64,000 bases of DNA, from assembly GCF_963665995.1 (NCBI RefSeq), contig NZ_OY762512.1:1488001-1552000 (forward strand). Reading direction: 5' to 3'. Below the pieces are notes generated by a model. The model was given only the letters and a program-made list of their open reading frames with translations, was not told where the DNA came from and did no database searches. The stretch is from Pleurocapsa sp. FMAR1. GTDB taxonomy: Bacteria > Cyanobacteriota > Cyanobacteriia > Cyanobacteriales > Xenococcaceae. Below, one piece after another: positions 1 through 64,000 of this stretch; the stretch's first letter is position 1; every line of letters starts with the position of its first letter. The position numbers and the translations under genes are program-made.

Positions 1-329
1 GGTAAAGATTTATCGTCATGCTGCCAGACATAAGTATCGACAATTTTTGCACCCTCTTTAATAGTTACCGTCCCGTTTTGGCTTTCTGGAGCGATATCTA
101 CCGCATAAGGATCGATTATTTCTACCCATTCATCTGTTTCTAAAAACCAGCTAAGAGAGCGAACACGAAACTTATATTCGTATTTTCCATCTTCTAGTTC
201 CACTTTAGTTTTAAAATAACCATCGTCACCTTTTTCCATCGCTACAGGTTGCCAGTCAGAAAAACAACCAACAACGGCAGCTTCTTTATTATGTGGAGCA
301 AATAACTTGAACTCTATTGAATTAGTCAT
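1..329 (-). CDS. CBM48-containing alpha-amylase/branching-type protein, N-terminal part (runs off the window)
   Basis: The first 109 codons of a gene read leftward from an ATG at 329. The N-terminus reads as an early-set (CBM48/isoamylase N-terminal) domain: 'FKLFAPHNKEAAVVGCFSDWQP', then a 'YEYKFRV' strand and 'IIDPYAVDIAPESQNG', the pattern of glycogen branching, debranching and maltogenic enzymes in which this domain precedes a GH13 barrel. The catalytic part lies outside the window, so branching, debranching and amylase activity cannot be separated. An authentic glgB is at 33.2 kb, so this is more likely a GH13 paralogue than the main branching enzyme. The ATG is the first start after upstream AT-rich sequence. 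Confidence 0.7.
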   Translation of the reverse strand, partial: MTNSIEFKLFAPHNKEAAVVGCFSDWQPVAMEKGDDGYFKTKVELEDGKYEYKFRVRSLSWFLETDEWVEIIDPYAVDIAPESQNGTVTIKEGAKIVDTYVWQHDDKSL

Positions 330-746
330 AGTAATAAATGTAGTGTCCCAAAGTAATTATAAGTATCGCAACTATAGATGCAAGTATAAAAAAATTAACA
401 ATTGCCAACATCTATCAAGAGAATGAGTCGCTTTGCTATTATTCAAAATTATGACGTTGCTGAATGTGTAATGCTAAGTCATTATTTTGCTTATCAGCTA
501 AAAACATACAACTTCTAAAAGCGCAGCGCGTACGCGCAGTTCGCCCTTGGCGGGCTTCGCTGCATCCGCAGCGTGCATCTGATAGCTACGAACAGTATTG
601 TATTGTGAGTCAAAGTTTAAATTACCAACGCCTTTTTAAACTTTGAACTTTTTGTCAATTGTGCCTTGAGAAAATGCGGTGCTTGTAGAAATCGGATACC
701 ATGTTCAAGAAACCTTAAGCTGCTGCTAACTTCTGCCATCTCGTGA
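330..746. other. Intergenic region between two divergent genes
   Basis: AT-rich, divergent spacer likely to hold promoters for the CBM48 gene (leftward) and the histidine kinase (rightward). A GC-rich dispersed repeat sits at about 520-585. The 60-codon open frame across it (464-646) is composed of that repeat and is not credible as a gene. Confidence 0.6.
520..585. repeat. GC-rich interspersed palindromic repeat
   Basis: A short GC-rich block in AT-rich spacer, built of overlapping palindromic words (GCGCAGCGCGTACGCGC, then CGCCCTTGGCGGGC, then GCATCCGCAGCGTGC). This is the look of the small dispersed repeats common in filamentous and baeocytous cyanobacterial genomes. A related GC-rich word lies inside the group II intron near 48660-48700. 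Confidence 0.6.
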
Positions 747-2210
747 ATGTTCAAGTTTACTAATAATCGCTGGAATCAATTTTGGTCAGAAATTGCTTTG
801 CCCAATCGCAATAAAGACTGTTCCAATTGCTGGTCGGGATTACCAATTGCTTATCGTGGTGCGGTAATTATTGCAATTCCGCTCATTTCTATCATACCAG
901 CGATCGCAGGCTGGATTTGGTCATATCATGCCAAAAATGAAGCTTATGTCTTGATCGATCATACCGAAGAAGTAATTAGAAACAGTGATGTTTTGATGTT
1001 GGCATTGGTAGATGCCGAAACAGGAGTTCGTGGCTATACCATTACTCAACAAGCTGAGTTTTTAGAGCCATACAACCAAGCCAGACCAGAAATTTCTGTG
1101 CAGTTGCAAGAGCTTAAAAAATCAACTCAAGACAACCCAGAACAACAGCAGCAATTACAAAAGATTGAGGAGCAAGTACAAAGTCAGTTAAACTTGTTTA
1201 CCCAAGTCTTAGATACAGTCAGACCAGTACCAGAAGTAACAAATTCGTCACGGTTGATTAAGCTTTTGACTCAAGGTAAAGCAGAAATGGATGCAATCCG
1301 CAACTCGGTAAGTATCTTTAAAAATAGAGAGTGGCGATCGCGCGATCTTCGTCAACAGCGTTTGGATAGAATTGCCAGAATTACCAACGTTTTGATAGGC
1401 ATAACTATATTCAGTGGTTTAGTAGGTTATTGGCTGGCAATTAGATTTTATTATCAATCTGAAAGTAAGTTGGCACAAAAAGCCAAAGAATTAACTGAGG
1501 CAAACCAGACTTTAGCTACAACTAATAGACTTGTCGAAGAACGTAACCAAGAATTGGATCAGTTTACCTATATAGTTTCTCACGATCTCAAAGCACCATT
1601 ACGAGCAATTTCTAATTTGTCTGAATGGATTGAGGAAGATATAGAAGACAAGTTAGATGAGGATACTAGCCAGAATATGGCTTTATTGCGTAACCGTGTC
1701 CAGCGCATGAATGATTTTATTGACGGATTATTAGAATATTCCCGTGCAGGAAGAGTCAAAAGAGAAACAAGCACAGTTGATGTCCGACAACTTTTGCATG
1801 AGATTATTGATTCAATCGCTCCTTCACCCAAATTCACGATCAATATTGATGCTCAGATGCCAGTTTTGCAAACGGAAGCTTTACCTTTGCAACAGGTGTT
1901 TAGTAATCTCATTAGTAATAGTATCAAACATCATCATCGCGATGATGGCACAATTACTATTTCTGCCGAAGAAAGTCAGGAATTTTATCAGTTTTCAGTA
2001 GCAGATGATGGGATGGGGATCGCTCTAGAACATCAAGAGAAAATCTTTACCATCTTTCACACTGTCGCCTTAAAAGATACCAAGGAAAACACTGGGATTG
2101 GCTTATCTATAGTCAAAAAAACTGTCGAAAATCAAGGAGGCAAAATTTGGCTAGAATCGGAGCTAAATAAGGGAAGTATTTTTTACTTTACTTGGCATAA
2201 AAGCAGTTAA
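747..2210 (+). CDS. CHASE3-domain sensor histidine kinase
   Basis: Membrane-bound two-component sensor kinase of 487 aa. A first membrane helix at about residues 36-58 and a second at about 212-236 bracket an extracytoplasmic four-helix segment containing 'LALVDAETGVRGYTIT', the hallmark of CHASE3. The cytoplasmic part has a HisKA dimerisation domain with phospho-acceptor His279 in 'VSHDLKAPLRAI' and a HATPase domain with N-box 'NLISNSIKHH', G1 'DDGMGIALEHQEKIF' and G2 'TGIGLSIV'. The kinase core resembles the phytochrome-associated type frequent in cyanobacteria, but there is no PAS, GAF or receiver domain. No response regulator lies next to it, so its partner is unknown. Confidence 0.9.
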   Translation: MFKFTNNRWNQFWSEIALPNRNKDCSNCWSGLPIAYRGAVIIAIPLISIIPAIAGWIWSYHAKNEAYVLIDHTEEVIRNSDVLMLALVDAETGVRGYTITQQAEFLEPYNQARPEISVQLQELKKSTQDNPEQQQQLQKIEEQVQSQLNLFTQVLDTVRPVPEVTNSSRLIKLLTQGKAEMDAIRNSVSIFKNREWRSRDLRQQRLDRIARITNVLIGITIFSGLVGYWLAIRFYYQSESKLAQKAKELTEANQTLATTNRLVEERNQELDQFTYIVSHDLKAPLRAISNLSEWIEEDIEDKLDEDTSQNMALLRNRVQRMNDFIDGLLEYSRAGRVKRETSTVDVRQLLHEIIDSIAPSPKFTINIDAQMPVLQTEALPLQQVFSNLISNSIKHHHRDDGTITISAEESQEFYQFSVADDGMGIALEHQEKIFTIFHTVALKDTKENTGIGLSIVKKTVENQGGKIWLESELNKGSIFYFTWHKSS

Positions 2211-2448
2211 AAGAGTATTTTGTCCGATAAGATGTCTTTTTTTTGTTATTTTATTGACACTAGATTGTCATATTAGGTCGGCATTATAAATAATATTAAA
2301 CAAATTTAAAGCAATATAGTTGCAACAGCAATATTTACTTTGATAACCATGAAAAAAATAGTTTAGAAAGCCAAAAGCAAACAGGAACTAAAAAGTCCAT
2401 CAAAATCTAGACTCTATCTAAACTCCAACTTTTACTACCAAAAAAATC

Positions 2449-3876
2449 ATGAATAATATAACCAATCCCACAGTAATCGTCGGTGGTGGCTTTGTTGGAC
2501 TGTTTACCGCCTTACATCTGAGCCATCGTCACTATAGCGAGCCTATCATCCTAATCGATTCTCAAGACAGGTTTGTCTTTAAACCGTTACTTTATGAGCA
2601 TCTGACGGGAGAGATGCAGAATGAACAGGTTTTGCCCCGCTATGAAAAATTGTTAGAGGGTAGTAAGGTTACTTTCATACAGGATAAGGTAACTAAGATT
2701 GACTTAAAGCAGCGTCGGCTAGAATTAGCTTCTGGATTACATTACGATTACCGCCATCTCGTTTTGGGGGTAGGTAGCACCCAAGGATATCTTGGTACTG
2801 AAGGAGCAGAAGAAAATGCCTTTGCTTTCCGCACACAAGAAGATACTATCGCCTTAGAAAAGCACCTGAGAGAGTGTCTTCAGCAAGCTAGTCAAGCAGA
2901 ATCTGCTCAACGGGAGGCTTTGCTAACTATAGCAATAGTAGGAGCAGGCCCTTCTGGAGTGGAAATAGCTGCCACTCTCGCCGATCTCTTGCCTCAATGG
3001 TATGAGAAATTGGGTGGTGATTTTAGCAACATTCGGATTGTGTTGGTTAATCACGGTCAAGAAATCCTCAAAGGAGATGTTAATTCTCATTTGCGAGATA
3101 CTGCCCTCAAGGCACTTAAAGACAAGGCTATACCTGTTGAACTAGTATTAGGAGCAAAAGTCACTAAAGTAGGGCGCGATCGCCTTGAATATCAGCTAGA
3201 AAACGAAGAAGCAACTAAAACTATCTCAACACAAACAGTAGTTTGGACGGCAGGTACGGCAAATAATCCTTTGCTCAAGACCTTATCTATTGCGGATAAA
3301 AATCGCGATCGACATGGCTTACCTATGGTGACAGATACTTTGCAGCTACCAAATTATCCTGAAGTATTTGCAGCAGGAGACTGTGCTGTAGTTCTAGATC
3401 GCTCCTATCCTCCCGTAGCTCAAATCGCCTATCAAGAGGGAAAGACTATTGCCAAGAATTTAATGGCGCTGTCGCAAAATAAAGAACTGCATCCCGTCAA
3501 TGCCAGTATGCGAGGCACTTTAATGAAGTTAGGTATCCGTAATGGAGTCGCTAATATTTTTGATAAAGTGAAGGTTAAAGGTCGAGCAGGAGACTCGATT
3601 CGTAGTCTTACCTATTTAGAAATGCTGCCTACTCCCATACATAACTTTAATGCCACGACAGAATGGCTGAGTGATGAGATTTTTCATGATCATCATCATT
3701 ATCATCAGCCCACAAAACTAGGTCAGCCAAAGTCAAACAAACGTTTTGCTGGTTTGGCAAGCATTGCCGCTGGTGCGATCGCGGCAGTGGCATTAGTTGG
3801 TGGGACGGCAGCAGTGTGGCATATTGCCCATTCTGGGAATCAACCGCAAGCAACCCAAAAACAGCTTACAAAATAA
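2449..3876 (+). CDS. Type II NADH dehydrogenase-like FAD/NAD oxidoreductase with C-terminal membrane anchor
   Basis: 475-aa two-dinucleotide-binding flavoprotein. The FAD site is 'VGGGFVGLFTAL' near residue 11, the NAD(P)H site is 'IVGAGPSGVEIAATL' near residue 163, and the FAD-closing motif is 'VFAAGDCA'. This is the NDH-2 (Ndb) family, which passes electrons from NADH to quinone without pumping protons; cyanobacteria use it in thylakoid or plasma-membrane redox control. A histidine-rich stretch (HDHHHYH, about residue 414) and a hydrophobic helix 'AAGAIAAVALVGG' near residue 440 form a C-terminal extension that could anchor it and possibly bind metal. Single gene with a hairpin downstream. 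A ferredoxin- or thioredoxin-reductase relative is less likely. Confidence 0.85.
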   Translation: MNNITNPTVIVGGGFVGLFTALHLSHRHYSEPIILIDSQDRFVFKPLLYEHLTGEMQNEQVLPRYEKLLEGSKVTFIQDKVTKIDLKQRRLELASGLHYDYRHLVLGVGSTQGYLGTEGAEENAFAFRTQEDTIALEKHLRECLQQASQAESAQREALLTIAIVGAGPSGVEIAATLADLLPQWYEKLGGDFSNIRIVLVNHGQEILKGDVNSHLRDTALKALKDKAIPVELVLGAKVTKVGRDRLEYQLENEEATKTISTQTVVWTAGTANNPLLKTLSIADKNRDRHGLPMVTDTLQLPNYPEVFAAGDCAVVLDRSYPPVAQIAYQEGKTIAKNLMALSQNKELHPVNASMRGTLMKLGIRNGVANIFDKVKVKGRAGDSIRSLTYLEMLPTPIHNFNATTEWLSDEIFHDHHHYHQPTKLGQPKSNKRFAGLASIAAGAIAAVALVGGTAAVWHIAHSGNQPQATQKQLTK

Positions 3877-3889
3877 TCAATTATGCTTA

Positions 3890-3924
3890 AGGGGTTTATT
3901 GTACACAAGCTTACGCAAACCCCT
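3890..3924 (+). terminator. Hairpin after the NDH-2-like gene
   Basis: Eight-base inverted repeat AGGGGTTT (3890-3897) / AAACCCCT (3917-3924), starting 13 bases after the stop codon. There is no clear T-run, so it may be a weak or processed 3' end rather than a canonical intrinsic terminator. Confidence 0.45.
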
Positions 3925-3989
3925 CGATCGCACTTTTAAACTACTGATTTTTCGTTATACTGCCTAACATCAGTTAATAAAATACTTTA

Positions 3990-4673
3990 ATGGCAAAAGG
4001 CGATCTCGTGTACGCACATCGAAACTTGTGGCAGCTAGACGGACTATATAAACATTACGGTATTGACTGCGGTGACGGCACAGTAATTCATTACCGTAAG
4101 CCAAGTGAAACAATTGAAAGTACTGATTTAGCAACTTTTAGCCAAGGAAACCCTATCTACGTTGCTGAATATAGTGAGGGCTTTGGCTACATCCCAGATG
4201 CGGTAGTCGAAAGAGCCGAAAGCCGATTAGGAGAACAAGAATATAATTTACTGTTTAACAACTGTGAACATTTTGCAAGCTGGTGTAAAACAGGCGTTAG
4301 CGACAGCCGACAGGTAAGAAACTTTTTGCCCTTTGTGAGTACGCTAGATACTTCAAAACTATATGAACCAATTAAAAACGCCTTGAAAGGTAAAGATAGC
4401 AAAACTGCACAACAGCTACTAACTGAATCTCTGATAGATATCAAATCAGTTTGGAATCAGATCCAGCCTGAATATCAAAAAGCGATCGCCGAAATACAAG
4501 TCTGGGAGAAAGTAGCTAAAAAGGCTTTAAAAAGCAATAGAGAAGATTTAGCTCGTGCTGCGATCGCCAAAAAGCTTGATTATCAAAAAAAAGCTACCAA
4601 ATTAGAAATTGAATTAAGTGAACTTGCTGAAATGACCGAAAATATTGTCCGTAATCAACAAGAATTTAGTTAA
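3990..4673 (+). CDS. LRAT-family (NlpC/P60-fold) protein with coiled-coil tail
   Basis: 227 aa. Residues 1-105 match the lecithin:retinol acyltransferase fold, a circularly permuted NlpC/P60 thiol hydrolase or acyltransferase: 'YKHYGIDCGDG' (His22), 'VIHYRKPS' (second His34) and 'FNNCEHFASWCKTG' (nucleophile Cys92), with the typical spacing. Family members act on acyl chains of lipids or as cysteine hydrolases. The C-terminal half (about 125-227) is charged, helical and probably coiled-coil, with repeated lysine-alanine segments. No signal peptide or membrane helix is visible. The substrate cannot be predicted. It stands alone, convergent with the baeRF gene. Confidence 0.8.
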   Translation: MAKGDLVYAHRNLWQLDGLYKHYGIDCGDGTVIHYRKPSETIESTDLATFSQGNPIYVAEYSEGFGYIPDAVVERAESRLGEQEYNLLFNNCEHFASWCKTGVSDSRQVRNFLPFVSTLDTSKLYEPIKNALKGKDSKTAQQLLTESLIDIKSVWNQIQPEYQKAIAEIQVWEKVAKKALKSNREDLARAAIAKKLDYQKKATKLEIELSELAEMTENIVRNQQEFS

Positions 4674-4679
4674 TTGTTT

Positions 4680-4715
4680 AACCTGAGCGTTTTTACTCTG
4701 TCAAACGCCCAGGTT
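4680..4715. terminator. Bidirectional terminator between convergent genes
   Basis: Inverted repeat AACCTGAGCGTTT (4680-4692) / AAACGCCCAGGTT (4703-4715), one mismatch, in the 78-bp gap between the LRAT-like gene (+) and the baeRF gene (-). Short T-runs occur on both flanks, which suits termination from both sides. Confidence 0.7.
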
Positions 4716-4751
4716 TTGTCAGACTCCGAAAACTATTAAACTGCATATTAG

Positions 4752-5909
4752 CTATGCGTTGGCTTTTGCATACACAGGATAGCGGAAAACAGCCAAGGCA
4801 TCTGTATCGGCTGGCATATCTTTTTGAATATAAACATTGCCACCCTGAAGGAAAGTTTGAACTACAGCAAAATTGATCAAATCAATACTGTCTTCGGCTG
4901 ATTCTGTCTGGAATATTACCTTATTTGCCTGTGGTTGAAATTGACCCCACTTTTGAGCATCGGCAGCGATAAACAGAGTTTCTACCTGTCCATTAGCAGC
5001 ACTAGGAATTATTTGTTCTAGCTGAGAACTAGCTTCATTCGTATCAGCTAGCTGATGATATTTATCCATTGCTTGTTGGCGTTGGGCAGCAAAATGGGGT
5101 TCAATAATCTCCCAAGCTGAACGATGCAGATCTTCTGTAGCAACATTTTCAGGATTACCAGTAATTCCTGCTTCTAATAAATTATTGTATGAATTTGCTT
5201 CATGATAGATGGGTAAAAGGTAATCCACTCCAGCTAAGATTAAGGGAGTGTTTTCTGATTGTAAAGCTGCTTTTAGACTATTATCTACCTGATCGAAGAA
5301 ACGTTTTATTTCATCTTTATTATCTGTAGTGCCAACTCCTTGACCATGATAAATAGGGCTATTTCCTGAATTAGCACTATGAGACTGAGTTTGTTTTTCG
5401 GGATCATCATATTTCAAAGCTTCAGCTAAACTAGCTGGGGCTGATTCAGGTAATTGTATTTGATTGATGCTGTAGTGGCTACCCAAGAAAAACTTCACCT
5501 GATTTTGGGATAGTGATAGTAAATAAAATTTACTATCGTTAGAAATTACGGGTAACAAAGGCTTAAGATAAAAGCGATCGCTTACCTCAACTTCTGATTG
5601 GAAACTGTAGGGAAGACGATAATACTGTACACGCTCGGCATCGACAAAAAACGCTAATCCACAATCTTGATGTTGCCAAAAATCATAATCATCTACATAG
5701 CCTTCAGCAGATTTTAAAGATTTTGCTAACTCTTCTGACTTGTTCAACTGCTCTATTTTTTGTTCAGCTTCGCGAATTAGATTTTTGAAGCGGATCGGAT
5801 TTTTTCTAGTTTCTGTTCCCGCCTTTTCAGCAGGCATATAAATAGATATACAGGTTGAACCAGTTGTTTGAGCAAGCTTTTGAAAATCAGAGCGAGATAA
5901 TTCAGTCAT
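4752..5909 (-). CDS. Bacterial archaeo-eukaryotic release factor (baeRF) family protein
   Basis: 385 aa. The opening 'SRSDFQKLAQTTGSTCISIYMP', then 'NPIRFKNLIREAEQKIEQL', matches the N-terminal region of the baeRF3-like branch. The central 'FYLLSLSQNQVKFFLGSHYSI' and the later 'PLILAGVDYLLPIYHEANSY' and 'VETLFIAADAQKWGQF' correspond to the eRF1 domain 2/3-like folds. The family is predicted, from comparative genomics rather than biochemistry, to act on stalled or hibernating ribosomes. Monocistronic; followed by DUF2267, DUF1816 and topoisomerase IB genes that often travel with general-stress functions. Exact subfamily number is uncertain. Confidence 0.7.
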   Translation of the reverse strand: MTELSRSDFQKLAQTTGSTCISIYMPAEKAGTETRKNPIRFKNLIREAEQKIEQLNKSEELAKSLKSAEGYVDDYDFWQHQDCGLAFFVDAERVQYYRLPYSFQSEVEVSDRFYLKPLLPVISNDSKFYLLSLSQNQVKFFLGSHYSINQIQLPESAPASLAEALKYDDPEKQTQSHSANSGNSPIYHGQGVGTTDNKDEIKRFFDQVDNSLKAALQSENTPLILAGVDYLLPIYHEANSYNNLLEAGITGNPENVATEDLHRSAWEIIEPHFAAQRQQAMDKYHQLADTNEASSQLEQIIPSAANGQVETLFIAADAQKWGQFQPQANKVIFQTESAEDSIDLINFAVVQTFLQGGNVYIQKDMPADTDALAVFRYPVYAKANA

Positions 5910-6006
5910 AAATATTTTTTAAAATCGTTGGTAACGTCTATTTACATAACAACAAAAAAACAAAGCGATCGCATCCTTCTTTCGATAGTAAATTATCAAA
6001 AAATAA

Positions 6007-6026
6007 GGACGTTGAAATCAACGCCC
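6007..6026 (-). terminator. Intrinsic terminator of the DUF2267 gene
   Basis: Hairpin GGGCGTTGA / TCAACGTCC (minus-strand reading, one mismatch, two-base loop) beginning about 46 bases downstream of the stop codon and followed on the minus strand by TTATTTTTT. Confidence 0.75.
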
Positions 6027-6071
6027 TCAATATTTAAATATTAGATTAATAGATGTATGATGCTGTATTAT

Positions 6072-6926
6072 CTAAGCAGCTTCCCACATATCTTTAATTT
6101 TTCCTGGTAAAAACTCACCAACTTGGCTAATTTTATCTTCAGATAATTCTTCTTTAGTAGCTGAGAAAACTGCATCAATCACTTTTTCGGCACTTGTTCC
6201 GCGAGGCACTCCACCTTCTTTTTCAATACGAAATATAAAAGTATCTGCATCAAATTTTAAAGGCGGACGAATATCACTTAACCAGGCGACTATAGGATTA
6301 TCATCGTGCCAAAGCTTGGCTATTTCCTCTTGTAATCTTTTGTTACTAGCATTTTCCTCTGCTTCTGAGTGTAATTCTGCTTCTACTGCTTTAGATGCTT
6401 CGGTAGTCATTAAATCGCGCATGGTGCGATAAACGATAGTAGTTAAGTCTCTAGCATCAAAAATATCTTCTAATTCACCTCTGAGCATAACCTTCTCTAG
6501 AAAAGGCGTGTCTTTAGTAGCAATAGGTGTAGAGGGTCCTTTTTCCATATCATTTGGAGGATTTTTCTCCATCCGCTCCAGCATTTTTTCCCCTTTTGCG
6601 GTAAGTTGTGCTTTTTTAAACTTAATTAAATGGGGCAAAGGACCATCGGGTGCGCCAAAAGTGTTGGCAACGCGGAAATCTACTTCTTCCTCATCTACTA
6701 AATCAGGTACATCTTCTTGGTTGGCGTAGGCATTACCCGAAAACTCAGCATCAATGTATTGCTTTTGCTCTAAATAATCAAGATGACCTAAAAAATCTGA
6801 TATGGTCAAATTGCGTCCCGTAAAGTCTGTAGCTTGAAAATCTACAGAGTGTTTTCCACTGCCATCTCCTTGATGAATTTTATTAAGGAGGATGTACATT
6901 ACATCATCTCTTAGTGCTATAGGCAT
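6072..6926 (-). CDS. Winged-helix plus DUF2267 protein
   Basis: 284 aa of unknown biochemical role. The N-terminal 100 residues ('IALRDDVMYILLNKIHQ', 'ISDFLGHLDYLEQKQYI', 'QLTAKGEKMLERM') look like a winged helix. After a proline-rich linker and a DUF2267-like half, the C-terminal 60 residues ('FIFRIEKEGGVPRGTSAEKVIDAV', then 'GEFLPGKIKDMW') match DUF2267, in which 'LP..lk..W' is the signature. DUF2267 proteins are small helical proteins often found near stress or photoprotection genes. The ATG at 6926 is preceded by AT-rich spacer; a terminator follows the gene. Confidence 0.7.
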   Translation of the reverse strand: MPIALRDDVMYILLNKIHQGDGSGKHSVDFQATDFTGRNLTISDFLGHLDYLEQKQYIDAEFSGNAYANQEDVPDLVDEEEVDFRVANTFGAPDGPLPHLIKFKKAQLTAKGEKMLERMEKNPPNDMEKGPSTPIATKDTPFLEKVMLRGELEDIFDARDLTTIVYRTMRDLMTTEASKAVEAELHSEAEENASNKRLQEEIAKLWHDDNPIVAWLSDIRPPLKFDADTFIFRIEKEGGVPRGTSAEKVIDAVFSATKEELSEDKISQVGEFLPGKIKDMWEAA

Positions 6927-7407
6927 ATAATTATTATTCTCTATTATTTTTTTACAAGGAAGATCTTAATAAAAATATATCAATTATCGCATCTGCTTTA
7001 GGGATAATATTGAGATCTAACTTTAGATAGAGATGTGAGCAGGTAAAATCTGGGTTGGATTGTCCCTATTGTCTACAACTTTTGACCTGTAGGCTGGTTG
7101 AAAAAAGAAATGAGCTTATTTTCGTATACTTTCTAACAGCATGACCAAAGATTATAAACTACCCTACGTTTAAGCAGGCTAATATAAAGTGATTTGTAAT
7201 TTAGCTAAAGGATTCACCAGTTTGATAGCAGTTTTTTCAAAACTATTCTTATTTGACAAGAATAGGATAAAAATTATTATTTTGGCTCTGGTTTCAAAAA
7301 TCTAGTTATTTTTCTATTAAGCAGTTCAACTCACGCCTCACGTTTAGGATTGACTTAATTATTGTTCGTTTTAAAATAAACCCCTTTAAATAAACCCTAA
7401 AAAAAAT
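6927..7407. other. Intergenic spacer of about 480 bp
   Basis: Divergent spacer between the DUF2267 (-) and DUF1816 (+) genes. I see no credible ORF, tRNA or strong hairpin. The AT-rich flanks probably carry the two promoters. Confidence 0.5.
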
Positions 7408-7683
7408 ATGTTACTTGAAACTTTTGCCAAACGTTTGAAAAGCGTTGCTAACTCTCTAGTTAACAATAAATTTATTCAACCTTATTGGGTGGAAATCATT
7501 ACGCAGCAACCTTCTTGTACCTACTATTTCGGGCCTTTTGATTCTCGTGCAGAAGCAAAGGAAATTCAGTCTGGTTATATTGAAGATCTGATGGCGGAAA
7601 AAGCGATTGGGATCAGTGTGGCTATTAAACGCTGTTTACCCACTAGGCTAACAATTACGGACGAGGAATACTTTGCTGAATAA
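7408..7683 (+). CDS. DUF1816 protein
   Basis: 91 aa. The core 'IQPYWVEIITQQPSCTYYFGPFDSRAEAKEIQSGYIEDL' followed by 'AIGISVAIKRCLPTRLTI' is the cyanobacterial DUF1816 pattern, a small beta-rich domain with the size and fold expectation of CpcD-like phycobilisome linker modules. Function is unestablished. It is convergent with the topoisomerase IB gene and their 3' ends overlap by 29 bp, so the last nine codons of each are read from both strands. Confidence 0.75.
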   Translation: MLLETFAKRLKSVANSLVNNKFIQPYWVEIITQQPSCTYYFGPFDSRAEAKEIQSGYIEDLMAEKAIGISVAIKRCLPTRLTITDEEYFAE

Positions 7684-8749
7684 TATTTAAAACCATCTTT
7701 TCTTCTGGACTAAGCTGGTTGGGTTTTGATTCTATATTTGCCGTCTGGCTCATCAAGTCTAGCAAAGATCCATCTTCATAAGCCTCAAGAATAGCTGGAT
7801 GAATGTAATATTTACGACAGGTTGCAGGACGGTTACCAAGCTGTTTTGCAACATTTTTTATTGCTTGAGTAATGTTTTTACGTGCTTTGTTTTCTGAGTC
7901 AAATTCACCTATTTCATCAAGCTCAATAGCAGCTAGTAATGTACCTGCCCAGGTACGAAAGTCTTTTGCCGTAAATTCCTGCCCCGTTATGGTTTGAAGA
8001 TACTCGTTTACGTCTGCTGAATCAACAAGTTGCTTATCGCCAGATTCGTCGTAATATTTAAATACTTCATATCCTGGTATTTCTTGGCATTGCTTGATCA
8101 CGTTTGCCAATCGGCGATCGCGTAGCTCGATTTCGTGATCCACACCGCTTTTGCCGCGAAATTCAAACTTTACCTTGGTGCCTGTAATATCTATATGGCG
8201 ATCGCGCAGGGTAGTTAAGCCAAAAGAGCGATTATTCTTAGCATACTGGCTGTTTCCCACCCTAATTAGAGTAGTTTCTAGTAGCTGTACCACCGTTGCT
8301 AAAACCTTTTCCCTAGATAAGCCTTTTTGACGCAGATGCTTGGCTGTAGTTGCTCTAATCTGGGGTAAAGAGGCAGCAAATAACACCATTCGATTAAACT
8401 TATGGCGATCGCGAATTTTGCGCCAGTCAGGATGGTAAAAATACTGTTTGCGTTGTTTAGCATCTTTGCCAGTCGCCTGTAAATGTCCATGAGGTAAATG
8501 ACAAATAACGACATCGGTTAAAGCAGGGGGAATAGTTAAAGACTTGAGACGTTCTAATTCTGCTTCATCGGTGATGCGATCGCCAAGGCGATCGTGATAG
8601 CTAAAACCCCGACCAACTTTTTTTCTCTCAATTCGTAAACTATCAGCCCGAATATATCTCAAGCCAGCAAGTTTAGCCGTCTTTTCTGGCTCAATGTCCA
8701 AAACCTTAACGATGTCGCTATTAGCTATTTTATTTACTGCTAACACCAT
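7655..8749 (-). CDS. Eukaryotic-type DNA topoisomerase IB
   Basis: 364 aa, the length of bacterial/poxvirus-type TopIB. N-terminal DNA-binding part: 'GRGFSYHDRLGDRITDEAELERLKSLTIPPALTDVVI'. Catalytic domain: 'VVQLLETTLIRVGNSQYAKNNRSFGLTTLRDRHI', 'FRGKSGVDHEIEL' (catalytic Lys region), 'FTAKDFRTWAGTLLA' (Arg-His pair region) and 'RPATCRKYYIHPAI' holding the tyrosine nucleophile. The enzyme relaxes supercoils through a 3'-phosphotyrosine link. It is followed 20 bp upstream by the DUF2945 gene (transcribed first), and the two may form one unit. Confidence 0.9.
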   Translation of the reverse strand: MVLAVNKIANSDIVKVLDIEPEKTAKLAGLRYIRADSLRIERKKVGRGFSYHDRLGDRITDEAELERLKSLTIPPALTDVVICHLPHGHLQATGKDAKQRKQYFYHPDWRKIRDRHKFNRMVLFAASLPQIRATTAKHLRQKGLSREKVLATVVQLLETTLIRVGNSQYAKNNRSFGLTTLRDRHIDITGTKVKFEFRGKSGVDHEIELRDRRLANVIKQCQEIPGYEVFKYYDESGDKQLVDSADVNEYLQTITGQEFTAKDFRTWAGTLLAAIELDEIGEFDSENKARKNITQAIKNVAKQLGNRPATCRKYYIHPAILEAYEDGSLLDLMSQTANIESKPNQLSPEEKMVLNIIQQSIPRP

Positions 8750-8769
8750 TTGATATCACCTTCTTATTT

Positions 8770-9333
8770 CTATCCCTTATTGCTTTTTAGCGGATCGTGT
8801 CCCCAATTCATCAGCGAATAACGCCAGGGAGTTTTCTCTATATCTCCTGATGGTTTTTGTGCCAAATGACGATGAACATAGCCCACCACTTTTTTCATGT
8901 GTTTAAAGTCTTTTTTCTGATAGTCAGACAGATCTTTATTCAAAATTTTGGCAATTTTCTTGCCAGACTTACGCCCTTTGATTTTTCCTTTTTTATCTTT
9001 TTGTCCTACAGAATTGCTTTCATCCGTTTTTAGCCATTGCTTAATTTTGGAAGCATTCATGTTGACTGTTGATTGAAAGTCTTCTAATACTTCTTGCTGT
9101 TTAGGCTTGAGCTTTTTAGCGTCTTTAACAGAAGACAAAGCTCTAGTTTTGTGTACGCTGGTTTTGCCTGTATTTTCGTTTTCAACTAAATAGCGGGGTT
9201 TATTTTCAGTCGCGCTGATTTTTCTACCATTTAGCGTAGTAGATTCAGTAATTTTTTGAGTTACTTTTCCAGTAGTTTCTCCTCTTCCTACCTTCCACTT
9301 CACGCGATCGCCCTGCTTGAATTTAGTTGTCAT
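8770..9333 (-). CDS. DUF2945 (Tudor-like) plus DUF3140 fusion
   Basis: 187 aa, very basic. Residues 1-68 ('KFKQGDRVKWKVGRGETTGKV', 'PRYLVENENTGKTSVHKTRAL') form the DUF2945/hypervirulence-associated Tudor-like barrel. The rest ('EVLEDFQSTVNMNASKIKQWLKT', 'GRKSGKKIAKILNK', 'HMKKVVGYVHRHLAQKP', 'TPWRYSLMNWGHDPLK') matches DUF3140. Both domains are usually separate small proteins; here they are one chain. Placed 20 bp before the topoisomerase IB gene in the same direction, it may be a chromatin-like or DNA-associated partner; that role is inferred from charge and context only. Confidence 0.75.
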   Translation of the reverse strand: MTTKFKQGDRVKWKVGRGETTGKVTQKITESTTLNGRKISATENKPRYLVENENTGKTSVHKTRALSSVKDAKKLKPKQQEVLEDFQSTVNMNASKIKQWLKTDESNSVGQKDKKGKIKGRKSGKKIAKILNKDLSDYQKKDFKHMKKVVGYVHRHLAQKPSGDIEKTPWRYSLMNWGHDPLKSNKG

Positions 9334-9487
9334 AGTTTAAAGTTATTTGAAATCTCATCTTTAAGATAATGGCTGATCGATCGGTATTTCAACCTCTTCT
9401 AAAAGACTGATTTTTAACCAAAGCTATTAGCTAAACGATTCTAACTCTCTCTTCTGTATCGAATAAAAGGAAAGTTTTAAATAGAAA

Positions 9488-9871
9488 CTATTGACAATTA
9501 ATCTGTAACCATGCAGTTAAATCTATTTCGGATACCTCCGACTTAGCAACACCTAACATAATCTTTACCACCTCTACTTCGGTTGCTACAAAACTAACCC
9601 CGTTAATTTCTAAAAAGACAGCCATCACAATAAATGCAGTCCGCTTGTTTCCATCAACAAAAGGGTGATTAATAGCGATCGCATAGCTCAACGCAGCAGC
9701 CAACTCATATAAATTAGCACCTTGATTGTAGTTGGCAATGTTAGTAGGTCTATATAATGCGCTTTCTAAACTCCCTTCATCTATAAATCCAGTCGCCCCA
9801 CCAAAAAGAGCAAGATGTTGAACGTGGATGGCTTTGGCTTGATCTAGAGTAACAAATCTAACTTGGCTCAT
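9488..9871 (-). CDS. Doc-type (Fic fold) toxin
   Basis: 127 aa, the usual Doc length. It carries the Fic motif 'HPFVDGNKRTAF' with catalytic His and the GNK phosphate loop, and the Doc-typical 'IHVQHLALFGGATGFIDEGSLESAL'. In P1 Doc the variant HxFxDxNKR motif acts as a kinase on EF-Tu; the residue after Asp here is Gly, as in many chromosomal Doc homologues, so target and reaction cannot be fixed. Its ATG overlaps the antitoxin stop by four bases, a classic type II TA layout. Confidence 0.9.
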   Translation of the reverse strand: MSQVRFVTLDQAKAIHVQHLALFGGATGFIDEGSLESALYRPTNIANYNQGANLYELAAALSYAIAINHPFVDGNKRTAFIVMAVFLEINGVSFVATEVEVVKIMLGVAKSEVSEIDLTAWLQINCQ

Positions 9872-10089
9872 TTTGCCAACTCTTTAAGAGCGTTACGATA
9901 GCGATTAGAAATTCCTTTAGCAGCTTCCATTACCTCGGCAAATTCTGGGTCATAAGGAGTTATTAGAACCCCTTCGGGAGTTTTTGTAACGTACAAACAG
10001 TCTCCTTCGGTAACATTTAACTGATCGAGAAGCTCTTTGGGTATACTCGCACCCAGCGAATTACCTATTCGGCGAATGTTTAATTTCAT
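9868..10089 (-). CDS. AbrB/MazE-type antitoxin
   Basis: 73 aa swapped-hairpin DNA-binding protein: 'LNIRRIGNSLGASIPKELLDQLNVTEGDCLYV' is the SpoVT/AbrB fold, and the C-terminal 'FAEVMEAAKGISNRYRNALKELAK' is the toxin-neutralising tail. Upstream gene of the pair, as expected for autoregulation. An imperfect palindrome of the type GTAACTAC/GTAACTAC occurs at about 10098-10116 just before it and could be the operator; this is inference. Confidence 0.88.
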   Translation of the reverse strand: MKLNIRRIGNSLGASIPKELLDQLNVTEGDCLYVTKTPEGVLITPYDPEFAEVMEAAKGISNRYRNALKELAK

Positions 10090-10265
10090 TATTTACGCTT
10101 GTAACTACTTTCGTAACTACAATAGTATCATAATCTACATCGTACTTTAATCATGCAACACCACATTTCATCAATGCGATCGATAATTCCATCTACAGTA
10201 AGATGTATTTTTGGTTAAATATCTACAAAATAGAGACGCAGTAAAAAAAGACTTATTTTATCTTA

Positions 10266-10826
10266 ATGAACGACCAAAAACATCAAAAACGTGCTGTAGG
10301 GACATTTGCTACCAGCCAAGATGCCGAAGCAGCCTTAATAGAGCTTAGAGATGCAGGTTTTAATATGGATCGAATATCGGCGATCGCTCAAAACCCAGAT
10401 AAAAAGGAAAAATTAGCCGATGTGGAAGTCAAAGCAACATCCCAAAGAGTCAAGGGAAGTGCGGAAACAGGAGCTTTTATGGGAGCGACAACAGGGGGGA
10501 TATTAGGCTTAATTGGGAGCTTAGGTATTTTAGCGATACCTGGCGTAGGAGTGGCTACAGAGGTTGCCGTATTGTTGGGTAATGCTCTTTTGGGCAGCGG
10601 TATTGGTGCAGCAGGAGGAAGTTTAGTTGGTGCGCTAATTGGCTGGGGAATTCCTGAAGAGCAAGCAGTTTACTACGATCAGCTTTTATCCCAGGGAATT
10701 TATCTGGTTTTAGTAGAAGGTACGGAAGCAGAAATAAACGGTGCAGAAGCTATTTTGCTTAATCGTCAAATCAGCAACTGGTATATTTATAATGCTCCTC
10801 GCAACAGTGGCGTATTAGGAGTTTGA
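10266..10826 (+). CDS. YflT-like general stress protein with glycine-zipper membrane segment
   Basis: 186 aa. Residues 8-50 ('AVGTFATSQDAEAALIELRDAGFNMDRISAIAQNPD') form the heat-induced YflT/general stress 17M domain. Residues 65-130 are glycine- and alanine-rich hydrophobic segments ('GAFMGATTGGILGLIGSLGI', 'GSGIGAAGGSLVGALIGWGI') that read as glycine-zipper membrane helices. The C-terminal 'YDQLLSQGIYLVLVEGTEAEI' repeats the first fold. Ten bases separate it from the DedA gene, so they are probably co-transcribed as a membrane-stress pair. Confidence 0.8.
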   Translation: MNDQKHQKRAVGTFATSQDAEAALIELRDAGFNMDRISAIAQNPDKKEKLADVEVKATSQRVKGSAETGAFMGATTGGILGLIGSLGILAIPGVGVATEVAVLLGNALLGSGIGAAGGSLVGALIGWGIPEEQAVYYDQLLSQGIYLVLVEGTEAEINGAEAILLNRQISNWYIYNAPRNSGVLGV

Positions 10827-10836
10827 GAACTGTTTC

Positions 10837-11439
10837 ATGCTTGAATTTATTGTTAATAGTATAAATTCTCTTGGTTACGTAGGAATTGCTTTCTTGATGG
10901 CGTTGGAAAACATAATACCGCCTATTCCTTCAGAACTAATTATGCCTTTAGCTGGGTTTGCCGTAACTCAGGGCAAGCTAAACTTAATTAGCGTAATTAT
11001 AGCAGGGACTATAGGTTCAGTAGCAGGAGCAATTCCCTGGTATTTTCTGGGAAAATATTGGGGCTTAAAACGCACCAAAGCGATCGCTGACAAATATGGC
11101 AAATGGTTGAGCGTTTCTGGCGCAGATGTAGAGCAGGCTAAAAACTGGTTTGATAGAAGAGGCTATATTGCAACAGCTATTGGTCGTCTTATACCAGGCA
11201 TTAGAACTTATATATCTATTCCCGCAGGCATTAGCAAGATGTCTTTACTACCTTTTTTGGCTTATTCAACGGCAGGATCGGTTGTTTGGGTTAGCTTGTT
11301 GACTTATGCTGGCTATATTTTGGGGGAAAACTACGAATTGGTAGGAACTTATCTCAAGCCCATAAGCATTTTAGTTGCTATTGCTGTAATTTCTTTAGTG
11401 ATCTACTGGGTTATAAAAAGAAAAAAACACCACATTTAA
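10837..11439 (+). CDS. DedA/VTT-family membrane protein
   Basis: 200 aa. DedA signature 'ENIIPPIPSELIMPLAGF' near the N-terminus, then 'GTIGSVAGAIPWYFLGKYWG', and the re-entrant arginine motif 'GRLIPGIRTYISIPAGISKM', followed by further membrane helices. DedA proteins are lipid-carrier or phospholipid flippases needed for envelope homeostasis and pH/antimicrobial tolerance. Downstream member of a two-gene unit with the YflT-like stress gene. Confidence 0.92.
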   Translation: MLEFIVNSINSLGYVGIAFLMALENIIPPIPSELIMPLAGFAVTQGKLNLISVIIAGTIGSVAGAIPWYFLGKYWGLKRTKAIADKYGKWLSVSGADVEQAKNWFDRRGYIATAIGRLIPGIRTYISIPAGISKMSLLPFLAYSTAGSVVWVSLLTYAGYILGENYELVGTYLKPISILVAIAVISLVIYWVIKRKKHHI

Positions 11440-12166
11440 CTGAAGTTAATCAATTTTCAAAACCCAATCAAAGCGAGAATCGCTACAGCCTAGGTCAATT
11501 GATTGGAATGGCTATAAAGTTGCTAACTGTTAGTCTGTTACCTAAGACCGTTTTGATGAAGGATTGCGCCTTCCCTCGGTAACAACTAAGCAGAGGAAGC
11601 GATAAAAACTCTGCACCTAGTTAGCTTAACTTCAATTATTACTGTCCAAGAATCTGGCGATCGCTCTCCTTCGATTCTCAGCAATGGGTCACAACGGTAC
11701 AACCCCCATCCAGTAAAATTTGTTTTTAGTTACATCAATTATATTAAGCGAAATTTAGGCTGGTGGATTCGGTCATAAGTTATACTCTTTCTCTAAACCT
11801 TTTACAAAATAAGTAACTTTTGGATTATATCTTTTTAAATACGTAGAAACTCTTAGATTCATTAGGTACAAATTTTTACCCTTTACCTAAACGAAATTAG
11901 AGTGTACTTCATCAATACAAAAAGTGCTATCTAAATCTTTTCAAGTCAGCGCAGACACCGCCATCCATAATCAAAATATTAAACTAAGAACAATTGATTA
12001 AAATGAGAATTACTAACTACTAACAGTAGCATTTTAGATTTCATTATACTTCTTGCATGAATATATTTTTTCAATACTGGTTTTAAATTCCTGACCTCTG
12101 ACCTCATTCTCAACTGATATTTCTGACTCGTGCAAGAGGTCTATTTATTAGCTATATTTTGTATCA
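11440..12166. other. Long spacer (about 730 bp) without a gene
   Basis: No credible protein-coding frame on either strand. The first third contains a nested set of inverted repeats (separate entry). The rest is AT-rich and shows no recognised element. A HIP1 site lies near 11660. Confidence 0.5.
11522..11625. ncRNA. Candidate structured RNA element with competing stems
   Basis: Inverted repeats are nested: GTTACC (11537-11542)/GGTAAC (11578-11583) enclosing GAAGG (11558-11562)/CCTTC (11569-11573), then GCAGAG (11590-11595)/CTCTGC (11609-11614). An outer GCTAACT (11522-11528)/AGTTAGC (11619-11625) closes the whole. The segment 11618-11622 could instead pair with AACTA at 11584-11588 to extend the second hairpin, so two folds compete. 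No known cyanobacterial RNA family is recognised and the strand is undecided. Confidence 0.35.
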
Positions 12167-12673
12167 ATGTCTAATAAATTGCTTCTAACTTCTTTTCAAA
12201 CTTGGCTACCTCACCAAATATCAAATTCTTCTGATGACTTACTAGAAACAATCCAAAAGCGGCGATTTGCTGAGGATTCTTTATTCTTTCTTAGAAAGCT
12301 ACCTGTTGATATAGAATTAGCTTCTGGGCAAGTTATCGAAAAGATTAAAGCTATCAAGCCTACAGCCATTGTTTGCTGCGGAATGGCAGAATCAAGAGAA
12401 AAACTGACGGTAGAGTCTAATGCTGTTTGCAGAGAAAACTGTATTTTTACTATGGTCGATCTCAATAAAATGATTACTTGTTTGGCAGATACTGAGGTAA
12501 GTCATAATGCAGGCAAGTTTGTTTGCGAGGGCTTGTATTATGCAATTCTCAAATATACTCAAGCAAATGCTCTGAACATCCCCTGTATTTTTATTCATGT
12601 TCCTGTGCTTAACGCTAGAAACATAGATGTTGTTCAAGAAGACCTTACCGCCATTATTAATTTCTTGCTTTGA
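12167..12673 (+). CDS. Pyroglutamyl-peptidase I-like (peptidase C15) protein
   Basis: 168 aa. The catalytic triad of peptidase C15 can be placed: Glu83 in 'SREKLTVESNA', Cys120 in 'NAGKFVCEGLYYAIL' and His144 in 'IPCIFIHVPVL'. 'LLLTSFQTW' at the N-terminus corresponds to the family's 'VLvTGF..F' strand. These enzymes remove N-terminal pyroglutamate from peptides. It is shorter than the usual 200-215 aa and the substrate loops are reduced, so activity is likely but specificity is uncertain. Monocistronic after a long spacer. Confidence 0.75.
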   Translation: MSNKLLLTSFQTWLPHQISNSSDDLLETIQKRRFAEDSLFFLRKLPVDIELASGQVIEKIKAIKPTAIVCCGMAESREKLTVESNAVCRENCIFTMVDLNKMITCLADTEVSHNAGKFVCEGLYYAILKYTQANALNIPCIFIHVPVLNARNIDVVQEDLTAIINFLL

Positions 12674-12896
12674 AGATCTCCTGCATAAATGACGAGGGAT
12701 TTCTCCACGCACTTCCCTATCAAAGCAAAACTAACAAGTCACGGCTGTTTGTCCATACAAAAATAAAGCCGACATGGACATATTCTTGGCTCGGCGATCG
12801 CACTTCAATTAGCAAAAAGCAGTCACAGATTAATCCGCCTCAAGACGACGGAATAATCTGCGACTCTAAAGTAAAAAATTATTCTTTAAATTTAGA

Positions 12897-13007
12897 TTAA
12901 CCTTCTCTTTGATCTTTTTCAGTCTGAATAAAGAGAATAAGCAAGAAGACAGTAGGAACCAAAACAAATAGGATAGTAGCTACAAATCCCAGGTCATTAA
13001 CTTCCAT
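12897..13007 (-). CDS. psbM: Photosystem II reaction-centre protein M
   Basis: 36-aa single-span membrane protein starting '[20 protein letters not shown]' and continuing '[16 protein letters not shown]'. This is the PsbM pattern (MQVNxLGFxATxLFxxxPTxFLLILYxQT), a subunit at the PSII dimer interface in the thylakoid. It is too short for routine ORF lists. It is read from the minus strand, with the ATG at 13007 and stop at 12897-12899. It lies about 90 bp downstream of the ferredoxin gene in the same direction. Confidence 0.95.
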
Positions 13008-13098
13008 ATAATAGCAGCCCCTAAATAAGTGATTATAAAAATGATATTCTTATTCTAGAATATCATTACTTAGGCGAATTAGGTGCATCGACCCATGC

Positions 13099-13413
13099 TT
13101 ATTTTTTCTTAGAAGGCTTTGGTTTGGTAATAATTTTCACCGGTCCATTAACCATAGTTTGGCAAGCTAATCGGTAATTATCAGGTTTTTTCTTTAGTCT
13201 GCGTTTTTCAAAATCCGTTTTAGGAGATAAATTTTCCATTCCTTCGGCAACTTCAACAACACAGGTGGAACATTGACCAGAACCACCGCAGTTTCTTAGT
13301 TTTCCTCCAAGGGTATAAATATCAACTCGATTTTGGATCGCTTTTTCGCGCAAATTAGAACCCATTGCTGCGATCACTTCCGTATTTTCCTTTTCAAAGG
13401 AAATTGTCGTCAT
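13099..13413 (-). CDS. 2Fe-2S ferredoxin (plant/adrenodoxin-like fold)
   Basis: 104 aa. Cluster ligands Cys42, Cys48 and Cys51 in '[17 protein letters not shown]' plus Cys84 in 'YRLACQT' give the CX5CX2C...C set of the 2Fe-2S ferredoxin fold. The lysine-rich tail ('KPKPSKKK') and basic insert 'EKRRLKKKP' differ from acidic photosynthetic PetF, so it probably serves a dedicated partner rather than bulk photosynthetic electron flow. Same direction as psbM. Confidence 0.88.
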
Positions 13414-13536
13414 AGAAAATTCCTCTTCTTAAATTCTATTTACTATAATTTTAAGAAATCATAAGAGATCATACATTGATTTCCAAGTTTACTATGTTTT
13501 GAAGTGTATACCTAAGCAAATAAGATGCTTCTTTAA

Positions 13537-14313
13537 TTAAACAATAGTCGGACACAGACTATGATGCCAATTCCAGCAATCAACTTGTTGCTGATTAATT
13601 TTGGTTTTTATCGCTATGGCTGCAACATAATTAGCTACAGGGAGATAAGAATACATTGACCAATTTGCCGTTGCTTGTTTGTTTCCATGAATGGCTTGTA
13701 AGCAGGAACCATTCTGGTCAAGACATATATTTACATCAGCCAATGAGCCTGTTAAACCGATACCAGTCGCTTTTAAATAAGCCTCTTTAGCAGTCCACAA
13801 CTGAAAAAATGCTTTATGTTGTTCTGTACCATTTAAACTGGCGATCGATTGAGATTCTTGAGCAGAAAAAAAACGCTGGGCAATTTTGGCTACATCTTCC
13901 ATTGACCGCAGATATTCTAGATCTACTCCAAGAGGATAATCGTAAGTAAAGCCATACAGAGCATATTCGTGAGAATGGGAGATATTGAACTGTAGTGAAC
14001 TATTGGAAAATGGTATTGCCAAGCTTGGTTTACCGCGATCGCCATAGTTAAAATTTACAGCAACAGGGCTTATTTGCAGATAATTTCCTAATAAATGTCT
14101 TAATATGCCTCTGGCTACAGTAAAGCGTCTTTTGTGTCGAGGGAATCGAAATTTGTTTGCTCTTGCTACTTCATCTTTAGATAAAAAACTGGCTAATTGT
14201 TCAACTACTGTTGATGATAAATCCAAATTGGCACGCCATAAATGAACGCGATCGCAGTTTAATGGAGGATGATACGGTGGATTTTTCCAGACTGAATTGT
14301 TGTTCTGGCTCAT
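13537..14313 (-). CDS. 4'-phosphopantetheinyl transferase (Sfp/HetI type)
   Basis: 258 aa. Motifs: 'FNISHSHEYALYGFTYDYPLGVDLEYL' (Mg and CoA binding; GVDLE) and 'FFQLWTAKEAYLKATGIGLTG' (WxxKEAxxKxxGxGL). It transfers the phosphopantetheine arm of CoA to carrier-protein serines. Cyanobacteria often have one broad Sfp-type enzyme serving fatty-acid, heterocyst-glycolipid and NRPS/PKS carriers. In this window the peptidyl carrier of the NRPS at 49-53 kb is an evident candidate substrate. Confidence 0.92.
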   Translation of the reverse strand: MSQNNNSVWKNPPYHPPLNCDRVHLWRANLDLSSTVVEQLASFLSKDEVARANKFRFPRHKRRFTVARGILRHLLGNYLQISPVAVNFNYGDRGKPSLAIPFSNSSLQFNISHSHEYALYGFTYDYPLGVDLEYLRSMEDVAKIAQRFFSAQESQSIASLNGTEQHKAFFQLWTAKEAYLKATGIGLTGSLADVNICLDQNGSCLQAIHGNKQATANWSMYSYLPVANYVAAIAIKTKINQQQVDCWNWHHSLCPTIV

Positions 14314-14383
14314 TCTTAGGAGATAAAATAGAAATTAATGATTTTGTCTAGGGCATTGCCCTGAAGCATTATCTTAATTTTGT

Positions 14384-15382
14384 TTACACCTGCGTTTGCG
14401 AAGTGAACACAAGACAGAGTTCAATTATCTTCGTTTGCAGTATTGCCAGTGCTTCGGCACCTTGTTTAAGGCTATATTCAAGCTCTAGCAGTAAGGGGGA
14501 TACTGCTAAAAGTTGCTGGGTACTTACACTGCTAATTTCTTGATTGATAAAATAAAGACGGTTAGGATTATTAATACCCGCAGCAGTTGCAATTACTTTA
14601 TTATCTTTTTCCCCCGTTGACTGCATCAGCTTAACTATTGTCCAGATGCGAAACTGCCCAACTAAAGTAGCAACTATCTTTAAGGCTGGTTCATTGCGGT
14701 TGATTAAATCTGTAACCAGTCCTAAAGAGCGATCGATATCCCCGTCTTTAATGGCTGCTGCTAACTTGAGACTGTTTTGAGTATTGCAGAGAACTAAAGC
14801 CGATACGGTGTTTTCATCTAAAACTCGATCGCTATCCCCTTGATAGATTTTTAATTTTTCTAATTCATTCCATAGTTGTCTGGTGTCATTGCCGACGGAT
14901 TCTGCTAAGGTTGCGATCGCTTTTGGGGTTAATTTAAGCTTTTTTGATTGAGCTACTTGCTTAACTTGAGCAGCAATAAGATCGCTTTTCCAAGGGGGAA
15001 TTAAACTAAAGTCTTTTACTTGAGCAACTTTTTGAATTAGCTTAGTTGAGCCTAATCTTTTATCCAGTTTTTTATCAGTAGTTAACAGTAAATGAGCGGT
15101 GTCGGGAATTACTTCTAAAGTACGTTTTAATTCTGATAAAATCTCTTCAGTCGGTTTTTGATGACAAAGATTGGTATCTGCTAGCCAAACCAAACGTTCT
15201 CCCATACCAAATACTGGGGTCATCGCTTGATTTAAACCTTCGATAATTGCTTGGGGACTGTCTGCTGCAATTTTATGGTAGTTAAACTGAAGCCAAGCAG
15301 GGTCGAGGACTTGAGCCTGTAGTTTCTTGACTGAATTGGCGATCGCAAAATCATCTTCGCCCCAATATAAATATACAGGCAT
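14384..15382 (-). CDS. holA: DNA polymerase III subunit delta
   Basis: 332 aa from the ATG at 15382. The frame stays open to 15430, but the extra 16 residues are hydrophobic and unlike the family, whereas 'MPVYLYWGEDDFAIANSVKKL' is the canonical HolA start. 'MTPVFGMGERLVWL', 'LLLTTDKKLDKRLGSTKLI', 'TPKAIATLAESVGNDTRQLWNELEKLKIY' and the C-terminal 'LAAAIKDGDIDRSLGLVTDLI' follow the family order. It opens the sliding clamp in the clamp-loader complex. Divergent from secA. Confidence 0.9.
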   Translation of the reverse strand: MPVYLYWGEDDFAIANSVKKLQAQVLDPAWLQFNYHKIAADSPQAIIEGLNQAMTPVFGMGERLVWLADTNLCHQKPTEEILSELKRTLEVIPDTAHLLLTTDKKLDKRLGSTKLIQKVAQVKDFSLIPPWKSDLIAAQVKQVAQSKKLKLTPKAIATLAESVGNDTRQLWNELEKLKIYQGDSDRVLDENTVSALVLCNTQNSLKLAAAIKDGDIDRSLGLVTDLINRNEPALKIVATLVGQFRIWTIVKLMQSTGEKDNKVIATAAGINNPNRLYFINQEISSVSTQQLLAVSPLLLELEYSLKQGAEALAILQTKIIELCLVFTSQTQV

Positions 15383-15643
15383 GATCGTTAAAGCTATGAC
15401 AAAATGTAACCAAAAAACAATTCTAATCACACTTCTATCTTAATGGTTAGTTCAATTTTTTCCCTAAAACTTATTGGCTGCAAAGCTTCTAGTCAATTAT
15501 GGGTAGATATCCCTAAACTCAGTGTAACTAGGCAAATGGTAGAATTATTAAAAGTTATTAATATAGCTATCCAACTGGGCAATTAAGACTTAAAAAGCAA
15601 ATATTAGACAGATAGAAATACGGGTTATTCATAAAAAAATACT

Positions 15644-18502
15644 ATGTTCAAGAAACTGCTAGGCGATCCCAACGCACGTAAACTAAAGAAATTTCAACCG
15701 TTGGTGGCAGAAGTCAACCTCATTGAAGAGGATATTAAGGATTTATCTGACGAAGAGTTGAGAGCTAAAACAGCAGAATTTCGCCAGCAAATCAACAAAG
15801 CTACTAACGACGAAGAAATTAAAGATATTCTTGATGATATTTTGCCCGAAGCTTTCGCTGTAGTTAGGGAAGCAGCAATTCGCGTTTTGGGAATGCGCCA
15901 TTATGATGTGCAGATACTTGGAGGCATAGTATTACATAAAGGGCAAATTGCCGAAATGAAAACTGGGGAAGGTAAAACCCTAGTGTGTACTTTGCCTGCA
16001 TATCTTAATGGTTTGACAGGCAAAGGAGTTCACGTTGTTACGGTCAACGATTACCTAGCCCGCAGAGACGCGGAATGGATGGGGCAGGTTCACCGTTTTC
16101 TTGGCTTAAGCGTAGGCTTAATTCAGGCAGGAATGAGTCCAGCAGAAAGAAGAAAAAACTATGCCTGCGATCTTACCTATACCACTAACAGTGAGTTGGG
16201 CTTTGATTATCTACGGGATAATATGGCTGTGTCTATGGAAGAAGTTGTCCAGCGTCCTTTCAACTACTGTGTAATTGACGAGGTAGATTCTGTGCTGGTT
16301 GATGAAGCCAGAACACCTTTGATCATCTCAGGACAGGTAGAACGCCCAACAGAAAAGTATCTTCAGGCTTCCCAGGTAGCAGCGCAACTAGTCAAGCAAG
16401 TAGAAAATTATGACGAAGAGGTCAATGGTGACGAAGGCATTGGTGATTACGAGGTAGACGAAAAAGCCCGTAATATTCTCATGACCGACGAAGGTTTTGC
16501 TCATGCAGAAGAAATTATCGGCGTAACGGATTTATACGACCCTGATAACCCTTGGGCGCACTATGTCTCCAATGCTGTTAAAGCTAAAGAACTCTTTACT
16601 AAAGACGTTCACTATTTGGTACGCAATGACGAGATTGTAATCGTCGATGAGTTTACTGGACGTGTACTAGCAGGAAGACGCTGGAGTGACGGCCTGCACC
16701 AAGCAATTGAAGCCAAAGAAGGTGTACAAATCCAAAAAGAAACACAAACCTTAGCCAGTATTACTTATCAAAACTTTTTCTTGCTTTATCCGACCCTAGC
16801 AGGGATGACGGGGACAGCGAAAACCGAGGAAACTGAGTTTGAAAAGGTTTACAATCTTCAGGTAACAATCATTCCTACTAACTTATCTTCAAGAAGAGCC
16901 GACCTTTCCGATGTAGTCTTTAAAAAAGAGCTTGGTAAGTGGCAAGCTGTTGCCGAAGACTGCGCTAATATGCACTCTTTAGGTCGTCCTGTTTTAGTCG
17001 GTACTACTAGCGTTGAAAAATCAGAAACAATTTCTCAATTGCTACAGCAAAAGGGTATTGAACATAATCTGCTCAATGCCAAACCTGAAAACGTCGAGAG
17101 AGAGTCAGAAATCGTGGCTCAAGCTGGTCGTAAAACTGCCGTAACTATCGCGACCAATATGGCTGGTAGAGGAACGGACATTATCTTAGGTGGTAACGCT
17201 GACTACATGGCAAGGCTTAAAGTTAGAGAATATTTAATGCCTAAAATAGTTGCCCCTGAAGATGATGATTTTATGGCATCAGTTCCAGGGATAAATATGA
17301 GCAAAAATGGTGCTAAGGGTTTTGGTGCTAACGCCAATGGCAAGAAAGCAAAAACCTGGAAAGCATCTCCCCAAATTTTTCCCACAGAACTATCAATAGA
17401 AGCGGAAAAGATGCTCAAGGAAACGGTTAAGTTTGCCGTGCAGCAATATGGCGAACAAAGTTTACCTGAGCTTGAAGTAGAAGAAAAAATTGCTGTAGCA
17501 GCAGAAAATGCTCCTGTAGATGACCCTGTACTGCAAAAACTGCGGTCAGCTTACCAAGTTATTCGTAAAGAGTACGATAAGTTTACCGATGCAGAGCATA
17601 AAGAGGTAATTGCTAACGGTGGGCTACACGTAGTTGGCACAGAACGCCATGATTCTCGTCGGGTAGATAATCAGTTGCGAGGCAGGGCAGGAAGACAGGG
17701 TGACCCTGGTTCAACCAGATTTTTCCTTAGTTTAGATGATAACCTGTTGCGGATCTTTGGTGGCGATCGCGTTGAAAAACTGATGAATATGATGCGCGTT
17801 GAAGACGATATGCCCATTGAGTCTAAAATGCTGACCAACTCTTTAGAAGGAGCGCAAAAGAAAGTGGAAACTTTCTATTATGATACCCGCAAGCAGGTCT
17901 TTGAATATGATGAGGTGATGAATAATCAGCGTCGTGCTATTTATGCCGAACGCCGCCGTGTATTAGAGGGTTTCGACCTCAAAGAACAAGTGATTCAGTA
18001 TGCAGAGAAAACCATGGGGGAAATTGTCGATGCTTATGTTAACCCCGAATTACCTCCTGAAGAATGGAAACTAGATAAGATGGTGGATAAAGCCAAAGAG
18101 TTTATCTATCTGCTCGAAGATGTCGAACCTGCTCATATAGAAGACATGACCGTTAATGAAATGAAAAATTTCTTATGTGAAGAGGTTCGTAAAGCCTATG
18201 ACATTAAAGAACATCAAATTGACAGTATGCAGCCAGGGTTAATGCGCCAAGCAGAAAGATTTTTTATTCTGCAACAGATTGATACTCTATGGCGGGAACA
18301 CTTACAGGCGATGGACGCTCTGCGGGAATCTATCGGTTTACGAGGTTATGGACAAAAAGATCCTCTGATTGAATACAAACAAGAGGGCTACGAAATGTTC
18401 TTGGAAATGATGATTGATATTCGTCGTAATGTTGTTTATTCTCTCTTCCAATTCCAACCGCAAACTCAGCCTCCTCAGCAAGCAGAAGTACAAGCAGTTT
18501 AA
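15644..18502 (+). CDS. secA: Preprotein translocase ATPase SecA
   Basis: 952 aa, full length. Walker A '[10 protein letters not shown]', '[13 protein letters not shown]', DEAD-like '[21 protein letters not shown]', the preprotein-crosslinking region, '[15 protein letters not shown]' and '[22 protein letters not shown]' are all present, followed by the helical scaffold and wing ('[31 protein letters not shown]'). It drives Sec export across the plasma and thylakoid membranes. The C-terminus ends in a proline/glutamine tail without the zinc SEC-C motif, as is common in cyanobacteria. A perfect terminator follows 20 bp after the stop. Confidence 0.98.
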
Positions 18503-18522
18503 GAAAATCCTCACTAGAAATT

Positions 18523-18550
18523 AAAAAGCCAGCAATATTGCTGGCTTTTT
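18523..18550 (+). terminator. Intrinsic terminator of secA
   Basis: Perfect 14-bp inverted repeat: AAAAAGCCAGCAAT at 18523-18536 and its complement ending in a T-run at 18537-18550. Confidence 0.9.
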
Positions 18551-18621
18551 AATTTTTACTATAATCCTTGATACATTTACGCGACGCAATAGGAGAATAG
18601 AAAAGGTAGTAACCCCATAAC

Positions 18622-18657
18622 AATTGAAGACTTTAGCGATCGCTAAAGTCTTCAATT
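18622..18657. repeat. Perfect 36-bp palindrome centred on a HIP1 site
   Basis: 18 bases (18622-18639) are mirrored exactly by 18640-18657, and the centre is the octamer GCGATCGC. It lies 70 bp after the secA terminator and just before a gene relic. Confidence 0.9.
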
Positions 18658-18687
18658 TACACCCAAAAAGTATGAAGAGATAAAAAG

Positions 18688-18843
18688 TACGATCAAGACG
18701 TAAAAGTTTACTGTGCCGAAGAATCTTTCTATCAAGCAGATTTTGCTATCTGCATACTTCCTTTTTCTGTACTACGTCAGATCGCGATCAATCCACCTTT
18801 AGAAGCAGAACAAAAAGAAGCAGTAGAACAACTTCCCAGTTAG
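18688..18843 (+). pseudogene. Relic of a flavin amine oxidase gene
   Basis: A 51-codon open stretch without a start codon reads 'VKVYCAEESFYQADFAICIL', then 'PFSVLRQIAINPPLEAEQKE', ending in a stop at 18841. This matches the core of flavin-containing amine oxidases ('ADxVIVTLPxxVLxxxxFxPPLPxxKxxAIxxL'). The FAD-binding N-terminus and the C-terminus are missing. In a shifted frame the following 'EAMGKLPDFEQAFW' could be a further decayed piece. The intergenic run 18503-18906 otherwise holds only the secA terminator and a palindrome. Confidence 0.6.
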
Positions 18844-18906
18844 GATTACTAAGAAGCTATGGGAAGTTACCTGATTTTGAACAAGCTTTTTGGTAAAAAG
18901 TAAGTA

Positions 18907-19881
18907 GTGAGCGTAATTCCTAAAAAAATGAATTATATTTTACCTGGGACTCCTTGGTTAATTGCTCACAAGTCAATGTTGGGCATGAATCGACCCAACA
19001 AAATTACGCTGAATGGAAGAGACTATGTTTTATGGCAGAACTCAAAAGGAGAAGTTTTTGCTCTCGATAACATTTGTCCTCATATGCAAGCACCTCTTCA
19101 TGAAGGTTGGGTGTGTGCGGAGCGAGATACGATTACTTGCCCCTTTCATGCACTAGAATTTGATGGTAAGGGAAGGTATCTAGATAGTAATCGGTCTCTA
19201 TCAACCCTAACCCATCCTTTGGAACTTACCATAATAGACGATTGTGTTTGGACTTATGGCGGGTGCGAGGCTAAACTGCCCATTCCCGATACGATTGAGA
19301 GGAGATCTCAAGGATTTCGCTTTGTGGGAGTGACTGGACACCACAGCGTAAGGGGAGATTTTCTAAGTAATCTTTTAATTAATTACGACTACAACCATAT
19401 TAAAGGAACTCATCGTGAGTTGTTTAAGATTGAAGCTAATGAGATTACTAATTATCAAACAAATGATTACCAAATCAAGCTTGACCAGAAAATTATTAGA
19501 GCCAGAAATTCGTTTAAAGAGCTATTAATAAATCCGATCCTGGGACTTTTACCTCAGATTTACCTAAATCGGTTTGAATACTCTTTTCCCTCGTTAAACA
19601 CTTTGGTAGGGGAATTTCCCGTCGGTAAGGTTCTACAGGTTATTGCGATCTATCCAGAAACCGAAAATCAGACCAAAACTTTTACTTTAGTCTATGCCCA
19701 ATCGAATCCCGTATTGCTTGCTTTGTCAAAGCCTTTTCTACTGCGTTCAGCAGCCGAAATAGTTAAGCAAGATATCATGGCTGTGGAGAGTCTATATCCA
19801 AGGCACCCCCCAAAAATTAAACTGCCTGATGAAAAAATAATGTTTCATGCAGAAAAGCTTTACCGAAACTGGGGGCAATAG
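18907..19881 (+). CDS. Rieske 2Fe-2S aromatic-ring-type oxygenase
   Basis: 324 aa from a GTG start; an ATG seven codons later (18928) is an alternative. The Rieske domain binds its cluster with 'CPHMQAPLHEGWVC...' and 'TCPFHALEFDGKG' (CxH...CxxH). The catalytic domain has a compact iron site 'NYDYNHIKGTHRELF' (DxNHxxxxH), typical of terminal oxygenases. Substrate unknown. The next gene, 65 bp on, is also a Rieske oxygenase, so the two may act in sequence on the same lipid- or pigment-like compound. Confidence 0.8.
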   Translation: MSVIPKKMNYILPGTPWLIAHKSMLGMNRPNKITLNGRDYVLWQNSKGEVFALDNICPHMQAPLHEGWVCAERDTITCPFHALEFDGKGRYLDSNRSLSTLTHPLELTIIDDCVWTYGGCEAKLPIPDTIERRSQGFRFVGVTGHHSVRGDFLSNLLINYDYNHIKGTHRELFKIEANEITNYQTNDYQIKLDQKIIRARNSFKELLINPILGLLPQIYLNRFEYSFPSLNTLVGEFPVGKVLQVIAIYPETENQTKTFTLVYAQSNPVLLALSKPFLLRSAAEIVKQDIMAVESLYPRHPPKIKLPDEKIMFHAEKLYRNWGQ

Positions 19882-19946
19882 CGATAAAACTAAACAAAGT
19901 CCGATTCGTTAAGCTGTAGCTAAAGTCAATTAGATTCTTAATAACC

Positions 19947-21440
19947 ATGACTGTTGAAACCAATCTTCAAGACAACCTAGATAATCAAACCGCGCCATTT
20001 TTACAGGAAGCGGAATCAACTTTTCAATGGACGAAGCAATGGTATCCAGTAGCCGTAGCTGAATTTCTCGATTCATCACGTCCCCATGCCATACAGTTAT
20101 TAGGCAAAGATTTAGTGTTATGGCAAGACAATTCTGGTCAATGGCATTGTTTTGAAGATTTTTGTCCTCATAGATTAGCTCCCCTCTCAGAAGGGCGTAT
20201 AGAATCAGATGGGACGCTATTATGTGCCTATCATGCTTGGCGTTTTGATCGCCTGGGCAACTGCGTTAATATTCCTCAATCTAAAGACAAAGAAACTGAG
20301 GCGAGAAACTGCGCTAACCAAAAATCTCGTGCTGTTGTTTATCCCACCCAAAAACTGCAAGATTTAATTTGGGTATGGGCGGAATCTGGTACCGAAGCAG
20401 AAGTTGAAAGTCAATTGAGACAACCACGCACTGTTTCAGAACTGGACGATCCTTCAAGTCGAATTGTAAAACCATTTTGGAATATCAGAGATTTACCCTA
20501 TGGTTGGGATTTCTTTATGGAAAATGTTGCCGATCCTGCCCATGTGCCAGTTTCCCATCATGGAATTATGGGAAGTCGTTATGAAGATACAAAATATTAC
20601 GATATGCCTCGTCTAAGAGAAATGTCTACTCAAGAAGGCTTTGCGTTTGAAGTTACACCCACTGCGTCTAATATCAAACAAACAATTCATGATTTTCAAC
20701 CACCCTGTCACATGAGAATTGTTACCAGCTTTGAAGATGGAGGTCAATTAATCTTGGTTTTATATGCTATTCCAACTCGCCCTGGTTGGTGTCGTCATAT
20801 TGGTAGACAGATTTTAATTAAAAGTGATGCTGGTAAAACACCTCCAGGTTTAGGTTTTTTTGCCCTACCGATGCCGAAATGGTTAAATCATATCTTGGCT
20901 TCTTTATTTTTGCACCAAGATTTAATCTTTCTGCACTATCAAGAAAAGATCATAGCTAAACGAGGTAAAAACAAATGGTTGGGTGAAGTTTATACCCCTA
21001 ATCCTCAAGATAAAGCGGTCATTGCTTTTCGTCAGTGGTTGGCAAAGAGAGCGGGAGGTGGTGTACCTTGGGATGCAGGCTGTAATCTTCAGCTTCTTAA
21101 TAAGGAAACAGATTCAGAAAAACTATTTGATGTTTGGACAACTCACACTAAAGATTGTCAGGTTTGCCAAGATGCTTTAAAAAATATAAATCGTCTTACA
21201 GTATTGAGTTATGCAGGAGCGATCGCCTGTCTATTCTTAGCTTTATTTCTAGATGGACGTTATGTTGCTATGCAAGCCCTCACCGAACCAGCAAGTATAT
21301 CAATGTGGAATACTTTGCCTCCCTTAGGATTTGGAGTTGCGATCGCAGGTGCTATTATTTTGGCAATAACAGGTTATTTATTGAAAAAACTGAGTCAGCT
21401 ATTCTATGTTTACAAGTTTAGTCATGCTGATAATAACTAA
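19947..21440 (+). CDS. Pheophorbide a oxygenase-like (PaO/Tic55/PTC52 family) Rieske protein
   Basis: 497 aa. Rieske domain: 'FEDFCPHRLAPLSEGRIESDG' and 'LLCAYHAWRFDRLGNCVNIPQ'. Mononuclear iron site: 'DFFMENVADPAHVPVSHHGIMGSR'. PaO-specific C-terminal part: a CxxC ('KDCQVCQDAL', redox-regulation motif in the plant family), then two membrane helices ('IACLFLALFL' and 'GVAIAGAIILAITGYLL'). Plant relatives open or modify chlorophyll-derived rings at plastid membranes; cyanobacterial substrates are mostly undetermined. Paired with the shorter Rieske gene upstream and closed by a terminator at 21571. Confidence 0.88.
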   Translation: MTVETNLQDNLDNQTAPFLQEAESTFQWTKQWYPVAVAEFLDSSRPHAIQLLGKDLVLWQDNSGQWHCFEDFCPHRLAPLSEGRIESDGTLLCAYHAWRFDRLGNCVNIPQSKDKETEARNCANQKSRAVVYPTQKLQDLIWVWAESGTEAEVESQLRQPRTVSELDDPSSRIVKPFWNIRDLPYGWDFFMENVADPAHVPVSHHGIMGSRYEDTKYYDMPRLREMSTQEGFAFEVTPTASNIKQTIHDFQPPCHMRIVTSFEDGGQLILVLYAIPTRPGWCRHIGRQILIKSDAGKTPPGLGFFALPMPKWLNHILASLFLHQDLIFLHYQEKIIAKRGKNKWLGEVYTPNPQDKAVIAFRQWLAKRAGGGVPWDAGCNLQLLNKETDSEKLFDVWTTHTKDCQVCQDALKNINRLTVLSYAGAIACLFLALFLDGRYVAMQALTEPASISMWNTLPPLGFGVAIAGAIILAITGYLLKKLSQLFYVYKFSHADNN

Positions 21441-21570
21441 ACTAAATTCTCAAAAAAATAAAGTTTTATTGACGATGATATATATCTTAATAAATCGTAT
21501 TAAAAGTAATAGTTTTTTGAGTATAAATAAAGCGGAAATAATAACCTGCGTTAGCTATTAGCCTGAATGC

Positions 21571-21604
21571 AAAAAGGAGACTGCAAAATGCTAGTCTCCT
21601 TTTT
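21571..21604. terminator. Bidirectional intrinsic terminator
   Basis: AAAAAGGAGACT (21571-21582) pairs with AGTCTCCTTTTT (21593-21604) across a 10-base loop. It ends the Rieske pair (+) and, with A-runs on the other side, also suits the convergent DUF3155 gene. Confidence 0.85.
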
Positions 21605-21674
21605 TACTTTAGTAAGATGTTAAAATACATTTTACCTACTTAAATATGGGATTTTTAACTTCATGGTTTGGCTA

Positions 21675-22001
21675 TTAACGAGTTGCTGTCGTTGCAGCAG
21701 CTTTGCTATTATCCCATTCCTGAAGTTCAATAGATTGCAAGCTAGGAAAGAGGAAATGATTTTCTTCTACATATTGCGCTCCAAACAATCCTTTTTCAGC
21801 CCAGAAATATCTATCTGTGGTGTGTTCGTTTCTCTTGACCACCAAGACTGCTGGAGGTTGAATACCCATGTTTGCTATATGATTGCGGGCTGCGGTTACT
21901 GGTTTTTCTTCGCCACTTTCAATATGATACTGTGAGACCAATTCTAATATTTTGCGACCTTCTTGACGACGACGGCTTTTACGTTTGCGTTTCCTTGCCA
22001 A
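21675..22001 (-). CDS. DUF3155 cyanobacterial protein
   Basis: 108 aa with a strongly basic N-terminus ('ARKRKRKSRRRQEGRKILE') and a conserved-looking core 'QYHIESGEEKPVTAARNHI' followed by 'VKRNEHTTDRYFWAEKGLFG' and 'AQYVEENHFLFPSL'. I recognise it as the DUF3155 family restricted to cyanobacteria; function unknown. The basic start suggests RNA or nucleoid binding, but this is only inference. Translation begins at TTG, supported by a strong Shine-Dalgarno sequence (next entry). Confidence 0.7.
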   Translation of the reverse strand: MARKRKRKSRRRQEGRKILELVSQYHIESGEEKPVTAARNHIANMGIQPPAVLVVKRNEHTTDRYFWAEKGLFGAQYVEENHFLFPSLQSIELQEWDNSKAAATTATR

Positions 22002-22008
22002 CCTTTTT

Positions 22009-22015
22009 ACCTCCT
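22009..22015 (-). promoter_or_regulatory. Shine-Dalgarno AGGAGGT deciding a TTG start
   Basis: AGGAGGT on the minus strand sits seven bases before TTG (21999-22001). No ATG or GTG in frame is equally placed, and the protein family is expected to start with the basic MAR(R/K)RK motif, so TTG is chosen. Confidence 0.75.
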
Positions 22016-22282
22016 AATATTCACTAAGCGAATATTGTGTCATTAGTTACTTATTATGAGCCAATTGTATCGTAATGAACAATAAAAATCAACTAGCTAG
22101 AAAAGATCTTATTAAAAAGATATTTAAATAGAAATACTAAATAAAAAATGTCTTGTTTGGTAATTTATTATGGAAAAAGATAAAGCTATAAAATTAAAAT
22201 TAGATATACATAGCTTAAGCTGACGGCAATTGTTCTTTAGCTAACATCTAGATTTACCGCAATTTCTGTCTTGGGAGCATTA

Positions 22283-23599
22283 ATGACGAACAACTATTTT
22301 TCCAGTACTGAATTTGTCGCTTTGTGTCAGTCCCAGATGACAATACTGTCTAAAAGTTTGGGAGCGGTATGGAGTGTGATTTATTTGACAGAGGAAATGA
22401 GCGAAGATGGACAGGCGCAGTTGTTTCCTTTGGCAATTTATCCTCAAAGCAAAAATGAAAATGTTATAAAACTTCCTACTGTTAAATTATCTGAGTTTTG
22501 GCAACAGTTGCAGTCTCATTCGGTTGCTCAGTTACTACCTGCTAATTTGACCAACAAAAATACTAAAAATCAATCAACATCTAATCTAAAACCTGGCTCA
22601 GAAGAGAGAAAACAGTTAATAGTACCTTTGATTCATCAAGACACTTTTTTTGGTTTGCTAGTGACTGGAAGAGAGGATCGAGAATGGCAATCAACTGAGT
22701 TAGAGCAGATTGAAGAAATTACGCGAACTATTGCGATCGCTCGTTTTTTAGAGCTTCAATGCCACTGGACTAAAGAAGAATTAACCGTTCAAAAAAATCT
22801 GCAACTTCTTGAGCGCGATCGCCTAGACGATCTGTTACATCAGCTACGTAACCCTTTAACTGCACTGCGGACATTTGGTAAATTATTGATTAAACGCTTG
22901 CTGCCAGGAGATAACAATCGTAAAATTGCTCAGAGTATCTTAGAACAAAGCGATCGTTTTCAACAGCTTCTAGAACAGTTTGAAACCGAGTCAAACACCA
23001 TAGATTCAATTAATCCCCAAGATTTTGAGCGGAGAAAGACCCCTGTATTAGAAGCTAGCGATCTTACGGTGGCACCAAGTAACTTTTTGTTACCAAGCTC
23101 TAACAAAGAATTAGATTCTCTAGATTTGCAGCAAATTCTTGAACCTCTCTTAAATGCAGCCAAGGCGATTGCTACAGACAGAAATATTCAGCTAATTACC
23201 AACATTCCCTCAATCATCCCCAAGGTGAGAGGAGATATGTCTGCTTTGAGAGAAATCTTCAATAACTTAATTGATAATGCTTTAAAGTATACTCCTGCTG
23301 GGGGTAAGATACATCTCGAGCTAAAAACAAAGCAGTTGGCAACTGAGCCGAAAATGTTAGGCATAGCAATTAATGATACTGGTTATGGTATTCCCATAGC
23401 CGAACAAGAGCGTATTTTTGAGCGACATTATCGGGGAATACAGGCACAAAGCGATATTCCTGGCACTGGTTTAGGACTGGCGATCGCTCAAGAACTTATT
23501 GTCAAAATGCAGGGGGAAATTGAGTTAATTAGTCCCAACAATTTGTCAAAAGATAGTCCTGGTACTACCTTTGTAGTCTGGCTACCTGTTTTCAGTTAA
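22283..23599 (+). CDS. GAF-like sensor histidine kinase (soluble)
   Basis: 438 aa from the ATG at 22283 (a TTG at 22271 would add four residues). Residues 1-170 look like a GAF-type sensor ('QLIVPLIHQDTFFGLLVTGREDREW', 'IEEITRTIAIARFLELQ'). The kinase core has the H-box 'LLHQLRNPLTALRTFGKLL', N-box 'IFNNLIDNALKYTPAGG', G1 'INDTGYGIPIAEQERIFERHY' and G2 'GTGLGLAIAQELI'. There are no membrane helices. No response regulator is adjacent. It is followed 55 bp later by a glycosyltransferase gene, with no obvious functional link. Confidence 0.85.
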   Translation: MTNNYFSSTEFVALCQSQMTILSKSLGAVWSVIYLTEEMSEDGQAQLFPLAIYPQSKNENVIKLPTVKLSEFWQQLQSHSVAQLLPANLTNKNTKNQSTSNLKPGSEERKQLIVPLIHQDTFFGLLVTGREDREWQSTELEQIEEITRTIAIARFLELQCHWTKEELTVQKNLQLLERDRLDDLLHQLRNPLTALRTFGKLLIKRLLPGDNNRKIAQSILEQSDRFQQLLEQFETESNTIDSINPQDFERRKTPVLEASDLTVAPSNFLLPSSNKELDSLDLQQILEPLLNAAKAIATDRNIQLITNIPSIIPKVRGDMSALREIFNNLIDNALKYTPAGGKIHLELKTKQLATEPKMLGIAINDTGYGIPIAEQERIFERHYRGIQAQSDIPGTGLGLAIAQELIVKMQGEIELISPNNLSKDSPGTTFVVWLPVFS

Positions 23600-23613
23600 C
23601 ATTGAGCATTAAT

Positions 23614-23655
23614 AAATGTTTAAGGTTAACTGATAAATGTTTAAGGTTAACTGAT
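23614..23655 (+). repeat. Tandem duplication of 21 bp
   Basis: AAATGTTTAAGGTTAACTGAT is present twice, back to back (23614-23634 and 23635-23655). The second copy ends in the start codon of the glycosyltransferase, so the repeat lies in its 5' leader. Confidence 0.9.
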
Positions 23656-24679
23656 GCGGAAATTATATTTTTTATTACCAGGGACAACGGGAAAGTTTGG
23701 CGGAGGCGGATTATGGGCAGAATTAAAAACCTGTGCTTTGGCAAAGCAAATATGTGCTGCTGAAGTAGTTACCTATCGACAACGAGAAAAAGACTGCGCT
23801 TTTTTAACTGATATCTTGCCAATGACTGATGCTCAATCCTCTATTTTTGTTATTGGTTGGGGTTTTGATGTTCCTCAGTTAGTTGCTAAACTTCAGGGGC
23901 AAAACCCAAATATTGTCTATCATGCTCATAGTGCAGGCTATGGTTTCGATCTACCGCCAGAAATTCCCATTATTACCGTCAGTCGCAACACGATGGGTTA
24001 TTGGGGTCAAAAAGCTGCAAACGGCTTGATTTATTATCTTCCTAATCAAATTAGTGATGAATTTTATAATGCAAATCAACCACGAGACATTGAGATAGTG
24101 GTGCAGACACGTAAGTCTTCACAATATCTGCTGCAACAATTAATTCCTGCTTTAAAAAACCGTTATCGGGTTGAAGTTATTGACAGTTATGTAGAAGATT
24201 TAGCCCGATTGTTTAATCGTAGCCAAGTTTATCTCTATGACTCTGCTGAATACTGGGCTACAAGTGGGGTAAGCGAGGGATTTGGTTTACCACCATTAGA
24301 AGCTTTAGCCTGTGGCTGTACAGTTTTTTCTAGCGTTAATCACGGACTGTCAGATTTTTTAGATCCTGGATTTAACTGTCATAAGATTGCGGGATATAGC
24401 CTAGAATATGACCTACATCGAATTGCTCAAGCGTTGCAGCAATCACCAGATTTTAAGTTAATCGATTCACTGTTAGCAGAATATCGACAAGAGAATTTGT
24501 TAGCTAGATTTAAAGTAATTCTGGCTGAGATTAATGATTTTTTCGAGATGCGATCGCATGAGCTATCCGAAGAATCCCAGCTTGCAACCACTATTAATAG
24601 CTTAAATACTAAACGTATCAACAGGTTAAAAATACAGAGAATCTTAGCTAAGTTACAGCAAAGGCTAACCAGAAAATAG
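23654..24679 (+). CDS. Glycosyltransferase, GT4/WsaF-like
   Basis: 341 aa. An N-terminal 'FLLPGTTGKFGGGGLWAELKTCALA' loop resembles the WsaF-type acceptor domain, and the donor-binding C-domain has 'SEGFGLPPLEALACGCTVFSS' (GT4 EX7E-like motif) followed by 'HGLSDFLDPGFN'. A nucleotide-sugar donor is expected; acceptor unknown. The C-terminal 60 residues are charged and helical. No other polysaccharide genes flank it. The start codon overlaps a 21-bp tandem repeat. Confidence 0.8.
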   Translation: MRKLYFLLPGTTGKFGGGGLWAELKTCALAKQICAAEVVTYRQREKDCAFLTDILPMTDAQSSIFVIGWGFDVPQLVAKLQGQNPNIVYHAHSAGYGFDLPPEIPIITVSRNTMGYWGQKAANGLIYYLPNQISDEFYNANQPRDIEIVVQTRKSSQYLLQQLIPALKNRYRVEVIDSYVEDLARLFNRSQVYLYDSAEYWATSGVSEGFGLPPLEALACGCTVFSSVNHGLSDFLDPGFNCHKIAGYSLEYDLHRIAQALQQSPDFKLIDSLLAEYRQENLLARFKVILAEINDFFEMRSHELSEESQLATTINSLNTKRINRLKIQRILAKLQQRLTRK

Positions 24680-24879
24680 GTCTAAAGAATTTGTGATGAC
24701 GGAAAAGACTCTATTGTAGATGTAGCATGGTCTTTAGTCTTACCAGAAAGTACCAAAATATGCTAGAATTTATTTATAAAATGCGATTATATTGGGCTTT
24801 ATTGGCTATAAAAGAGAAGTAAGCAGAGTTTATTAGCCATTAATCCAAATTATTGCATATATTTGGAGTTTTTCACAGT

Positions 24880-27432
24880 ATGACCACTTCCCAGGAACGG
24901 ATTATCCCTATCGATCTGAGTAACGAAATGTCTCGCTCCTATTTGGAGTATGCCATGAGCGTAATTGTCGGCAGGGCATTGCCAGACGCTAGGGATGGTC
25001 TAAAACCAGTCCATCGTCGTATTCTTTACGCCATGTACGAATTAGGACTAACCCCAGACCGTCCGTTTCGTAAATGCGCCCGTGTCGTGGGGGAAGTATT
25101 AGGTAAATATCATCCCCATGGTGATACCGCCGTTTATGAAGCTTTGGTGCGGATGGCGCAGGATTTCTCCATGAGAAACCCCTTAATCAACGGACACGGT
25201 AATTTTGGGTCAATAGATAACGATCCTCCCGCAGCCATGCGTTATACCGAGTGTCGTTTACAGGCACTGGCAACCGATTCACTACTGCAAGATATTGAAG
25301 CCGAAACAGTAGACTTCGCCGATAACTTTGACGGTTCAGAGCAAGAACCAGTGGTGCTTCCGGCCAGGATTCCTCAGCTTTTGCTCAACGGTTCATCGGG
25401 TATTGCCGTGGGCATGGCAACTAATATTCCTCCTCATAACTTAGGAGAAGTAATTGAAGGTACGATCGCCTTGATTCACAATCCCGAACTTACCGATCTC
25501 GAATTGATGCAGTACATCCAAGGTCCTGATTTTCCCACAGGGGGACAAATCATTGGCAGAGCAGGCATTAAAGAGGCATACACTACAGGTCGAGGCTCAA
25601 TCACTATGCGAGGGGTAGCCGAGATCGAAACCCTACAGCAGCGTGGTAGAGCCAACAAAGAAGCAATCATTATTACCCAACTGCCCTACCAAACCAATAA
25701 AGCCTCTTTAATTGAAAAGATTGCCGATTTGGTTAACGATCAAAAAATAGACGGGATTTCTGATATCCGCGACGAGAGCGATCGCACAGGAATGCGGGTA
25801 GTCATTGAGCTTAAACGAGATGCCTATCCTCGTGTTGTGCTTAACAACCTTTTTAAGCAAACTGCGGTACAGGCTAACTTTGGGGCAAATATGTTGGCAT
25901 TGGTCAACAACGATCCTCAGCTACTGACTATTCGCCAGTTTCTCAAGGTCTTTATCGAATTTCGCATTGAGGCAATCACTAGGCGAACCCGCTATCACTT
26001 ACGCAAAGCTGAAGCCAGAGATCATCTGTTGCAGGGGTTATTAATTGCTCTAGAGAACATTGATGCAATTATCCAGCTATTACGTGGGGCTGCTGATGCT
26101 ACCACCGCTAAAAATGAATTGGTTGAAAGATTTGGTTTATCTCAAGTCCAGGCTGATGCTATCTTGCAAATGCAGTTGCGTCGTCTAACTGCCTTAGAAG
26201 CAGAAAAAATTCAGGCAGAACATGAAGATTTACAGACGCAAATTGCCGACTTAAACGATATTTTAGCGCGCCAAGAACGAATTGAAGAAATCATTGAGTC
26301 GGAACTAACTACAATCAAGAATGCTCATGCTACTCCTCGTAAAACTGAGATTGTTCAAGGAGAAGGGGAACTATTAGATAAAGACCTAATTGCCAATGAG
26401 CAGTCGGTGATTCTGCTGACTGAGCAAGGATATATCAAGCGGATGCCCGTAAGTACCTTTGAAGCTCAAAGTAGAGCAACTAGAGGCAAGGCTGCTGCCA
26501 AAATGAGGGAAAACGACGGCATAGAACACTTCATGACCTGTTGCGATCATGATAAAGTTCTGTTCTTTAGCGATCGCGGGGTGGTATATTCTTTTCATGC
26601 CTATCAAATTCCTGCTACCTCGCGCACGGCTAGAGGAATTCCTTTGGTGCAGATGTTGCCCATTTCTCAAGCAGAAAAAATTACCTCGCTGATTGCAGTA
26701 AGCGAGTTTACTGAAGATGAATATTTAATCATGCTCACCCGCAAGGGCAATATCAAAAAAACTGCTCTCTCAGCTTTTGCTAATATTCGCTCTAATGGTT
26801 TAATCGCTATTTCCCTCCAGCCAGAAGATGAACTACGTTGGGTACGTTTAGCGACGGACGAAGACAGCGTAATCATTGGTACACGGCAAGGAAAAGCAAT
26901 TCACTTCAAAACTAATAAACAGCAGTTGCGTCCTTTAGGCAGATCCACCAAAGGGGTCAAGTCGATGAAGCTTAGGGGCAAAGATGAATTAATCAGCATG
27001 GATATTATTCCTGCACAGATCGTTGCCACTATAGCTGAGACAGGAGATGAAGAAGATGAAGACAACGGCGAAGATCTGATTATTAATGAAGAGATAGATC
27101 AAGGGCCTTGGTTACTAGCTATTACCAATAACGGCTATGGCAAAAGAGTTCCTATTGCTAAATTCCGCCTGCAAAATCGTGCGGGTATGGGAGTACGAGC
27201 TATTAAATTCAAATCAAAAGATGATTGCCTAGTAGCAATTGATATTGTTAATCCAGATGATGAACTAATGATCGTTACCAATCGAGGTATCATGATTCGT
27301 CAGGCGGTAAAAGCAATATCTTTACAGTCTCGTAATGCTACTGGAGTTAGAGTCCAAAGACTAGATAAAGACGATGCGATCGCTGCTGTTGCGCCCGTAC
27401 CACCTTTAGAAGAGGGGGAAGAAGAATTGTAA
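24880..27432 (+). CDS. gyrA: DNA gyrase/topoisomerase subunit A
   Basis: 850 aa from the ATG at 24880 ('[20 protein letters not shown]'); a TTG at 24853 is less likely. The breakage-reunion domain has '[18 protein letters not shown]' (quinolone-region positions Thr and Glu) and the catalytic tyrosine in '[10 protein letters not shown]'. The C-terminal beta-pinwheel repeats are present ('[21 protein letters not shown]', '[15 protein letters not shown]'), but the GyrA-box position reads '[13 protein letters not shown]' rather than QRRGGKG. Length and tail favour GyrA. A ParC-like paralogue cannot be excluded without the rest of the genome. Confidence 0.88.
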
Positions 27433-27657
27433 AAAGATAATGGATAAGAAATTAAGCTTCTTTACTAATTATTATTTACGTAATGCTTAAAATTGGGAAG
27501 ACTAAACTAGTACCTTATCAACTTTGAATTGATGGAAGTATTGCAGGTAGAAAGGGTGGAGGAGTATATAACTCCACTACGATCCTACCCCACTACCCCA
27601 ATTACTCCTCAAAACAATTTTGACGAATTACTAGCTGCCATTTAAACAATTGCGTCG

Positions 27658-29238
27658 ATGGATAACAATCTCGTAGGACAAATTATTCAGGGACGTTATT
27701 ACGTCGTCAAACAACTGGGAAGAGGTGGTGTTGGAATCACTTTTTTGGCACAAGATCGACAGTGTTTCAATAGCCCTTGCGTAGTCAAGCAGCTAAAACC
27801 AAAATTAGCCAATGCTAAAACTTTAGAAATAGCTCGACGGCTGTTTAATCGCGAAGCAGACATCATGAATTGCTTAGGAGACTGCGATCGCATTCCGCGC
27901 TTGCTAGCTTATTTTGAACACAACCAGGATTTTTTTCTGGTTCAGGAGCTAGTTGAAGGGCATGATCTAAGTCAGGAAATAATTGCTGGTCAACCTTGGT
28001 CAGCAGACAAAGCGATCGCTTTGCTTAAGGATATTCTGGAAGTTTTGCTGTTTGTTCAGCAAAACAATGTCATTCATCGTGATTTAAAGCCCTCAAATTT
28101 GATGCGTCGCGATCGAGATCAAAAAATCATCTTGATCGATTTTGGCTCAGTCAAACAAATAAGTACGCAAATTGTTAATCCAGCAGGACAAGTTAATCCT
28201 ACTGTAGCAGTTGGGACTAGATCCTATATGCCCATAGAGCAAATGACTGGTCATCCTGGGTTTTATAGCGATATTTATGCTGTTGGGATTATTATTATCC
28301 AAGCTTTAACAGGAGTTCATCCTCGAAATTTGACTGTTGATGAAGATAATGAAATCATCTGGCGTAATAAACTCGATCATCAGGTAAATTATCAACCACG
28401 ATTTTTAGAAATTTTAGATACTATGGTGCGCCGTCTTCACCAACAAAGATATACTTCGGCGCAAGCTGTGCTATCAGATTTAGAACAGTTAGACGCACTA
28501 ACAAACAACGATAAAGCAACAATTTTGGCTGCTAATTCCACTTCATCTCATTCATCGATAAAAGTTCAGGCTGTTCCAAAAATTGAGAGCGAAACAAAAA
28601 CCACTAGCAGCCAAAGCAATAAATATCAAAATGCCCCTCGCAGTTTACCTACAGGGGCTAAGTCTAAAAAATCAAGGTTTAAAATAATTCTGGCGATCGC
28701 CTTTGTTCTGACGTTGCTAGCTGCTGTCTTAGGAAGATGGGTACTGTTCCAAAAATTTAATTCACAGCCAAAGTTTCAACTATCTGTGTATAAAAACATT
28801 GACCAGGGTTTTCAAGTAAATTATCCTGAACCATGGCTAAAGCAGAATCGAGACGATTTTTTTGCTACAGGAGTTGTCTTTTTGGCACCTTTAAATGGCG
28901 ATCGCGATAAATTTAAAGAGCGAGTTAGTGTCTCGGTAGAAAACTTGTCTGGAAAAACTTCTTTAGCAGAATACACCGATGAATCGATCGCCGAAATAAA
29001 GAAACTCTCCGATCCTAACGTCAGCAAGGCTCAAGCAGTTAGATTAGGAGGTCGTCAAGGACGACAAGTTATCTATCACGGAGAAGAAAACGGTTATTCC
29101 GTAGAGAGAATGCAAGCTTGGTTGGTAAAAGATAATCAGGCTTATATATTTACCTATACGGCTCAACCAGAAAACTACGATAGCTATTTACCTACAGTTG
29201 AGAAAATGATTGAATCTTTCGCCATTATTAGCAATTGA
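27658..29238 (+). CDS. Membrane Ser/Thr protein kinase with PsbP-like extracytoplasmic domain
   Basis: 526 aa. The Hanks kinase domain (1-280) has a glycine loop 'LGRGGVGITFLAQD', VAIK-equivalent Lys in 'CVVKQLKP', catalytic 'VIHRDLKPSNLM' and 'LIDFGSVKQI' (DFG). A low-complexity linker follows, then one membrane helix at about 344-365 ('IILAIAFVLTLLAAVLG'). The outer domain (375-525) reads 'GFQVNYPEPWLKQN...VVFLAPL...VSVSVENLS...AWLVKDNQAYIFTYTAQPENY', the PsbP/DUF1795-like alpha-beta fold also found in lumenal PSII proteins. It probably signals from periplasm or lumen to the cytoplasm. Confidence 0.88.
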   Translation: MDNNLVGQIIQGRYYVVKQLGRGGVGITFLAQDRQCFNSPCVVKQLKPKLANAKTLEIARRLFNREADIMNCLGDCDRIPRLLAYFEHNQDFFLVQELVEGHDLSQEIIAGQPWSADKAIALLKDILEVLLFVQQNNVIHRDLKPSNLMRRDRDQKIILIDFGSVKQISTQIVNPAGQVNPTVAVGTRSYMPIEQMTGHPGFYSDIYAVGIIIIQALTGVHPRNLTVDEDNEIIWRNKLDHQVNYQPRFLEILDTMVRRLHQQRYTSAQAVLSDLEQLDALTNNDKATILAANSTSSHSSIKVQAVPKIESETKTTSSQSNKYQNAPRSLPTGAKSKKSRFKIILAIAFVLTLLAAVLGRWVLFQKFNSQPKFQLSVYKNIDQGFQVNYPEPWLKQNRDDFFATGVVFLAPLNGDRDKFKERVSVSVENLSGKTSLAEYTDESIAEIKKLSDPNVSKAQAVRLGGRQGRQVIYHGEENGYSVERMQAWLVKDNQAYIFTYTAQPENYDSYLPTVEKMIESFAIISN

Positions 29239-29736
29239 CAATTTGACCGCGGAAGGCAGTGAACGCAGTAAATAGCTGTAGATATTGGAATGTTAATTTT
29301 AATAGCTCAGTTTTGTTGACAATCTCCGAGATGAATATGTTACTATTATTGAGCAAATCTGGGTCATTAGCTCAACTGGATAGAGCAACGCCCTTCTAAG
29401 GCGTAGGTTTCAGGTTCGAGTCCTGAATGGCCTGCTGAACTAATATTTATTAAGATACAAGAATTTATTAGATCCGAGAATGATATTTTCATTACTCTTT
29501 TGTATCTTTATGTTCTCGATTATATATTTGCAGCAAAAAGTTGATTCTCGAAAAATATTCTTTTCAATTTGAGAGTTATCATAAATTTTCTCTTCATATA
29601 AACCTTTCAGTTCAAAAATATGCACACAAATCAATTGCTGTAAAGGATTATTATCACACTTTAACTACCTTTCGCGATCGCAGTTTGTTTTAAACATCAA
29701 TGCAACTCTTAAAAGAGTTTCTAATGATTTAAAATT
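29239..29736. other. Spacer holding tRNA-Arg
   Basis: About 500 bp between the protein kinase and a secreted-protein gene. The only recognised element is the tRNA at 29361-29434; the rest is AT-rich, with a HIP1-like GCGATCGC near 29677. Confidence 0.6.
29361..29434 (+). tRNA. tRNA-Arg (anticodon TCT)
   Basis: 74-nt cloverleaf. Acceptor GGGTCAT pairs with ATGGCCT (two G-U pairs) plus discriminator G. The D-stem is GCTC/GAGC. Anticodon stem ACGCC/GGCGT encloses the loop CTTCTAA with anticodon TCT. The T-arm is TCAGG-TTCGAGT-CCTGA. CCA is not encoded. It decodes AGA/AGG arginine codons. Confidence 0.95.
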
Positions 29737-30096
29737 ATGCTGTTTAAGAAAATATTAGCCATATCAACTTTAGTGATTTTAAGCTGTGGATATTCTCAGG
29801 TAGCCCAAGCTTGCCAAGATAGATTGACCCGTGCTGCTTTTGGCAGTCTTGAAAAAGAAAATTTAGACGAATTAAAGAGACAATCTCGTAGTACGTCAGT
29901 GAGATTTGAACGTGACAACATTTTAGATCTTGGGGATGTTCAAAGTATCTTAGGATTTTTAGGTGAGCAAACAAAAACTACTAATAATGGCAGAGTTGAA
30001 CATCGAATTTGGATCGATTACGAAAACTGTAATCGCCAAATTAAAGCATCATTTAGCGATCGCGAATTAGTCAAAATACAAAGTTATGGTTTTTAA
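29737..30096 (+). CDS. Small secreted protein, unknown family
   Basis: 119 aa. A signal peptide is clear ('KKILAISTLVILSCGYSQVAQA'); cleavage after AQA would leave an N-terminal Cys-Gln, and a lipobox-like ILSC also occurs. The mature part 'RSTSVRFERDNILDLGDVQSILGFLGEQTKTTNNGRVEHRIWIDYENCNRQIKASF' has two cysteines able to pair. The shape recalls small BamE/SmpA-like beta proteins, but I do not recognise the family. It stands alone with its own leader. Confidence 0.6.
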   Translation: MLFKKILAISTLVILSCGYSQVAQACQDRLTRAAFGSLEKENLDELKRQSRSTSVRFERDNILDLGDVQSILGFLGEQTKTTNNGRVEHRIWIDYENCNRQIKASFSDRELVKIQSYGF

Positions 30097-30206
30097 TTAA
30101 TTTGCAATTTAAAAATATTTAGTCAGGGCATGAAATAATTTTGTTCTCACGGTATTTGAGATGTGAATCTTTGCGGTTAATTACTATTTCAATTAATAAT
30201 TAGCCG

Positions 30207-32255
30207 TCAATATACAGATTGAATTTGTTCCAATACTTGCTCAATATTAGTTGCTGGTTCAAGACAAGACGAACCCTGGCAAACTAAAGCAACTGAATCT
30301 TTGGGTAACTCAGTCTCTACTCGAAAGACAGTGGTGGGTAAGTAATAAGAATTTAGTTGGTGTATATCTTCTAGGCTAGTTTTAACGCTTGTGCCATGTA
30401 AAAACCAATCTAATGCCGTAAATAAACTAGGACAGGCGGTAGGAGATTTTTCCATCACGGAACTAAAAGCCTGTAGTCCCTTTTGAGCCTGTTCTAGATA
30501 TTTCAAGTCGTCAGTTAAAAGTGAAAGACGAACTAAGTTAGCGATCGCCACTCCGTTAGCAGATGGTGTAGCATTATCCATGTAGCTACGTTCTCGTATT
30601 AGTAACTCTTTTCCCGCATCTGTGGAGTTATTATAATATCCGCCTACTTCAATACTCCAAAGTAATTCATCAAATTCGTTTTGAATTTTGATAGCGTGTT
30701 CTAACCACTGTGGATCATCTGGACAAGCAGCCTGTAGGTCTAACAAGGCTTTGATTAAAAAAGCATAGTCTTCTGACTGTGCTGGTACTGTTGCCACTCC
30801 ATCATAGTTGAGTCGCTGCAATCTACCCTCTAGCCACTGGTTTTGCAGTATAAACTGAATTGCATTAGTGGCTAGGTCTAAATAAGATTGCTCTTTAAAT
30901 ACAGCATAAGCCCTAGCTAATCCTGAAATTGCTAAACTATTCCAGGCTGCGATCGCTTTTGTATCGGTCACAGGGGGAATGCGTCCCAACCAGTTTTTAG
31001 TTTTGGCTTCTTGGTTGTTTTTAGCGGGGGCAAAAGTAGCTATGTCCGTTGCAGATTTTCCGTAGCGGATTGTAAATAGCTTATTTAGGGCTTGTTCTAA
31101 GTTCGATGATAATATGTCGCTTCCTAAACGCTGTAAAACATTTTTGCCTTCAAAATTGCCTTGAGGTGTAACTACAAATTCTTGCTGTAATTCGGCTAAT
31201 TCTGTCGCCTTGAGTATAGATTCTAATTCTGCATAACTCCAAACATAAAAATCACCTTCTTCTGGCTCAATTTCCTCGGCAGTAGTAAAGTTATCTGCAT
31301 CCTGTGCAGCATAGAAATAGCCTTGAGGGCTAATCATTTCCCGTTGTAGCCATTTTACTGTACCTGCGATCGCTCTTTTGATAGCGGGTTGCTGTACGCC
31401 ATTACTCCATAAATTAGCTAAATATTCTAAAATTTGCCCATTATCATAGAGCATTTTTTCAAAATGGGGTACTGTCCAAGTATGATCTACGGTATAGCGA
31501 TGGAATCCTCCTCCTACATGATCATAGATGCCACCCAAAGCTAAATCTAATCCGCGCTGTTGAGATAGTGCTTGAGGATCGTATTTAGACTCTTGTTCAA
31601 ATCTACTAGCCTGCAAAGCGACAATAGAGTAGGGAATCATCGGGAAACTAGGACGACCAGGCTCATCAAACTGTAGCACTGCCGTATTAACATTGATTCC
31701 CTGGTGCAGTAGCTCTTTAGTTAAAGTATTTACCTGATTAACTGGCAACAAAGCCGATTGCTGGAGATTACCTAAAATTTCCGTCTTAAAAGCCGCTAAT
31801 TTCTCTGGTTCATGGTCATAAAAACGCCGTATTGCCTTAAGAATTTCTAGAAACCCAGGACGACCATATTTAGGTTCAACAGGGAAATAAGTCCCACCAT
31901 AAAACGGCACTAAATCTTCAGGATTGAGAAAAATATTAAGAGGCCAACCACCCTGTCCAGTCATCATCTGTAATGCCTGCATATAGATGCTGTCGATGTC
32001 TGGTCTTTCTTCTCTATCTACCTTGATTGGCAGAAAATTAGCGTTTAGGTAATCGGCGATCGCACTATCTGAAAACGCTTCTCCTTCCATTACCGTACAC
32101 CAGTGGCAGCTTGAGTAACCAATCGAGAGAAATATAGGCTTATTCTCTTGTTTTGCCTCAGCTAATGCCGAGTCACACCAATACCACCAGTTAATCGGAT
32201 TTTCAACGTGTTTTTGTAAATAAAGGCTTTGAGTTGATTGGAGATGGTTAGCCAT
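30207..32255 (-). CDS. YyaL/SPATA20-type thioredoxin-domain protein (DUF255)
   Basis: 682 aa. The N-terminal 160 residues are the DUF255 thioredoxin-like domain ('NPINWWYWCDSALAEAKQENKPIFLSIGYSSCHWCTVM'; CxxC = CHWC), followed by an (alpha/alpha)6 barrel ('GGIYDHVGGGFHRYTVDHTWTVPHFEKMLYDN', 'YAAQDADNF', 'WNSLAISGLARAY', 'MDNATPSANGVAIANLVRLS') like N-acylglucosamine epimerases and cellulases. The family is universal but its role is unsettled (redox or glycan related). Length is standard. A short conserved-looking gene lies just upstream in the same direction. Confidence 0.9.
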   Translation of the reverse strand: MANHLQSTQSLYLQKHVENPINWWYWCDSALAEAKQENKPIFLSIGYSSCHWCTVMEGEAFSDSAIADYLNANFLPIKVDREERPDIDSIYMQALQMMTGQGGWPLNIFLNPEDLVPFYGGTYFPVEPKYGRPGFLEILKAIRRFYDHEPEKLAAFKTEILGNLQQSALLPVNQVNTLTKELLHQGINVNTAVLQFDEPGRPSFPMIPYSIVALQASRFEQESKYDPQALSQQRGLDLALGGIYDHVGGGFHRYTVDHTWTVPHFEKMLYDNGQILEYLANLWSNGVQQPAIKRAIAGTVKWLQREMISPQGYFYAAQDADNFTTAEEIEPEEGDFYVWSYAELESILKATELAELQQEFVVTPQGNFEGKNVLQRLGSDILSSNLEQALNKLFTIRYGKSATDIATFAPAKNNQEAKTKNWLGRIPPVTDTKAIAAWNSLAISGLARAYAVFKEQSYLDLATNAIQFILQNQWLEGRLQRLNYDGVATVPAQSEDYAFLIKALLDLQAACPDDPQWLEHAIKIQNEFDELLWSIEVGGYYNNSTDAGKELLIRERSYMDNATPSANGVAIANLVRLSLLTDDLKYLEQAQKGLQAFSSVMEKSPTACPSLFTALDWFLHGTSVKTSLEDIHQLNSYYLPTTVFRVETELPKDSVALVCQGSSCLEPATNIEQVLEQIQSVY

Positions 32256-32294
32256 AAATAATTAATAATTGATAATTAAGGTTTATTCATTTTG

Positions 32295-32507
32295 TTATTC
32301 TCTTAAAAGCTCTTTGGCTTTATCGTAGATAGATTTTTGTTCTGGAGTTGCAGCAGCCAGACATTCAGCGTGTATTTGTTCTAGACAGGCAATATAATCT
32401 TGATTTTTACTCAGAACAGCATTAGCTTTAGATGAAGTTATAGTAACTAACTGCGCTCTTAGGGGGAGTTTACCAAAGACTGCTAAACGTTGTTCAATTG
32501 ATGCCAT
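32295..32507 (-). CDS. Small conserved-looking helical protein
   Basis: 70 aa from the ATG at 32507 ('MASIEQRLAVFGKLPLRAQLV'), preferred over an upstream in-frame ATG at 32543 whose 12 extra residues look non-coding. The remainder ('LSKNQDYIACLEQIHAECLAAATPEQKSIYDKAKELL') is amphipathic helix. Family not recognised. It reads in the same direction as the DUF255 gene 39 bp downstream and may share its transcript. Confidence 0.5.
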   Translation of the reverse strand: MASIEQRLAVFGKLPLRAQLVTITSSKANAVLSKNQDYIACLEQIHAECLAAATPEQKSIYDKAKELLRE

Positions 32508-32692
32508 AAATTTAAGTAAGTAAGCCAAATTGTGCGTTGGCAAAGTTTATCCAAAAAGCGATCGCCAGATATAAATATAATTTGATTGATAATTAACTTT
32601 ATTGCTAATAACTTGTGCGGATTTAATGATTTAAGTTTATTATCGCTACAGTAAGATTTAATCATCATTAAATCAAATAAGTTATTCTTACC

Positions 32693-32992
32693 ATGAGGGT
32701 CAAAAATGTATGTTTTGCTCTAACTATCAATTTAGTAGCTTGGCTTAAGCCTAGTTTATGTTTTGCTTTACCCCCAGCCCAAGACATTCCCGAAGAAATA
32801 TTGCGTACAGAAATTATCTTAGAAGGGCGATCGCCAGTAGACGGAAAACCTCTGTCTGCGGCTGAATACGAAGAATTACAGGCACGGTTAGCTCAAAGTG
32901 CTTTTCCCCCCGAAATTGCCCCAGATCTTCGCGAACTAATATTTTTGTTACAGCTCAGAAAATTTATTAAAACTATAATTCCTTTTTATTAG
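32693..32992 (+). CDS. Small exported protein, unknown family
   Basis: 99 aa with an N-terminal signal peptide ('CFALTINLVAWLKPSLCFA') and a short mature part 'LPPAQDIPEEILRTEIILEGRSPVDGKPLSAAEYEELQARLAQSAFPPEIAPDLRELIFLLQLRKFIKTI'. The pattern (PEEILR, EGRSPVDGKPLSAAEY) is seen as a conserved periplasmic/thylakoid hypothetical in cyanobacteria. Function unknown. Divergent from the 70-aa gene. Confidence 0.6.
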   Translation: MRVKNVCFALTINLVAWLKPSLCFALPPAQDIPEEILRTEIILEGRSPVDGKPLSAAEYEELQARLAQSAFPPEIAPDLRELIFLLQLRKFIKTIIPFY

Positions 32993-33178
32993 TCCTTTTT
33001 GTCTAAAAATCAATAAACTTTTTGTATATTGCTTATAAATAGTTAAAGTATGTATACAAATGTTTTAAAAAAAACAACAAAATAAACTCGGCTGTTTTGA
33101 TTAGCGTCATCTGTCGTCTAGACAACAGACTTTTTTAACAATCTCACTGCTAGTAAATATTTGGATCTTGCTACTTTA

Positions 33179-35473
33179 ATGTCTTCAATCATTGCTCCCG
33201 AACAAGTCAATCAGATCGTCCACAATCTTCATAATAATCCTTTTGAAATATTAGGTCGCCATCCTAATGAACAAAACGGCAAAGTAGAAAGTTGGGTGAT
33301 TCGAGCTTATCTGCCTGATGCTAGTGCTGCTTGGGTAGTTTGTCCAGAAGAAAGAACAGAATATCCCATGGAGTCTATGCACCATCCTCACTTCTTTGTG
33401 TGTGTGGTGCAAAATCCGAACCTAGCTAATTATCAGCTACGCATAAAAGAAGGAGAAAACGAAAGAGTTATTTATGATCCTTATGCTTTTTCTTCCCCTA
33501 GAGTTACTGATTTAGATATTCATTTGTTTGCTGAAGGCAATCATCATCGTATTTACGAAAAGTTAGGCGCACATCACACCAAAATTGAAGGAGTTGAAGG
33601 CGTATATTTTGCCCTCTGGGCTCCCAATGCTCGTAATGCCTCTGTGCTGGGTGATTTTAATAGCTGGGACGGCAGAAAACACCAGATGCGCAAGGGAAGC
33701 AGTGGTATTTGGGAATTATTTGTCCCGGAACTGACTATCGGTACGGCATATAAATATGAGGTAAAAAACTGGGATGGACATATTTACGAAAAGTCTGACC
33801 CCTATGGCTTTCAACAAGAAGTTAGACCCAAAACCGCTTCTATTGTTGCCGATCTTGATAGCTACAACTGGAATGACGCAGAGTGGATGGAGAAGCGTCG
33901 CCATAGTGTGCCATTAGATCAGCCTATTTCTGTCTATGAGCTTCATCTTGGTTCTTGGATGCACGCTTCTGCGGATGAACCCACAAAATTACTATCGGGT
34001 ACATCAGAAGCTGTAACTGCTTCAGAATCGAAGCAAGGCGCTCGTTTTCTAAGTTATTTTGAATTAGTTGATAAATTGATTCCCTATGTTAAAGATTTAG
34101 GCTACACCCATGTTGAGGTTTTGCCGATCGCTGAACATCCTTTTGACGGTTCGTGGGGATATCAGGTTACGGGTTACTATGCTCCTACCTCTCGCTATGG
34201 TAATCCCGAAGATTTGATGTATTTTATCGATCAGTGTCACAAAAACGACATTGGAGTAATTGTAGACTGGGTTCCTGGTCATTTCCCCAAAGATGGTCAT
34301 GGTTTAGCATTTTTTGATGGTACTCATCTTTATGAACACGGAGATCCTCGCAAGGGAGAACATAAAGGCTGGGGAACGCTTGTTTTTAACTACGGTCGTA
34401 ACGAAGTCCGTAATTTTTTAGTTGCTAATGCTTTATTTTGGTTCGATAAATATCATATCGACGGTATTAGAGTAGACGCTGTGGCTTCCATGCTTTACCT
34501 CAATTACTGCCGTGAAGATGGAGAATGGGTTGCTAACGACTACGGCGGTTGTGAAAATATTGAAGCTGCTGAGTTTTTACGTCAGGTTAATAGCCTGTTA
34601 TTTAGTTATTTCCCTGGAGTACTTTCAATCGCCGAAGAATCAACCTCTTGGCCGATGGTATCTTGGCCTACCTATACTGGCGGTCTAGGCTTCAACATGA
34701 AGTGGAATATGGGTTGGATGCACGATATGTTGGATTATTTCCACATGGATCCTTGGTTTCGTCAATTTCATCAAAATAATCTGACCTTCAGTATGTGGTA
34801 TCACCATACTGAGAACTATATGCTGGCACTGTCTCACGATGAGATTGTTCACGGCAAGAGTAATATTATTGGCAAAATACCAGGGGATGAATGGCAAAAG
34901 TTTGCTAACGTCCGTTGTCTATTTGGCTATATGTTTGCTCACCCAGGTAAAAAGACCATGTTCATGAGCATGGAGTTTGGTCAGTGGACTGAGTGGCATG
35001 ACTGGGTAGATTTAGACTGGGATTTATTACAGTACAGTTCTCATAAAGCCTTAAAACAATTTTTGAGTGACCTCAATAGAATCTACAAGAGCGAACCCGC
35101 TTTATATAGTCTCGATTTTGAAGAAGAGGGTTTTAAATGGATCGACTGTAGCGATAATCGTCATAGCGTCGTGGCATTTATTCGTCGTGGCAAAGACGAT
35201 AACGAGTTTGTAATTGCGGTGTGCAATTTTACTCCTCAACCTCATAGCCACTATCGTATTGGCGTTCCTGAAAAAGGTTTTTATACCGAAATGTTGAACA
35301 GCGATGCGGGTAAGTATGGCGGTAGCAACATGGGTAACTATGGTGGTAAGTGGACTGATGACTGGTCTTGTCACAACTATCCCTATTCTTTAGATGTTTG
35401 TTTACCTCCTTTGGGTGTTTTGCTCTTTAAGCTAGATCGCCAGAAGACTCAAGCAGCTTTGAAAGGTAATTAG
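33179..35473 (+). CDS. glgB: 1,4-alpha-glucan branching enzyme
   Basis: 764 aa from the ATG at 33179; the opening '[26 protein letters not shown]' is the typical cyanobacterial GlgB start, so a TTG six codons upstream is not used. Two N-terminal beta domains (CBM48 at about 120-220) precede the GH13 barrel with '[10 protein letters not shown]', nucleophile Asp in '[15 protein letters not shown]', acid Glu in '[10 protein letters not shown]' and '[12 protein letters not shown]'. The C-terminal beta domain ends '[14 protein letters not shown]'. It introduces alpha-1,6 branches in glycogen or semi-amylopectin. Confidence 0.97.
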
Positions 35474-35508
35474 ATCCGTAAAATGAATTAATAAAGAATC
35501 GTGTTTGG

Positions 35509-35536
35509 GTAAGGGCGATTCACGAATCGCCCTTAC
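35509..35536. terminator. Perfect hairpin between glgB and the CDF gene
   Basis: 13-bp perfect stem GTAAGGGCGATTC (35509-35521) / GAATCGCCCTTAC (35524-35536) with a two-base loop, in the 103-bp gap between convergent genes. It lacks a T-run, so it may be a dispersed palindrome that doubles as a terminator. Confidence 0.6.
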
Positions 35537-35576
35537 AGGATGTGTCGCCTTCTTTTTTCTATTTGGTATAGAATAG

Positions 35577-36506
35577 CTATTCGACGATCGCTTTACGCCT
35601 TGCACGGATGGATTTGGCTTCAATAAAGATGTTTTGAATTTCTGTGTGTTGCTGACGAATCGAAGTTTCCAGGCGTTCAACGGCGATCGCTAATTCTTCT
35701 GTCTCTAAATCTTTGGCAAATTCTATTTCTAGGTTAAGCAATATTTCTTGAGGACCAAAATGCAGAGTCAAAATTTTAATCACTCTATCTACCGCAGGAT
35801 CTTCATTAGTAATTTTCCTGATGCTGGCTACTGTCTCAGCACTTGCACCTTCGCCAATTAACAAACCCTTGCTTTCAGAAGCCAATAAAATTGATACCCC
35901 ACATAAAATAACGCCGATCACAATTGAAGCAACTCCGTCTAAATAGACGTTGCCCAGCAAGTGTCCACTCAAGACACCAACAAAAGCAACAAACAAACCA
36001 ATCAAAGCAGCAGTATCTTCAAATAGAATCGTAAAAACCGTAGGATCCTTACTGGCGCGAATTGCTGTCCAAAAGTTGTCTTCGTTTTTACTGGCTAAAA
36101 ATGCTTGTAAAGCCACATTCCAGGAATAGCCTTCAAAAATCACCGCTAACCCTAATACTACATAATTCCAAAAAGGATTGGTTAATGGTTCAGGATAGCG
36201 AACATGATTTATTCCTTCATAAATCGACATTCCACCACCAATGGCAAAAATAAACAAGGCAACAATCAATGTCCAGAAATAAAGCTCTTGTCCGTAACCA
36301 AAGGGGTGACTGTCATCTGCTGGCTTCTTACTAAGGCGAATACCTAATAGCAGCAAAAGTTCATTACCCGTATCAACTACCGAGTGAATCCCTTCAGAGA
36401 GCATGGCAGAACTACCTGTAATAGAGGCGGCAATGAATTTGATAATTGCGATCGCAAAATTCGCAGCCATTGCTGCATAGATTGTTTTTTTAGCCGAACC
36501 AGACAT
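35577..36506 (-). CDS. Cation diffusion facilitator (CDF/ZnT9-like) transporter
   Basis: 309 aa. Six membrane helices in the usual CDF order, with the metal site 'SEGIHSVVDTGNELLLL' (HxxxD) in helix 2 and 'FEDTAALIGLFVAFVGV' in helix 5, then a cytoplasmic ferredoxin-like C-domain ('VDRVIKILTLHFGPQEILLNLEIEFAKDLETEELAIAVERLE'). It exports divalent cations by proton antiport; the sequence resembles the SLC30A9-like branch, so Zn, Fe or Mn specificity is open. Monocistronic. The 302-bp spacer beyond its start (36507-36808) contains no gene. Confidence 0.88.
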   Translation of the reverse strand: MSGSAKKTIYAAMAANFAIAIIKFIAASITGSSAMLSEGIHSVVDTGNELLLLLGIRLSKKPADDSHPFGYGQELYFWTLIVALFIFAIGGGMSIYEGINHVRYPEPLTNPFWNYVVLGLAVIFEGYSWNVALQAFLASKNEDNFWTAIRASKDPTVFTILFEDTAALIGLFVAFVGVLSGHLLGNVYLDGVASIVIGVILCGVSILLASESKGLLIGEGASAETVASIRKITNEDPAVDRVIKILTLHFGPQEILLNLEIEFAKDLETEELAIAVERLETSIRQQHTEIQNIFIEAKSIRARRKAIVE

Positions 36507-36808
36507 TTGTTTTTTAAATACTTATTTAAGAATAGAGCTTGCAACTATCTTAAGCCGAAACCCCACAGATATTAATGGGACTTAAACAATTATAAGAGTC
36601 TAAATAGGGTAAATTTCTTATAGCTAGTGTTTACGTCACTTGCACAAGCGATCGCCAGCAGAAGAGAAACAACTCTATTAGTCATCTATTTATTGTGTAA
36701 CGTCATTGTAATACAATAATCGCTCAAAGAATTTTCTAGGAAACCTGTTTACTTGCTCAGTTAATCTCTCTATTCTGTCCTTCATCTTGTTTAATAAAGT
36801 GGACTTAC

Positions 36809-39800
36809 TTAAAAAGGAAGTCTAACCACATCAGCAAAAAGGCTTTGTAATCGTTGCAATTGTGCGCCAAACTGATAAAGTAAATCTCCTTTTCCTAATA
36901 GATAAGCTCCTTCTGTTTGGTTACCACCTAAAATAATTTTAGAATCAGCTTCGCTAGCTGTACTCAAGGCAATTCTTCCTGGTAAATTAGAACGAATAAT
37001 AGGAGTCACTACCTTAGCTTCGGGTCGCTGGGTAGCAACAATCAAATGGATGCCCGCCGCTCTTGCCATTGCACCTAAGCGTTTGATACTTTGCTCAAGC
37101 GCGTTACGAGTTTCTTTTTCTGTCATAAAGTCTGCATATTCATCAAAAATACAAACAATACGGGGTAAATAATTTTTAGTTGATGTTTGTTTTTGATTGT
37201 AGGCATCAAGGTGGGGACATCCTGCTGTTTCAAATAGTTGGTAACGCTTGTCCATTTCTCTAACTAATTCTTCCATTAAAGCGATCGCTTGCTCACTATC
37301 TTTAACTACAGGAGAAAACAACCAGGGTTTGGATTCAAATTCAGGAAAAGTAACTCGTTTGGGATCGACTAGGGCAATTTTGAGTTGTTGAGGAGAATAA
37401 CGGTAAATAAGACTGAGAAGGAGCGATCGCAAAAATTCACTTTTACCGCTTCCTGTAGTTCCTCCTACTAAAAAATGACAGGTATTAGGATCGGATAAAT
37501 CGGCTTCAATTAATTTTCCTTCTAAGTCTATTCCGAGCGCAATTTTGACAGCAGTATTTATAGAGTCGTGTTCTTGTTTGATATAATCGTAGAAATTGAC
37601 TATTTGCCTATCTTTACGAGGCACATCGACACTGACATAGCCAGCTTGCGTAGCAATCAATGGAGGTGCGGAGATTCCCAAGTGTACTTTTAAATCTTCT
37701 GAACGATTAGCAATAGAGACTACTTTAACTCCTAAGTCTGGTTTTAACTTGATGCGGATAAATGCTGAACCTACTGCTGCACCTTGATAACTAACATTAA
37801 GACTATAAGATTGCAGAATCTTTACTAGCCGTTGTCCAATTTTATCTGCATCAATAGAAGGTTGAGGTTGAGGTTGAGGATTAGGTTCTGTTAGCAGTTC
37901 GATCTTTATGGGTGGAATGGGTTTGTGTTTCTCGTCAGCCACTTTAAAAAAACTTTGACATTTTTTTTGCTGAGGACAAATTTCACAAAGATTGGAATTA
38001 CTTGTTGGCGGTGGTGCATCTGGTTGTGATGGTTGCCATTGCAGCCATTTTTGCATCTGTTGTAATTTAAAGGGAATTACTTGATGCACATTGGTTTCGA
38101 GTTCTGACCAAGCATAAAAATATTCCTTGAACTCTGGTAGAACACAATAGACAGCGGAGTCCACAGGTACTTTTTTAGTTTTATGAATCATATAGCTATA
38201 TAGAGCAACCTGTGCCAACTGTGCGGAAGGATCGACAGGAGCATAAGTTTTCAATTCAACGACACGAAGGCTATTTTGGCTGTAATCGTAAATTAAACAA
38301 TCTAATTTTCCAGCTATCGGCTGTTGTGTACCATTGGGTAAATTAAAATCATGTTGCAATTTGTATTCTGAAGAGATGAAAGTGCGATCAAACAGCTTAT
38401 CTGCGTCGCAATAGGCGCGATTGTTAATTAATAATTCAGCCCACTTTTTAATTAAATTTCTAATTCCTTGCCAAACTCGATCTAGTGCAGGAGCTAAATT
38501 AGGTTTAGTTTGAATTGTTGGCTGTAGATAGTGAGGGAAAAAAACCAGACTGTAGAAGATATTTTGCATCTGAGAAGCGATCGCCTCTACTTTCAATTGT
38601 TTGGCTGATGGCTCAAATAAAGCTTTGAATTGAGATTCTTGTTTAATTGTGGTGATAAAATCATTAGCTAGCTTATGAAAAGTATTACCAATACCAAAAG
38701 TGCCAGATTTTGGCACAAATAAAGTTTTGCCACCAAAATGCTTACTCACATAAAATAATCGCGGACACTCAAAAGCAACCCGAACATCGGTAACGCTAAA
38801 AGAATCTGGTTGTAGTAAAAGCATATTTGGCTTAAATTCTAATAAACGATGATGAACCTTGGCTAAATAAACTGTGTCCATCTTGGCATACTTGATTTGT
38901 TCTCTACTAAGAGGTCTTTTTCCCCAGTCGCTTCCCTGTTCATTGGCGATTTCTGCTTGAGGAAAGTTACACAGTTCGACAGCAAGGGTTTTTAGTTTGA
39001 GATTGCTAGTTCTCAAAACTTTTTTAGAGATTTGTTGCGCGATTTTATAGGTACAAGTAATATTTTTGGCTTGTTCTTTTCCGCCAAGATATCTTAAATC
39101 GAAGCTAGCATTGTGAAAAACTTTTTCAATGCGAACATTGGTCATAATTTGATTGATAAATTCTGACGCTATTTCTGGCTTGTCTAAAACATCAAGGATA
39201 TAAGTTGATTCTCCTGTCAGATCTTGGGGATCGGCTAATACTTGAATTAAAGATAATCGGGGATGTCTAGTCTGCCAGTCAGCTATTTCCGTATCCAGCC
39301 ATAAAGTTTCAAAAGCTTTAATGTGGGTAATGAAGGCGCGAATTTCTTCGGCTGTCTCTAGATAGCATGAATTTGCCGAGTCCGAAATAGATTCATCATC
39401 TTCTTCATAAACATAAAATTCCATTTCTGCTACTTCGGGGTCAAAATCATCAGGAAATTCTGTGTCTTCGTCGTAGATAGCACCTTCAAACTTTGTACCT
39501 TCAAGATTTGCACCTCGTAAATCGGCTTCAATTAGACAAGAATCCCTGAGATCGGCTTCAGCTAAGTTAGCTCTAGTTAGGTTTGCACCTCGCAAGTCCG
39601 CAGCAACTAAGCAAGCATGACTGAGATTAATACCCTGTAAATCGGCTTCAAAGAGGTTAGCCTTACTCAAATCTTCTTTACGAAAATTCCTTTCCCCTGC
39701 TTCATACTGCTTCAGCAAGTGGATAATTTTAAATCCTCTTCTGCTAGGATGCTTTAGACTCACGGGGTCATTATCTCCAATAATCTCCCAATTGAGAACA

Positions 39801-41431
39801 GAGCAAGCTTGAATATCTTCTAGCCACAAACGCAGAATTTCTTTGGCTTCTGAGTCGGTTTGAGGCAAAGGAAACCACGATCTGTTGCCATTACATGACC
39901 ACTCTAACTGGAAGCCACCTGCGGGATAAAAACAAGTATCCCACATCCCTTGAATGTAGTCTTTAGTTTCACTATCTTGGAGGATAAAATACCCTGTAAA
40001 ACGACTAACCCCTTCTTGGATAATATATTGAGCTTCTTGATACAGTTCATCAATTACTCGTTCGAGATCGGCAATACTAGGATCGCTAATAGTTTCTTCA
40101 TCGGCAGACTTGGGACGATATATTAAGCTTAATTCTCTGTCTGTATTCTCTTCATCCTCAGTATATATCTCTGTTGCTAATGCAACAGCCACTTCAATTG
40201 CTATCTGGGCGTTTTCCCGATCGCCCTGTCTCTCAAATAGTATGGCTGCTTGTTCGTAATCCTTATAAGCAGCTAAAGTTTCCCCTAATTCTCGATATGC
40301 CTCTCCTCGCATAAAATAAATAAAAGGATGAGCCGAGTTTTCTTCTTCAATCGCCTCATTTAAGTAAGCGATCGCCTGTTGATAGTCTTTTTGTGCGATC
40401 GCTTCTGTTGCGTTTTTAAGATGTTTTTGTGCTTGGGTGAAAGCTGCTGATTCCCTATCTTTGCCCAAAAAGTTACCTAATTTTTTTCCTATTCCTCCTA
40501 ACCAGGAATTATCTCGCTCTTCTAATAAATTTGATTGATTTTTGGCTGATTCTGCTTCAATTAAATTCAACAGTACTGCCTTAATGGTATTTGCAGATAT
40601 ATCGTCTCGATCTTGAAGAAGTTTTATTCCTTGTTGCCAATCAGCGATCGCCTTATCGCTTTGTTTTATTTCCGAATATGCTTTACCTCGATTTTGGTAG
40701 ATGGCAATTATTTCGGGATCTAGTTGTATTGCTTCGGTATAATCGGCGATCGCGCTGTCGAGTTTGCCTATTTTAATGTAAGTATTGCCTCGATTTGCAT
40801 AAGCCTCTAGATACTCAGGTATGAGGCGAATTGCTTCAGTGTAATCTTTGATTGCTTGTTGTTGATCGTCTAGTTTGGCATGAGTATATCCTCGCTCGAA
40901 AAAATACTCGCCATCGCTAGAATCAAGCTTGATCGCTAGATTAAAATCAGCTAGTGCGCTTTGATAGTTTTCTAACTGCTGCTTTGCCAAACCTCGTAGA
41001 AAATACAGGTATGGTAACTCAGAATCTAAATCGAGTGCCTTGGTATAGTTAGCGATCGCTTCTGAATAATTATTTAAAATCCAATGATAGTAACCTCTGC
41101 CAAAATAAATTTCAACCGTTTGGCAACCCAAACTAATAGCGATATTGCAATCAGAAATTGCTCCTTGATAGTTGTTTAACTTGGCTTTAACTTGGCTTCT
41201 TAAATCATAGTATTCCGCATCTTCAGAATCAAGCTCGATCGCTCGATCTAAATTTGTCAGTGCTTCGGGGTATAGTTCCAGTTGTCTCAAAGCTTCTCCC
41301 CGCAGATAGTAAGCAGCTGCACAATCTGGTTTTAATTCAATAACAGAAGTCAGAGATTCAAAAGCATTGTGGTATTCTTCTTGTTCTAAATAAGATACGC
41401 TTTTTTGCATCAGCAGAACAAACTGGATCAT
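36809..41431 (-). CDS. TPR-pentapeptide-DEDDy exonuclease-Cas4/RecB-like nuclease-FtsK/HerA motor fusion
   Basis: 1540 aa. Residues 1-270 and 330-420 are TPRs. Residues 585-655 are pentapeptide repeats (A(D/N)LxxANL). Residues 690-865 form an RNase D-like 3'-5' exonuclease with an intact DEDDy set: Asp713/Glu715 (LDTEIAD), Asp778 (HNASFDLRYL), Tyr848/Asp852 (KYAKMDTVYL). Residues 870-1165 form a Cas4/RecB-type nuclease with Asp1044 (GKLDCLI), Glu1059-x-Lys1061 (VVELKT), Gln1074-xxx-Tyr1078, and cysteines 889, 1149, 1152, 1158 positioned for a 4Fe-4S cluster. Residues 1190-1540 are an FtsK/HerA-like ATPase: Walker A GGTTGSGKS (1323-1331), Walker B CIFDEYAD (Asp1430/Glu1431), ATQRP (1467-1471). 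Its start overlaps the stop of the AAA gene by four bases (ATGA). Role inferred: motor-driven DNA processing in repair or defence. Confidence 0.9.
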   Translation of the reverse strand: MIQFVLLMQKSVSYLEQEEYHNAFESLTSVIELKPDCAAAYYLRGEALRQLELYPEALTNLDRAIELDSEDAEYYDLRSQVKAKLNNYQGAISDCNIAISLGCQTVEIYFGRGYYHWILNNYSEAIANYTKALDLDSELPYLYFLRGLAKQQLENYQSALADFNLAIKLDSSDGEYFFERGYTHAKLDDQQQAIKDYTEAIRLIPEYLEAYANRGNTYIKIGKLDSAIADYTEAIQLDPEIIAIYQNRGKAYSEIKQSDKAIADWQQGIKLLQDRDDISANTIKAVLLNLIEAESAKNQSNLLEERDNSWLGGIGKKLGNFLGKDRESAAFTQAQKHLKNATEAIAQKDYQQAIAYLNEAIEEENSAHPFIYFMRGEAYRELGETLAAYKDYEQAAILFERQGDRENAQIAIEVAVALATEIYTEDEENTDRELSLIYRPKSADEETISDPSIADLERVIDELYQEAQYIIQEGVSRFTGYFILQDSETKDYIQGMWDTCFYPAGGFQLEWSCNGNRSWFPLPQTDSEAKEILRLWLEDIQACSVLNWEIIGDNDPVSLKHPSRRGFKIIHLLKQYEAGERNFRKEDLSKANLFEADLQGINLSHACLVAADLRGANLTRANLAEADLRDSCLIEADLRGANLEGTKFEGAIYDEDTEFPDDFDPEVAEMEFYVYEEDDESISDSANSCYLETAEEIRAFITHIKAFETLWLDTEIADWQTRHPRLSLIQVLADPQDLTGESTYILDVLDKPEIASEFINQIMTNVRIEKVFHNASFDLRYLGGKEQAKNITCTYKIAQQISKKVLRTSNLKLKTLAVELCNFPQAEIANEQGSDWGKRPLSREQIKYAKMDTVYLAKVHHRLLEFKPNMLLLQPDSFSVTDVRVAFECPRLFYVSKHFGGKTLFVPKSGTFGIGNTFHKLANDFITTIKQESQFKALFEPSAKQLKVEAIASQMQNIFYSLVFFPHYLQPTIQTKPNLAPALDRVWQGIRNLIKKWAELLINNRAYCDADKLFDRTFISSEYKLQHDFNLPNGTQQPIAGKLDCLIYDYSQNSLRVVELKTYAPVDPSAQLAQVALYSYMIHKTKKVPVDSAVYCVLPEFKEYFYAWSELETNVHQVIPFKLQQMQKWLQWQPSQPDAPPPTSNSNLCEICPQQKKCQSFFKVADEKHKPIPPIKIELLTEPNPQPQPQPSIDADKIGQRLVKILQSYSLNVSYQGAAVGSAFIRIKLKPDLGVKVVSIANRSEDLKVHLGISAPPLIATQAGYVSVDVPRKDRQIVNFYDYIKQEHDSINTAVKIALGIDLEGKLIEADLSDPNTCHFLVGGTTGSGKSEFLRSLLLSLIYRYSPQQLKIALVDPKRVTFPEFESKPWLFSPVVKDSEQAIALMEELVREMDKRYQLFETAGCPHLDAYNQKQTSTKNYLPRIVCIFDEYADFMTEKETRNALEQSIKRLGAMARAAGIHLIVATQRPEAKVVTPIIRSNLPGRIALSTASEADSKIILGGNQTEGAYLLGKGDLLYQFGAQLQRLQSLFADVVRLPF

Positions 41432-43449
41432 TTTTTACCTCCTGCTACTGCTTGAGGAATTAAGCAAATCAATCGCTCTTGTGGTTTGGCGTTAGGATTA
41501 ACAAAGGATATTTTCTGTTCTTGAGATAACTCTTGAATCAGACGTTCTATTTTTACTTCTTCTATCTCAGTAAACTGACTTTTGGCTTGTTGAATTAATG
41601 TTTGTTGTCCTAGTAAAAGATGATGTTTTACTAGATTAAGCAGAAATTTCTTTACTTCTAGCTCTTTTCCTGTTTCTGGATCTAGTTTGATAATAGGAAT
41701 GGTGGGGACAATTTCTAAATCTTGTAATAAACTACATTGATGTAAAACTTTGGTTTCGCGAACTAATTTTTCTAAATCGGTTAAGCTTAAAGGCTTAAAA
41801 TTTAAAACCAAATCCCCAGAAACAGCATCGTTTTTTAACTTTTGATAGGTTTTTAAATAATGAACAGATTCTAAACTGAATTTGATGTGAGAGTTTGAGC
41901 TATTATTAAATATCTTTTGATAGATTTTATATCCTTGATTATTCTTTTTGCCCAATGATTCGGCTCTAATCATAATTAATGTACTATTTTTATTTGAGCT
42001 AATTGCTTTCTCGCAGGCTTTCATAGCATAAGAAAAGCTTTTTAAATTAGAATCTTCATTCCACAATACACCGACCTGTTTAGATTGATTTAAGGGCTGA
42101 TAACTAAAAGAATAACTAGAATATTTACCGTTTAAAAATCGGGGTTTTATTTGTTGAATTCCCAAAACACTTATGGCTGAAATCAACATTTCAATTAGTT
42201 CTTGAGAAGATGATTGACGAATGTGAGAAATTTTATCTTTAGTTTTATTTAATTCATCTTGCCAAAGAAGCTTAAAAGCTGCCAAAGGATCTGATGTTGG
42301 TTGTGTTTTATCACCTATTCCTGGTATTTCTCTAGAACTTGTAGATTTATACTTTTCATACAGTATTCCGCCAAAACTGAGAGAGTACCGTAAATTGGCT
42401 TTTCCTCCAGGATATTTGACTTCTAATTGTTGCTTATCTAAAGGTGCAATAGATGAATTTGGTTTGGGCTTTGCTTGGAAGTGGATCGGATAAAGGCGGT
42501 TTTCCCAAAGAGCTTTTACTTGTTCTAAATTAATTTGTTTTAAAATAATTTCTCGATCAATTCTAGCCAGATCGGACTGAAAAATTGTGTTTTGACAAAT
42601 TCTCCATTGGTCTTGAGTAATACTAATAATTACTAAAAAGTTTTTTAAATTATTGTTGTGAAAAGCAGTATTAACATTAAAAATTGAACTAATATCTAAA
42701 GAACCATCTAAAGATTTAGGAGAAAGTTCTACCTGATCGAAACATAGAGCGATGGGTTTATTATCAGCAGAAATTCGCCCAAAATTGGCAATAACACCTT
42801 TAGCAGCCTCCTCTGTATCAATCATGCTGCTGACTCCCAAAAGCTCTAGTTCATCTTCGCTAATACTATAACCCCGTAACCAGTCACAAGCAGAGAAATA
42901 TAAATCTGGGTTAGCCAACTCATATAAAACAGTAAAAAAGTCTTTAGGCTGATAAATACCCGTTGGATAAATGCTTCTTAGTTCGTGAATAAAGTGATTT
43001 TTCGCACCGAGAATCCTTTTTTTGATCCCACCATCACTATAAGCAGATAAACCTTTTAACCACAGAAGCAGTTGAGACTCTTTTTCCCCTTCAGGAATGT
43101 GCATCAAACCATCAACAGTATGGCTCAGAGTGTGTCGCCAAATATAATCTTGAGCTAGACAAGGCTCGATATAAGCAAAAAAAGCTCTATTATTTAGGTT
43201 TTTTTTGAGACGACTCAATAAATAGCTTTTACCACAACCAGAATCCCCCGTAAGCAAAATACTACGAGTACGACGATCTCGAATAACGTGTTGAAGAGTA
43301 TCTCGGATTTGAATTATCGCTTCTTGATGAATTGATTCAACCGTTGCGCTTGAGGGTTGTTGGTTTTCTGTCCAAAAGTTACCCGTTCTAAATGTTACCG
43401 AATCAAAGGGATTAACTTCCCGTTGAATAATTTCGTTCAAAGTTGCCAC
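41428..43449 (-). CDS. AAA/STAND-like P-loop ATPase with C-terminal winged helix
   Basis: 673 aa. Walker A is 'LLTGDSGCGKSYLLSRL' (Gly68-Ser75). The Walker B strand 'KPIALCFDQVELSP' carries Asp238 followed by Gln, not Glu, at the usual catalytic place. The opening 'NPFDSVTFRTGNFWTENQQ' resembles ATPases of phage-defence and DNA-processing loci (BrxC/DndF-like architecture), though I cannot establish homology by eye. Residues 590-660 ('LNLVKHHLLLGQQTLIQQAKSQFTEIEEVKIERLIQELSQ') look like a winged helix. It sits between the winged-helix gene (47 bp upstream) and the giant fusion gene (4-bp overlap), so translation is coupled. Confidence 0.8.
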   Translation of the reverse strand: MATLNEIIQREVNPFDSVTFRTGNFWTENQQPSSATVESIHQEAIIQIRDTLQHVIRDRRTRSILLTGDSGCGKSYLLSRLKKNLNNRAFFAYIEPCLAQDYIWRHTLSHTVDGLMHIPEGEKESQLLLWLKGLSAYSDGGIKKRILGAKNHFIHELRSIYPTGIYQPKDFFTVLYELANPDLYFSACDWLRGYSISEDELELLGVSSMIDTEEAAKGVIANFGRISADNKPIALCFDQVELSPKSLDGSLDISSIFNVNTAFHNNNLKNFLVIISITQDQWRICQNTIFQSDLARIDREIILKQINLEQVKALWENRLYPIHFQAKPKPNSSIAPLDKQQLEVKYPGGKANLRYSLSFGGILYEKYKSTSSREIPGIGDKTQPTSDPLAAFKLLWQDELNKTKDKISHIRQSSSQELIEMLISAISVLGIQQIKPRFLNGKYSSYSFSYQPLNQSKQVGVLWNEDSNLKSFSYAMKACEKAISSNKNSTLIMIRAESLGKKNNQGYKIYQKIFNNSSNSHIKFSLESVHYLKTYQKLKNDAVSGDLVLNFKPLSLTDLEKLVRETKVLHQCSLLQDLEIVPTIPIIKLDPETGKELEVKKFLLNLVKHHLLLGQQTLIQQAKSQFTEIEEVKIERLIQELSQEQKISFVNPNAKPQERLICLIPQAVAGGKK

Positions 43450-43496
43450 ACTAATACCTCTATTATCTGTATTTAAAATTGTTTTAAGGTATCGCC

Positions 43497-44375
43497 CTAA
43501 TTAACCATGAGGAAAAATAACGAACCACCGACATCTTGAGGAATACCTGCTTCGACTTGTTCTTTGGTGTAGTGAACGGCTTCTACTAGTGAACTAAATT
43601 CCAATTTATCTCCTCTTTGCAAACGATATAGCGCATCGTCTAATTCTTTTCTAGACAGAGGTGGTTGTAGTTTATTGCGGAGATGAAAAATTGGTAGGTA
43701 ATTATCTGTACCTAATTCGCGATCTAGTCCAATAATTGTTTGTAAAATCTCTTCATCAGTAGGCTTTTTACCATTGCTGGTATCTTGTCCGTTTGTCTTT
43801 ATTTGAGGCTTTTTACCATTACCGTTAACCTCTTTGTTTACTGTAATTTGGGATTGAGATGAACCCGAACAGAGATTTTTACGTAAAAAACGAACATAAT
43901 TATCTAGTAAATCAAGACTTAAAACTGAACCTGTACCTTTAGCATTGTATTCTTCTAACAGAGTTTTCTTTCCTCTTTCTGTTAGCCTAACTTGTTCTAT
44001 TTTGGTGGCGGTGGCAGTAATTAAACCCTGTTTGACTAACTTAGTTATTAGTTCTTCTCTTTTCTCGGCAGGAGTAACTTTAGTTTTACCAGGAGTAATT
44101 ACTTCAGTAGAGCAAGCTTTGAGGATTTTCAGTTCATCGGTAGTGACTGGTAAATTATTTGCATCTAGATTAAGTAATGCTTTACCAGCAGAGTTAATCT
44201 TTATTTTGGTAACTGTTTGGCTACAGGCTACCAATTCGCGATCGCACAAGTTCCGACAGATACTTTGTGTCTCTGAAATCTTAGTTTTACTATTCGGCTT
44301 GAGTTCGCTTATCTTTCCACAATAATTATTCTTACCAATAAGCTTAAAAAGAAACTTTAATTCTTTGACTTCCAT
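43497..44375 (-). CDS. Multi-winged-helix protein, first gene of the FtsK-nuclease operon
   Basis: 292 aa, family not recognised. Three winged-helix-like segments can be seen: about 8-75 ('LCDRELVACSQTVTKIKINSAGKALL'), 80-145 ('KREELITKLVKQGLITATATKIEQVRLTERGKKTLLEEY') and 205-292 ('LPIFHLRNKLQPPLSRKELDDALYRLQRGDKLEFSSL'). A low-complexity Asn/Gly/Lys linker (about 175-205) joins the last two. It ends 'GIPQDVGGSLFFLMVN'. As promoter-proximal gene it could be the DNA-recognition or regulatory subunit for the two ATPases that follow; that is inferred from gene order only. Confidence 0.65.
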   Translation of the reverse strand: MEVKELKFLFKLIGKNNYCGKISELKPNSKTKISETQSICRNLCDRELVACSQTVTKIKINSAGKALLNLDANNLPVTTDELKILKACSTEVITPGKTKVTPAEKREELITKLVKQGLITATATKIEQVRLTERGKKTLLEEYNAKGTGSVLSLDLLDNYVRFLRKNLCSGSSQSQITVNKEVNGNGKKPQIKTNGQDTSNGKKPTDEEILQTIIGLDRELGTDNYLPIFHLRNKLQPPLSRKELDDALYRLQRGDKLEFSSLVEAVHYTKEQVEAGIPQDVGGSLFFLMVN

Positions 44376-44547
44376 GCTTCGCAGTTTAGGTTCTTCTGTT
44401 CCAGCTTATTCTCATAACTTTTGCGATTACACTGATAGAAATACGGATTTTTCTTAATTTAACGTGAGTTCGGGTTAAGCAGAAACAGAGAGAATAAAGT
44501 CATCTATTGCTATTGATAGCTTTTTATTATCATGGTTCTTCGGGTTC

Positions 44548-44592
44548 GGGCGCGTTCCCAAGTGCGGGAAACCCGCACTTGGGAACGCGCCC
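44548..44592. repeat. Perfect 21-bp hairpin with AAA loop
   Basis: 21 bases at 44548-44568 are exactly complementary to 44572-44592, GC-rich in an AT-rich spacer. It is too perfect to be chance and has no T-run, so it reads as a palindromic mobile repeat (REP/MITE-like) rather than a terminator. Confidence 0.85.
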
Positions 44593-44642
44593 TCTCAATA
44601 GGCGACCAAACCAGCTAATAAATTAACTACAACGGCTCGATT

Positions 44643-44685
44643 GGTCAGGCAAGCCCCGTCGTTTTACGGCGGGGCTTGTCTGACC
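44643..44685. repeat. Long GC-rich hairpin, IS200/IS605-like end shape
   Basis: GGTCAG and CAAGCCCCG (44643-44658) pair with CGGGGCTTG and CTGACC (44671-44685) with single-base bulges around TTTTA. The CCCCGTC...GGCGGGG core resembles the right-end hairpins of IS200/IS605 elements; no tnpA or tnpB is present. Confidence 0.55.
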
Positions 44686-44729
44686 GTTGGTCAAAAGTCG
44701 CGAAACCGCAGCGTCCCTCTCGCCCAAAA

Positions 44730-44822
44730 TTAGCAGGTGAATGATGACGCGAGTGTTATATCTGACAAAGAATGTTTTAGCTGTTCAATGACAGATTCAA
44801 CAATGGCTCTTTTACGTAGTAG
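44730..44822 (-). pseudogene. C-terminal relic of an IS982-family transposase
   Basis: 31 codons read 'LLRKRAIVESVIEQLKHSLS', then 'DITLASSFTC', and end at a stop. The stretch LLRKRxxIExxxxQLK is the C-terminal signature of IS982 transposases, where it normally continues into IEHSRHRS; that part is degraded here. All upstream coding sequence is missing. Confidence 0.55.
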
Positions 44823-44829
44823 TTGCGAA

Positions 44830-44870
44830 ACTAATAACTAATAACTAATAACTAATAACTAATAACTAAC
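44830..44870. repeat. Heptanucleotide short tandem repeat
   Basis: Five head-to-tail copies of ACTAATA followed by ACTAAC, 60 bp before crtD. It matches the class of seven-base STRR repeats known from cyanobacteria and lies in the crtD leader, where copy-number slippage could alter spacing. Confidence 0.9.
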
Positions 44871-44930
44871 CGAAGGTTCAACGGAGAACGAGCGATAAAA
44901 TTAAAAGGAAATATAAATTAAATTGATTTT

Positions 44931-46460
44931 ATGGCGATCGCTTTAAAAAATAAGCAAAAATCCCGTGTGGTAGTTGTGGGTGCAGGTATTGGTGGTTTGA
45001 CCACAGGGGCATTATTAGCCAAGGATGGTCATCAGGTAACTATTTATGACCAAGCGATCGTTCCAGGTGGATGTGCTTCTACTTTCAAGCGTCGTGGCTT
45101 TACTTTTGACGTGGGGGCAACTCAGGTGGCAGGGTTAGAGCCTGGAGGCATACACCACCGCATTTTTCAAGAGTTGGGCATTGAGCTACCTAAAACTACT
45201 TACTGCGATCCTGCCTGTGCTGTATTTTTACCAGGAGAAACCGAACCAATCAATGTTTGGCGAGACGCTGCTAAATGGCAAGCAGAAAGACAAAGACAGT
45301 TTCCTGGTAGTGAACCATTTTGGCAGCTATTAAATAAACTATTCAAGGCTAGCTGGCGATTTCAAGGCAGAGATCCCGTGTTACCTCCCCGCAATATTTG
45401 GGATTTATGGCAGTTAGTCTCGGCAGTTAGACCAGATACTTTAATTACCGTACCCTTTGCTCTGATGACGGTGGCTGATGCCCTCAAGCTATACGGCTTA
45501 TATGGTGACAAACGGCTAAAGACTTTTCTCGATCTCCAGCTAAAACTTTATTCTCAGGTAGATACAGATGAAACCGCTTTATTATATGCAGCTACAGCCT
45601 TAGCGGTTTCCCAAGCACCTCAAGGACTGTTCCATCTTCAGGGCAGTATGCAGGTACTAAGCGATCGCCTGGTGGCAGGTTTAGAAAAATATCAAGGAAG
45701 GTTATTGATGCGCCATAGCGTCGAACAAATCCATACTACTTCGGGTAAAGTGACGGGAATAACTGTCCGCAATCAAAAGACTGGTGAAACCTGGATTGAA
45801 GAGGCAGATGAGGTGGTGGCAAACGTTACCGCCCAGAATTTAGTTAAGCTAACTTCAGATAAATCCTTGAGCAATTACCAACGACGGCTGGAGAAACTCC
45901 CTCAGCCATCAGGGGCATTCGTAGTTTATTTAGGAGTTGAGCGAAAAGCAATTCCCCCAAACTGTTCTCCTCATCTACAGTTTCTTTACAACCAAGATGA
46001 AGTAATTGGCGAAAATAACTCCCTTTTTGTTTCCGTAAGCAAGCCTGGAGATGGACGCGCACCTGATGGACAAGCAACCATCATTGCCTCCTCATTTACT
46101 GATGCTGATTTATGGTGGCAAGGAGAGGAGAAAGACTATGCACGCATCAAACAACATTATACAGAAGAAGCGATCGCTCGCCTCGGAGGATATTTTCAAC
46201 TCACCCCTGAAAATATTATTCACACCGAAGCAGCAACCCCCAGAACTTTTGCTCACTATACCGCCAGAGAAAAAGGTACTGTTGGCGGATTGGGACAGCG
46301 TTTGGCTAATTTTGGTCCATTTGGCTTTGCCAACCGTACTCCCATCAAACATCTTTGGTTAGTAGGAGATTCAACCCATCCAGGGGAGGGGACGGCAGGA
46401 GTCAGCTATTCTGCCTTGACCGTAGTTAGACAAATAGCAGCAGGCTTTATGTTAGACTAA
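44931..46460 (+). CDS. crtD: C-3',4' carotenoid desaturase
   Basis: 509 aa phytoene-desaturase-family flavoprotein: FAD-binding 'VVVVGAGIGGLTTGALLAKDG', then 'DQAIVPGGCASTFKRRGFTFDVGATQVAG', 'GLFHLQGSMQVLSDRLVAGL', and C-terminal 'HLWLVGDSTHPGEGTAGVSYSALTVVRQI'. The GGCAS/QVAG variants and overall match point to cyanobacterial CrtD, which introduces the 3',4' double bond in myxoxanthophyll-type glycosides. The last codons (from the third base of the Met codon at 46449-46451 onwards: Leu, Asp, stop) are supplied by the 3' end of an antisense group II intron; removing the intron gives an Ile codon and a stop instead. Confidence 0.88.
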   Translation: MAIALKNKQKSRVVVVGAGIGGLTTGALLAKDGHQVTIYDQAIVPGGCASTFKRRGFTFDVGATQVAGLEPGGIHHRIFQELGIELPKTTYCDPACAVFLPGETEPINVWRDAAKWQAERQRQFPGSEPFWQLLNKLFKASWRFQGRDPVLPPRNIWDLWQLVSAVRPDTLITVPFALMTVADALKLYGLYGDKRLKTFLDLQLKLYSQVDTDETALLYAATALAVSQAPQGLFHLQGSMQVLSDRLVAGLEKYQGRLLMRHSVEQIHTTSGKVTGITVRNQKTGETWIEEADEVVANVTAQNLVKLTSDKSLSNYQRRLEKLPQPSGAFVVYLGVERKAIPPNCSPHLQFLYNQDEVIGENNSLFVSVSKPGDGRAPDGQATIIASSFTDADLWWQGEEKDYARIKQHYTEEAIARLGGYFQLTPENIIHTEAATPRTFAHYTAREKGTVGGLGQRLANFGPFGFANRTPIKHLWLVGDSTHPGEGTAGVSYSALTVVRQIAAGFMLD

Positions 46461-46491
46461 GCCAGGTTGTCACCAACCCGACTCGTCAAAT

Positions 46492-46525
46492 GAACGCAGC
46501 ATGAGACTTTAACCTCACTGCGCTC
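46492..46525 (-). ncRNA. Group II intron domain V
   Basis: 34-nt catalytic hairpin: eight-base-pair lower stem GAGCGCAG/CTGCGTTC with an AGC triad near the start, upper stem TGAG/CTCA and a short loop. It is correctly placed between the maturase stop and domain VI. Confidence 0.85.
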
Positions 46526-46557
46526 CTCTCTTTTCAGACTCATACGTGAGTACCCAA

Positions 46558-48330
46558 TTACAGTAAGGTAGGAATATCGTTGACCCATAGCCAGTCCAAG
46601 TTATTGAACCATTTTTGAGTCTTCTCTCCTGACTTTTTCGCTTGATGGAGCTTTATAACCAATTGGTCACTGTACGTTTTGGCATCATGGCAATGTTTGT
46701 GTAGTAGCTGGAGATTATCTCTACTATTGCTACCACCCGCCTTTTTGGGGATGATATGGTCAGTTTCTATCAAATCTCCATCAAGGAAGTTAAGATTACA
46801 CCAATTACATAAACCCATTTGTTTTTTCAACAATTTAGCTGTTGAAGGCTTCAATTCAGGATGCGAACCCTTTCTTTTTGCCCAGTAAATGGTGTCTCCG
46901 TCATAGGGGGTTTTATTTCCTCTAACTTTGACATGGCGTACAATTGCTGTTTTAGTATGTCTTTCTAAGGTAATAAAATCATCCTTATATTCCTTACCAA
47001 AAACCCAATTATCTTCTCCTATAGTTACCCAGTATTTATCTCCCACCCAGTATTTACTTTTGTTGGGATGTCTTCTATCCGCCCATCTACGTAGCCTTTT
47101 GTGAGTTAAATGACCAACTTTTGAGTAAGTTTCTTGACTACACACTGTTCTGTAATAGTTACACCATCCTCTAATAATCGGATTCAACTCACTGATGATT
47201 TTTTCTTGGGGTGCAGCTTTTAACCTTCCGATTTTAAGGGAAAGTTTTTCATAGTGCCTCCTAACACTATCGGATGATGGTCTTATAATTGTTTTGAACC
47301 CCAATAATTTACCCTGTCCGTTCTTCCCTGACTGGTATTTGCCAACTTTATATTGGCGTATATTGAATCCCAGAAAATCGAATCCTGGTTGATGTTTATC
47401 CAGTTCAAGTTGAGTGTGAACAACTTTGGTTTTGCTAAATTTTAATTCAAGGTCGTAGTGGGATAACCATTCACTTATGACATTTTGACAAACCTTGAGA
47501 GTATCCAAATTTTTATAAAAGATTACGAAATCGTCAGCATATCTGATTAAAGATGCACCCTTAATTTGTTTAATCCTATTTTCCATTCCGTGTAGGGCTA
47601 TATTGCTTAAAAGCGGGGAAATTACGCCTCCCTGTGGCGTTCCCTGACGGTTTGGAGTCTTTTGATTCTTCTCAAAGTCACAAATGTCGGCTCTCAACCA
47701 GGCTCGGATTTGTCTCCTAATGGTAGGAAATGTATTGAGCTTGGCTAGGAGGTGATGGTGGTTAATTCGGTCAAAACATTTCGCTATATCTGCATCCAAC
47801 ACAAATTTTGATTTATATCTAATCTGGTTGAAGATGGCTTCCACAGCGTCATGTGCGCTTCTTCCAGGTCGAAAGCCATAAGAATTATTTTCAAATCTTG
47901 ACTCCCATTCTGGTTCTAGAGCAGCTTTAACTAAAGCTTGTGTTGCTCTGTCGCGCATCACAGGAATACCTAGAGGTCGCTTTTCGTTTCTTCCAGGCTT
48001 GGGAATCCAAACTCTTCTAATGGGTTGGGATTTATCCTCTAGTTTTAAACCGTTTGCGAGTTGAAATCGCTGCTTTGGGGTCAAGGATTTCACCTGATCC
48101 ACTCCCGCAGTTTTCTTTCCTGAATTATCCTGTGTGACCAGTCTTACGGATAAAAGTCGGTTGTAATAGGATTTGATGAGGGTTTTTTGTAGCCTTCTTC
48201 CTTGTTTGACATCACCATTGATGTAGGCTCGGTAGATTCTCTTTTGCAACTTCCAAACAGCCTTCTGGATTTTACGCCAATCAAGCTGTTTCCATTCCAC
48301 AGTATTCTGATTTGAATCTGTTTTAGACAT
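46558..48330 (-). CDS. ltrA: Group II intron reverse transcriptase/maturase with HNH endonuclease
   Basis: 590 aa, all domains intact. RT: 'IPKPGRNEKRPLGIPVMRDRATQALVKAALEPEWE', 'YGFRPGRSAHDAVEAIF', 'TPQGGVISPLLSNIALHGME', catalytic 'LIRYADDFVIF'. Maturase domain X: 'ELNPIIRGWCNYYRTVCSQETY'. C-terminal HNH: 'GLCNWCNLNFLDGDLIETDHIIPKKAGGSNSRDNLQLLHKHCH' with two CxxC-type metal pairs. It binds the intron RNA for splicing and, with the HNH nicking the target's second strand, supports retrohoming. Nothing suggests inactivation. Confidence 0.96.
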   Translation of the reverse strand: MSKTDSNQNTVEWKQLDWRKIQKAVWKLQKRIYRAYINGDVKQGRRLQKTLIKSYYNRLLSVRLVTQDNSGKKTAGVDQVKSLTPKQRFQLANGLKLEDKSQPIRRVWIPKPGRNEKRPLGIPVMRDRATQALVKAALEPEWESRFENNSYGFRPGRSAHDAVEAIFNQIRYKSKFVLDADIAKCFDRINHHHLLAKLNTFPTIRRQIRAWLRADICDFEKNQKTPNRQGTPQGGVISPLLSNIALHGMENRIKQIKGASLIRYADDFVIFYKNLDTLKVCQNVISEWLSHYDLELKFSKTKVVHTQLELDKHQPGFDFLGFNIRQYKVGKYQSGKNGQGKLLGFKTIIRPSSDSVRRHYEKLSLKIGRLKAAPQEKIISELNPIIRGWCNYYRTVCSQETYSKVGHLTHKRLRRWADRRHPNKSKYWVGDKYWVTIGEDNWVFGKEYKDDFITLERHTKTAIVRHVKVRGNKTPYDGDTIYWAKRKGSHPELKPSTAKLLKKQMGLCNWCNLNFLDGDLIETDHIIPKKAGGSNSRDNLQLLHKHCHDAKTYSDQLVIKLHQAKKSGEKTQKWFNNLDWLWVNDIPTLL

Positions 48331-49126
48331 ATCTATTGCTACTTAATCACTACTTGACTGAAAACAGTGAGGACGTGGGCATATCTTATTCATTACAAAT
48401 AAGCCTTAGCTTTTTCCTCAATCCTTCGCCCTCTATAGCCTCCTGATATCGGAGAGTTTACGTCTTGGTTGATTACTCAGGTATTTCGACCAATAGCCTG
48501 AGAGCTATAGAGGGATTTCCTCGTTCCGAATATTTCGTTGGTATGAATCTTTAGGATGTGTCTGTCCACCGAGCGCGGTTAGTGTTGTGATTGTCATATT
48601 CACACTGACAATTAACCAGATGCGCTGATGCCTTTTGGCACAGGGCGAATGCCCAGATCGTCGTCTAACGACGACTGGCGACGCTACCGCGTCGCGTGCC
48701 TGTCAGACCTGATTTGGCTGTTTACCCTTAACGATGGTTATGACGGGAAGATTATTCCTTTTACTTCAGAATTAATCTTATCCATAGACTTCTTGCTAGC
48801 AGAGAACCAGTTCAGACTACCAGTTAGAGCTACATTTAACCCCGCTTTACGGATTGATGACCAGTCGCTACCGTAGGGGTTATGCTTTTACTCCCAACAC
48901 CGAGAGAGTAGGACTTGATGATTTGAGCTTTTGTTAATATTTAGCACCTTATTACAGGCTCTCTCACCTACACGAAATATTCAGTTGTCATGGTTCAGAT
49001 ACTCATGATTGAGTCTTATCCAAGCTAGTCATACCAAGGGTTTTTACTCCTTGTTTCAACTAAACGAGTCGCACTTAAATATAGGGTTCGTGTCAACTAC
49101 TCTTAATAAAAATGCGATCGCCAATA

Positions 49127-52100
49127 TCAATTTTCAACTCTAGTTTTTCTAGCTGTAGATATAATATTGTCAATTCGCTCTGCAATTATTTGAGCTAAGT
49201 CTGCTTGAGACAAAATACTAGCGTGATCGCCTGGAATTTCATAGGTGTCAACACCTCCTAAAGCCATACCTTTCCAGCCACCATCAGCATCAAAATAAGC
49301 CTTTGCATCTCTAATTTTGGCACGAAATAAAGTTAATTTACCTCCATAAGTTTGAGGAGTGTATTTCCTAAGTATTTGATAATTTAGGTTGTTAATTTTA
49401 AACGCAAGCTTTTGTTGAGGAGATAAAAACAATTCAACAAATTTAAAGTATCTTTGTTGAGTCGAGCGGAGAACTTTTGCTTTTAGTCGATATTTGATTT
49501 TTGATTTAACATAATCTAATGCTTGAAATGTTGATAGCTGGGTAAAATTGCTAAAATGAATGTATGTTTTCTGCAAGGCATTTTTATCAGTAATTTTGGG
49601 TCCTAAACAATCAAATAAAGCTAAAAGTGCAATACTTTCTCCTTGCTGCTCAAGTTGACAAGCTATTTCGTAAGCTACAAAACCGCCAAAGGAATGTCCG
49701 CCTAAATAATATGGCCCTTGTGGCTGAACCAATCTAATTTCTTGAAGATAGTCGGCAGCCATTTCTTCTAAGCAAATTAATAATGGTTCTCTGCCGTCCC
49801 AGCCTCGTGATTGTAAACCATAAAATGGCTGCTCGTTTCCTAAAGCTTTGGCTAAAGAATAATAAGTTAGCACATTACCGCCAACAGGGTGGATACAGAA
49901 CAAAGGAGGCTTCGTACCATGAGGTTGAATATTAACCAGTGAAGAACGGCGTGATGCTGACCAGCCTCGATCGAGAATAATGCTGGCTAGTTGAGAGATG
50001 GTTGGTGCTTCAAATAAAGTTGCTAAAGGTAAATTAGCCCCAAAAGATTTATGGATTCGTTCAAATAAACGCAACGCCAACAGGGAATTACCGCCAAGGG
50101 AGAAAAAATCATCATCTCTGGCAATTGGTTGAACATTTAAAACCTCTGACCAAATCTGGCTTAATTTAAATTCTAAAGGGCTTTGTAGTGGCAAAGACTT
50201 GCTCATTATCGATGCTCTTTTGGTCGGAGTAGTTAGTAACGCCTTAAGGTCTACCTTGCCGTTGGGAGTTAAAGGAAAAGCATCTGTAAAGATAAAATCA
50301 GCAGGAATTGCATACTCAGGCAATTGAGTTGCCAGAAAGCTCCGCAATTGTTGGCTAGTCAGGGCCGAGTTGGGTTTTAAAATCGAGTAAGCGACCAAAC
50401 TTTTTTGCTCTGCATTAGGATCGTTAACGCTAACTAACGTTTCTTGAATTTCTGGACATTGCAATAGGGCGGTTTCAATTTCTCCTAGTTCAATTCTGAT
50501 ACCACGAATTTTGACCTGGTTGTCAATACGACCTAAAAATTCTATATTACCGTCTTCAAGATAGCGTCCTAAATCTCCTGTTTTGTAAAGACGGGCGGTA
50601 GGGTCGCTACTAAAAGGATCGACAATAAATCTGGCGGTGGTTAATTCTGGACGATGAAGATAGCCTCTAGCTACACCAACTCCGCCTATGTAAAGTTCCC
50701 CCGTAACACCGATGGGTGCTAACTGTTGTTGAGAGTCTAAAATATAGAAGGATTGATTATGGAGAGGACGACCATAGGGAATAGCTTTGTCAGCAGTCCA
50801 TTTTGAGGCGATAGGATAACAAATAGACCAAATTGAGGCTTCAGTTGCTCCTCCTAAACTAACAATCTGTAGCTGCGGGTTTAAGTTTTGCAGTTGAATT
50901 ACCAAATTAGGATTAAGGCGATCGCCACTGAGCATAACTAAACGTAGTGATGATGGTAATTGTCGCTCAAAGCCAACGATATAATTAACTAGCAACTCTA
51001 AAAGAGCGGGGGCTGAGTTCCAGATAGTGACTTGTTCTTGGGCTATCAATTCCAGCCATTGTTCGGGATTAGGGCGAGTGGTACTAGGGGGCAAAATCGC
51101 TGTTCCCCCAGAACCCAAACTGCCGAAGATATCATAAACCGATAGATCGAAGCTCAAGGAAGAAACAGCCAATACACGGTCTTGAGGCTGCACCGCAAAA
51201 CGCTGCTCGATATCCCATAAGGTGTTGACCGCACTATGGTGTTCTATGGCTACCCCTTTCGGATTTCCCGTTGAACCAGAAGTATAGATTACATAAGCTA
51301 GGTTATGGCTGTTTACTTGGCTTAGGGGATTTGTATTCTGTAAATTAGGTAGTTCCCCATCTCGATCGAGACAGATAATTTGAGTAGCAGTTTTGGGTAA
51401 TCGCTCAAGCTGCTTTGTTTGAGTTAGCAGTATATTTAAACTAGCATCTTCAAGGATATAGCTAAGTCTAGCGGGAGGATAATTGGGGTCGATCGGTAAG
51501 TATGCTCCTCCTGCTTTGAGAATAGCAAATAAGGCGATCGCCATTTCTAAAGAGCGTTCTAAACAAATACCAACTAAACTTTCTGGCTGCACTCCTAGCT
51601 GCTGTAGATGATTCGCCAGCTTGTTGGCTTGCCGATTTAATTCACCTCTAGTCAAAGACTGACCTTGATAGACAACGGCGATCGCCTCACTATCTTCTAT
51701 TACTCTAGCTTCAAATAATTGATGCAGACATAAATCCGCTCGATAGTTCGTGGTAGTTTGATTCCAAGCCAACAGCCGTTTTTTTTCTGAGTCAGAGATT
51801 AAAGGCAGGTGGGCGATGGGGTAGTTGGGATTTTGGCTGACAATTCCTGCTGTTAGAGTTTGCCATTGCTCTAACATAGTGGCAATTAATTCCTCAGAGA
51901 AGACATTAACGTTATACAACCAATAGTATTCTGCTGATTCGATACTTAACGTTAAATGACCAGAAGGATGCTCTACGTTTTGCCCCACACTTACCGTAAA
52001 ATCATCTAGTTTGTTGGCTAATTGCGGAGATCTAGCGATTAAATCCGTGGCATAGCTTTGATATTTTTGATTGAGTTTTCGCCTTTTAGTAACTGTGGCG

Positions 52101-53464
52101 ATCGCTGTGGCTAAATTATCTTCAGAGGAAATTCTTAAATTTGCAGGTACACAAGTAGCAAACCAAGGAGCGATCGCGCCATTTTCAGTAAATCCTTCAA
52201 ATCCCAAAGTGATTTGTTGGTTGACGCTTAAACGAGCGATGTAAATGGCGAAGATAGCCATGACCACATCTGAAGCGTTTGTCATCCCATAGGTCTGCTG
52301 AATGAAATCAATAACTATATTGCTTAAAGGTAATTTAACCCGTCGATAACTATTGGCAGCAACAAAGGTTGCTAATTTTTTGATTCTAGGCAGGGTTAGA
52401 GGTTCCCACTTGATTAACTGCTTGCGCCAATAGCCTTCTGCTGGTGATAGTTTCGTTGCTAAGGTGGTTATTTTAGAGCTTAATTCTGAATCAATCTGAG
52501 GCAACTGTTGTTTATACTCAAGCTGATAATCTGTAACCAATTTTTCAATTGAGCTTGCTTTCCCCTGCTTAGTGGTAACATCCTGTAGCGCAATGTCTTG
52601 ACTAGCCGTGGTCACAATTAATCGATCGCTTTCAATTCTGACAATTGTGCCTGGTGTGTATTGAGATTTAGCTGTAAGTTTGGCTACCCGATTAATAATT
52701 ACGTAGTCTAAATTATCACTGGAGTTTAATATTAGTTTGGCTGTGGTTAAAGAATTTGTATAATTCCCAAAGCTCAATCCCCGCACTAGATTATCAATCA
52801 CTGCTGCTGGCTGATTAAAATCAATAATGCCTAATGCTTGAGGTTTTTGATGACGAGGGTAGTAGCTTCGCTGCTGTAAATCTTGGAAAGTTGAATTTAC
52901 TCGATCGCTAGCAAGTTCTTTGATTAATTCGCTAAAAGCGGCGATCGCTGCCTGATAGCATTTAGTATTTAGGGTTAAAGTAGTTTCTGAAGCTTCTAAG
53001 TCTATTTTGACCTGCTTGAGTATATTACCTGTATCAATTTCTGCTGTAATCTCGTGCCAGGTAATACCGTGTCGCACTTCGCCATTGATAATTGCCCAAG
53101 CTGTTGCGTTTACTCCAGCATAGCTTGGTAGTAAAGCGTCGTGGTAATTAATTGCTTGACTAACTTGAGCAATAGTTTCAGGAAGCAAAATAGCGTGATT
53201 AACAATGCTAAAAAGATAATCACACTGATCTGCTTTTAACAGTTTAAGTAACTGTTGCTGATCTTTTAAGTTAATAATTTTGTTAGTATCTGCCCACCGT
53301 TTAACGATTAAATCTGGAGATACAATACCTTTGATTCGATACTTTTGTTGCAGCAGCAGTTCGGCACACTTTATTAATAGACTTCCTTCTCCGATTAAAT
53401 AACAATCAAATGAATAGTTTTTGGGGAGAACTTCTTGATTATTTTTAGACTGTGAAGTATCCAA
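49127..53464 (-). CDS. Single-module NRPS: formyltransferase - partial condensation - adenylation (Cys-like) - carrier - thioesterase
   Basis: 1445 aa. Residues 20-310 form a methionyl-tRNA-formyltransferase-like domain with Asn106/His108 and the HDALLPSYAG loop and Asp144 (EIDTG). Residues 340-560 resemble only the C-lobe of a condensation domain, and no HHxxxDG motif is present. Adenylation: 'YVIYTSGSTGNPKGVAIEH', 'FDLSVYDIFGSLGSGG', 'SLGGATEASIWSICYPI', 'YKTGDLGRYLEDGNIEFLGR'. My reading of the specificity pocket is D-L-Y-N-M-S-L-I-W-K, close to published cysteine codes. Carrier serine: 'FFSLGGNSLLALRLF'. Thioesterase: 'LGGHSFGGFVAYEIA'. A product carrying an N-formyl or otherwise N-acylated cysteine-like residue is inferred. 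No tailoring genes adjoin it. Confidence 0.87.
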   Translation of the reverse strand: MDTSQSKNNQEVLPKNYSFDCYLIGEGSLLIKCAELLLQQKYRIKGIVSPDLIVKRWADTNKIINLKDQQQLLKLLKADQCDYLFSIVNHAILLPETIAQVSQAINYHDALLPSYAGVNATAWAIINGEVRHGITWHEITAEIDTGNILKQVKIDLEASETTLTLNTKCYQAAIAAFSELIKELASDRVNSTFQDLQQRSYYPRHQKPQALGIIDFNQPAAVIDNLVRGLSFGNYTNSLTTAKLILNSSDNLDYVIINRVAKLTAKSQYTPGTIVRIESDRLIVTTASQDIALQDVTTKQGKASSIEKLVTDYQLEYKQQLPQIDSELSSKITTLATKLSPAEGYWRKQLIKWEPLTLPRIKKLATFVAANSYRRVKLPLSNIVIDFIQQTYGMTNASDVVMAIFAIYIARLSVNQQITLGFEGFTENGAIAPWFATCVPANLRISSEDNLATAIATVTKRRKLNQKYQSYATDLIARSPQLANKLDDFTVSVGQNVEHPSGHLTLSIESAEYYWLYNVNVFSEELIATMLEQWQTLTAGIVSQNPNYPIAHLPLISDSEKKRLLAWNQTTTNYRADLCLHQLFEARVIEDSEAIAVVYQGQSLTRGELNRQANKLANHLQQLGVQPESLVGICLERSLEMAIALFAILKAGGAYLPIDPNYPPARLSYILEDASLNILLTQTKQLERLPKTATQIICLDRDGELPNLQNTNPLSQVNSHNLAYVIYTSGSTGNPKGVAIEHHSAVNTLWDIEQRFAVQPQDRVLAVSSLSFDLSVYDIFGSLGSGGTAILPPSTTRPNPEQWLELIAQEQVTIWNSAPALLELLVNYIVGFERQLPSSLRLVMLSGDRLNPNLVIQLQNLNPQLQIVSLGGATEASIWSICYPIASKWTADKAIPYGRPLHNQSFYILDSQQQLAPIGVTGELYIGGVGVARGYLHRPELTTARFIVDPFSSDPTARLYKTGDLGRYLEDGNIEFLGRIDNQVKIRGIRIELGEIETALLQCPEIQETLVSVNDPNAEQKSLVAYSILKPNSALTSQQLRSFLATQLPEYAIPADFIFTDAFPLTPNGKVDLKALLTTPTKRASIMSKSLPLQSPLEFKLSQIWSEVLNVQPIARDDDFFSLGGNSLLALRLFERIHKSFGANLPLATLFEAPTISQLASIILDRGWSASRRSSLVNIQPHGTKPPLFCIHPVGGNVLTYYSLAKALGNEQPFYGLQSRGWDGREPLLICLEEMAADYLQEIRLVQPQGPYYLGGHSFGGFVAYEIACQLEQQGESIALLALFDCLGPKITDKNALQKTYIHFSNFTQLSTFQALDYVKSKIKYRLKAKVLRSTQQRYFKFVELFLSPQQKLAFKINNLNYQILRKYTPQTYGGKLTLFRAKIRDAKAYFDADGGWKGMALGGVDTYEIPGDHASILSQADLAQIIAERIDNIISTARKTRVEN

Positions 53465-53635
53465 CTTATGTACTTAAATAAAATCTAAAACATATTTTCT
53501 TTAATATAATAATATCCTCTTAAGTGTATTTCGCTCTGCCTTTTAGCGTATCTTTACTGACAAACCCTCTAAATTGAGTTGCTAGAAAATATTAATATCT
53601 ACACAGTGTTCTTAAAATATTTGTAATTTCATCCC

Positions 53636-53769
53636 ATGAGCGATATTCCCCAAGTTGGACAAGCAGCACCTGATTTTATTGCTCAAGATCAAAATGGCGA
53701 TCGCCTTAGCCTAAATGACAAAAAGGAGCGCTGGGTAATAAGGTATTGCAGGAGTTGAAAGTGGGTTAA
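53636..53769 (+). pseudogene. Internally deleted peroxiredoxin Q/BCP gene
   Basis: An ATG at 53636 opens 'MSDIPQVGQAAPDFIAQDQN', then 'GDRLSLNDKKERWVI', the N-terminal of BCP-type peroxiredoxins just short of the catalytic Cys region. The sequence then jumps, in a different frame, to 'KVLQELKVG' plus stop (53740-53769), the family's usual C-terminus. About 100 central codons, including the catalytic site, are gone. The remnant overlaps the HAD gene's 3' end by four bases. Confidence 0.75.
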
Positions 53770-54425
53770 CTGAGACTATGCCAAATATCGTCGTTAAATT
53801 CTGCGAGAGATTTTAAGATGGTATCGGCGATCGCAAATTTAGGATTATCATATTCTAATGGTTCAGGAATAGCAATACACTTCATTTGAGCAGCCTTGGC
53901 AGCTAGCACTCCATTGAGAGAATCTTCTAAAGCCAAACATTCTGAAGGAGAGACGTTTAGTTTGTTAGCGGTAGTCAAATATACTCCTGGATGGGGTTTG
54001 CCTAAAACTTCCGATTCTGCCGAATAAACTTCAGCAAATACATTTGTCAATTCCAGCTTTTGTAATACAGCCTGAATAATCTTAGATGCAGAAGAAGAAG
54101 CCAGAGCAATTTTGACTTGTTTTTGCTGAACAAAAGATATGGCTCGATCTACTCCTGGTAAAGGTTCGCCTCGAAGATGAATCAACTCAATTACTTTAGC
54201 GATAATCAACTCCTCAACTTTCTGTTTAGCCAGATTTGTCCAAGGATGCCTTTGATACCAATAATCCACAACTTCATCGATTCTTAAGCCTTTTGTTTGC
54301 AGACATAGCTCAGAAGTGAGAAGAATATTAACCTGTTTAAAAATAAGTATTTCTGCCTCTTGCCAGAGAGGCTCGGAATCGATCAGCAACCCATCCATAT
54401 CGAAAATTACAGCTTTAATCACCAT
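53766..54425 (-). CDS. HAD-superfamily phosphatase (beta-phosphoglucomutase/YniC-like)
   Basis: 219 aa, full HAD architecture: motif I 'VIFDMDGLLIDSEPLWQEAE' (nucleophile Asp), alpha-helical cap, motif II 'VKIALASSSASK', motif III Lys in 'VLGKPHPGVYLTTANKL' and motif IV 'CLALEDSLNGVLAAKAA'. The closest functional group by motif is sugar-phosphate phosphatases such as HxpB/YniC or beta-phosphoglucomutase; the substrate is not determined. It is sandwiched between two gene relics. Confidence 0.88.
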   Translation of the reverse strand: MVIKAVIFDMDGLLIDSEPLWQEAEILIFKQVNILLTSELCLQTKGLRIDEVVDYWYQRHPWTNLAKQKVEELIIAKVIELIHLRGEPLPGVDRAISFVQQKQVKIALASSSASKIIQAVLQKLELTNVFAEVYSAESEVLGKPHPGVYLTTANKLNVSPSECLALEDSLNGVLAAKAAQMKCIAIPEPLEYDNPKFAIADTILKSLAEFNDDIWHSLS

Positions 54426-54435
54426 GTAGTTTTAG

Positions 54436-54612
54436 TTATTGATTAATATTTAACTTTTCTTTTATTTCGGCTTCAGAAGCTTGAGCGCCAACTAATACCG
54501 CCTGATTATCTTTAACAAACAATGGTCGCTTAAGCAGCATAGCATTCTGTGAAAAAGCATCAATCCACTGACTTTGATTGACATTGCTTGTATTGTTGAT
54601 TGCTATCGGCAT
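54436..54612 (-). pseudogene. C-terminal fragment of an ArsC/Spx-family gene
   Basis: 58 codons (ATG at 54612, stop at 54436) read 'SQWIDAFSQNAMLLKRPLFV', then 'KDNQAVLVGAQASEAEIKEK'. 'ML(I/L)KRPxxV.....LVG' is the conserved end of ArsC/Spx thioredoxin-fold proteins, whose N-terminal CxxC half is absent. It may be a truncated gene or the end of a deletion; the in-frame ATG is probably fortuitous. Confidence 0.6.
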
Positions 54613-54936
54613 TTCATACTTTGCTCAAAATAAGATACGTTACTAATCATTGCTTTGACTATTAACTTCAATTTCGTCCAACTACTTAATATATAGATGG
54701 TTTGTCAAATTTGCCCCAAAAACCCAGGCTAGAAAATAAGTTAGGTCTGGCTTTAAATTTAAAATATCATTCCTTGAGGAAGATAGTTAAGGGTAAAAAA
54801 GCCATCCTAGGCATACTATTCAAAGCAACAAGAAAGTTGTATCGTGAATTAGTTGAACAACTAAGCGCGTAGATAGAACATACACCTTAGTAAATCTGGT
54901 TCGTTTTATATTCGCGCCTCAATCAAACTAAAATTT
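54613..54936. other. Spacer before the cyclophilin gene
   Basis: No recognised gene. A frame from about 54705 to 54872 ends '...KAILGILFKATRKLYRELVEQLSA' and has a protein-like composition but no start or known family; it may be another relic. The remainder is promoter-type AT-rich sequence. Confidence 0.4.
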
Positions 54937-56058
54937 ATGAACACTAAAAAAAATATACTTTTTAAATGGTTTCAGTCTTGGTCAACTAAGTTAGTTTTGA
55001 GCAGCGTCCTAACTTTCACTGTTTTTGGTGCTAGCTTAATGGGCTGGCAACCTGAAGCATCGGCTATTTTGGCTCAGGGAGATGCAGTAACCGATCCTCA
55101 AGCTATTCTTCGCTATTCCTTACCGATAGAAAATGATTCTGTACGCAAACTGCAAAAAAGTTTGGAAGATATTTCTAATCAACTACGAGCTAAGCGTTGG
55201 AGTAATATTAGTCGGGATCTTAAAGATGCTAGCCGTGTATTATCGGCTCGTCGCGACAAGCTTTTGGCAACTATTCCTGAAGAACGCCAACCCCAAGCGA
55301 AATCTGTGATCGAGCAGTTGGCTAGTGGAACAGAAGAATTAAAAGAAATTGTGGCAGCCAAAGATCGTGAAGGAACTTACCTTAAAAGAAGGGAGTTACT
55401 CGACCTTGTTACTGATTTAGAGCAGTCGATGGTAGTAGGCTATCCTTTTGAAGTCCCAGAAGAATATGCTAACCTGCCACAGCTTTTGGGTCGTGCCACT
55501 GTAGAGATGGAAACTAACAAAGGTAATTTGAAAGTTGTAGTTGATGGCTATAGTGCGCCTGTAAACGGTGGAAACTTCATCGATTTGGTCGAGCGTGGAT
55601 TTTATGATGGTTTAGACTTTAACCGCGCCGAAGATTTCTATATCCTCCAGGCAGGCGATCCACCTGGAGATGCTGATGGTTTTATCGATCCCAAAACAAA
55701 TGAGTACCGCGCTATTCCGATGGAGGTATTGGTAAAGGGAGATGAATTACCTGTTTACGGGGATACTTTAGAAGAGTTAGGACGTTATTTAGATCAGCCA
55801 GCAATTCCTTTTAATGCTTATGGCGCGATCGCTTTGGCTCGTCCTGCTAATGACCCTAACGGTGGCTCTTCACAGTTTTTCTTCTTTAAGTTTGATACTG
55901 AAATTACTCCTCCTGGTTACAACCTGATGGATGGACGTTATTCTGTCTTTGGTTATTTGGTAGAAGGTAAAGAAGTCCTAGAAGAACTAACCGAAGGAGA
56001 TAAAATTATTTCTGCCAAGGTTATTGATGGTATTGATAACTTGAAAGAACCAGTTTAG
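54937..56058 (+). CDS. TLP40/CYP38-like lumenal peptidyl-prolyl cis-trans isomerase
   Basis: 373 aa. N-terminal export signal at about 1-45 ('TKLVLSSVLTFTVFGASLMGWQPEASA'), a helical, leucine-zipper-like domain (60-165, 'VRKLQKSLEDISNQLRAKRW'), then a cyclophilin beta-barrel ('VEMETNKGNLKVVVDG', 'NFIDLVERGFYDGLDFNRAE', 'GGSSQFFFFKF', 'DGRYSVFGYLVEG'). The helix-plus-barrel build is that of the thylakoid-lumen TLP40/CYP38 family, which assists PSII assembly and repair in plants. The catalytic Arg is shifted (FNRAE), so isomerase activity may be weak, as in CYP38. Confidence 0.9.
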   Translation: MNTKKNILFKWFQSWSTKLVLSSVLTFTVFGASLMGWQPEASAILAQGDAVTDPQAILRYSLPIENDSVRKLQKSLEDISNQLRAKRWSNISRDLKDASRVLSARRDKLLATIPEERQPQAKSVIEQLASGTEELKEIVAAKDREGTYLKRRELLDLVTDLEQSMVVGYPFEVPEEYANLPQLLGRATVEMETNKGNLKVVVDGYSAPVNGGNFIDLVERGFYDGLDFNRAEDFYILQAGDPPGDADGFIDPKTNEYRAIPMEVLVKGDELPVYGDTLEELGRYLDQPAIPFNAYGAIALARPANDPNGGSSQFFFFKFDTEITPPGYNLMDGRYSVFGYLVEGKEVLEELTEGDKIISAKVIDGIDNLKEPV

Positions 56059-56077
56059 TGATTAATATTTTAGTTAG

Positions 56078-56097
56078 GGGCGAACGGCCGTTCGCCC
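56078..56097. repeat. 20-bp perfect GC-rich palindrome
   Basis: GGGCGAACGG followed by CCGTTCGCCC, with no loop, 20 bp after the cyclophilin stop. This is a dispersed-palindrome type; without a T-run it is unlikely to be a strong terminator. Confidence 0.8.
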
Positions 56098-56166
56098 GTA
56101 CTTGGGTGGAGCGAAAGCGAAACCCAACAAAACTAAACAACATTTAATAATCAACAATCAAGGAAA

Positions 56167-57168
56167 ATGATTGATGAACCGCTACTAGTTAAAGATTTAG
56201 GTGAGCATGGTTTATTAAAAAAGCTTCAGAGTTATTGTCCCAGGGAGATCATCGGCGATGATGGGGCAGTTTTAGGGATTACTCCTGGTAAATCTTTGGT
56301 GGTGACTACGGATGTTTTAGTAGATGGGGTTCATTTTAGCGATCGCACTACCACCGCTTTTGATGTGGGTTGGCGTGCTGCTGCTGCTAATTTGTCGGAT
56401 TTGGCAGCTATGGGAGCAAATCCTCTGGGAATTACCGTTGGCTTGTCTTTACCAGGCGAGAAAGCTGTAGATTGGGTGGAAAAGCTCTATCAGGGAATGA
56501 AGGCTTGTTTAGAAGTTTATGGAACTTCTATAGTGGGGGGAGATATTTGTCGTTCTGCCGTGACTAGTATTGCCATTACTGCTTTTGGTGAAGTTCTTCC
56601 TACTAGGATAATTCGTCGTTCTAACGCCAAGCCAGGAGACGTTATTGTAATTACTGGTTTGCACGGACTTTCCAGAGGCGGACTAGAAATACTGCTCGAT
56701 TCAAGTAAAAGTAAAAATCTCGAATTTCAAGAGCGAGAAAGATTAATTGAGGCTCATCAAAGACCAAAGCCAAGACTAGATGTTTTGCCGTATTTAGCCC
56801 AAATTCCTGAAAATATTGCGATCTCAGGTATGGACAGCAGCGATGGGCTAGCAGATGCGATTAAGCAAATTTGTAGCTATAGTGGTGTTGGAGCGACCAT
56901 TAACGGGGAAAATCTGCACATTTTTTCAGGATTAACTAAGTTGGCAGGATTAGCAAAAGCTGGAGAATGGCTGCTTTATGGCGGAGAAGATTTTGAATTG
57001 GTTTTATCTCTTCCTTTGAATTTTGCTCTTAGCTTGGTAGAAAATCTTAGTTTTGATGCAGCAATCATTGGTGAAATTACTCAAGGGTGCGAAATTAAAA
57101 TAATTAACGGCAAAAGCCATAGTTTTCAATTAACTTTAAATGAAGCTCAAGGATTTCAACATTTTTAG
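56167..57168 (+). CDS. thiL: Thiamine-monophosphate kinase
   Basis: 333 aa PurM/ThiL-fold ATPase. Motifs: 'IGDDGAVLG', 'VVTTDVLVDGVHF', 'LSDLAAMGANPLG', 'VGGDICRS', 'GMDSSDGLADAIKQI' and 'WLLYGGEDFELVLSLP' in the standard order. It phosphorylates thiamine monophosphate to the diphosphate coenzyme. The ATG follows an AAGGAAA ribosome-binding sequence. It lies 108 bp after the cyclophilin gene in the same direction, a pairing that may be an operon. Confidence 0.95.
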   Translation: MIDEPLLVKDLGEHGLLKKLQSYCPREIIGDDGAVLGITPGKSLVVTTDVLVDGVHFSDRTTTAFDVGWRAAAANLSDLAAMGANPLGITVGLSLPGEKAVDWVEKLYQGMKACLEVYGTSIVGGDICRSAVTSIAITAFGEVLPTRIIRRSNAKPGDVIVITGLHGLSRGGLEILLDSSKSKNLEFQERERLIEAHQRPKPRLDVLPYLAQIPENIAISGMDSSDGLADAIKQICSYSGVGATINGENLHIFSGLTKLAGLAKAGEWLLYGGEDFELVLSLPLNFALSLVENLSFDAAIIGEITQGCEIKIINGKSHSFQLTLNEAQGFQHF

Positions 57169-57420
57169 ATATAGTAGTTCTAATGTACTAAAGTGTTGGC
57201 TATATTTTTCAGACAAGAAAAGCACAACATATTTTAAGAAAAATAGTTACCCTGGTATAAATTTCCTCGAAATGGGAATGTTAATTTTGTGAAGGAAAGT
57301 CATGGGCTGTATTATTAATTCTCATCTCTATTCAGAGGATAAATTAAGTGAGATCTAAGATAGGATAGTCAACCCAATCGACAATCATAAAAATTATTAT
57401 CCTGTGTATCACACCTGATT

Positions 57421-59379
57421 ATGGAGCAGCGAGATTTGCCTAAAACTATGCAGCAAGCATCAGGGATCGATCATATTGTCAGTAATATTTTCCAATTTAT
57501 TCAAGCAAGCTTAAATAGTCCGAATATTCTGTCAAATTTGGCTGGTAAATTTGCTAATTTGCTGCTTGTCGAAACCTGTATTGTAGTCTCTATTGATGCT
57601 TATGGCAGCACTAACCAAGTAGGTTATTGGCAAAAAGATCATCTTTTGTTGACAACTCAAAAAATTACTCAGCTACTATCTAGTTTGTCTCTGGCTCAGA
57701 GTGATTTTACTCCATCCCAAGTGCTAATCCAAAAAGATTCCCATCTATTTAAAACGATCGATCATTTAGTCAAAGAAGTTCTGCCTGGAAAATCTTGGCT
57801 AGGTATAATCACTCGATATCAACAAAAGGTTAACGGTTTAGTTTTACTTTTTAAGCCAGACTCTTGTAAATGGAGTAGCTCAGAGCAGAAACTATTGCCA
57901 GAAATTTCCGACTCAATGGCGATCGCAATTTCTCAAATACAGCTTCAGCAACAGGTTCACACTAAAGCTCAATATCAATCCTTATTCAAAAAGATCAGCA
58001 GAGAAATTAGCCAAAGTTCCCATCTTCAATCACTATTTAATACCTGTTTAGCAGAACTATGCACCACTTTGGAGGCAGATCGAGGCATAATTTTGATGTT
58101 GAAGTATCAAAATCCTTTAAAAGCCAAAAATCGACAACATAATTCAGTCAAAGGAACAGTCAGAATTACTTCTCACTGGAGTGACTCAGATCGAGGCAAA
58201 TCCTCTGAAGATGAACCATTTTTTAGTCTAAGTGATTCGGACTTATGCCAAAAAGCTTGGCGTAATGCTCCAAAATATTTGTGTTTTCCAGCAGATACTC
58301 CTTTTCCTGATTTAGCCCCAGAATCAGCTATTGATTCTTTTGCCACCGATGGTTCTGCTTTATTGATGATGCCTTTAATGGGTAAAAAAAGTAGCGGTAC
58401 AGACTCAGCAGGAGTTCTTGGTTTTTTGGTACTGCAATATAACGAAAAACATCATTGGTTGGAAGATCAATTAGATTTAATTGATTGGGTGTGTGTACAG
58501 CTTAGTACGGCTCTAGTTCATCATCAAACTTTAAATCAGGTACAGTCCATTGTTGAAGAACGTACCGCTAAACTTAAATGGAGTTCAGATGTTCAGGCAA
58601 AACTATCAGCAAAAATGCGCCAGCACATCGATCAGCTACAAAAGTTAAATCAGTTAAAAGATGACTTTATGAACAGCATGAGTCATGAGCTAAAAACGCC
58701 TTTAACCAGCATGAAAATAGCAATTAAGATGCTGCGCCACACGGAATTATCTCCTGAAATGCACGAAAAATATCTTAATATCTTAGAGCAAGAATGGGAT
58801 CGAGAATATAGCTTAATTAAAGATTTGCTGACTTTACAGCAGGTAGAGTCAGGCAAACTAACCTATAGCCCTCAAGAGCTTAATTTAACCCAAGCGATTG
58901 CTAATTTGGCTCAGTCTTTTAATACCAAGTGGCAAATGGAAAAGGGTCTTGAACTGAAGATAAATGTATCTAAACCCGATCTTAAAATTAATACTGATGT
59001 TGAAAGCCTAGAGCATATTTTAAGCGAACTATTGTTAAATGCAGCCAAATACAGTGATGAAAATACGGTGGTAGAATTGTTGGCACAAAGCCAAACTACC
59101 CTCAAAGGCAAAGACATAGTAATTTCTGTCGCCAATAGTGGTGCGGAAATTACCCCTGAAGAATTGCCCTATATCTTTGATAAATTTAGACGGGGTAAAG
59201 GGGTAACTGACCGTGCAGTGCCTGGAACAGGCTTAGGGCTTACTCTGGTACAGTATTTAGTTGAACATCTAAACGGTACGATTGAAGTTACCAATGAGCC
59301 GACAAAATGCGATCGCGAAAGCTCATTTCTGACTACCTTTGTGCTTAAATTACCTCAATTTCAACCATCTATTAGCTAG
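57421..59379 (+). CDS. GAF-domain sensor histidine kinase
   Basis: 652 aa, no membrane helix. Two GAF-like regions (about 20-180 and 190-370) precede a helical connector ('VQSIVEERTAKLKWSSDVQAKLSAKMRQHIDQLQKLNQLKDDFM'). The HisKA box is 'SMSHELKTPLTSMKIAIKML', followed by the N-box 'ILSELLLNAAKYSDENT', 'FDKFRRGKG' and 'GTGLGLTLVQYLVEHLNG'. No chromophore-binding Cys motif was seen. The target response regulator is not adjacent. Confidence 0.88.
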   Translation: MEQRDLPKTMQQASGIDHIVSNIFQFIQASLNSPNILSNLAGKFANLLLVETCIVVSIDAYGSTNQVGYWQKDHLLLTTQKITQLLSSLSLAQSDFTPSQVLIQKDSHLFKTIDHLVKEVLPGKSWLGIITRYQQKVNGLVLLFKPDSCKWSSSEQKLLPEISDSMAIAISQIQLQQQVHTKAQYQSLFKKISREISQSSHLQSLFNTCLAELCTTLEADRGIILMLKYQNPLKAKNRQHNSVKGTVRITSHWSDSDRGKSSEDEPFFSLSDSDLCQKAWRNAPKYLCFPADTPFPDLAPESAIDSFATDGSALLMMPLMGKKSSGTDSAGVLGFLVLQYNEKHHWLEDQLDLIDWVCVQLSTALVHHQTLNQVQSIVEERTAKLKWSSDVQAKLSAKMRQHIDQLQKLNQLKDDFMNSMSHELKTPLTSMKIAIKMLRHTELSPEMHEKYLNILEQEWDREYSLIKDLLTLQQVESGKLTYSPQELNLTQAIANLAQSFNTKWQMEKGLELKINVSKPDLKINTDVESLEHILSELLLNAAKYSDENTVVELLAQSQTTLKGKDIVISVANSGAEITPEELPYIFDKFRRGKGVTDRAVPGTGLGLTLVQYLVEHLNGTIEVTNEPTKCDRESSFLTTFVLKLPQFQPSIS

Positions 59380-59474
59380 GTTAGTAAGAGATTATTTAAG
59401 ATTTAAAGAATAACTATAGTCGATCGCCTTTAATTATATCTCAACTCTAAATCGGTCGATTGTCAGAAATTCCT

Positions 59475-61175
59475 ATGAAATGGCACAGAAGTAAAAAGCT
59501 CACCAATCCAAAACTATCCCGCTTGTCTTTAGGAACTTATCCTTATTCACCATTTTTTCGCCAGATCAAAATTTTCGGCATCGCTACTAAACTTTTATTT
59601 TCTCTGTGGTGGAACAAAGTAACGGGCAATAATTCTTCTGGGCGTAGATATCGTTTGGCACAGTGGTTAGTCAAAAATATTCTGGAATTAGGACCAACCT
59701 TTATCAAAATTGGGCAGGCTTTATCAACTCGTGCAGATCTAATTCCCATTGAATATATTCAGGAATTTAGCCAACTACAGGATCGAGTACCACCCTTTAG
59801 TTCTGATTTGGCGATCGCTGTAATTGAACAGGAATTAGGCAAATCAGTTTCTGTATTGTTTGCCGAGTTTAACCCTACTCCCCTAGCTGCTGCTAGTTTG
59901 GGACAGGTACACAAAGCCAGACTCTACACGGGGGAAGACGTAGTAGTCAAGGTGCAGCGTCCTGGTTTAGCAAAATTATTTAACTTAGATTTTGAAATTC
60001 TGCATCGCTTAGTAAGATGGATGAATCGTTTAATTAAAAATTCCCGAAAATTTAATTTAGAAGCAGTTTATCGTGAATTTTTTGAGCTTCTTTACATGGA
60101 AATTGACTATGTTCACGAAGGTAAAAATGCCGATCGCTTTCGAGCCAATTTTCAAGGCTATCATCGAGTGGCAGTACCGCAGGTTTATTGGCAATATACT
60201 ACTCCTAAAATTTTAACTTTAGAATATTTACCTGGCATTAAAATAGACGACCGCCTAGCTTTAGAAGCTAATCGAATTGATACACAAGAAGTAATTCAAC
60301 TGGGCATCACCTGCTATTTAAAACAGCTTTTAGAAGACGGTTTTTTTCAGTCCGATCCTCACCCTGGCAACATGGCAGTTAGCCAACGGGGAGATATTAT
60401 TTTTTATGATTTTGGCACCATGGCAGAAGTAAAAACCATTGCCAAAGATCAGATGGTTAAAACTTTTTTTGCCGTCTTAAAAAAGGATACGGATGAGGTA
60501 GTAGAAACTCTAATCTATATGGGTTTAATTGAGCCTGTAGCGGATATGACTCCTGTTAAACGGATGATTGCCTTTATGATCGAAGAGTTTCGCGATAAGC
60601 CCGTTGACGTGAGAGCTTTTGAACAAATAACCGAAGAAGTCTACTCAATTTTTGAGCAGCAGCCATTTCGGTTACCGCCCCAGATGACTTTTATTGTTAA
60701 GTCTTTAACTACTTTAGATGGTATTGCTCGCGCCCTCGATCCTCAATATAATTTACTGGCAGCAGCCCAACCCTTTTTAAAACAGGTGGCATTTTCCCAA
60801 CAACAGGGCAGTATGTTGAGTATTTTAGCCAGACAAACCAAAGACTTTATTCAATATAAATTTAGGCAGCCAAACCGTACTCAACTATCAATCATGCGCT
60901 TAGAATCTCGCCTGGATTTAGGAGAGTTACAGGTAAAGGTCAAGAGCATAGAAAGTGAACGATCCCTTAAGCAAATTCAGTTAGGAATCAAAAGCTTAAT
61001 TTATACCTGCTTTTCGGGATTTTGCTTATTATCTGGTTCAGTATTGTTGGTCGGTCACTTAAAAGGAATGGCGATCGCTTTATTCTGTTTTGCTACCTTT
61101 TGGTTTATTTTACTCATGCGATCGATGATGAGCATGGCAATGAAGGAGAAAATGTATCGCATGGCTCAGAAGTAA
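59475..61175 (+). CDS. ABC1/UbiB-family atypical kinase
   Basis: 566 aa from the ATG at 59475 (a TTG at 59460 would add five residues). ABC1 signatures: 'LGPTFIKIGQALSTRADLIP' (KxGQ motif), alanine-rich loop 'PLAAASLGQVHKARL', 'VVVKVQRPG', 'MEIDYVHEGKNADRF', 'FFQSDPHPGNMAV' and 'IIFYDFGTMAEV' (DFG). Two C-terminal membrane helices follow. Family members support quinone (plastoquinone/ubiquinone) metabolism or lipid extraction in chloroplasts and cyanobacteria. Its last 106 bp occur again at 63555, after a foreign insert. Confidence 0.93.
   Translation: MKWHRSKKLTNPKLSRLSLGTYPYSPFFRQIKIFGIATKLLFSLWWNKVTGNNSSGRRYRLAQWLVKNILELGPTFIKIGQALSTRADLIPIEYIQEFSQLQDRVPPFSSDLAIAVIEQELGKSVSVLFAEFNPTPLAAASLGQVHKARLYTGEDVVVKVQRPGLAKLFNLDFEILHRLVRWMNRLIKNSRKFNLEAVYREFFELLYMEIDYVHEGKNADRFRANFQGYHRVAVPQVYWQYTTPKILTLEYLPGIKIDDRLALEANRIDTQEVIQLGITCYLKQLLEDGFFQSDPHPGNMAVSQRGDIIFYDFGTMAEVKTIAKDQMVKTFFAVLKKDTDEVVETLIYMGLIEPVADMTPVKRMIAFMIEEFRDKPVDVRAFEQITEEVYSIFEQQPFRLPPQMTFIVKSLTTLDGIARALDPQYNLLAAAQPFLKQVAFSQQQGSMLSILARQTKDFIQYKFRQPNRTQLSIMRLESRLDLGELQVKVKSIESERSLKQIQLGIKSLIYTCFSGFCLLSGSVLLVGHLKGMAIALFCFATFWFILLMRSMMSMAMKEKMYRMAQK
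61070..61175 (+). repeat. Left copy of the 106-bp flanking repeat (3' end of the ubiB-like gene)
   Basis: Last 35 codons of the ABC1 gene. The stretch 63555-63660 repeats it without gaps, with seven substitutions by eye (about 93% identity). The two copies bracket a 2.4-kb insert. Confidence 0.92.
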
Positions 61176-61435
61176 CTAATCTAAAATCTTTAGTTGCTAA
61201 TTCAATTGATTTTTGATGATGGCAAATAAATAATTTTAGATTGAGAATTAGTGGAGTGATAATTTGCTAGGCACAAAACTAGTAATAATCTACACATTAA
61301 CATCATATTTTATTTGGAATATTTTCGGAGATAAACAGAAACAAGTGCTTTTTTGTGGGAGCTGATTGTTTTCCGATGCTATCATGTAGGCTACAGCTTT
61401 AGCATTTTACGACTTCAATCAATACTGATTTTTTT

Positions 61436-61945
61436 ATGGATAGTCCAGATACTCCTCAATGCAGTCAATTCAATGATCATCTTTTAACAGCTAGATTAAA
61501 AAGAGTTTCGCAAAAAAACCTTGAAAACTTTTATAAAGATGCAGTTAATAAAGATAGTGAGCCAAAGAACAAAGCAAAATTAGTCGAAGAAATAGTTGTT
61601 CACTACAAAATAATGCTAAACAATTCTGAATTTCAAGAGAAATTAGGTGTTTTTATTAGGGACTATGTACTTAGTGCCAGGGAATCAGAATATTTAATTG
61701 AAATTAACGATAAACAAGCTTTTATCAAATGGGTAGCTAATTGGTCAAACAACGCTTATGTTGGTAATAATTTTAACTTTTACAAACATATTTATTTTGA
61801 ATTGCCAGAACAACATCTATGTTTGAATAAATTAGATGCTTTAAAAACTACTATCCAATCAGAAAATAAGAAAGAAGACTATAGTTGCTTATCCTTTCCT
61901 AATAAAGTTTTTTTACTAGTTGCATATAGAAAAGAAAAAAATTAA
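61436..61945 (+). CDS. Unknown protein, first gene of the inserted cassette
   Basis: 169 aa, not recognised. It is lysine- and asparagine-rich, more AT-rich than neighbours, with a helical N-half ('LTARLKRVSQKNLENFYKDAVNKDS', 'KLVEEIVVHYKIMLNNSEFQEKLGVFIRDYVLS') and a mixed C-half. It starts 260 bp after the ubiB-like gene, with the ATG at 61436, and is followed 17 bp later by the next gene. It may be the sensor or immunity component of the cassette; no function is claimed. Confidence 0.6.
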   Translation: MDSPDTPQCSQFNDHLLTARLKRVSQKNLENFYKDAVNKDSEPKNKAKLVEEIVVHYKIMLNNSEFQEKLGVFIRDYVLSARESEYLIEINDKQAFIKWVANWSNNAYVGNNFNFYKHIYFELPEQHLCLNKLDALKTTIQSENKKEDYSCLSFPNKVFLLVAYRKEKN

Positions 61946-61962
61946 TTTTTAGTCGCAATCAA

Positions 61963-62514
61963 TTGTTGACTATTCATGATACACGCGAGTTTGAAATTGT
62001 TTTTAGAGCGAATAGTTCTTTAGTTAGCGTCAGAGGAGAAAATTCAGTTGTTCGAGATTTTTTTAATTCTATAGTGGAAAATGCCAATCAGCAATTATCT
62101 TCAATAAGATCACTTTTTATTGGTGACGAACAAGGAAAAAGCTATAGACCTATAGTAAAACCAAGAGTGTTCATTAAAATTGAGAATTTGAAACAATCTT
62201 TTAATGGTACATATCTTGATATTGATGCCCCAGTTACAGGAGATCAAGCTACGAGAATAAAAATATCTCTAAAAGGAATGCAAAATGTTGCAGAAGAGAC
62301 TCACCCCATACTAGCCGCCGCTGTAGCGGAAGTTTGGAGAGAACAAGAAAAAAGCCGTATCGCTTTCTTGTATAATAACAATACTTATTCTTTCACTGTG
62401 ACCAACAATGGAGGATTGTACTTTAAACAGTATGCTCCTGAAGAAGTAGTAACTTATGTTCTATTAAAAATTCTTCTTCTGCAAAATTGCGATAATGGAT
62501 ACTCAAGCAATTAA
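61963..62514 (+). CDS. Unknown protein, second gene of the cassette
   Basis: 183 aa, not recognised, read from TTG at 61963 (61966 is also TTG; no ATG in frame is available nearby). It appears alpha/beta: 'REFEIVFRANSSLVSVRGENSVVRDFFNSIVE', 'KPRVFIKIENLKQSFNGTYLDIDAPVTGDQATRIKISL', 'HPILAAAVAEVWREQEKSRIAFLYNNNTYSFTV'. Its 3' end overlaps the next gene by 20 bp, implying coupled translation and complex formation with its neighbours. Confidence 0.55.
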   Translation: MLTIHDTREFEIVFRANSSLVSVRGENSVVRDFFNSIVENANQQLSSIRSLFIGDEQGKSYRPIVKPRVFIKIENLKQSFNGTYLDIDAPVTGDQATRIKISLKGMQNVAEETHPILAAAVAEVWREQEKSRIAFLYNNNTYSFTVTNNGGLYFKQYAPEEVVTYVLLKILLLQNCDNGYSSN

Positions 62515-62797
62515 ATGTATAAGAAAATACATTGAAGATAAATATATTGGAGGCGGTGTCGTTAAAGTCTCTGATGTATCAGCTTACTGCGGGTGTTCAG
62601 ATGGAATTATTCTTAAAGGATTAGTACGGCTTGAGGAATTAGGTGAAGTAAAAATTGAAAAAAGATATTCTTGTCCTGATTTTCACTACATAAGAGAGAA
62701 TGAATTTCCTTTTTGTTCTGAATGCGATCAAAAATATCCTGAAGAGCTAATCAATGTCTACTTTTACTTTAAGCCTCTAGCCACAGTCAGAATGTGA
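62495..62797 (+). CDS. Winged-helix protein with cysteine-rich tail, third gene of the cassette
   Basis: 100 aa. Residues 5-55 form a winged helix ('CIRKYIEDKYIGGGVVKVSDVSAYCGCSDGIILKGLVRLEELGEVKIEKRY'). The tail 'CPDFHYIRENEFPFCSECDQKYPEELIN' has C, H, C and C arranged like a small zinc ribbon. It overlaps both neighbours (20 bp and 4 bp). It is likely a DNA-binding adaptor for the nuclease that follows; that role is inferred. Confidence 0.6.
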   Translation: MDTQAIKCIRKYIEDKYIGGGVVKVSDVSAYCGCSDGIILKGLVRLEELGEVKIEKRYSCPDFHYIRENEFPFCSECDQKYPEELINVYFYFKPLATVRM

Positions 62798-63501
62798 GTA
62801 AGAAGAAACGCGAGGCTATTGATCCTATATACAAAGAAAAGTTCATTGAAGATTTAAATAGGTTCATCAGCAAAGTTCAGTCAGCAGAAATTAATAATCC
62901 TACTACTTGTGCAACTATATTTAGTAACTCTGACCAGTATGCAGATGAAAAAGCATATCTTGAAGAGTTAGCAACAGAAAATTTTTCAACTGCAAAAGAT
63001 AGAGGTGATGCTCTAGAGAAGTTGATTATAAAAATATTCAACAGAATAGATTTATTAGATGGTATTTCTATAACTCGAAAGGAAACTGTCTTAGGTCAAC
63101 TCGATTTGCAACTCGTTACTGTTAGAGATTTTATATATGACGTATGGGGCATGACTAGAGATAAGCCAACTGTTGAATATATGATTGGTGAGTGTAAAAA
63201 TTATACTAATCCTGTTGGAAGACCAGAAATTGAACGTATATGCTGGCGTGCAACCAAAGGAGCTTGTTTGGCTTTTTTCATAGCAACTGAATATACTAAA
63301 GATGCACTAGATGAAATAGCATATTTCAATCAAAACAAACAAAATCTTCTGCTCAATTCCAATGGAGTTTATGTTATTCCTATTTCAATTTCAATGATAG
63401 AAGCTATTGTTAATAATAATATAAACTTTTGTTATTTCATTAAGTGGGCAATAAAAAACTCTAAAATAATGAGTATAGTCAATTACTTAAAACTTACTTA
63501 A
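62794..63501 (+). CDS. Predicted PD-(D/E)XK endonuclease, fourth gene of the cassette
   Basis: 235 aa from GTG at 62794 (overlapping ATGTGA). The restriction-endonuclease core can be followed: helix 'DRGDALEKLIIKIFNRID', then 'GQLDLQL' (metal-binding Asp), then 'VEYMIGECKNYTNPVGRPEIERICWR' (ExK = GECK), with the sequel 'KGACLAFFIATEYTKDALDEI' resembling Mrr/Card1-type folds. It should cut DNA (or RNA) with Mg. Not typed to any named restriction system. The C-terminal 40 residues are hydrophobic/Asn-rich. Its AT-rich composition differs from the flanking ubiB sequence. Confidence 0.7.
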   Translation: MSKKKREAIDPIYKEKFIEDLNRFISKVQSAEINNPTTCATIFSNSDQYADEKAYLEELATENFSTAKDRGDALEKLIIKIFNRIDLLDGISITRKETVLGQLDLQLVTVRDFIYDVWGMTRDKPTVEYMIGECKNYTNPVGRPEIERICWRATKGACLAFFIATEYTKDALDEIAYFNQNKQNLLLNSNGVYVIPISISMIEAIVNNNINFCYFIKWAIKNSKIMSIVNYLKLT

Positions 63502-63554
63502 ATAGTTGAAATAAATGCTAACTTCTATTTTTTGAACACTTTTCAAGGTATTAA

Positions 63555-63660
63555 GGCGATCGCTTTATTCTGTTTTGCTACTTTTTGGTTTATTTTACTA
63601 ATGCGATCGATGATGAGTATGGCAATGAAGAAGAAAATGTATCGCCTGGCGCAAAAGTAA
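63555..63660 (+). pseudogene. Displaced second copy of the ubiB-like gene's 3' end
   Basis: Reads 'AIALFCFATFWFILLMRSMM', then 'SMAMKKKMYRLAQK' and stop, parallel to the C-terminus of the ABC1 kinase at 61070-61175. Homology may start slightly earlier ('FQGIK'). It lacks any upstream gene body and marks the right edge of the insert. Confidence 0.9.
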
Positions 63661-63682
63661 ATCATTGAGCATTTAACATCTA

Positions 63683-64000
63683 ATGATGACATATCATGAA
63701 AACCAGGAAAGAGAAGCCTTTGAACCTCTTCGCCTTAAGGCTGAACAATTACTATCGGCAGCACTAGACAACAAAATTCACATTAATAAGGTTGAATGCC
63801 TAACCGAGAAGGGAAGACGGAATTTGCTGCTGCGATGCTTTATTAATCCAGTTGGCGATTTACCCTCAAGCTTCATTATTTAAAAGGTGGAAACAGAAAA
63901 CTATAACCCTGATGATGCTGACTCTAAAGATACAAGGCGTTTATTCAATGATTGGACGGGTTCTCAATTTTTAAACACCATACCCAGCAAGTTTAAACAT
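63683..64000 (+). pseudogene. APH/phosphotransferase-like gene interrupted by an in-frame stop (runs off the window)
   Basis: The frame from ATG 63683 reads 66 codons to TAA at 63881-63883, then continues in the same frame without a further stop to the window end ('KVETENYNPDDADSKDTRRLFNDWTGSQFL'). The two halves together match the N-terminus of an aminoglycoside/choline-kinase-like phosphotransferase family of cyanobacteria ('P.SFIIKKVE...YNPD..DS.DTRR.F.DW.G.QFL'), where the stop replaces a lysine codon (AAA to TAA). A single substitution, a sequencing error or readthrough could explain it. Confidence 0.55.

Follow-up and report, generated by a model that had tools for sequence, protein, structure and literature searches.

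A cyanobacterial three-gene operon that joins an FtsK-alpha motor to two nuclease domains: a candidate system for intercepting invading DNA

We describe here a three-gene operon in a window of 64,000 nucleotides from Pleurocapsa sp. FMAR1 (contig NZ_OY762512.1, positions 1,488,001 to 1,552,000; feature coordinates below are window positions). It may encode a counter-invader system that intercepts and degrades DNA and represents, in cyanobacteria and with an FtsK-alpha motor, the predicted Orc/CDC6 'HerA/FtsK capture' class, a reading whose chances we put at about even. That the motor, nucleases and ATPase are inherited as one DNA-processing unit is supported. New here are the cyanobacterial spread and modularity of the operon, the Gln or Asn in the Walker B motif of its ATPase, a genome (G032) in which a dead nuclease is accompanied by an intact one, and the exchange of the operon for an unrelated cassette at the same site.

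Results

ORF calling in the window gives three minus-strand genes: WH (43497..44375, ATG start), encoding a 292-aa protein with winged-helix-like segments; AAA (41428..43449, GTG start), a 673-aa AAA+/STAND-like ATPase with a Rad17-type P-loop; and NUC (36809..41431, ATG start), a 1540-aa fusion. The ORF coordinates bear out the arrangement described in an earlier note on this DNA, with 47 bp between WH and AAA and a spacing of -4 bp, i.e. a 4-bp overlap, between AAA and NUC. Pfam orders the NUC domains as TPR, pentapeptide, DEDDy exonuclease, PD-(D/E)XK nuclease and FtsK. The TPR region (40172..41431, minus strand) and the pentapeptide repeats (residues 589-649; 39485..39667, minus strand), which the earlier note took for scaffolds, are lineage-specific add-ons outside the core; among the fetched loci, the only other NUC proteins that carry them are those of L072, L168 and L031/L169, all from the window's family (L031 and contig 5 of G022 are probably one contig).

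The remaining domains, all on the minus strand, are those of a nuclease and motor. The DEDDy 3'-5' exonuclease (residues 692-864; 38840..39358; DNA_pol_A_exo1, E 4.4e-26) has NrnC, RNase D, Rrp6 and diDNase as its relatives of solved structure. It is followed by the PD-(D/E)XK nuclease (residues 877-1159; 37955..38803; PDDEXK_1, E 4.5e-12; Cas4 profile, E 1.1e-5), whose profile returned nothing meaningful against solved structures, and whose cysteines 889, 1149, 1152 and 1158 are putative iron-sulphur ligands. The FtsK alpha domain (residues 1177-1271; 37619..37903; PF17854, E 6.4e-8, above cut-off) precedes the motor (residues 1293-1470; 37022..37555; PF01580, FtsK_SpoIIIE, E 3.6e-41), with Walker A K1330 and Walker B D1430/E1431. 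The motor is thus of FtsK type and carries an alpha domain; DUF87, the HerA model, reaches only E 0.0062, below its cut-off. PF01580 and PF17854 are also above cut-off in L046, L040 and L073, and at E 1e-5 the window's genome has no PF01580 match other than NUC.

The earlier note's claim of intact catalytic and cysteine residues is upheld over 39 relatives that have both nuclease and motor matches. Exonuclease residues D713, E715 and D778 are kept in 31/39, Y848 in 32/39 and D852 in 33/39, the remainder being gaps where the domain is absent or the ORF cut short. In the PD-(D/E)XK domain, D1044 is kept in 37 of 39 (the others being one N and one gap), E1059 in 36 (Asp in three) and K1061 in 38 (Glu in L040, a locus excluded from alignments A4 and A5); C889 is kept in 37, with two gaps, and C1149, C1152 and C1158 in all 39. 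Motor residues K1330 and D1430/E1431 are kept in 38/39, with one gap. The REase-fold nuclease of NUC is therefore predicted to be active, from its PDDEXK_1 match and its conserved catalytic residues.

The AAA protein is above cut-off for the Rad17 model, and at E 0.01 its family matches AAA_16 and AAA_22 in 50/50 members, NACHT in 43/50 and KAP in 39/50; the Orc1/Cdc6 model reaches E 0.0013, far below its cut-off. In the family alignment the Walker B motif (D238-Q239; 42733..42738, minus strand) has Asp at residue 238 in 69/69 members, and the catalytic-glutamate position, residue 239, is Gln in 46 and Asn in 23. For residues 386-590 a search of the PDB finds nothing at E 5, and comparison with two PD-(D/E)XK profiles gives no signal. 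WH has a MarR-like segment at about residues 62-158 and a Z-alpha-like segment at about 191-247, with weak but consistent matches: a profile of 42 relatives finds the 34L Z-alpha domain at E 0.0029 and MarR-type proteins at E 0.06, both weak, and Pfam HTH_45 is found in 15/42 members at E 0.05. AF2 models of WH and AAA from two-sequence alignments have a mean pLDDT of 36.

The nuclease domain is present in 47 of 150 relatives and absent from 103, and a strong AAA match is found in 59/150, including 2/13 genomes of the genus (five weak AAA genomes, G008, G046, G047, G128 and G132, are excluded from the 59). Both occur in 46 genomes, the nuclease alone in one, AAA alone in 13 and neither in 90 (Fisher p 1.7e-25, kinship ignored); the earlier note had named rare co-occurrence as the observation that would count against it, and 46/47 nuclease genomes also hold AAA. 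Wider samples match in 45/291 genomes of the class, some outside the window's order, and in 25/194 of the phylum, all within that order. Among the fetched loci, the window not counted, the WH-AAA-NUC arrangement holds for 33/68 AAA genes of at least 600 aa, with median gaps of 55 and 19 bp (starts chosen mechanically), and the pairwise distances of the three proteins correlate with r 0.67-0.77; two duplicate records were removed from this set, L033, a repeat of L032, and L103, which belongs to the L073 plasmid, and near-duplicates such as L053/L056 were kept. Tandem AAA-AAA modules and motor-less WH-AAA units also exist, and AAA matches reach eight per genome in tandem and multiple copies, some of them fragments. 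Decayed operon copies are found among the relatives. In G032 the fused PD-(D/E)XK domain carries D to N and K to E changes and is predicted to be dead, and a solo nuclease copy with intact D, D and K sits 154 bp upstream of WH, so that selection appears to keep the nuclease.

Ten WH-AAA-NUC loci, one of them outside the window's order, occupy one conserved spot adjoining ileS and a common ParA (ileS, glgB and the neighbouring glycosyltransferases were named by eye from sequence). This ParA was considered as a fourth component and rejected, since a match at E 1e-60 is present in 130/150 genomes. In family f18 an unrelated cassette occupies the operon's site, and the breakpoints are clean, without remnants. 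It encodes a ParB_N (ParB-like) protein and a ParA joined in one chain to a restriction-like domain; the 15 operon-less comparison regions were hand-picked and are non-random. Matches to the restriction-like ParA and to NUC share eight genomes where 17.9 are expected (p 3e-4), and for the 27 genomes in which the ParA match reaches the restriction-like part the shared number is three, with 8.5 expected (p 0.012), kinship being ignored in both.

The window's neighbour genes are ordinary, and relatives of the cation-efflux neighbour within the genus have none of the window's other genes in their 1.5-kb flanks and so do not mark an empty site. From 457 flank proteins 148 were drawn and 126 used, 22 having been removed by hand (14 locus ends, five ParA neighbours, two stand-alone exonuclease ORFs and one other); these matched 13 PADLOC families, against 189 for 126 control proteins taken from 230 in 20 fixed-position regions of AAA-carrying genomes. 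The tallies are of families rather than proteins, and one gene can match many models, so the measure is crude; by it, defence enrichment of the flanks is not seen. No DNA-modification gene was seen by eye among the recurrent flank clusters, and the main ones lack any recurrent integrase or transposase. By eye, a transposon-type gene lies near a few loci only.

Single-sequence tblastn gave no match in 50,697 phage records and one in 72,556 plasmid records, the latter on a conjugative plasmid of Pseudanabaena sp. PCC 7367, and two peptide patterns matched no viral contig. An exonuclease/nuclease query on cyanobacterial plasmids matches only the Pseudanabaena plasmid.

Discussion

The class to which we compare the operon was predicted by comparative genomics (Rakesh, Aravind and Krishnan 2024, PMC10853773), and we found no experimental test of the prediction in the literature. 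In the part of that paper available, these systems, predicted to act against invaders, combine an Orc/CDC6 ATPase with an active REase and a HerA/FtsK motor, which in one set carries FtsK-alpha; subsets have a fused 3'-5' exonuclease or a separate protein with two to four wHTH domains. The earlier note held that no known system has such a layout, which fails, as the capture neighbourhoods reported there list nearly the same parts: an AAA+ ATPase, a REase-fold nuclease, an FtsK-alpha motor, an exonuclease-motor fusion and a wHTH protein, to which WH, with two weakly matched winged-helix-like regions, may correspond. Judged from sequence, the nuclease, the FtsK-alpha motor and the exonuclease fused to it appear to match. 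As far as the available text goes, there are also differences, in that the operon has a four-cysteine Cas4-like PD-(D/E)XK nuclease, tandem AAA-AAA and motor-less WH-AAA units, and TPR-pentapeptide regions on the nuclease-motor chain. Pentapeptide fusions are mentioned for capture systems too, on the ATPase. The Orc/CDC6 ATPase of the class is described there with an inactive REase between its AAA core and C-terminal wHTH, and the available main text contains no word beginning 'cyanobact'.

In the interception scheme, whose target, sequence of events and individual biochemical steps are all inferred, WH and AAA would bind DNA and load the NUC motor onto invading molecules. AAA, with Gln or Asn at its Walker B glutamate position, could be a loader or a long-lived ATP-bound switch. 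The FtsK ring would then pump double-stranded DNA past the PD-(D/E)XK site, where cutting would occur, and the DEDDy domain would trim 3' ends. We count in favour of this scheme the co-occurrence and gene order, the correlated distances, the patchy spread, the kept catalytic residues, the apparent nuclease rescue in G032, the clean same-site swap, the conjugative-plasmid copy, the decayed copies and the prediction in PMC10853773, as far as its available text extends. Against it stand the absence of PADLOC enrichment in the flanks, the ordinary window neighbours, the lack of phage matches and near absence from plasmids, the thirteen genomes with AAA but without nuclease, and the lack of signal for the inactive REase of the predicted class. 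The fixed ileS-ParA spot makes the ten loci less like a mobile defence gene, and with no modification gene seen by eye in the recurrent flank clusters self/non-self recognition is without explanation under interception. The earlier note's suggestion of a defence or repair machine stands for a DNA-processing unit inherited together, and does not stand for a defence neighbourhood.

Chromosome maintenance is the main rival to interception. The motor and two nucleases, loaded by AAA and WH, could process broken or stalled chromosomal DNA in host repair or end resection. HerA-NurA and HerA-effector defence pairs couple a ring motor to a nuclease, and an exonuclease, PD-(D/E)XK nuclease and motor would suit end processing in the manner of HerA-NurA; flanks without defence enrichment and the fixed place in ten loci also suit repair. 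We nevertheless find it unlikely, since 103/150 relatives lack the nuclease, AAA is strong in only 2/13 of the genus, copies decay, and an unrelated cassette takes the operon's site in f18. That same swap, with the avoidance between matches to the restriction-like ParA and NUC and the standing of NUC as the sole FtsK-type match in the window's genome, is what recommends a module for segregation or plasmid maintenance, active at DNA partition and interchangeable with the ParA/ParB-like cassette. This we think decidedly unlikely: 87 of the 103 nuclease-less genomes have no PF01580 match at E 1e-10 among the 18 best candidates scored per genome, so the function is dispensable, and the swapped cassette itself has a nuclease-like domain that also fits plasmid restriction.

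It is improbable that the operon is the cargo or a remnant of a mobile element by which it spreads; the conjugative plasmid copy and the tandem, multiple and fragmentary AAA copies would fit, but no integrase or transposase recurs in the main flank clusters, and the operon is nearly absent from plasmids and was not found in phage records or viral contigs. A phosphorothioate-dependent restriction module such as SspFGH or DndFGH is scarcely credible. In the available text of PMC8092258, SspFGH resembles the operon in having three genes, among them one for a P-loop ATPase and one for a chain with an FtsK domain at its end, and works with SspABCD modification. The FtsK domain of NUC alone matches SspH (hhalign 99.9 percent, 283 columns), which in L087 is 1815 aa against 1540 for NUC, but AAA matches SspF at 3.3 percent in the P-loop region only and WH matches SspG at 0.3 percent (profiles of only three and two cyanobacterial sequences), and SspF occurs in 3/150 relatives and is absent from the window's genome; on these comparisons the module is disfavoured. 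DndFGH/DptFGH similarly combine a REase and HerA/FtsK motor in one chain with multi-wHTH and P-loop partners, although the part of PMC10853773 available gives DndH a core of eight domains, some 1700 residues long, that Pfam does not find in NUC; the DptF model TIGR03238 matches 0/150 genomes but is silent in the controls too, which makes this comparison uninformative.

Other comparisons are partial. Unlike HerA-NurA, the motor here is FtsK-type, with DUF87 below cut-off, the nuclease is PDDEXK_1, and no NurA is among the families displayed. NUC resembles cellular FtsK in its alpha and motor domains, the best solved relative being the DNA translocase FtsK 2iuu (E 2.5e-65), and differs in having nuclease domains instead of the usual N-terminal part. 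No single PADLOC 2023 system matches the window proteins over their length; parts match SspH, mad8 and HerA on the motor, Cas4 on the nuclease, and DEDDh and BrxHI on the exonuclease, with weak P-loop matches on AAA.

More speculatively, and with rather low confidence, we suggest that the conserved ileS-ParA site can be occupied by either the operon or the restriction-like-ParA/ParB-like cassette, two unrelated nuclease machines that would destroy plasmids or phage genomes at partition, that AAA would be a naturally hydrolysis-deficient ATP switch, and that NUC would be the only FtsK-type motor in cells like the window's. The swap site offers a route to further cyanobacterial nuclease cassettes without reliance on known defence genes, and the operon is a concrete, testable example of an anti-invader class of which we found only predictions in the literature.

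Over the motor, the cyanobacterial plasmid FtsKs H3-H15 show 37-38 percent identity (among the 40 of 397 records listed), and by way of these proteins membership of the Anabaena FtsK All7666 (PMC7766704, available in part) is not supported. The homologue on the conjugative plasmid is named 'DNA translocase FtsK' in its public record, and in a cyanobacterial record this label can stand for a nuclease machine instead of a protein of cell division.

Organization and conservation of the operon

The operon lies on the minus strand and encodes a 292-aa winged-helix-like protein (WH, 43497-44375), a 673-aa AAA+/STAND-like ATPase (AAA, 41428-43449) and a 1540-aa fusion protein (NUC, 36809-41431). The open reading frames agree with the earlier note, which had described three minus-strand genes with gaps of 47 bp (WH to AAA) and -4 bp (a 4-bp overlap of AAA with NUC), and Pfam bears out its assignment of an exonuclease, a PD-(D/E)XK nuclease and an FtsK motor to a single chain, the order in NUC being TPR repeats, pentapeptide repeats, DEDDy 3'-5' exonuclease, PD-(D/E)XK nuclease, FtsK alpha domain and FtsK motor. 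AAA is a diverged AAA+ protein with Pfam matches to AAA_16 and Rad17. WH has no Pfam match reaching the curated cut-off; compared with solved structures, its family profile picks out a Z-alpha winged helix at E 0.0029 and proteins of the MarR type at E 0.06.

The operon is real, conserved and modular. Among 150 genomes of relatives, the AAA protein has matches in 64 at E 1e-5, 59 of them strong (best E 6e-111 or lower), and 47 have the nuclease domain (profile A4, E 1e-20). It had been allowed that the three genes might rarely co-occur elsewhere; the nuclease accompanies AAA in 46 of these genomes and occurs without it in one (G139), with AAA alone in 13 and neither in 90 (Fisher p 1.7e-25, uncorrected for phylogeny). 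The WH-AAA-NUC arrangement is seen for 33 of the 68 AAA genes of at least 600 aa in the fetched loci; the gaps have medians of 55 and 19 bp when starts are chosen mechanically. The pairwise distances within WH, AAA and NUC are mutually correlated (r 0.69, 0.67 and 0.77, reached by none of 2000 label shuffles), and because the species tree is still contained in these distances, they show that WH, AAA and NUC are co-inherited and nothing beyond that.

NUC is 826-930 aa long in 28 of the 33 triplets, and the shorter proteins, where aligned, start at the exonuclease. Fused TPR and pentapeptide repeats are found only in the window and at loci L072, L168 and L031/L169, which belong to the window's family. 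The exonuclease is optional, being wholly or nearly missing at L046, L052, L073, L099 and L100, where nuclease and motor are kept. An exonuclease-nuclease form of about 490 aa, with no motor found alongside, occurs in two genomes (G015, locus L069; G139, locus L171), and a third (G142) has a 493-aa nuclease ORF with no PF01580 match at the same place. There are also WH-AAA-AAA tandems without NUC, for which a FastTree tree separates first from second AAA copies; tandem modules (WH-AAA-AAA or AAA-AAA) with no nuclease or motor of their own lie at L041, L044, L046, L047, L051, L053, L063, L065 and L067.

Active sites

In the 39 proteins matched by both nuclease and motor profiles, no exonuclease residue is altered at any present column. 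K1061 (numbered as in the window's NUC) is kept in 38, all 39 have the three C-terminal cysteines, and the motor Walker A and B motifs are kept in 38, with one gap. The exception is in genome G032 (L040:5925-13873), where the fused nuclease is dead (D1044 to N, K1061 to E) and is separated from the exonuclease by an inserted protein kinase domain (PF00069, E 1.5e-34). A solo PD-(D/E)XK gene that reads D, D and K at the three positions lies on the same strand, 154 bp upstream of WH. Because an intact solo copy adjoins the dead fused one, selection seems to keep the nuclease.

The residue following the Walker B aspartate is normally a glutamate in AAA+ enzymes, and its replacement by Gln or Asn slows or blocks hydrolysis. 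All 69 AAA family members keep the Walker A lysine, but none has this glutamate: 46 have Gln and 23 have Asn, from which we infer a long-lived ATP-bound state.

Distribution, plasmid occurrence and apparent decay

In a class-wide sample of 291 genomes, 45 have the AAA gene, many of these outside the window's order; a phylum sample of 194 genomes gave 25, all within that order. In the window's genus, 2 of 13 genomes have a strong match. Among 72,556 plasmid records a single copy was found, on the conjugative plasmid pPSE7367.01 of Pseudanabaena sp. PCC 7367, whose NUC has nuclease and motor without the exonuclease and is named 'DNA translocase FtsK' in the record. Searches of phage records and viral contigs gave zero matches. 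Copies at L034, L037, L042, L031/L169 and L168 appear decayed, or may reflect sequencing or assembly errors; those at L031:5492-8420 (probably the same contig as L169) and L168:5067-8383 are internally deleted, and MAG assembly error is possible. In the window's own genome (5.4 Mb, single contig) NUC is the sole FtsK/SpoIIIE match at E 1e-5 (G000:C1:1525022-1525555). Among the 103 relatives that lack the nuclease, scoring the 18 best candidates per genome gives a match of this type at E 1e-10 in 16 and none in 87.

Relationship to known systems and possible function

The layout had been thought to fit no known system, a view that is not borne out: PMC10853773 predicts a class of 'HerA/FtsK capture' systems that shares much of it, coupling an Orc/CDC6 ATPase with REases and an FtsK-alpha motor, some of them adding a fused 3'-5' exonuclease and a fast-evolving protein with 2-4 wHTH. 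The window's operon has three of the six features tested, a predicted active REase-fold nuclease, the FtsK-alpha motor and the exonuclease fused to it, and is a new variant of this predicted kind of system. On the other three, AAA matches the Orc1/Cdc6 model at E 0.0013, far under the cut-off; its residues 386-590, compared with PDB chains (E 5) and two PD-(D/E)XK profiles in search of an inactive REase insert, gave no match; and WH shows two winged-helix-like regions at weak E-values. Capture systems are proposed in PMC10853773 to intercept invader DNA at segregation, transfer or packaging, and a BREX-related relative appears in PMC12839542. SspFGH (PMC8092258) works along similar lines in outline; profiles of 3 and 2 cyanobacterial sequences gave no homology of SspF and SspG to the operon proteins beyond the P-loop, and SspF occurs in 3 of the 150 relatives and is absent from the window's genome. 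By eye, SspH of the cyanobacterial locus L087 (9984-15431) has a PD-(D/E)XK-like stretch ahead of the FtsK motor, on which Pfam is silent. We found no experimental test or cyanobacterial description of the operon in the open-licence literature.

Defence is the best reading of the operon, with roughly even chances of being correct. The earlier note had proposed synteny with defence islands as a check, and a PADLOC scan (E 1e-10) gives no such signal: 126 flank proteins match 13 families, including single matches to the mad3, mad8, AriA, AbiLi and LeoA models, versus 189 for 126 controls drawn from AAA-carrying genomes at 20 regions of fixed position. The measure is crude in that one gene can match many models, and the control list is full of type I specificity models. 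That the flanks give no defence-island pointer counts against the simplest argument for defence. The operon may function in chromosome repair, or it may control partition. Ten WH-AAA-NUC loci, one of them (L095) outside the window's order, adjoin ileS (by eye) and a ParA gene with relatives in 130 of the 150 genomes.

Next to the operon in the window lie ordinary genes, namely glgB (by eye) and those for a cation-efflux protein and an amine-oxidase-type flavoprotein. Further off are a reverse transcriptase of the group II intron type (46558-48330), which also has maturase and HNH domains, and an NRPS-like protein of 1445 aa (49127-53464) that combines formyltransferase, AMP-binding, carrier and thioesterase domains.

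Exchange with a ParA/ParB-like cassette

In one family of relatives (f18), locus L050 of G043 aligns with L155/L156 of G108/G124 on either side of a site, with DNA identity of 83-94 percent in both flanks; at the site G043 has 7.8 kb, containing WH-AAA-NUC and one further gene, and G108 has 2.4 kb with two genes; the alignment reveals no operon remnant in G108/G124. The two genes (L156:10827-12934, L155:6835-8870) encode a ParA bearing a restriction-like domain at its N terminus (HSDR_N_2, E 0.00039, under the curated cut-off; E-A-K in 5/5 aligned) and a ParB_N protein (E 4.1e-7). This cassette is present in 10 of 15 hand-chosen operon-less ParA regions and absent from 5. The restriction-ParA query matches 57 of 150 genomes, 30 of them in the ParA part only, and NUC is present in 8 of the 57 (17.9 expected, p 3e-4) and in 3 of the 27 with matches into the restriction-like part (8.5 expected, p 0.012), both uncorrected for phylogeny. 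Operon genes and cassette can coexist, since the window's genome holds restriction-ParA and NUC far apart, and the cassette adjoins WH-AAA-AAA at L041 and L067 and the motor-less exonuclease-nuclease gene of G139 at L171. The cassette is also seen at L153, L154, L157-L159, L162, L163 and L165, and in other families it adjoins the common ParA gene that lies near ileS at the operon's site.
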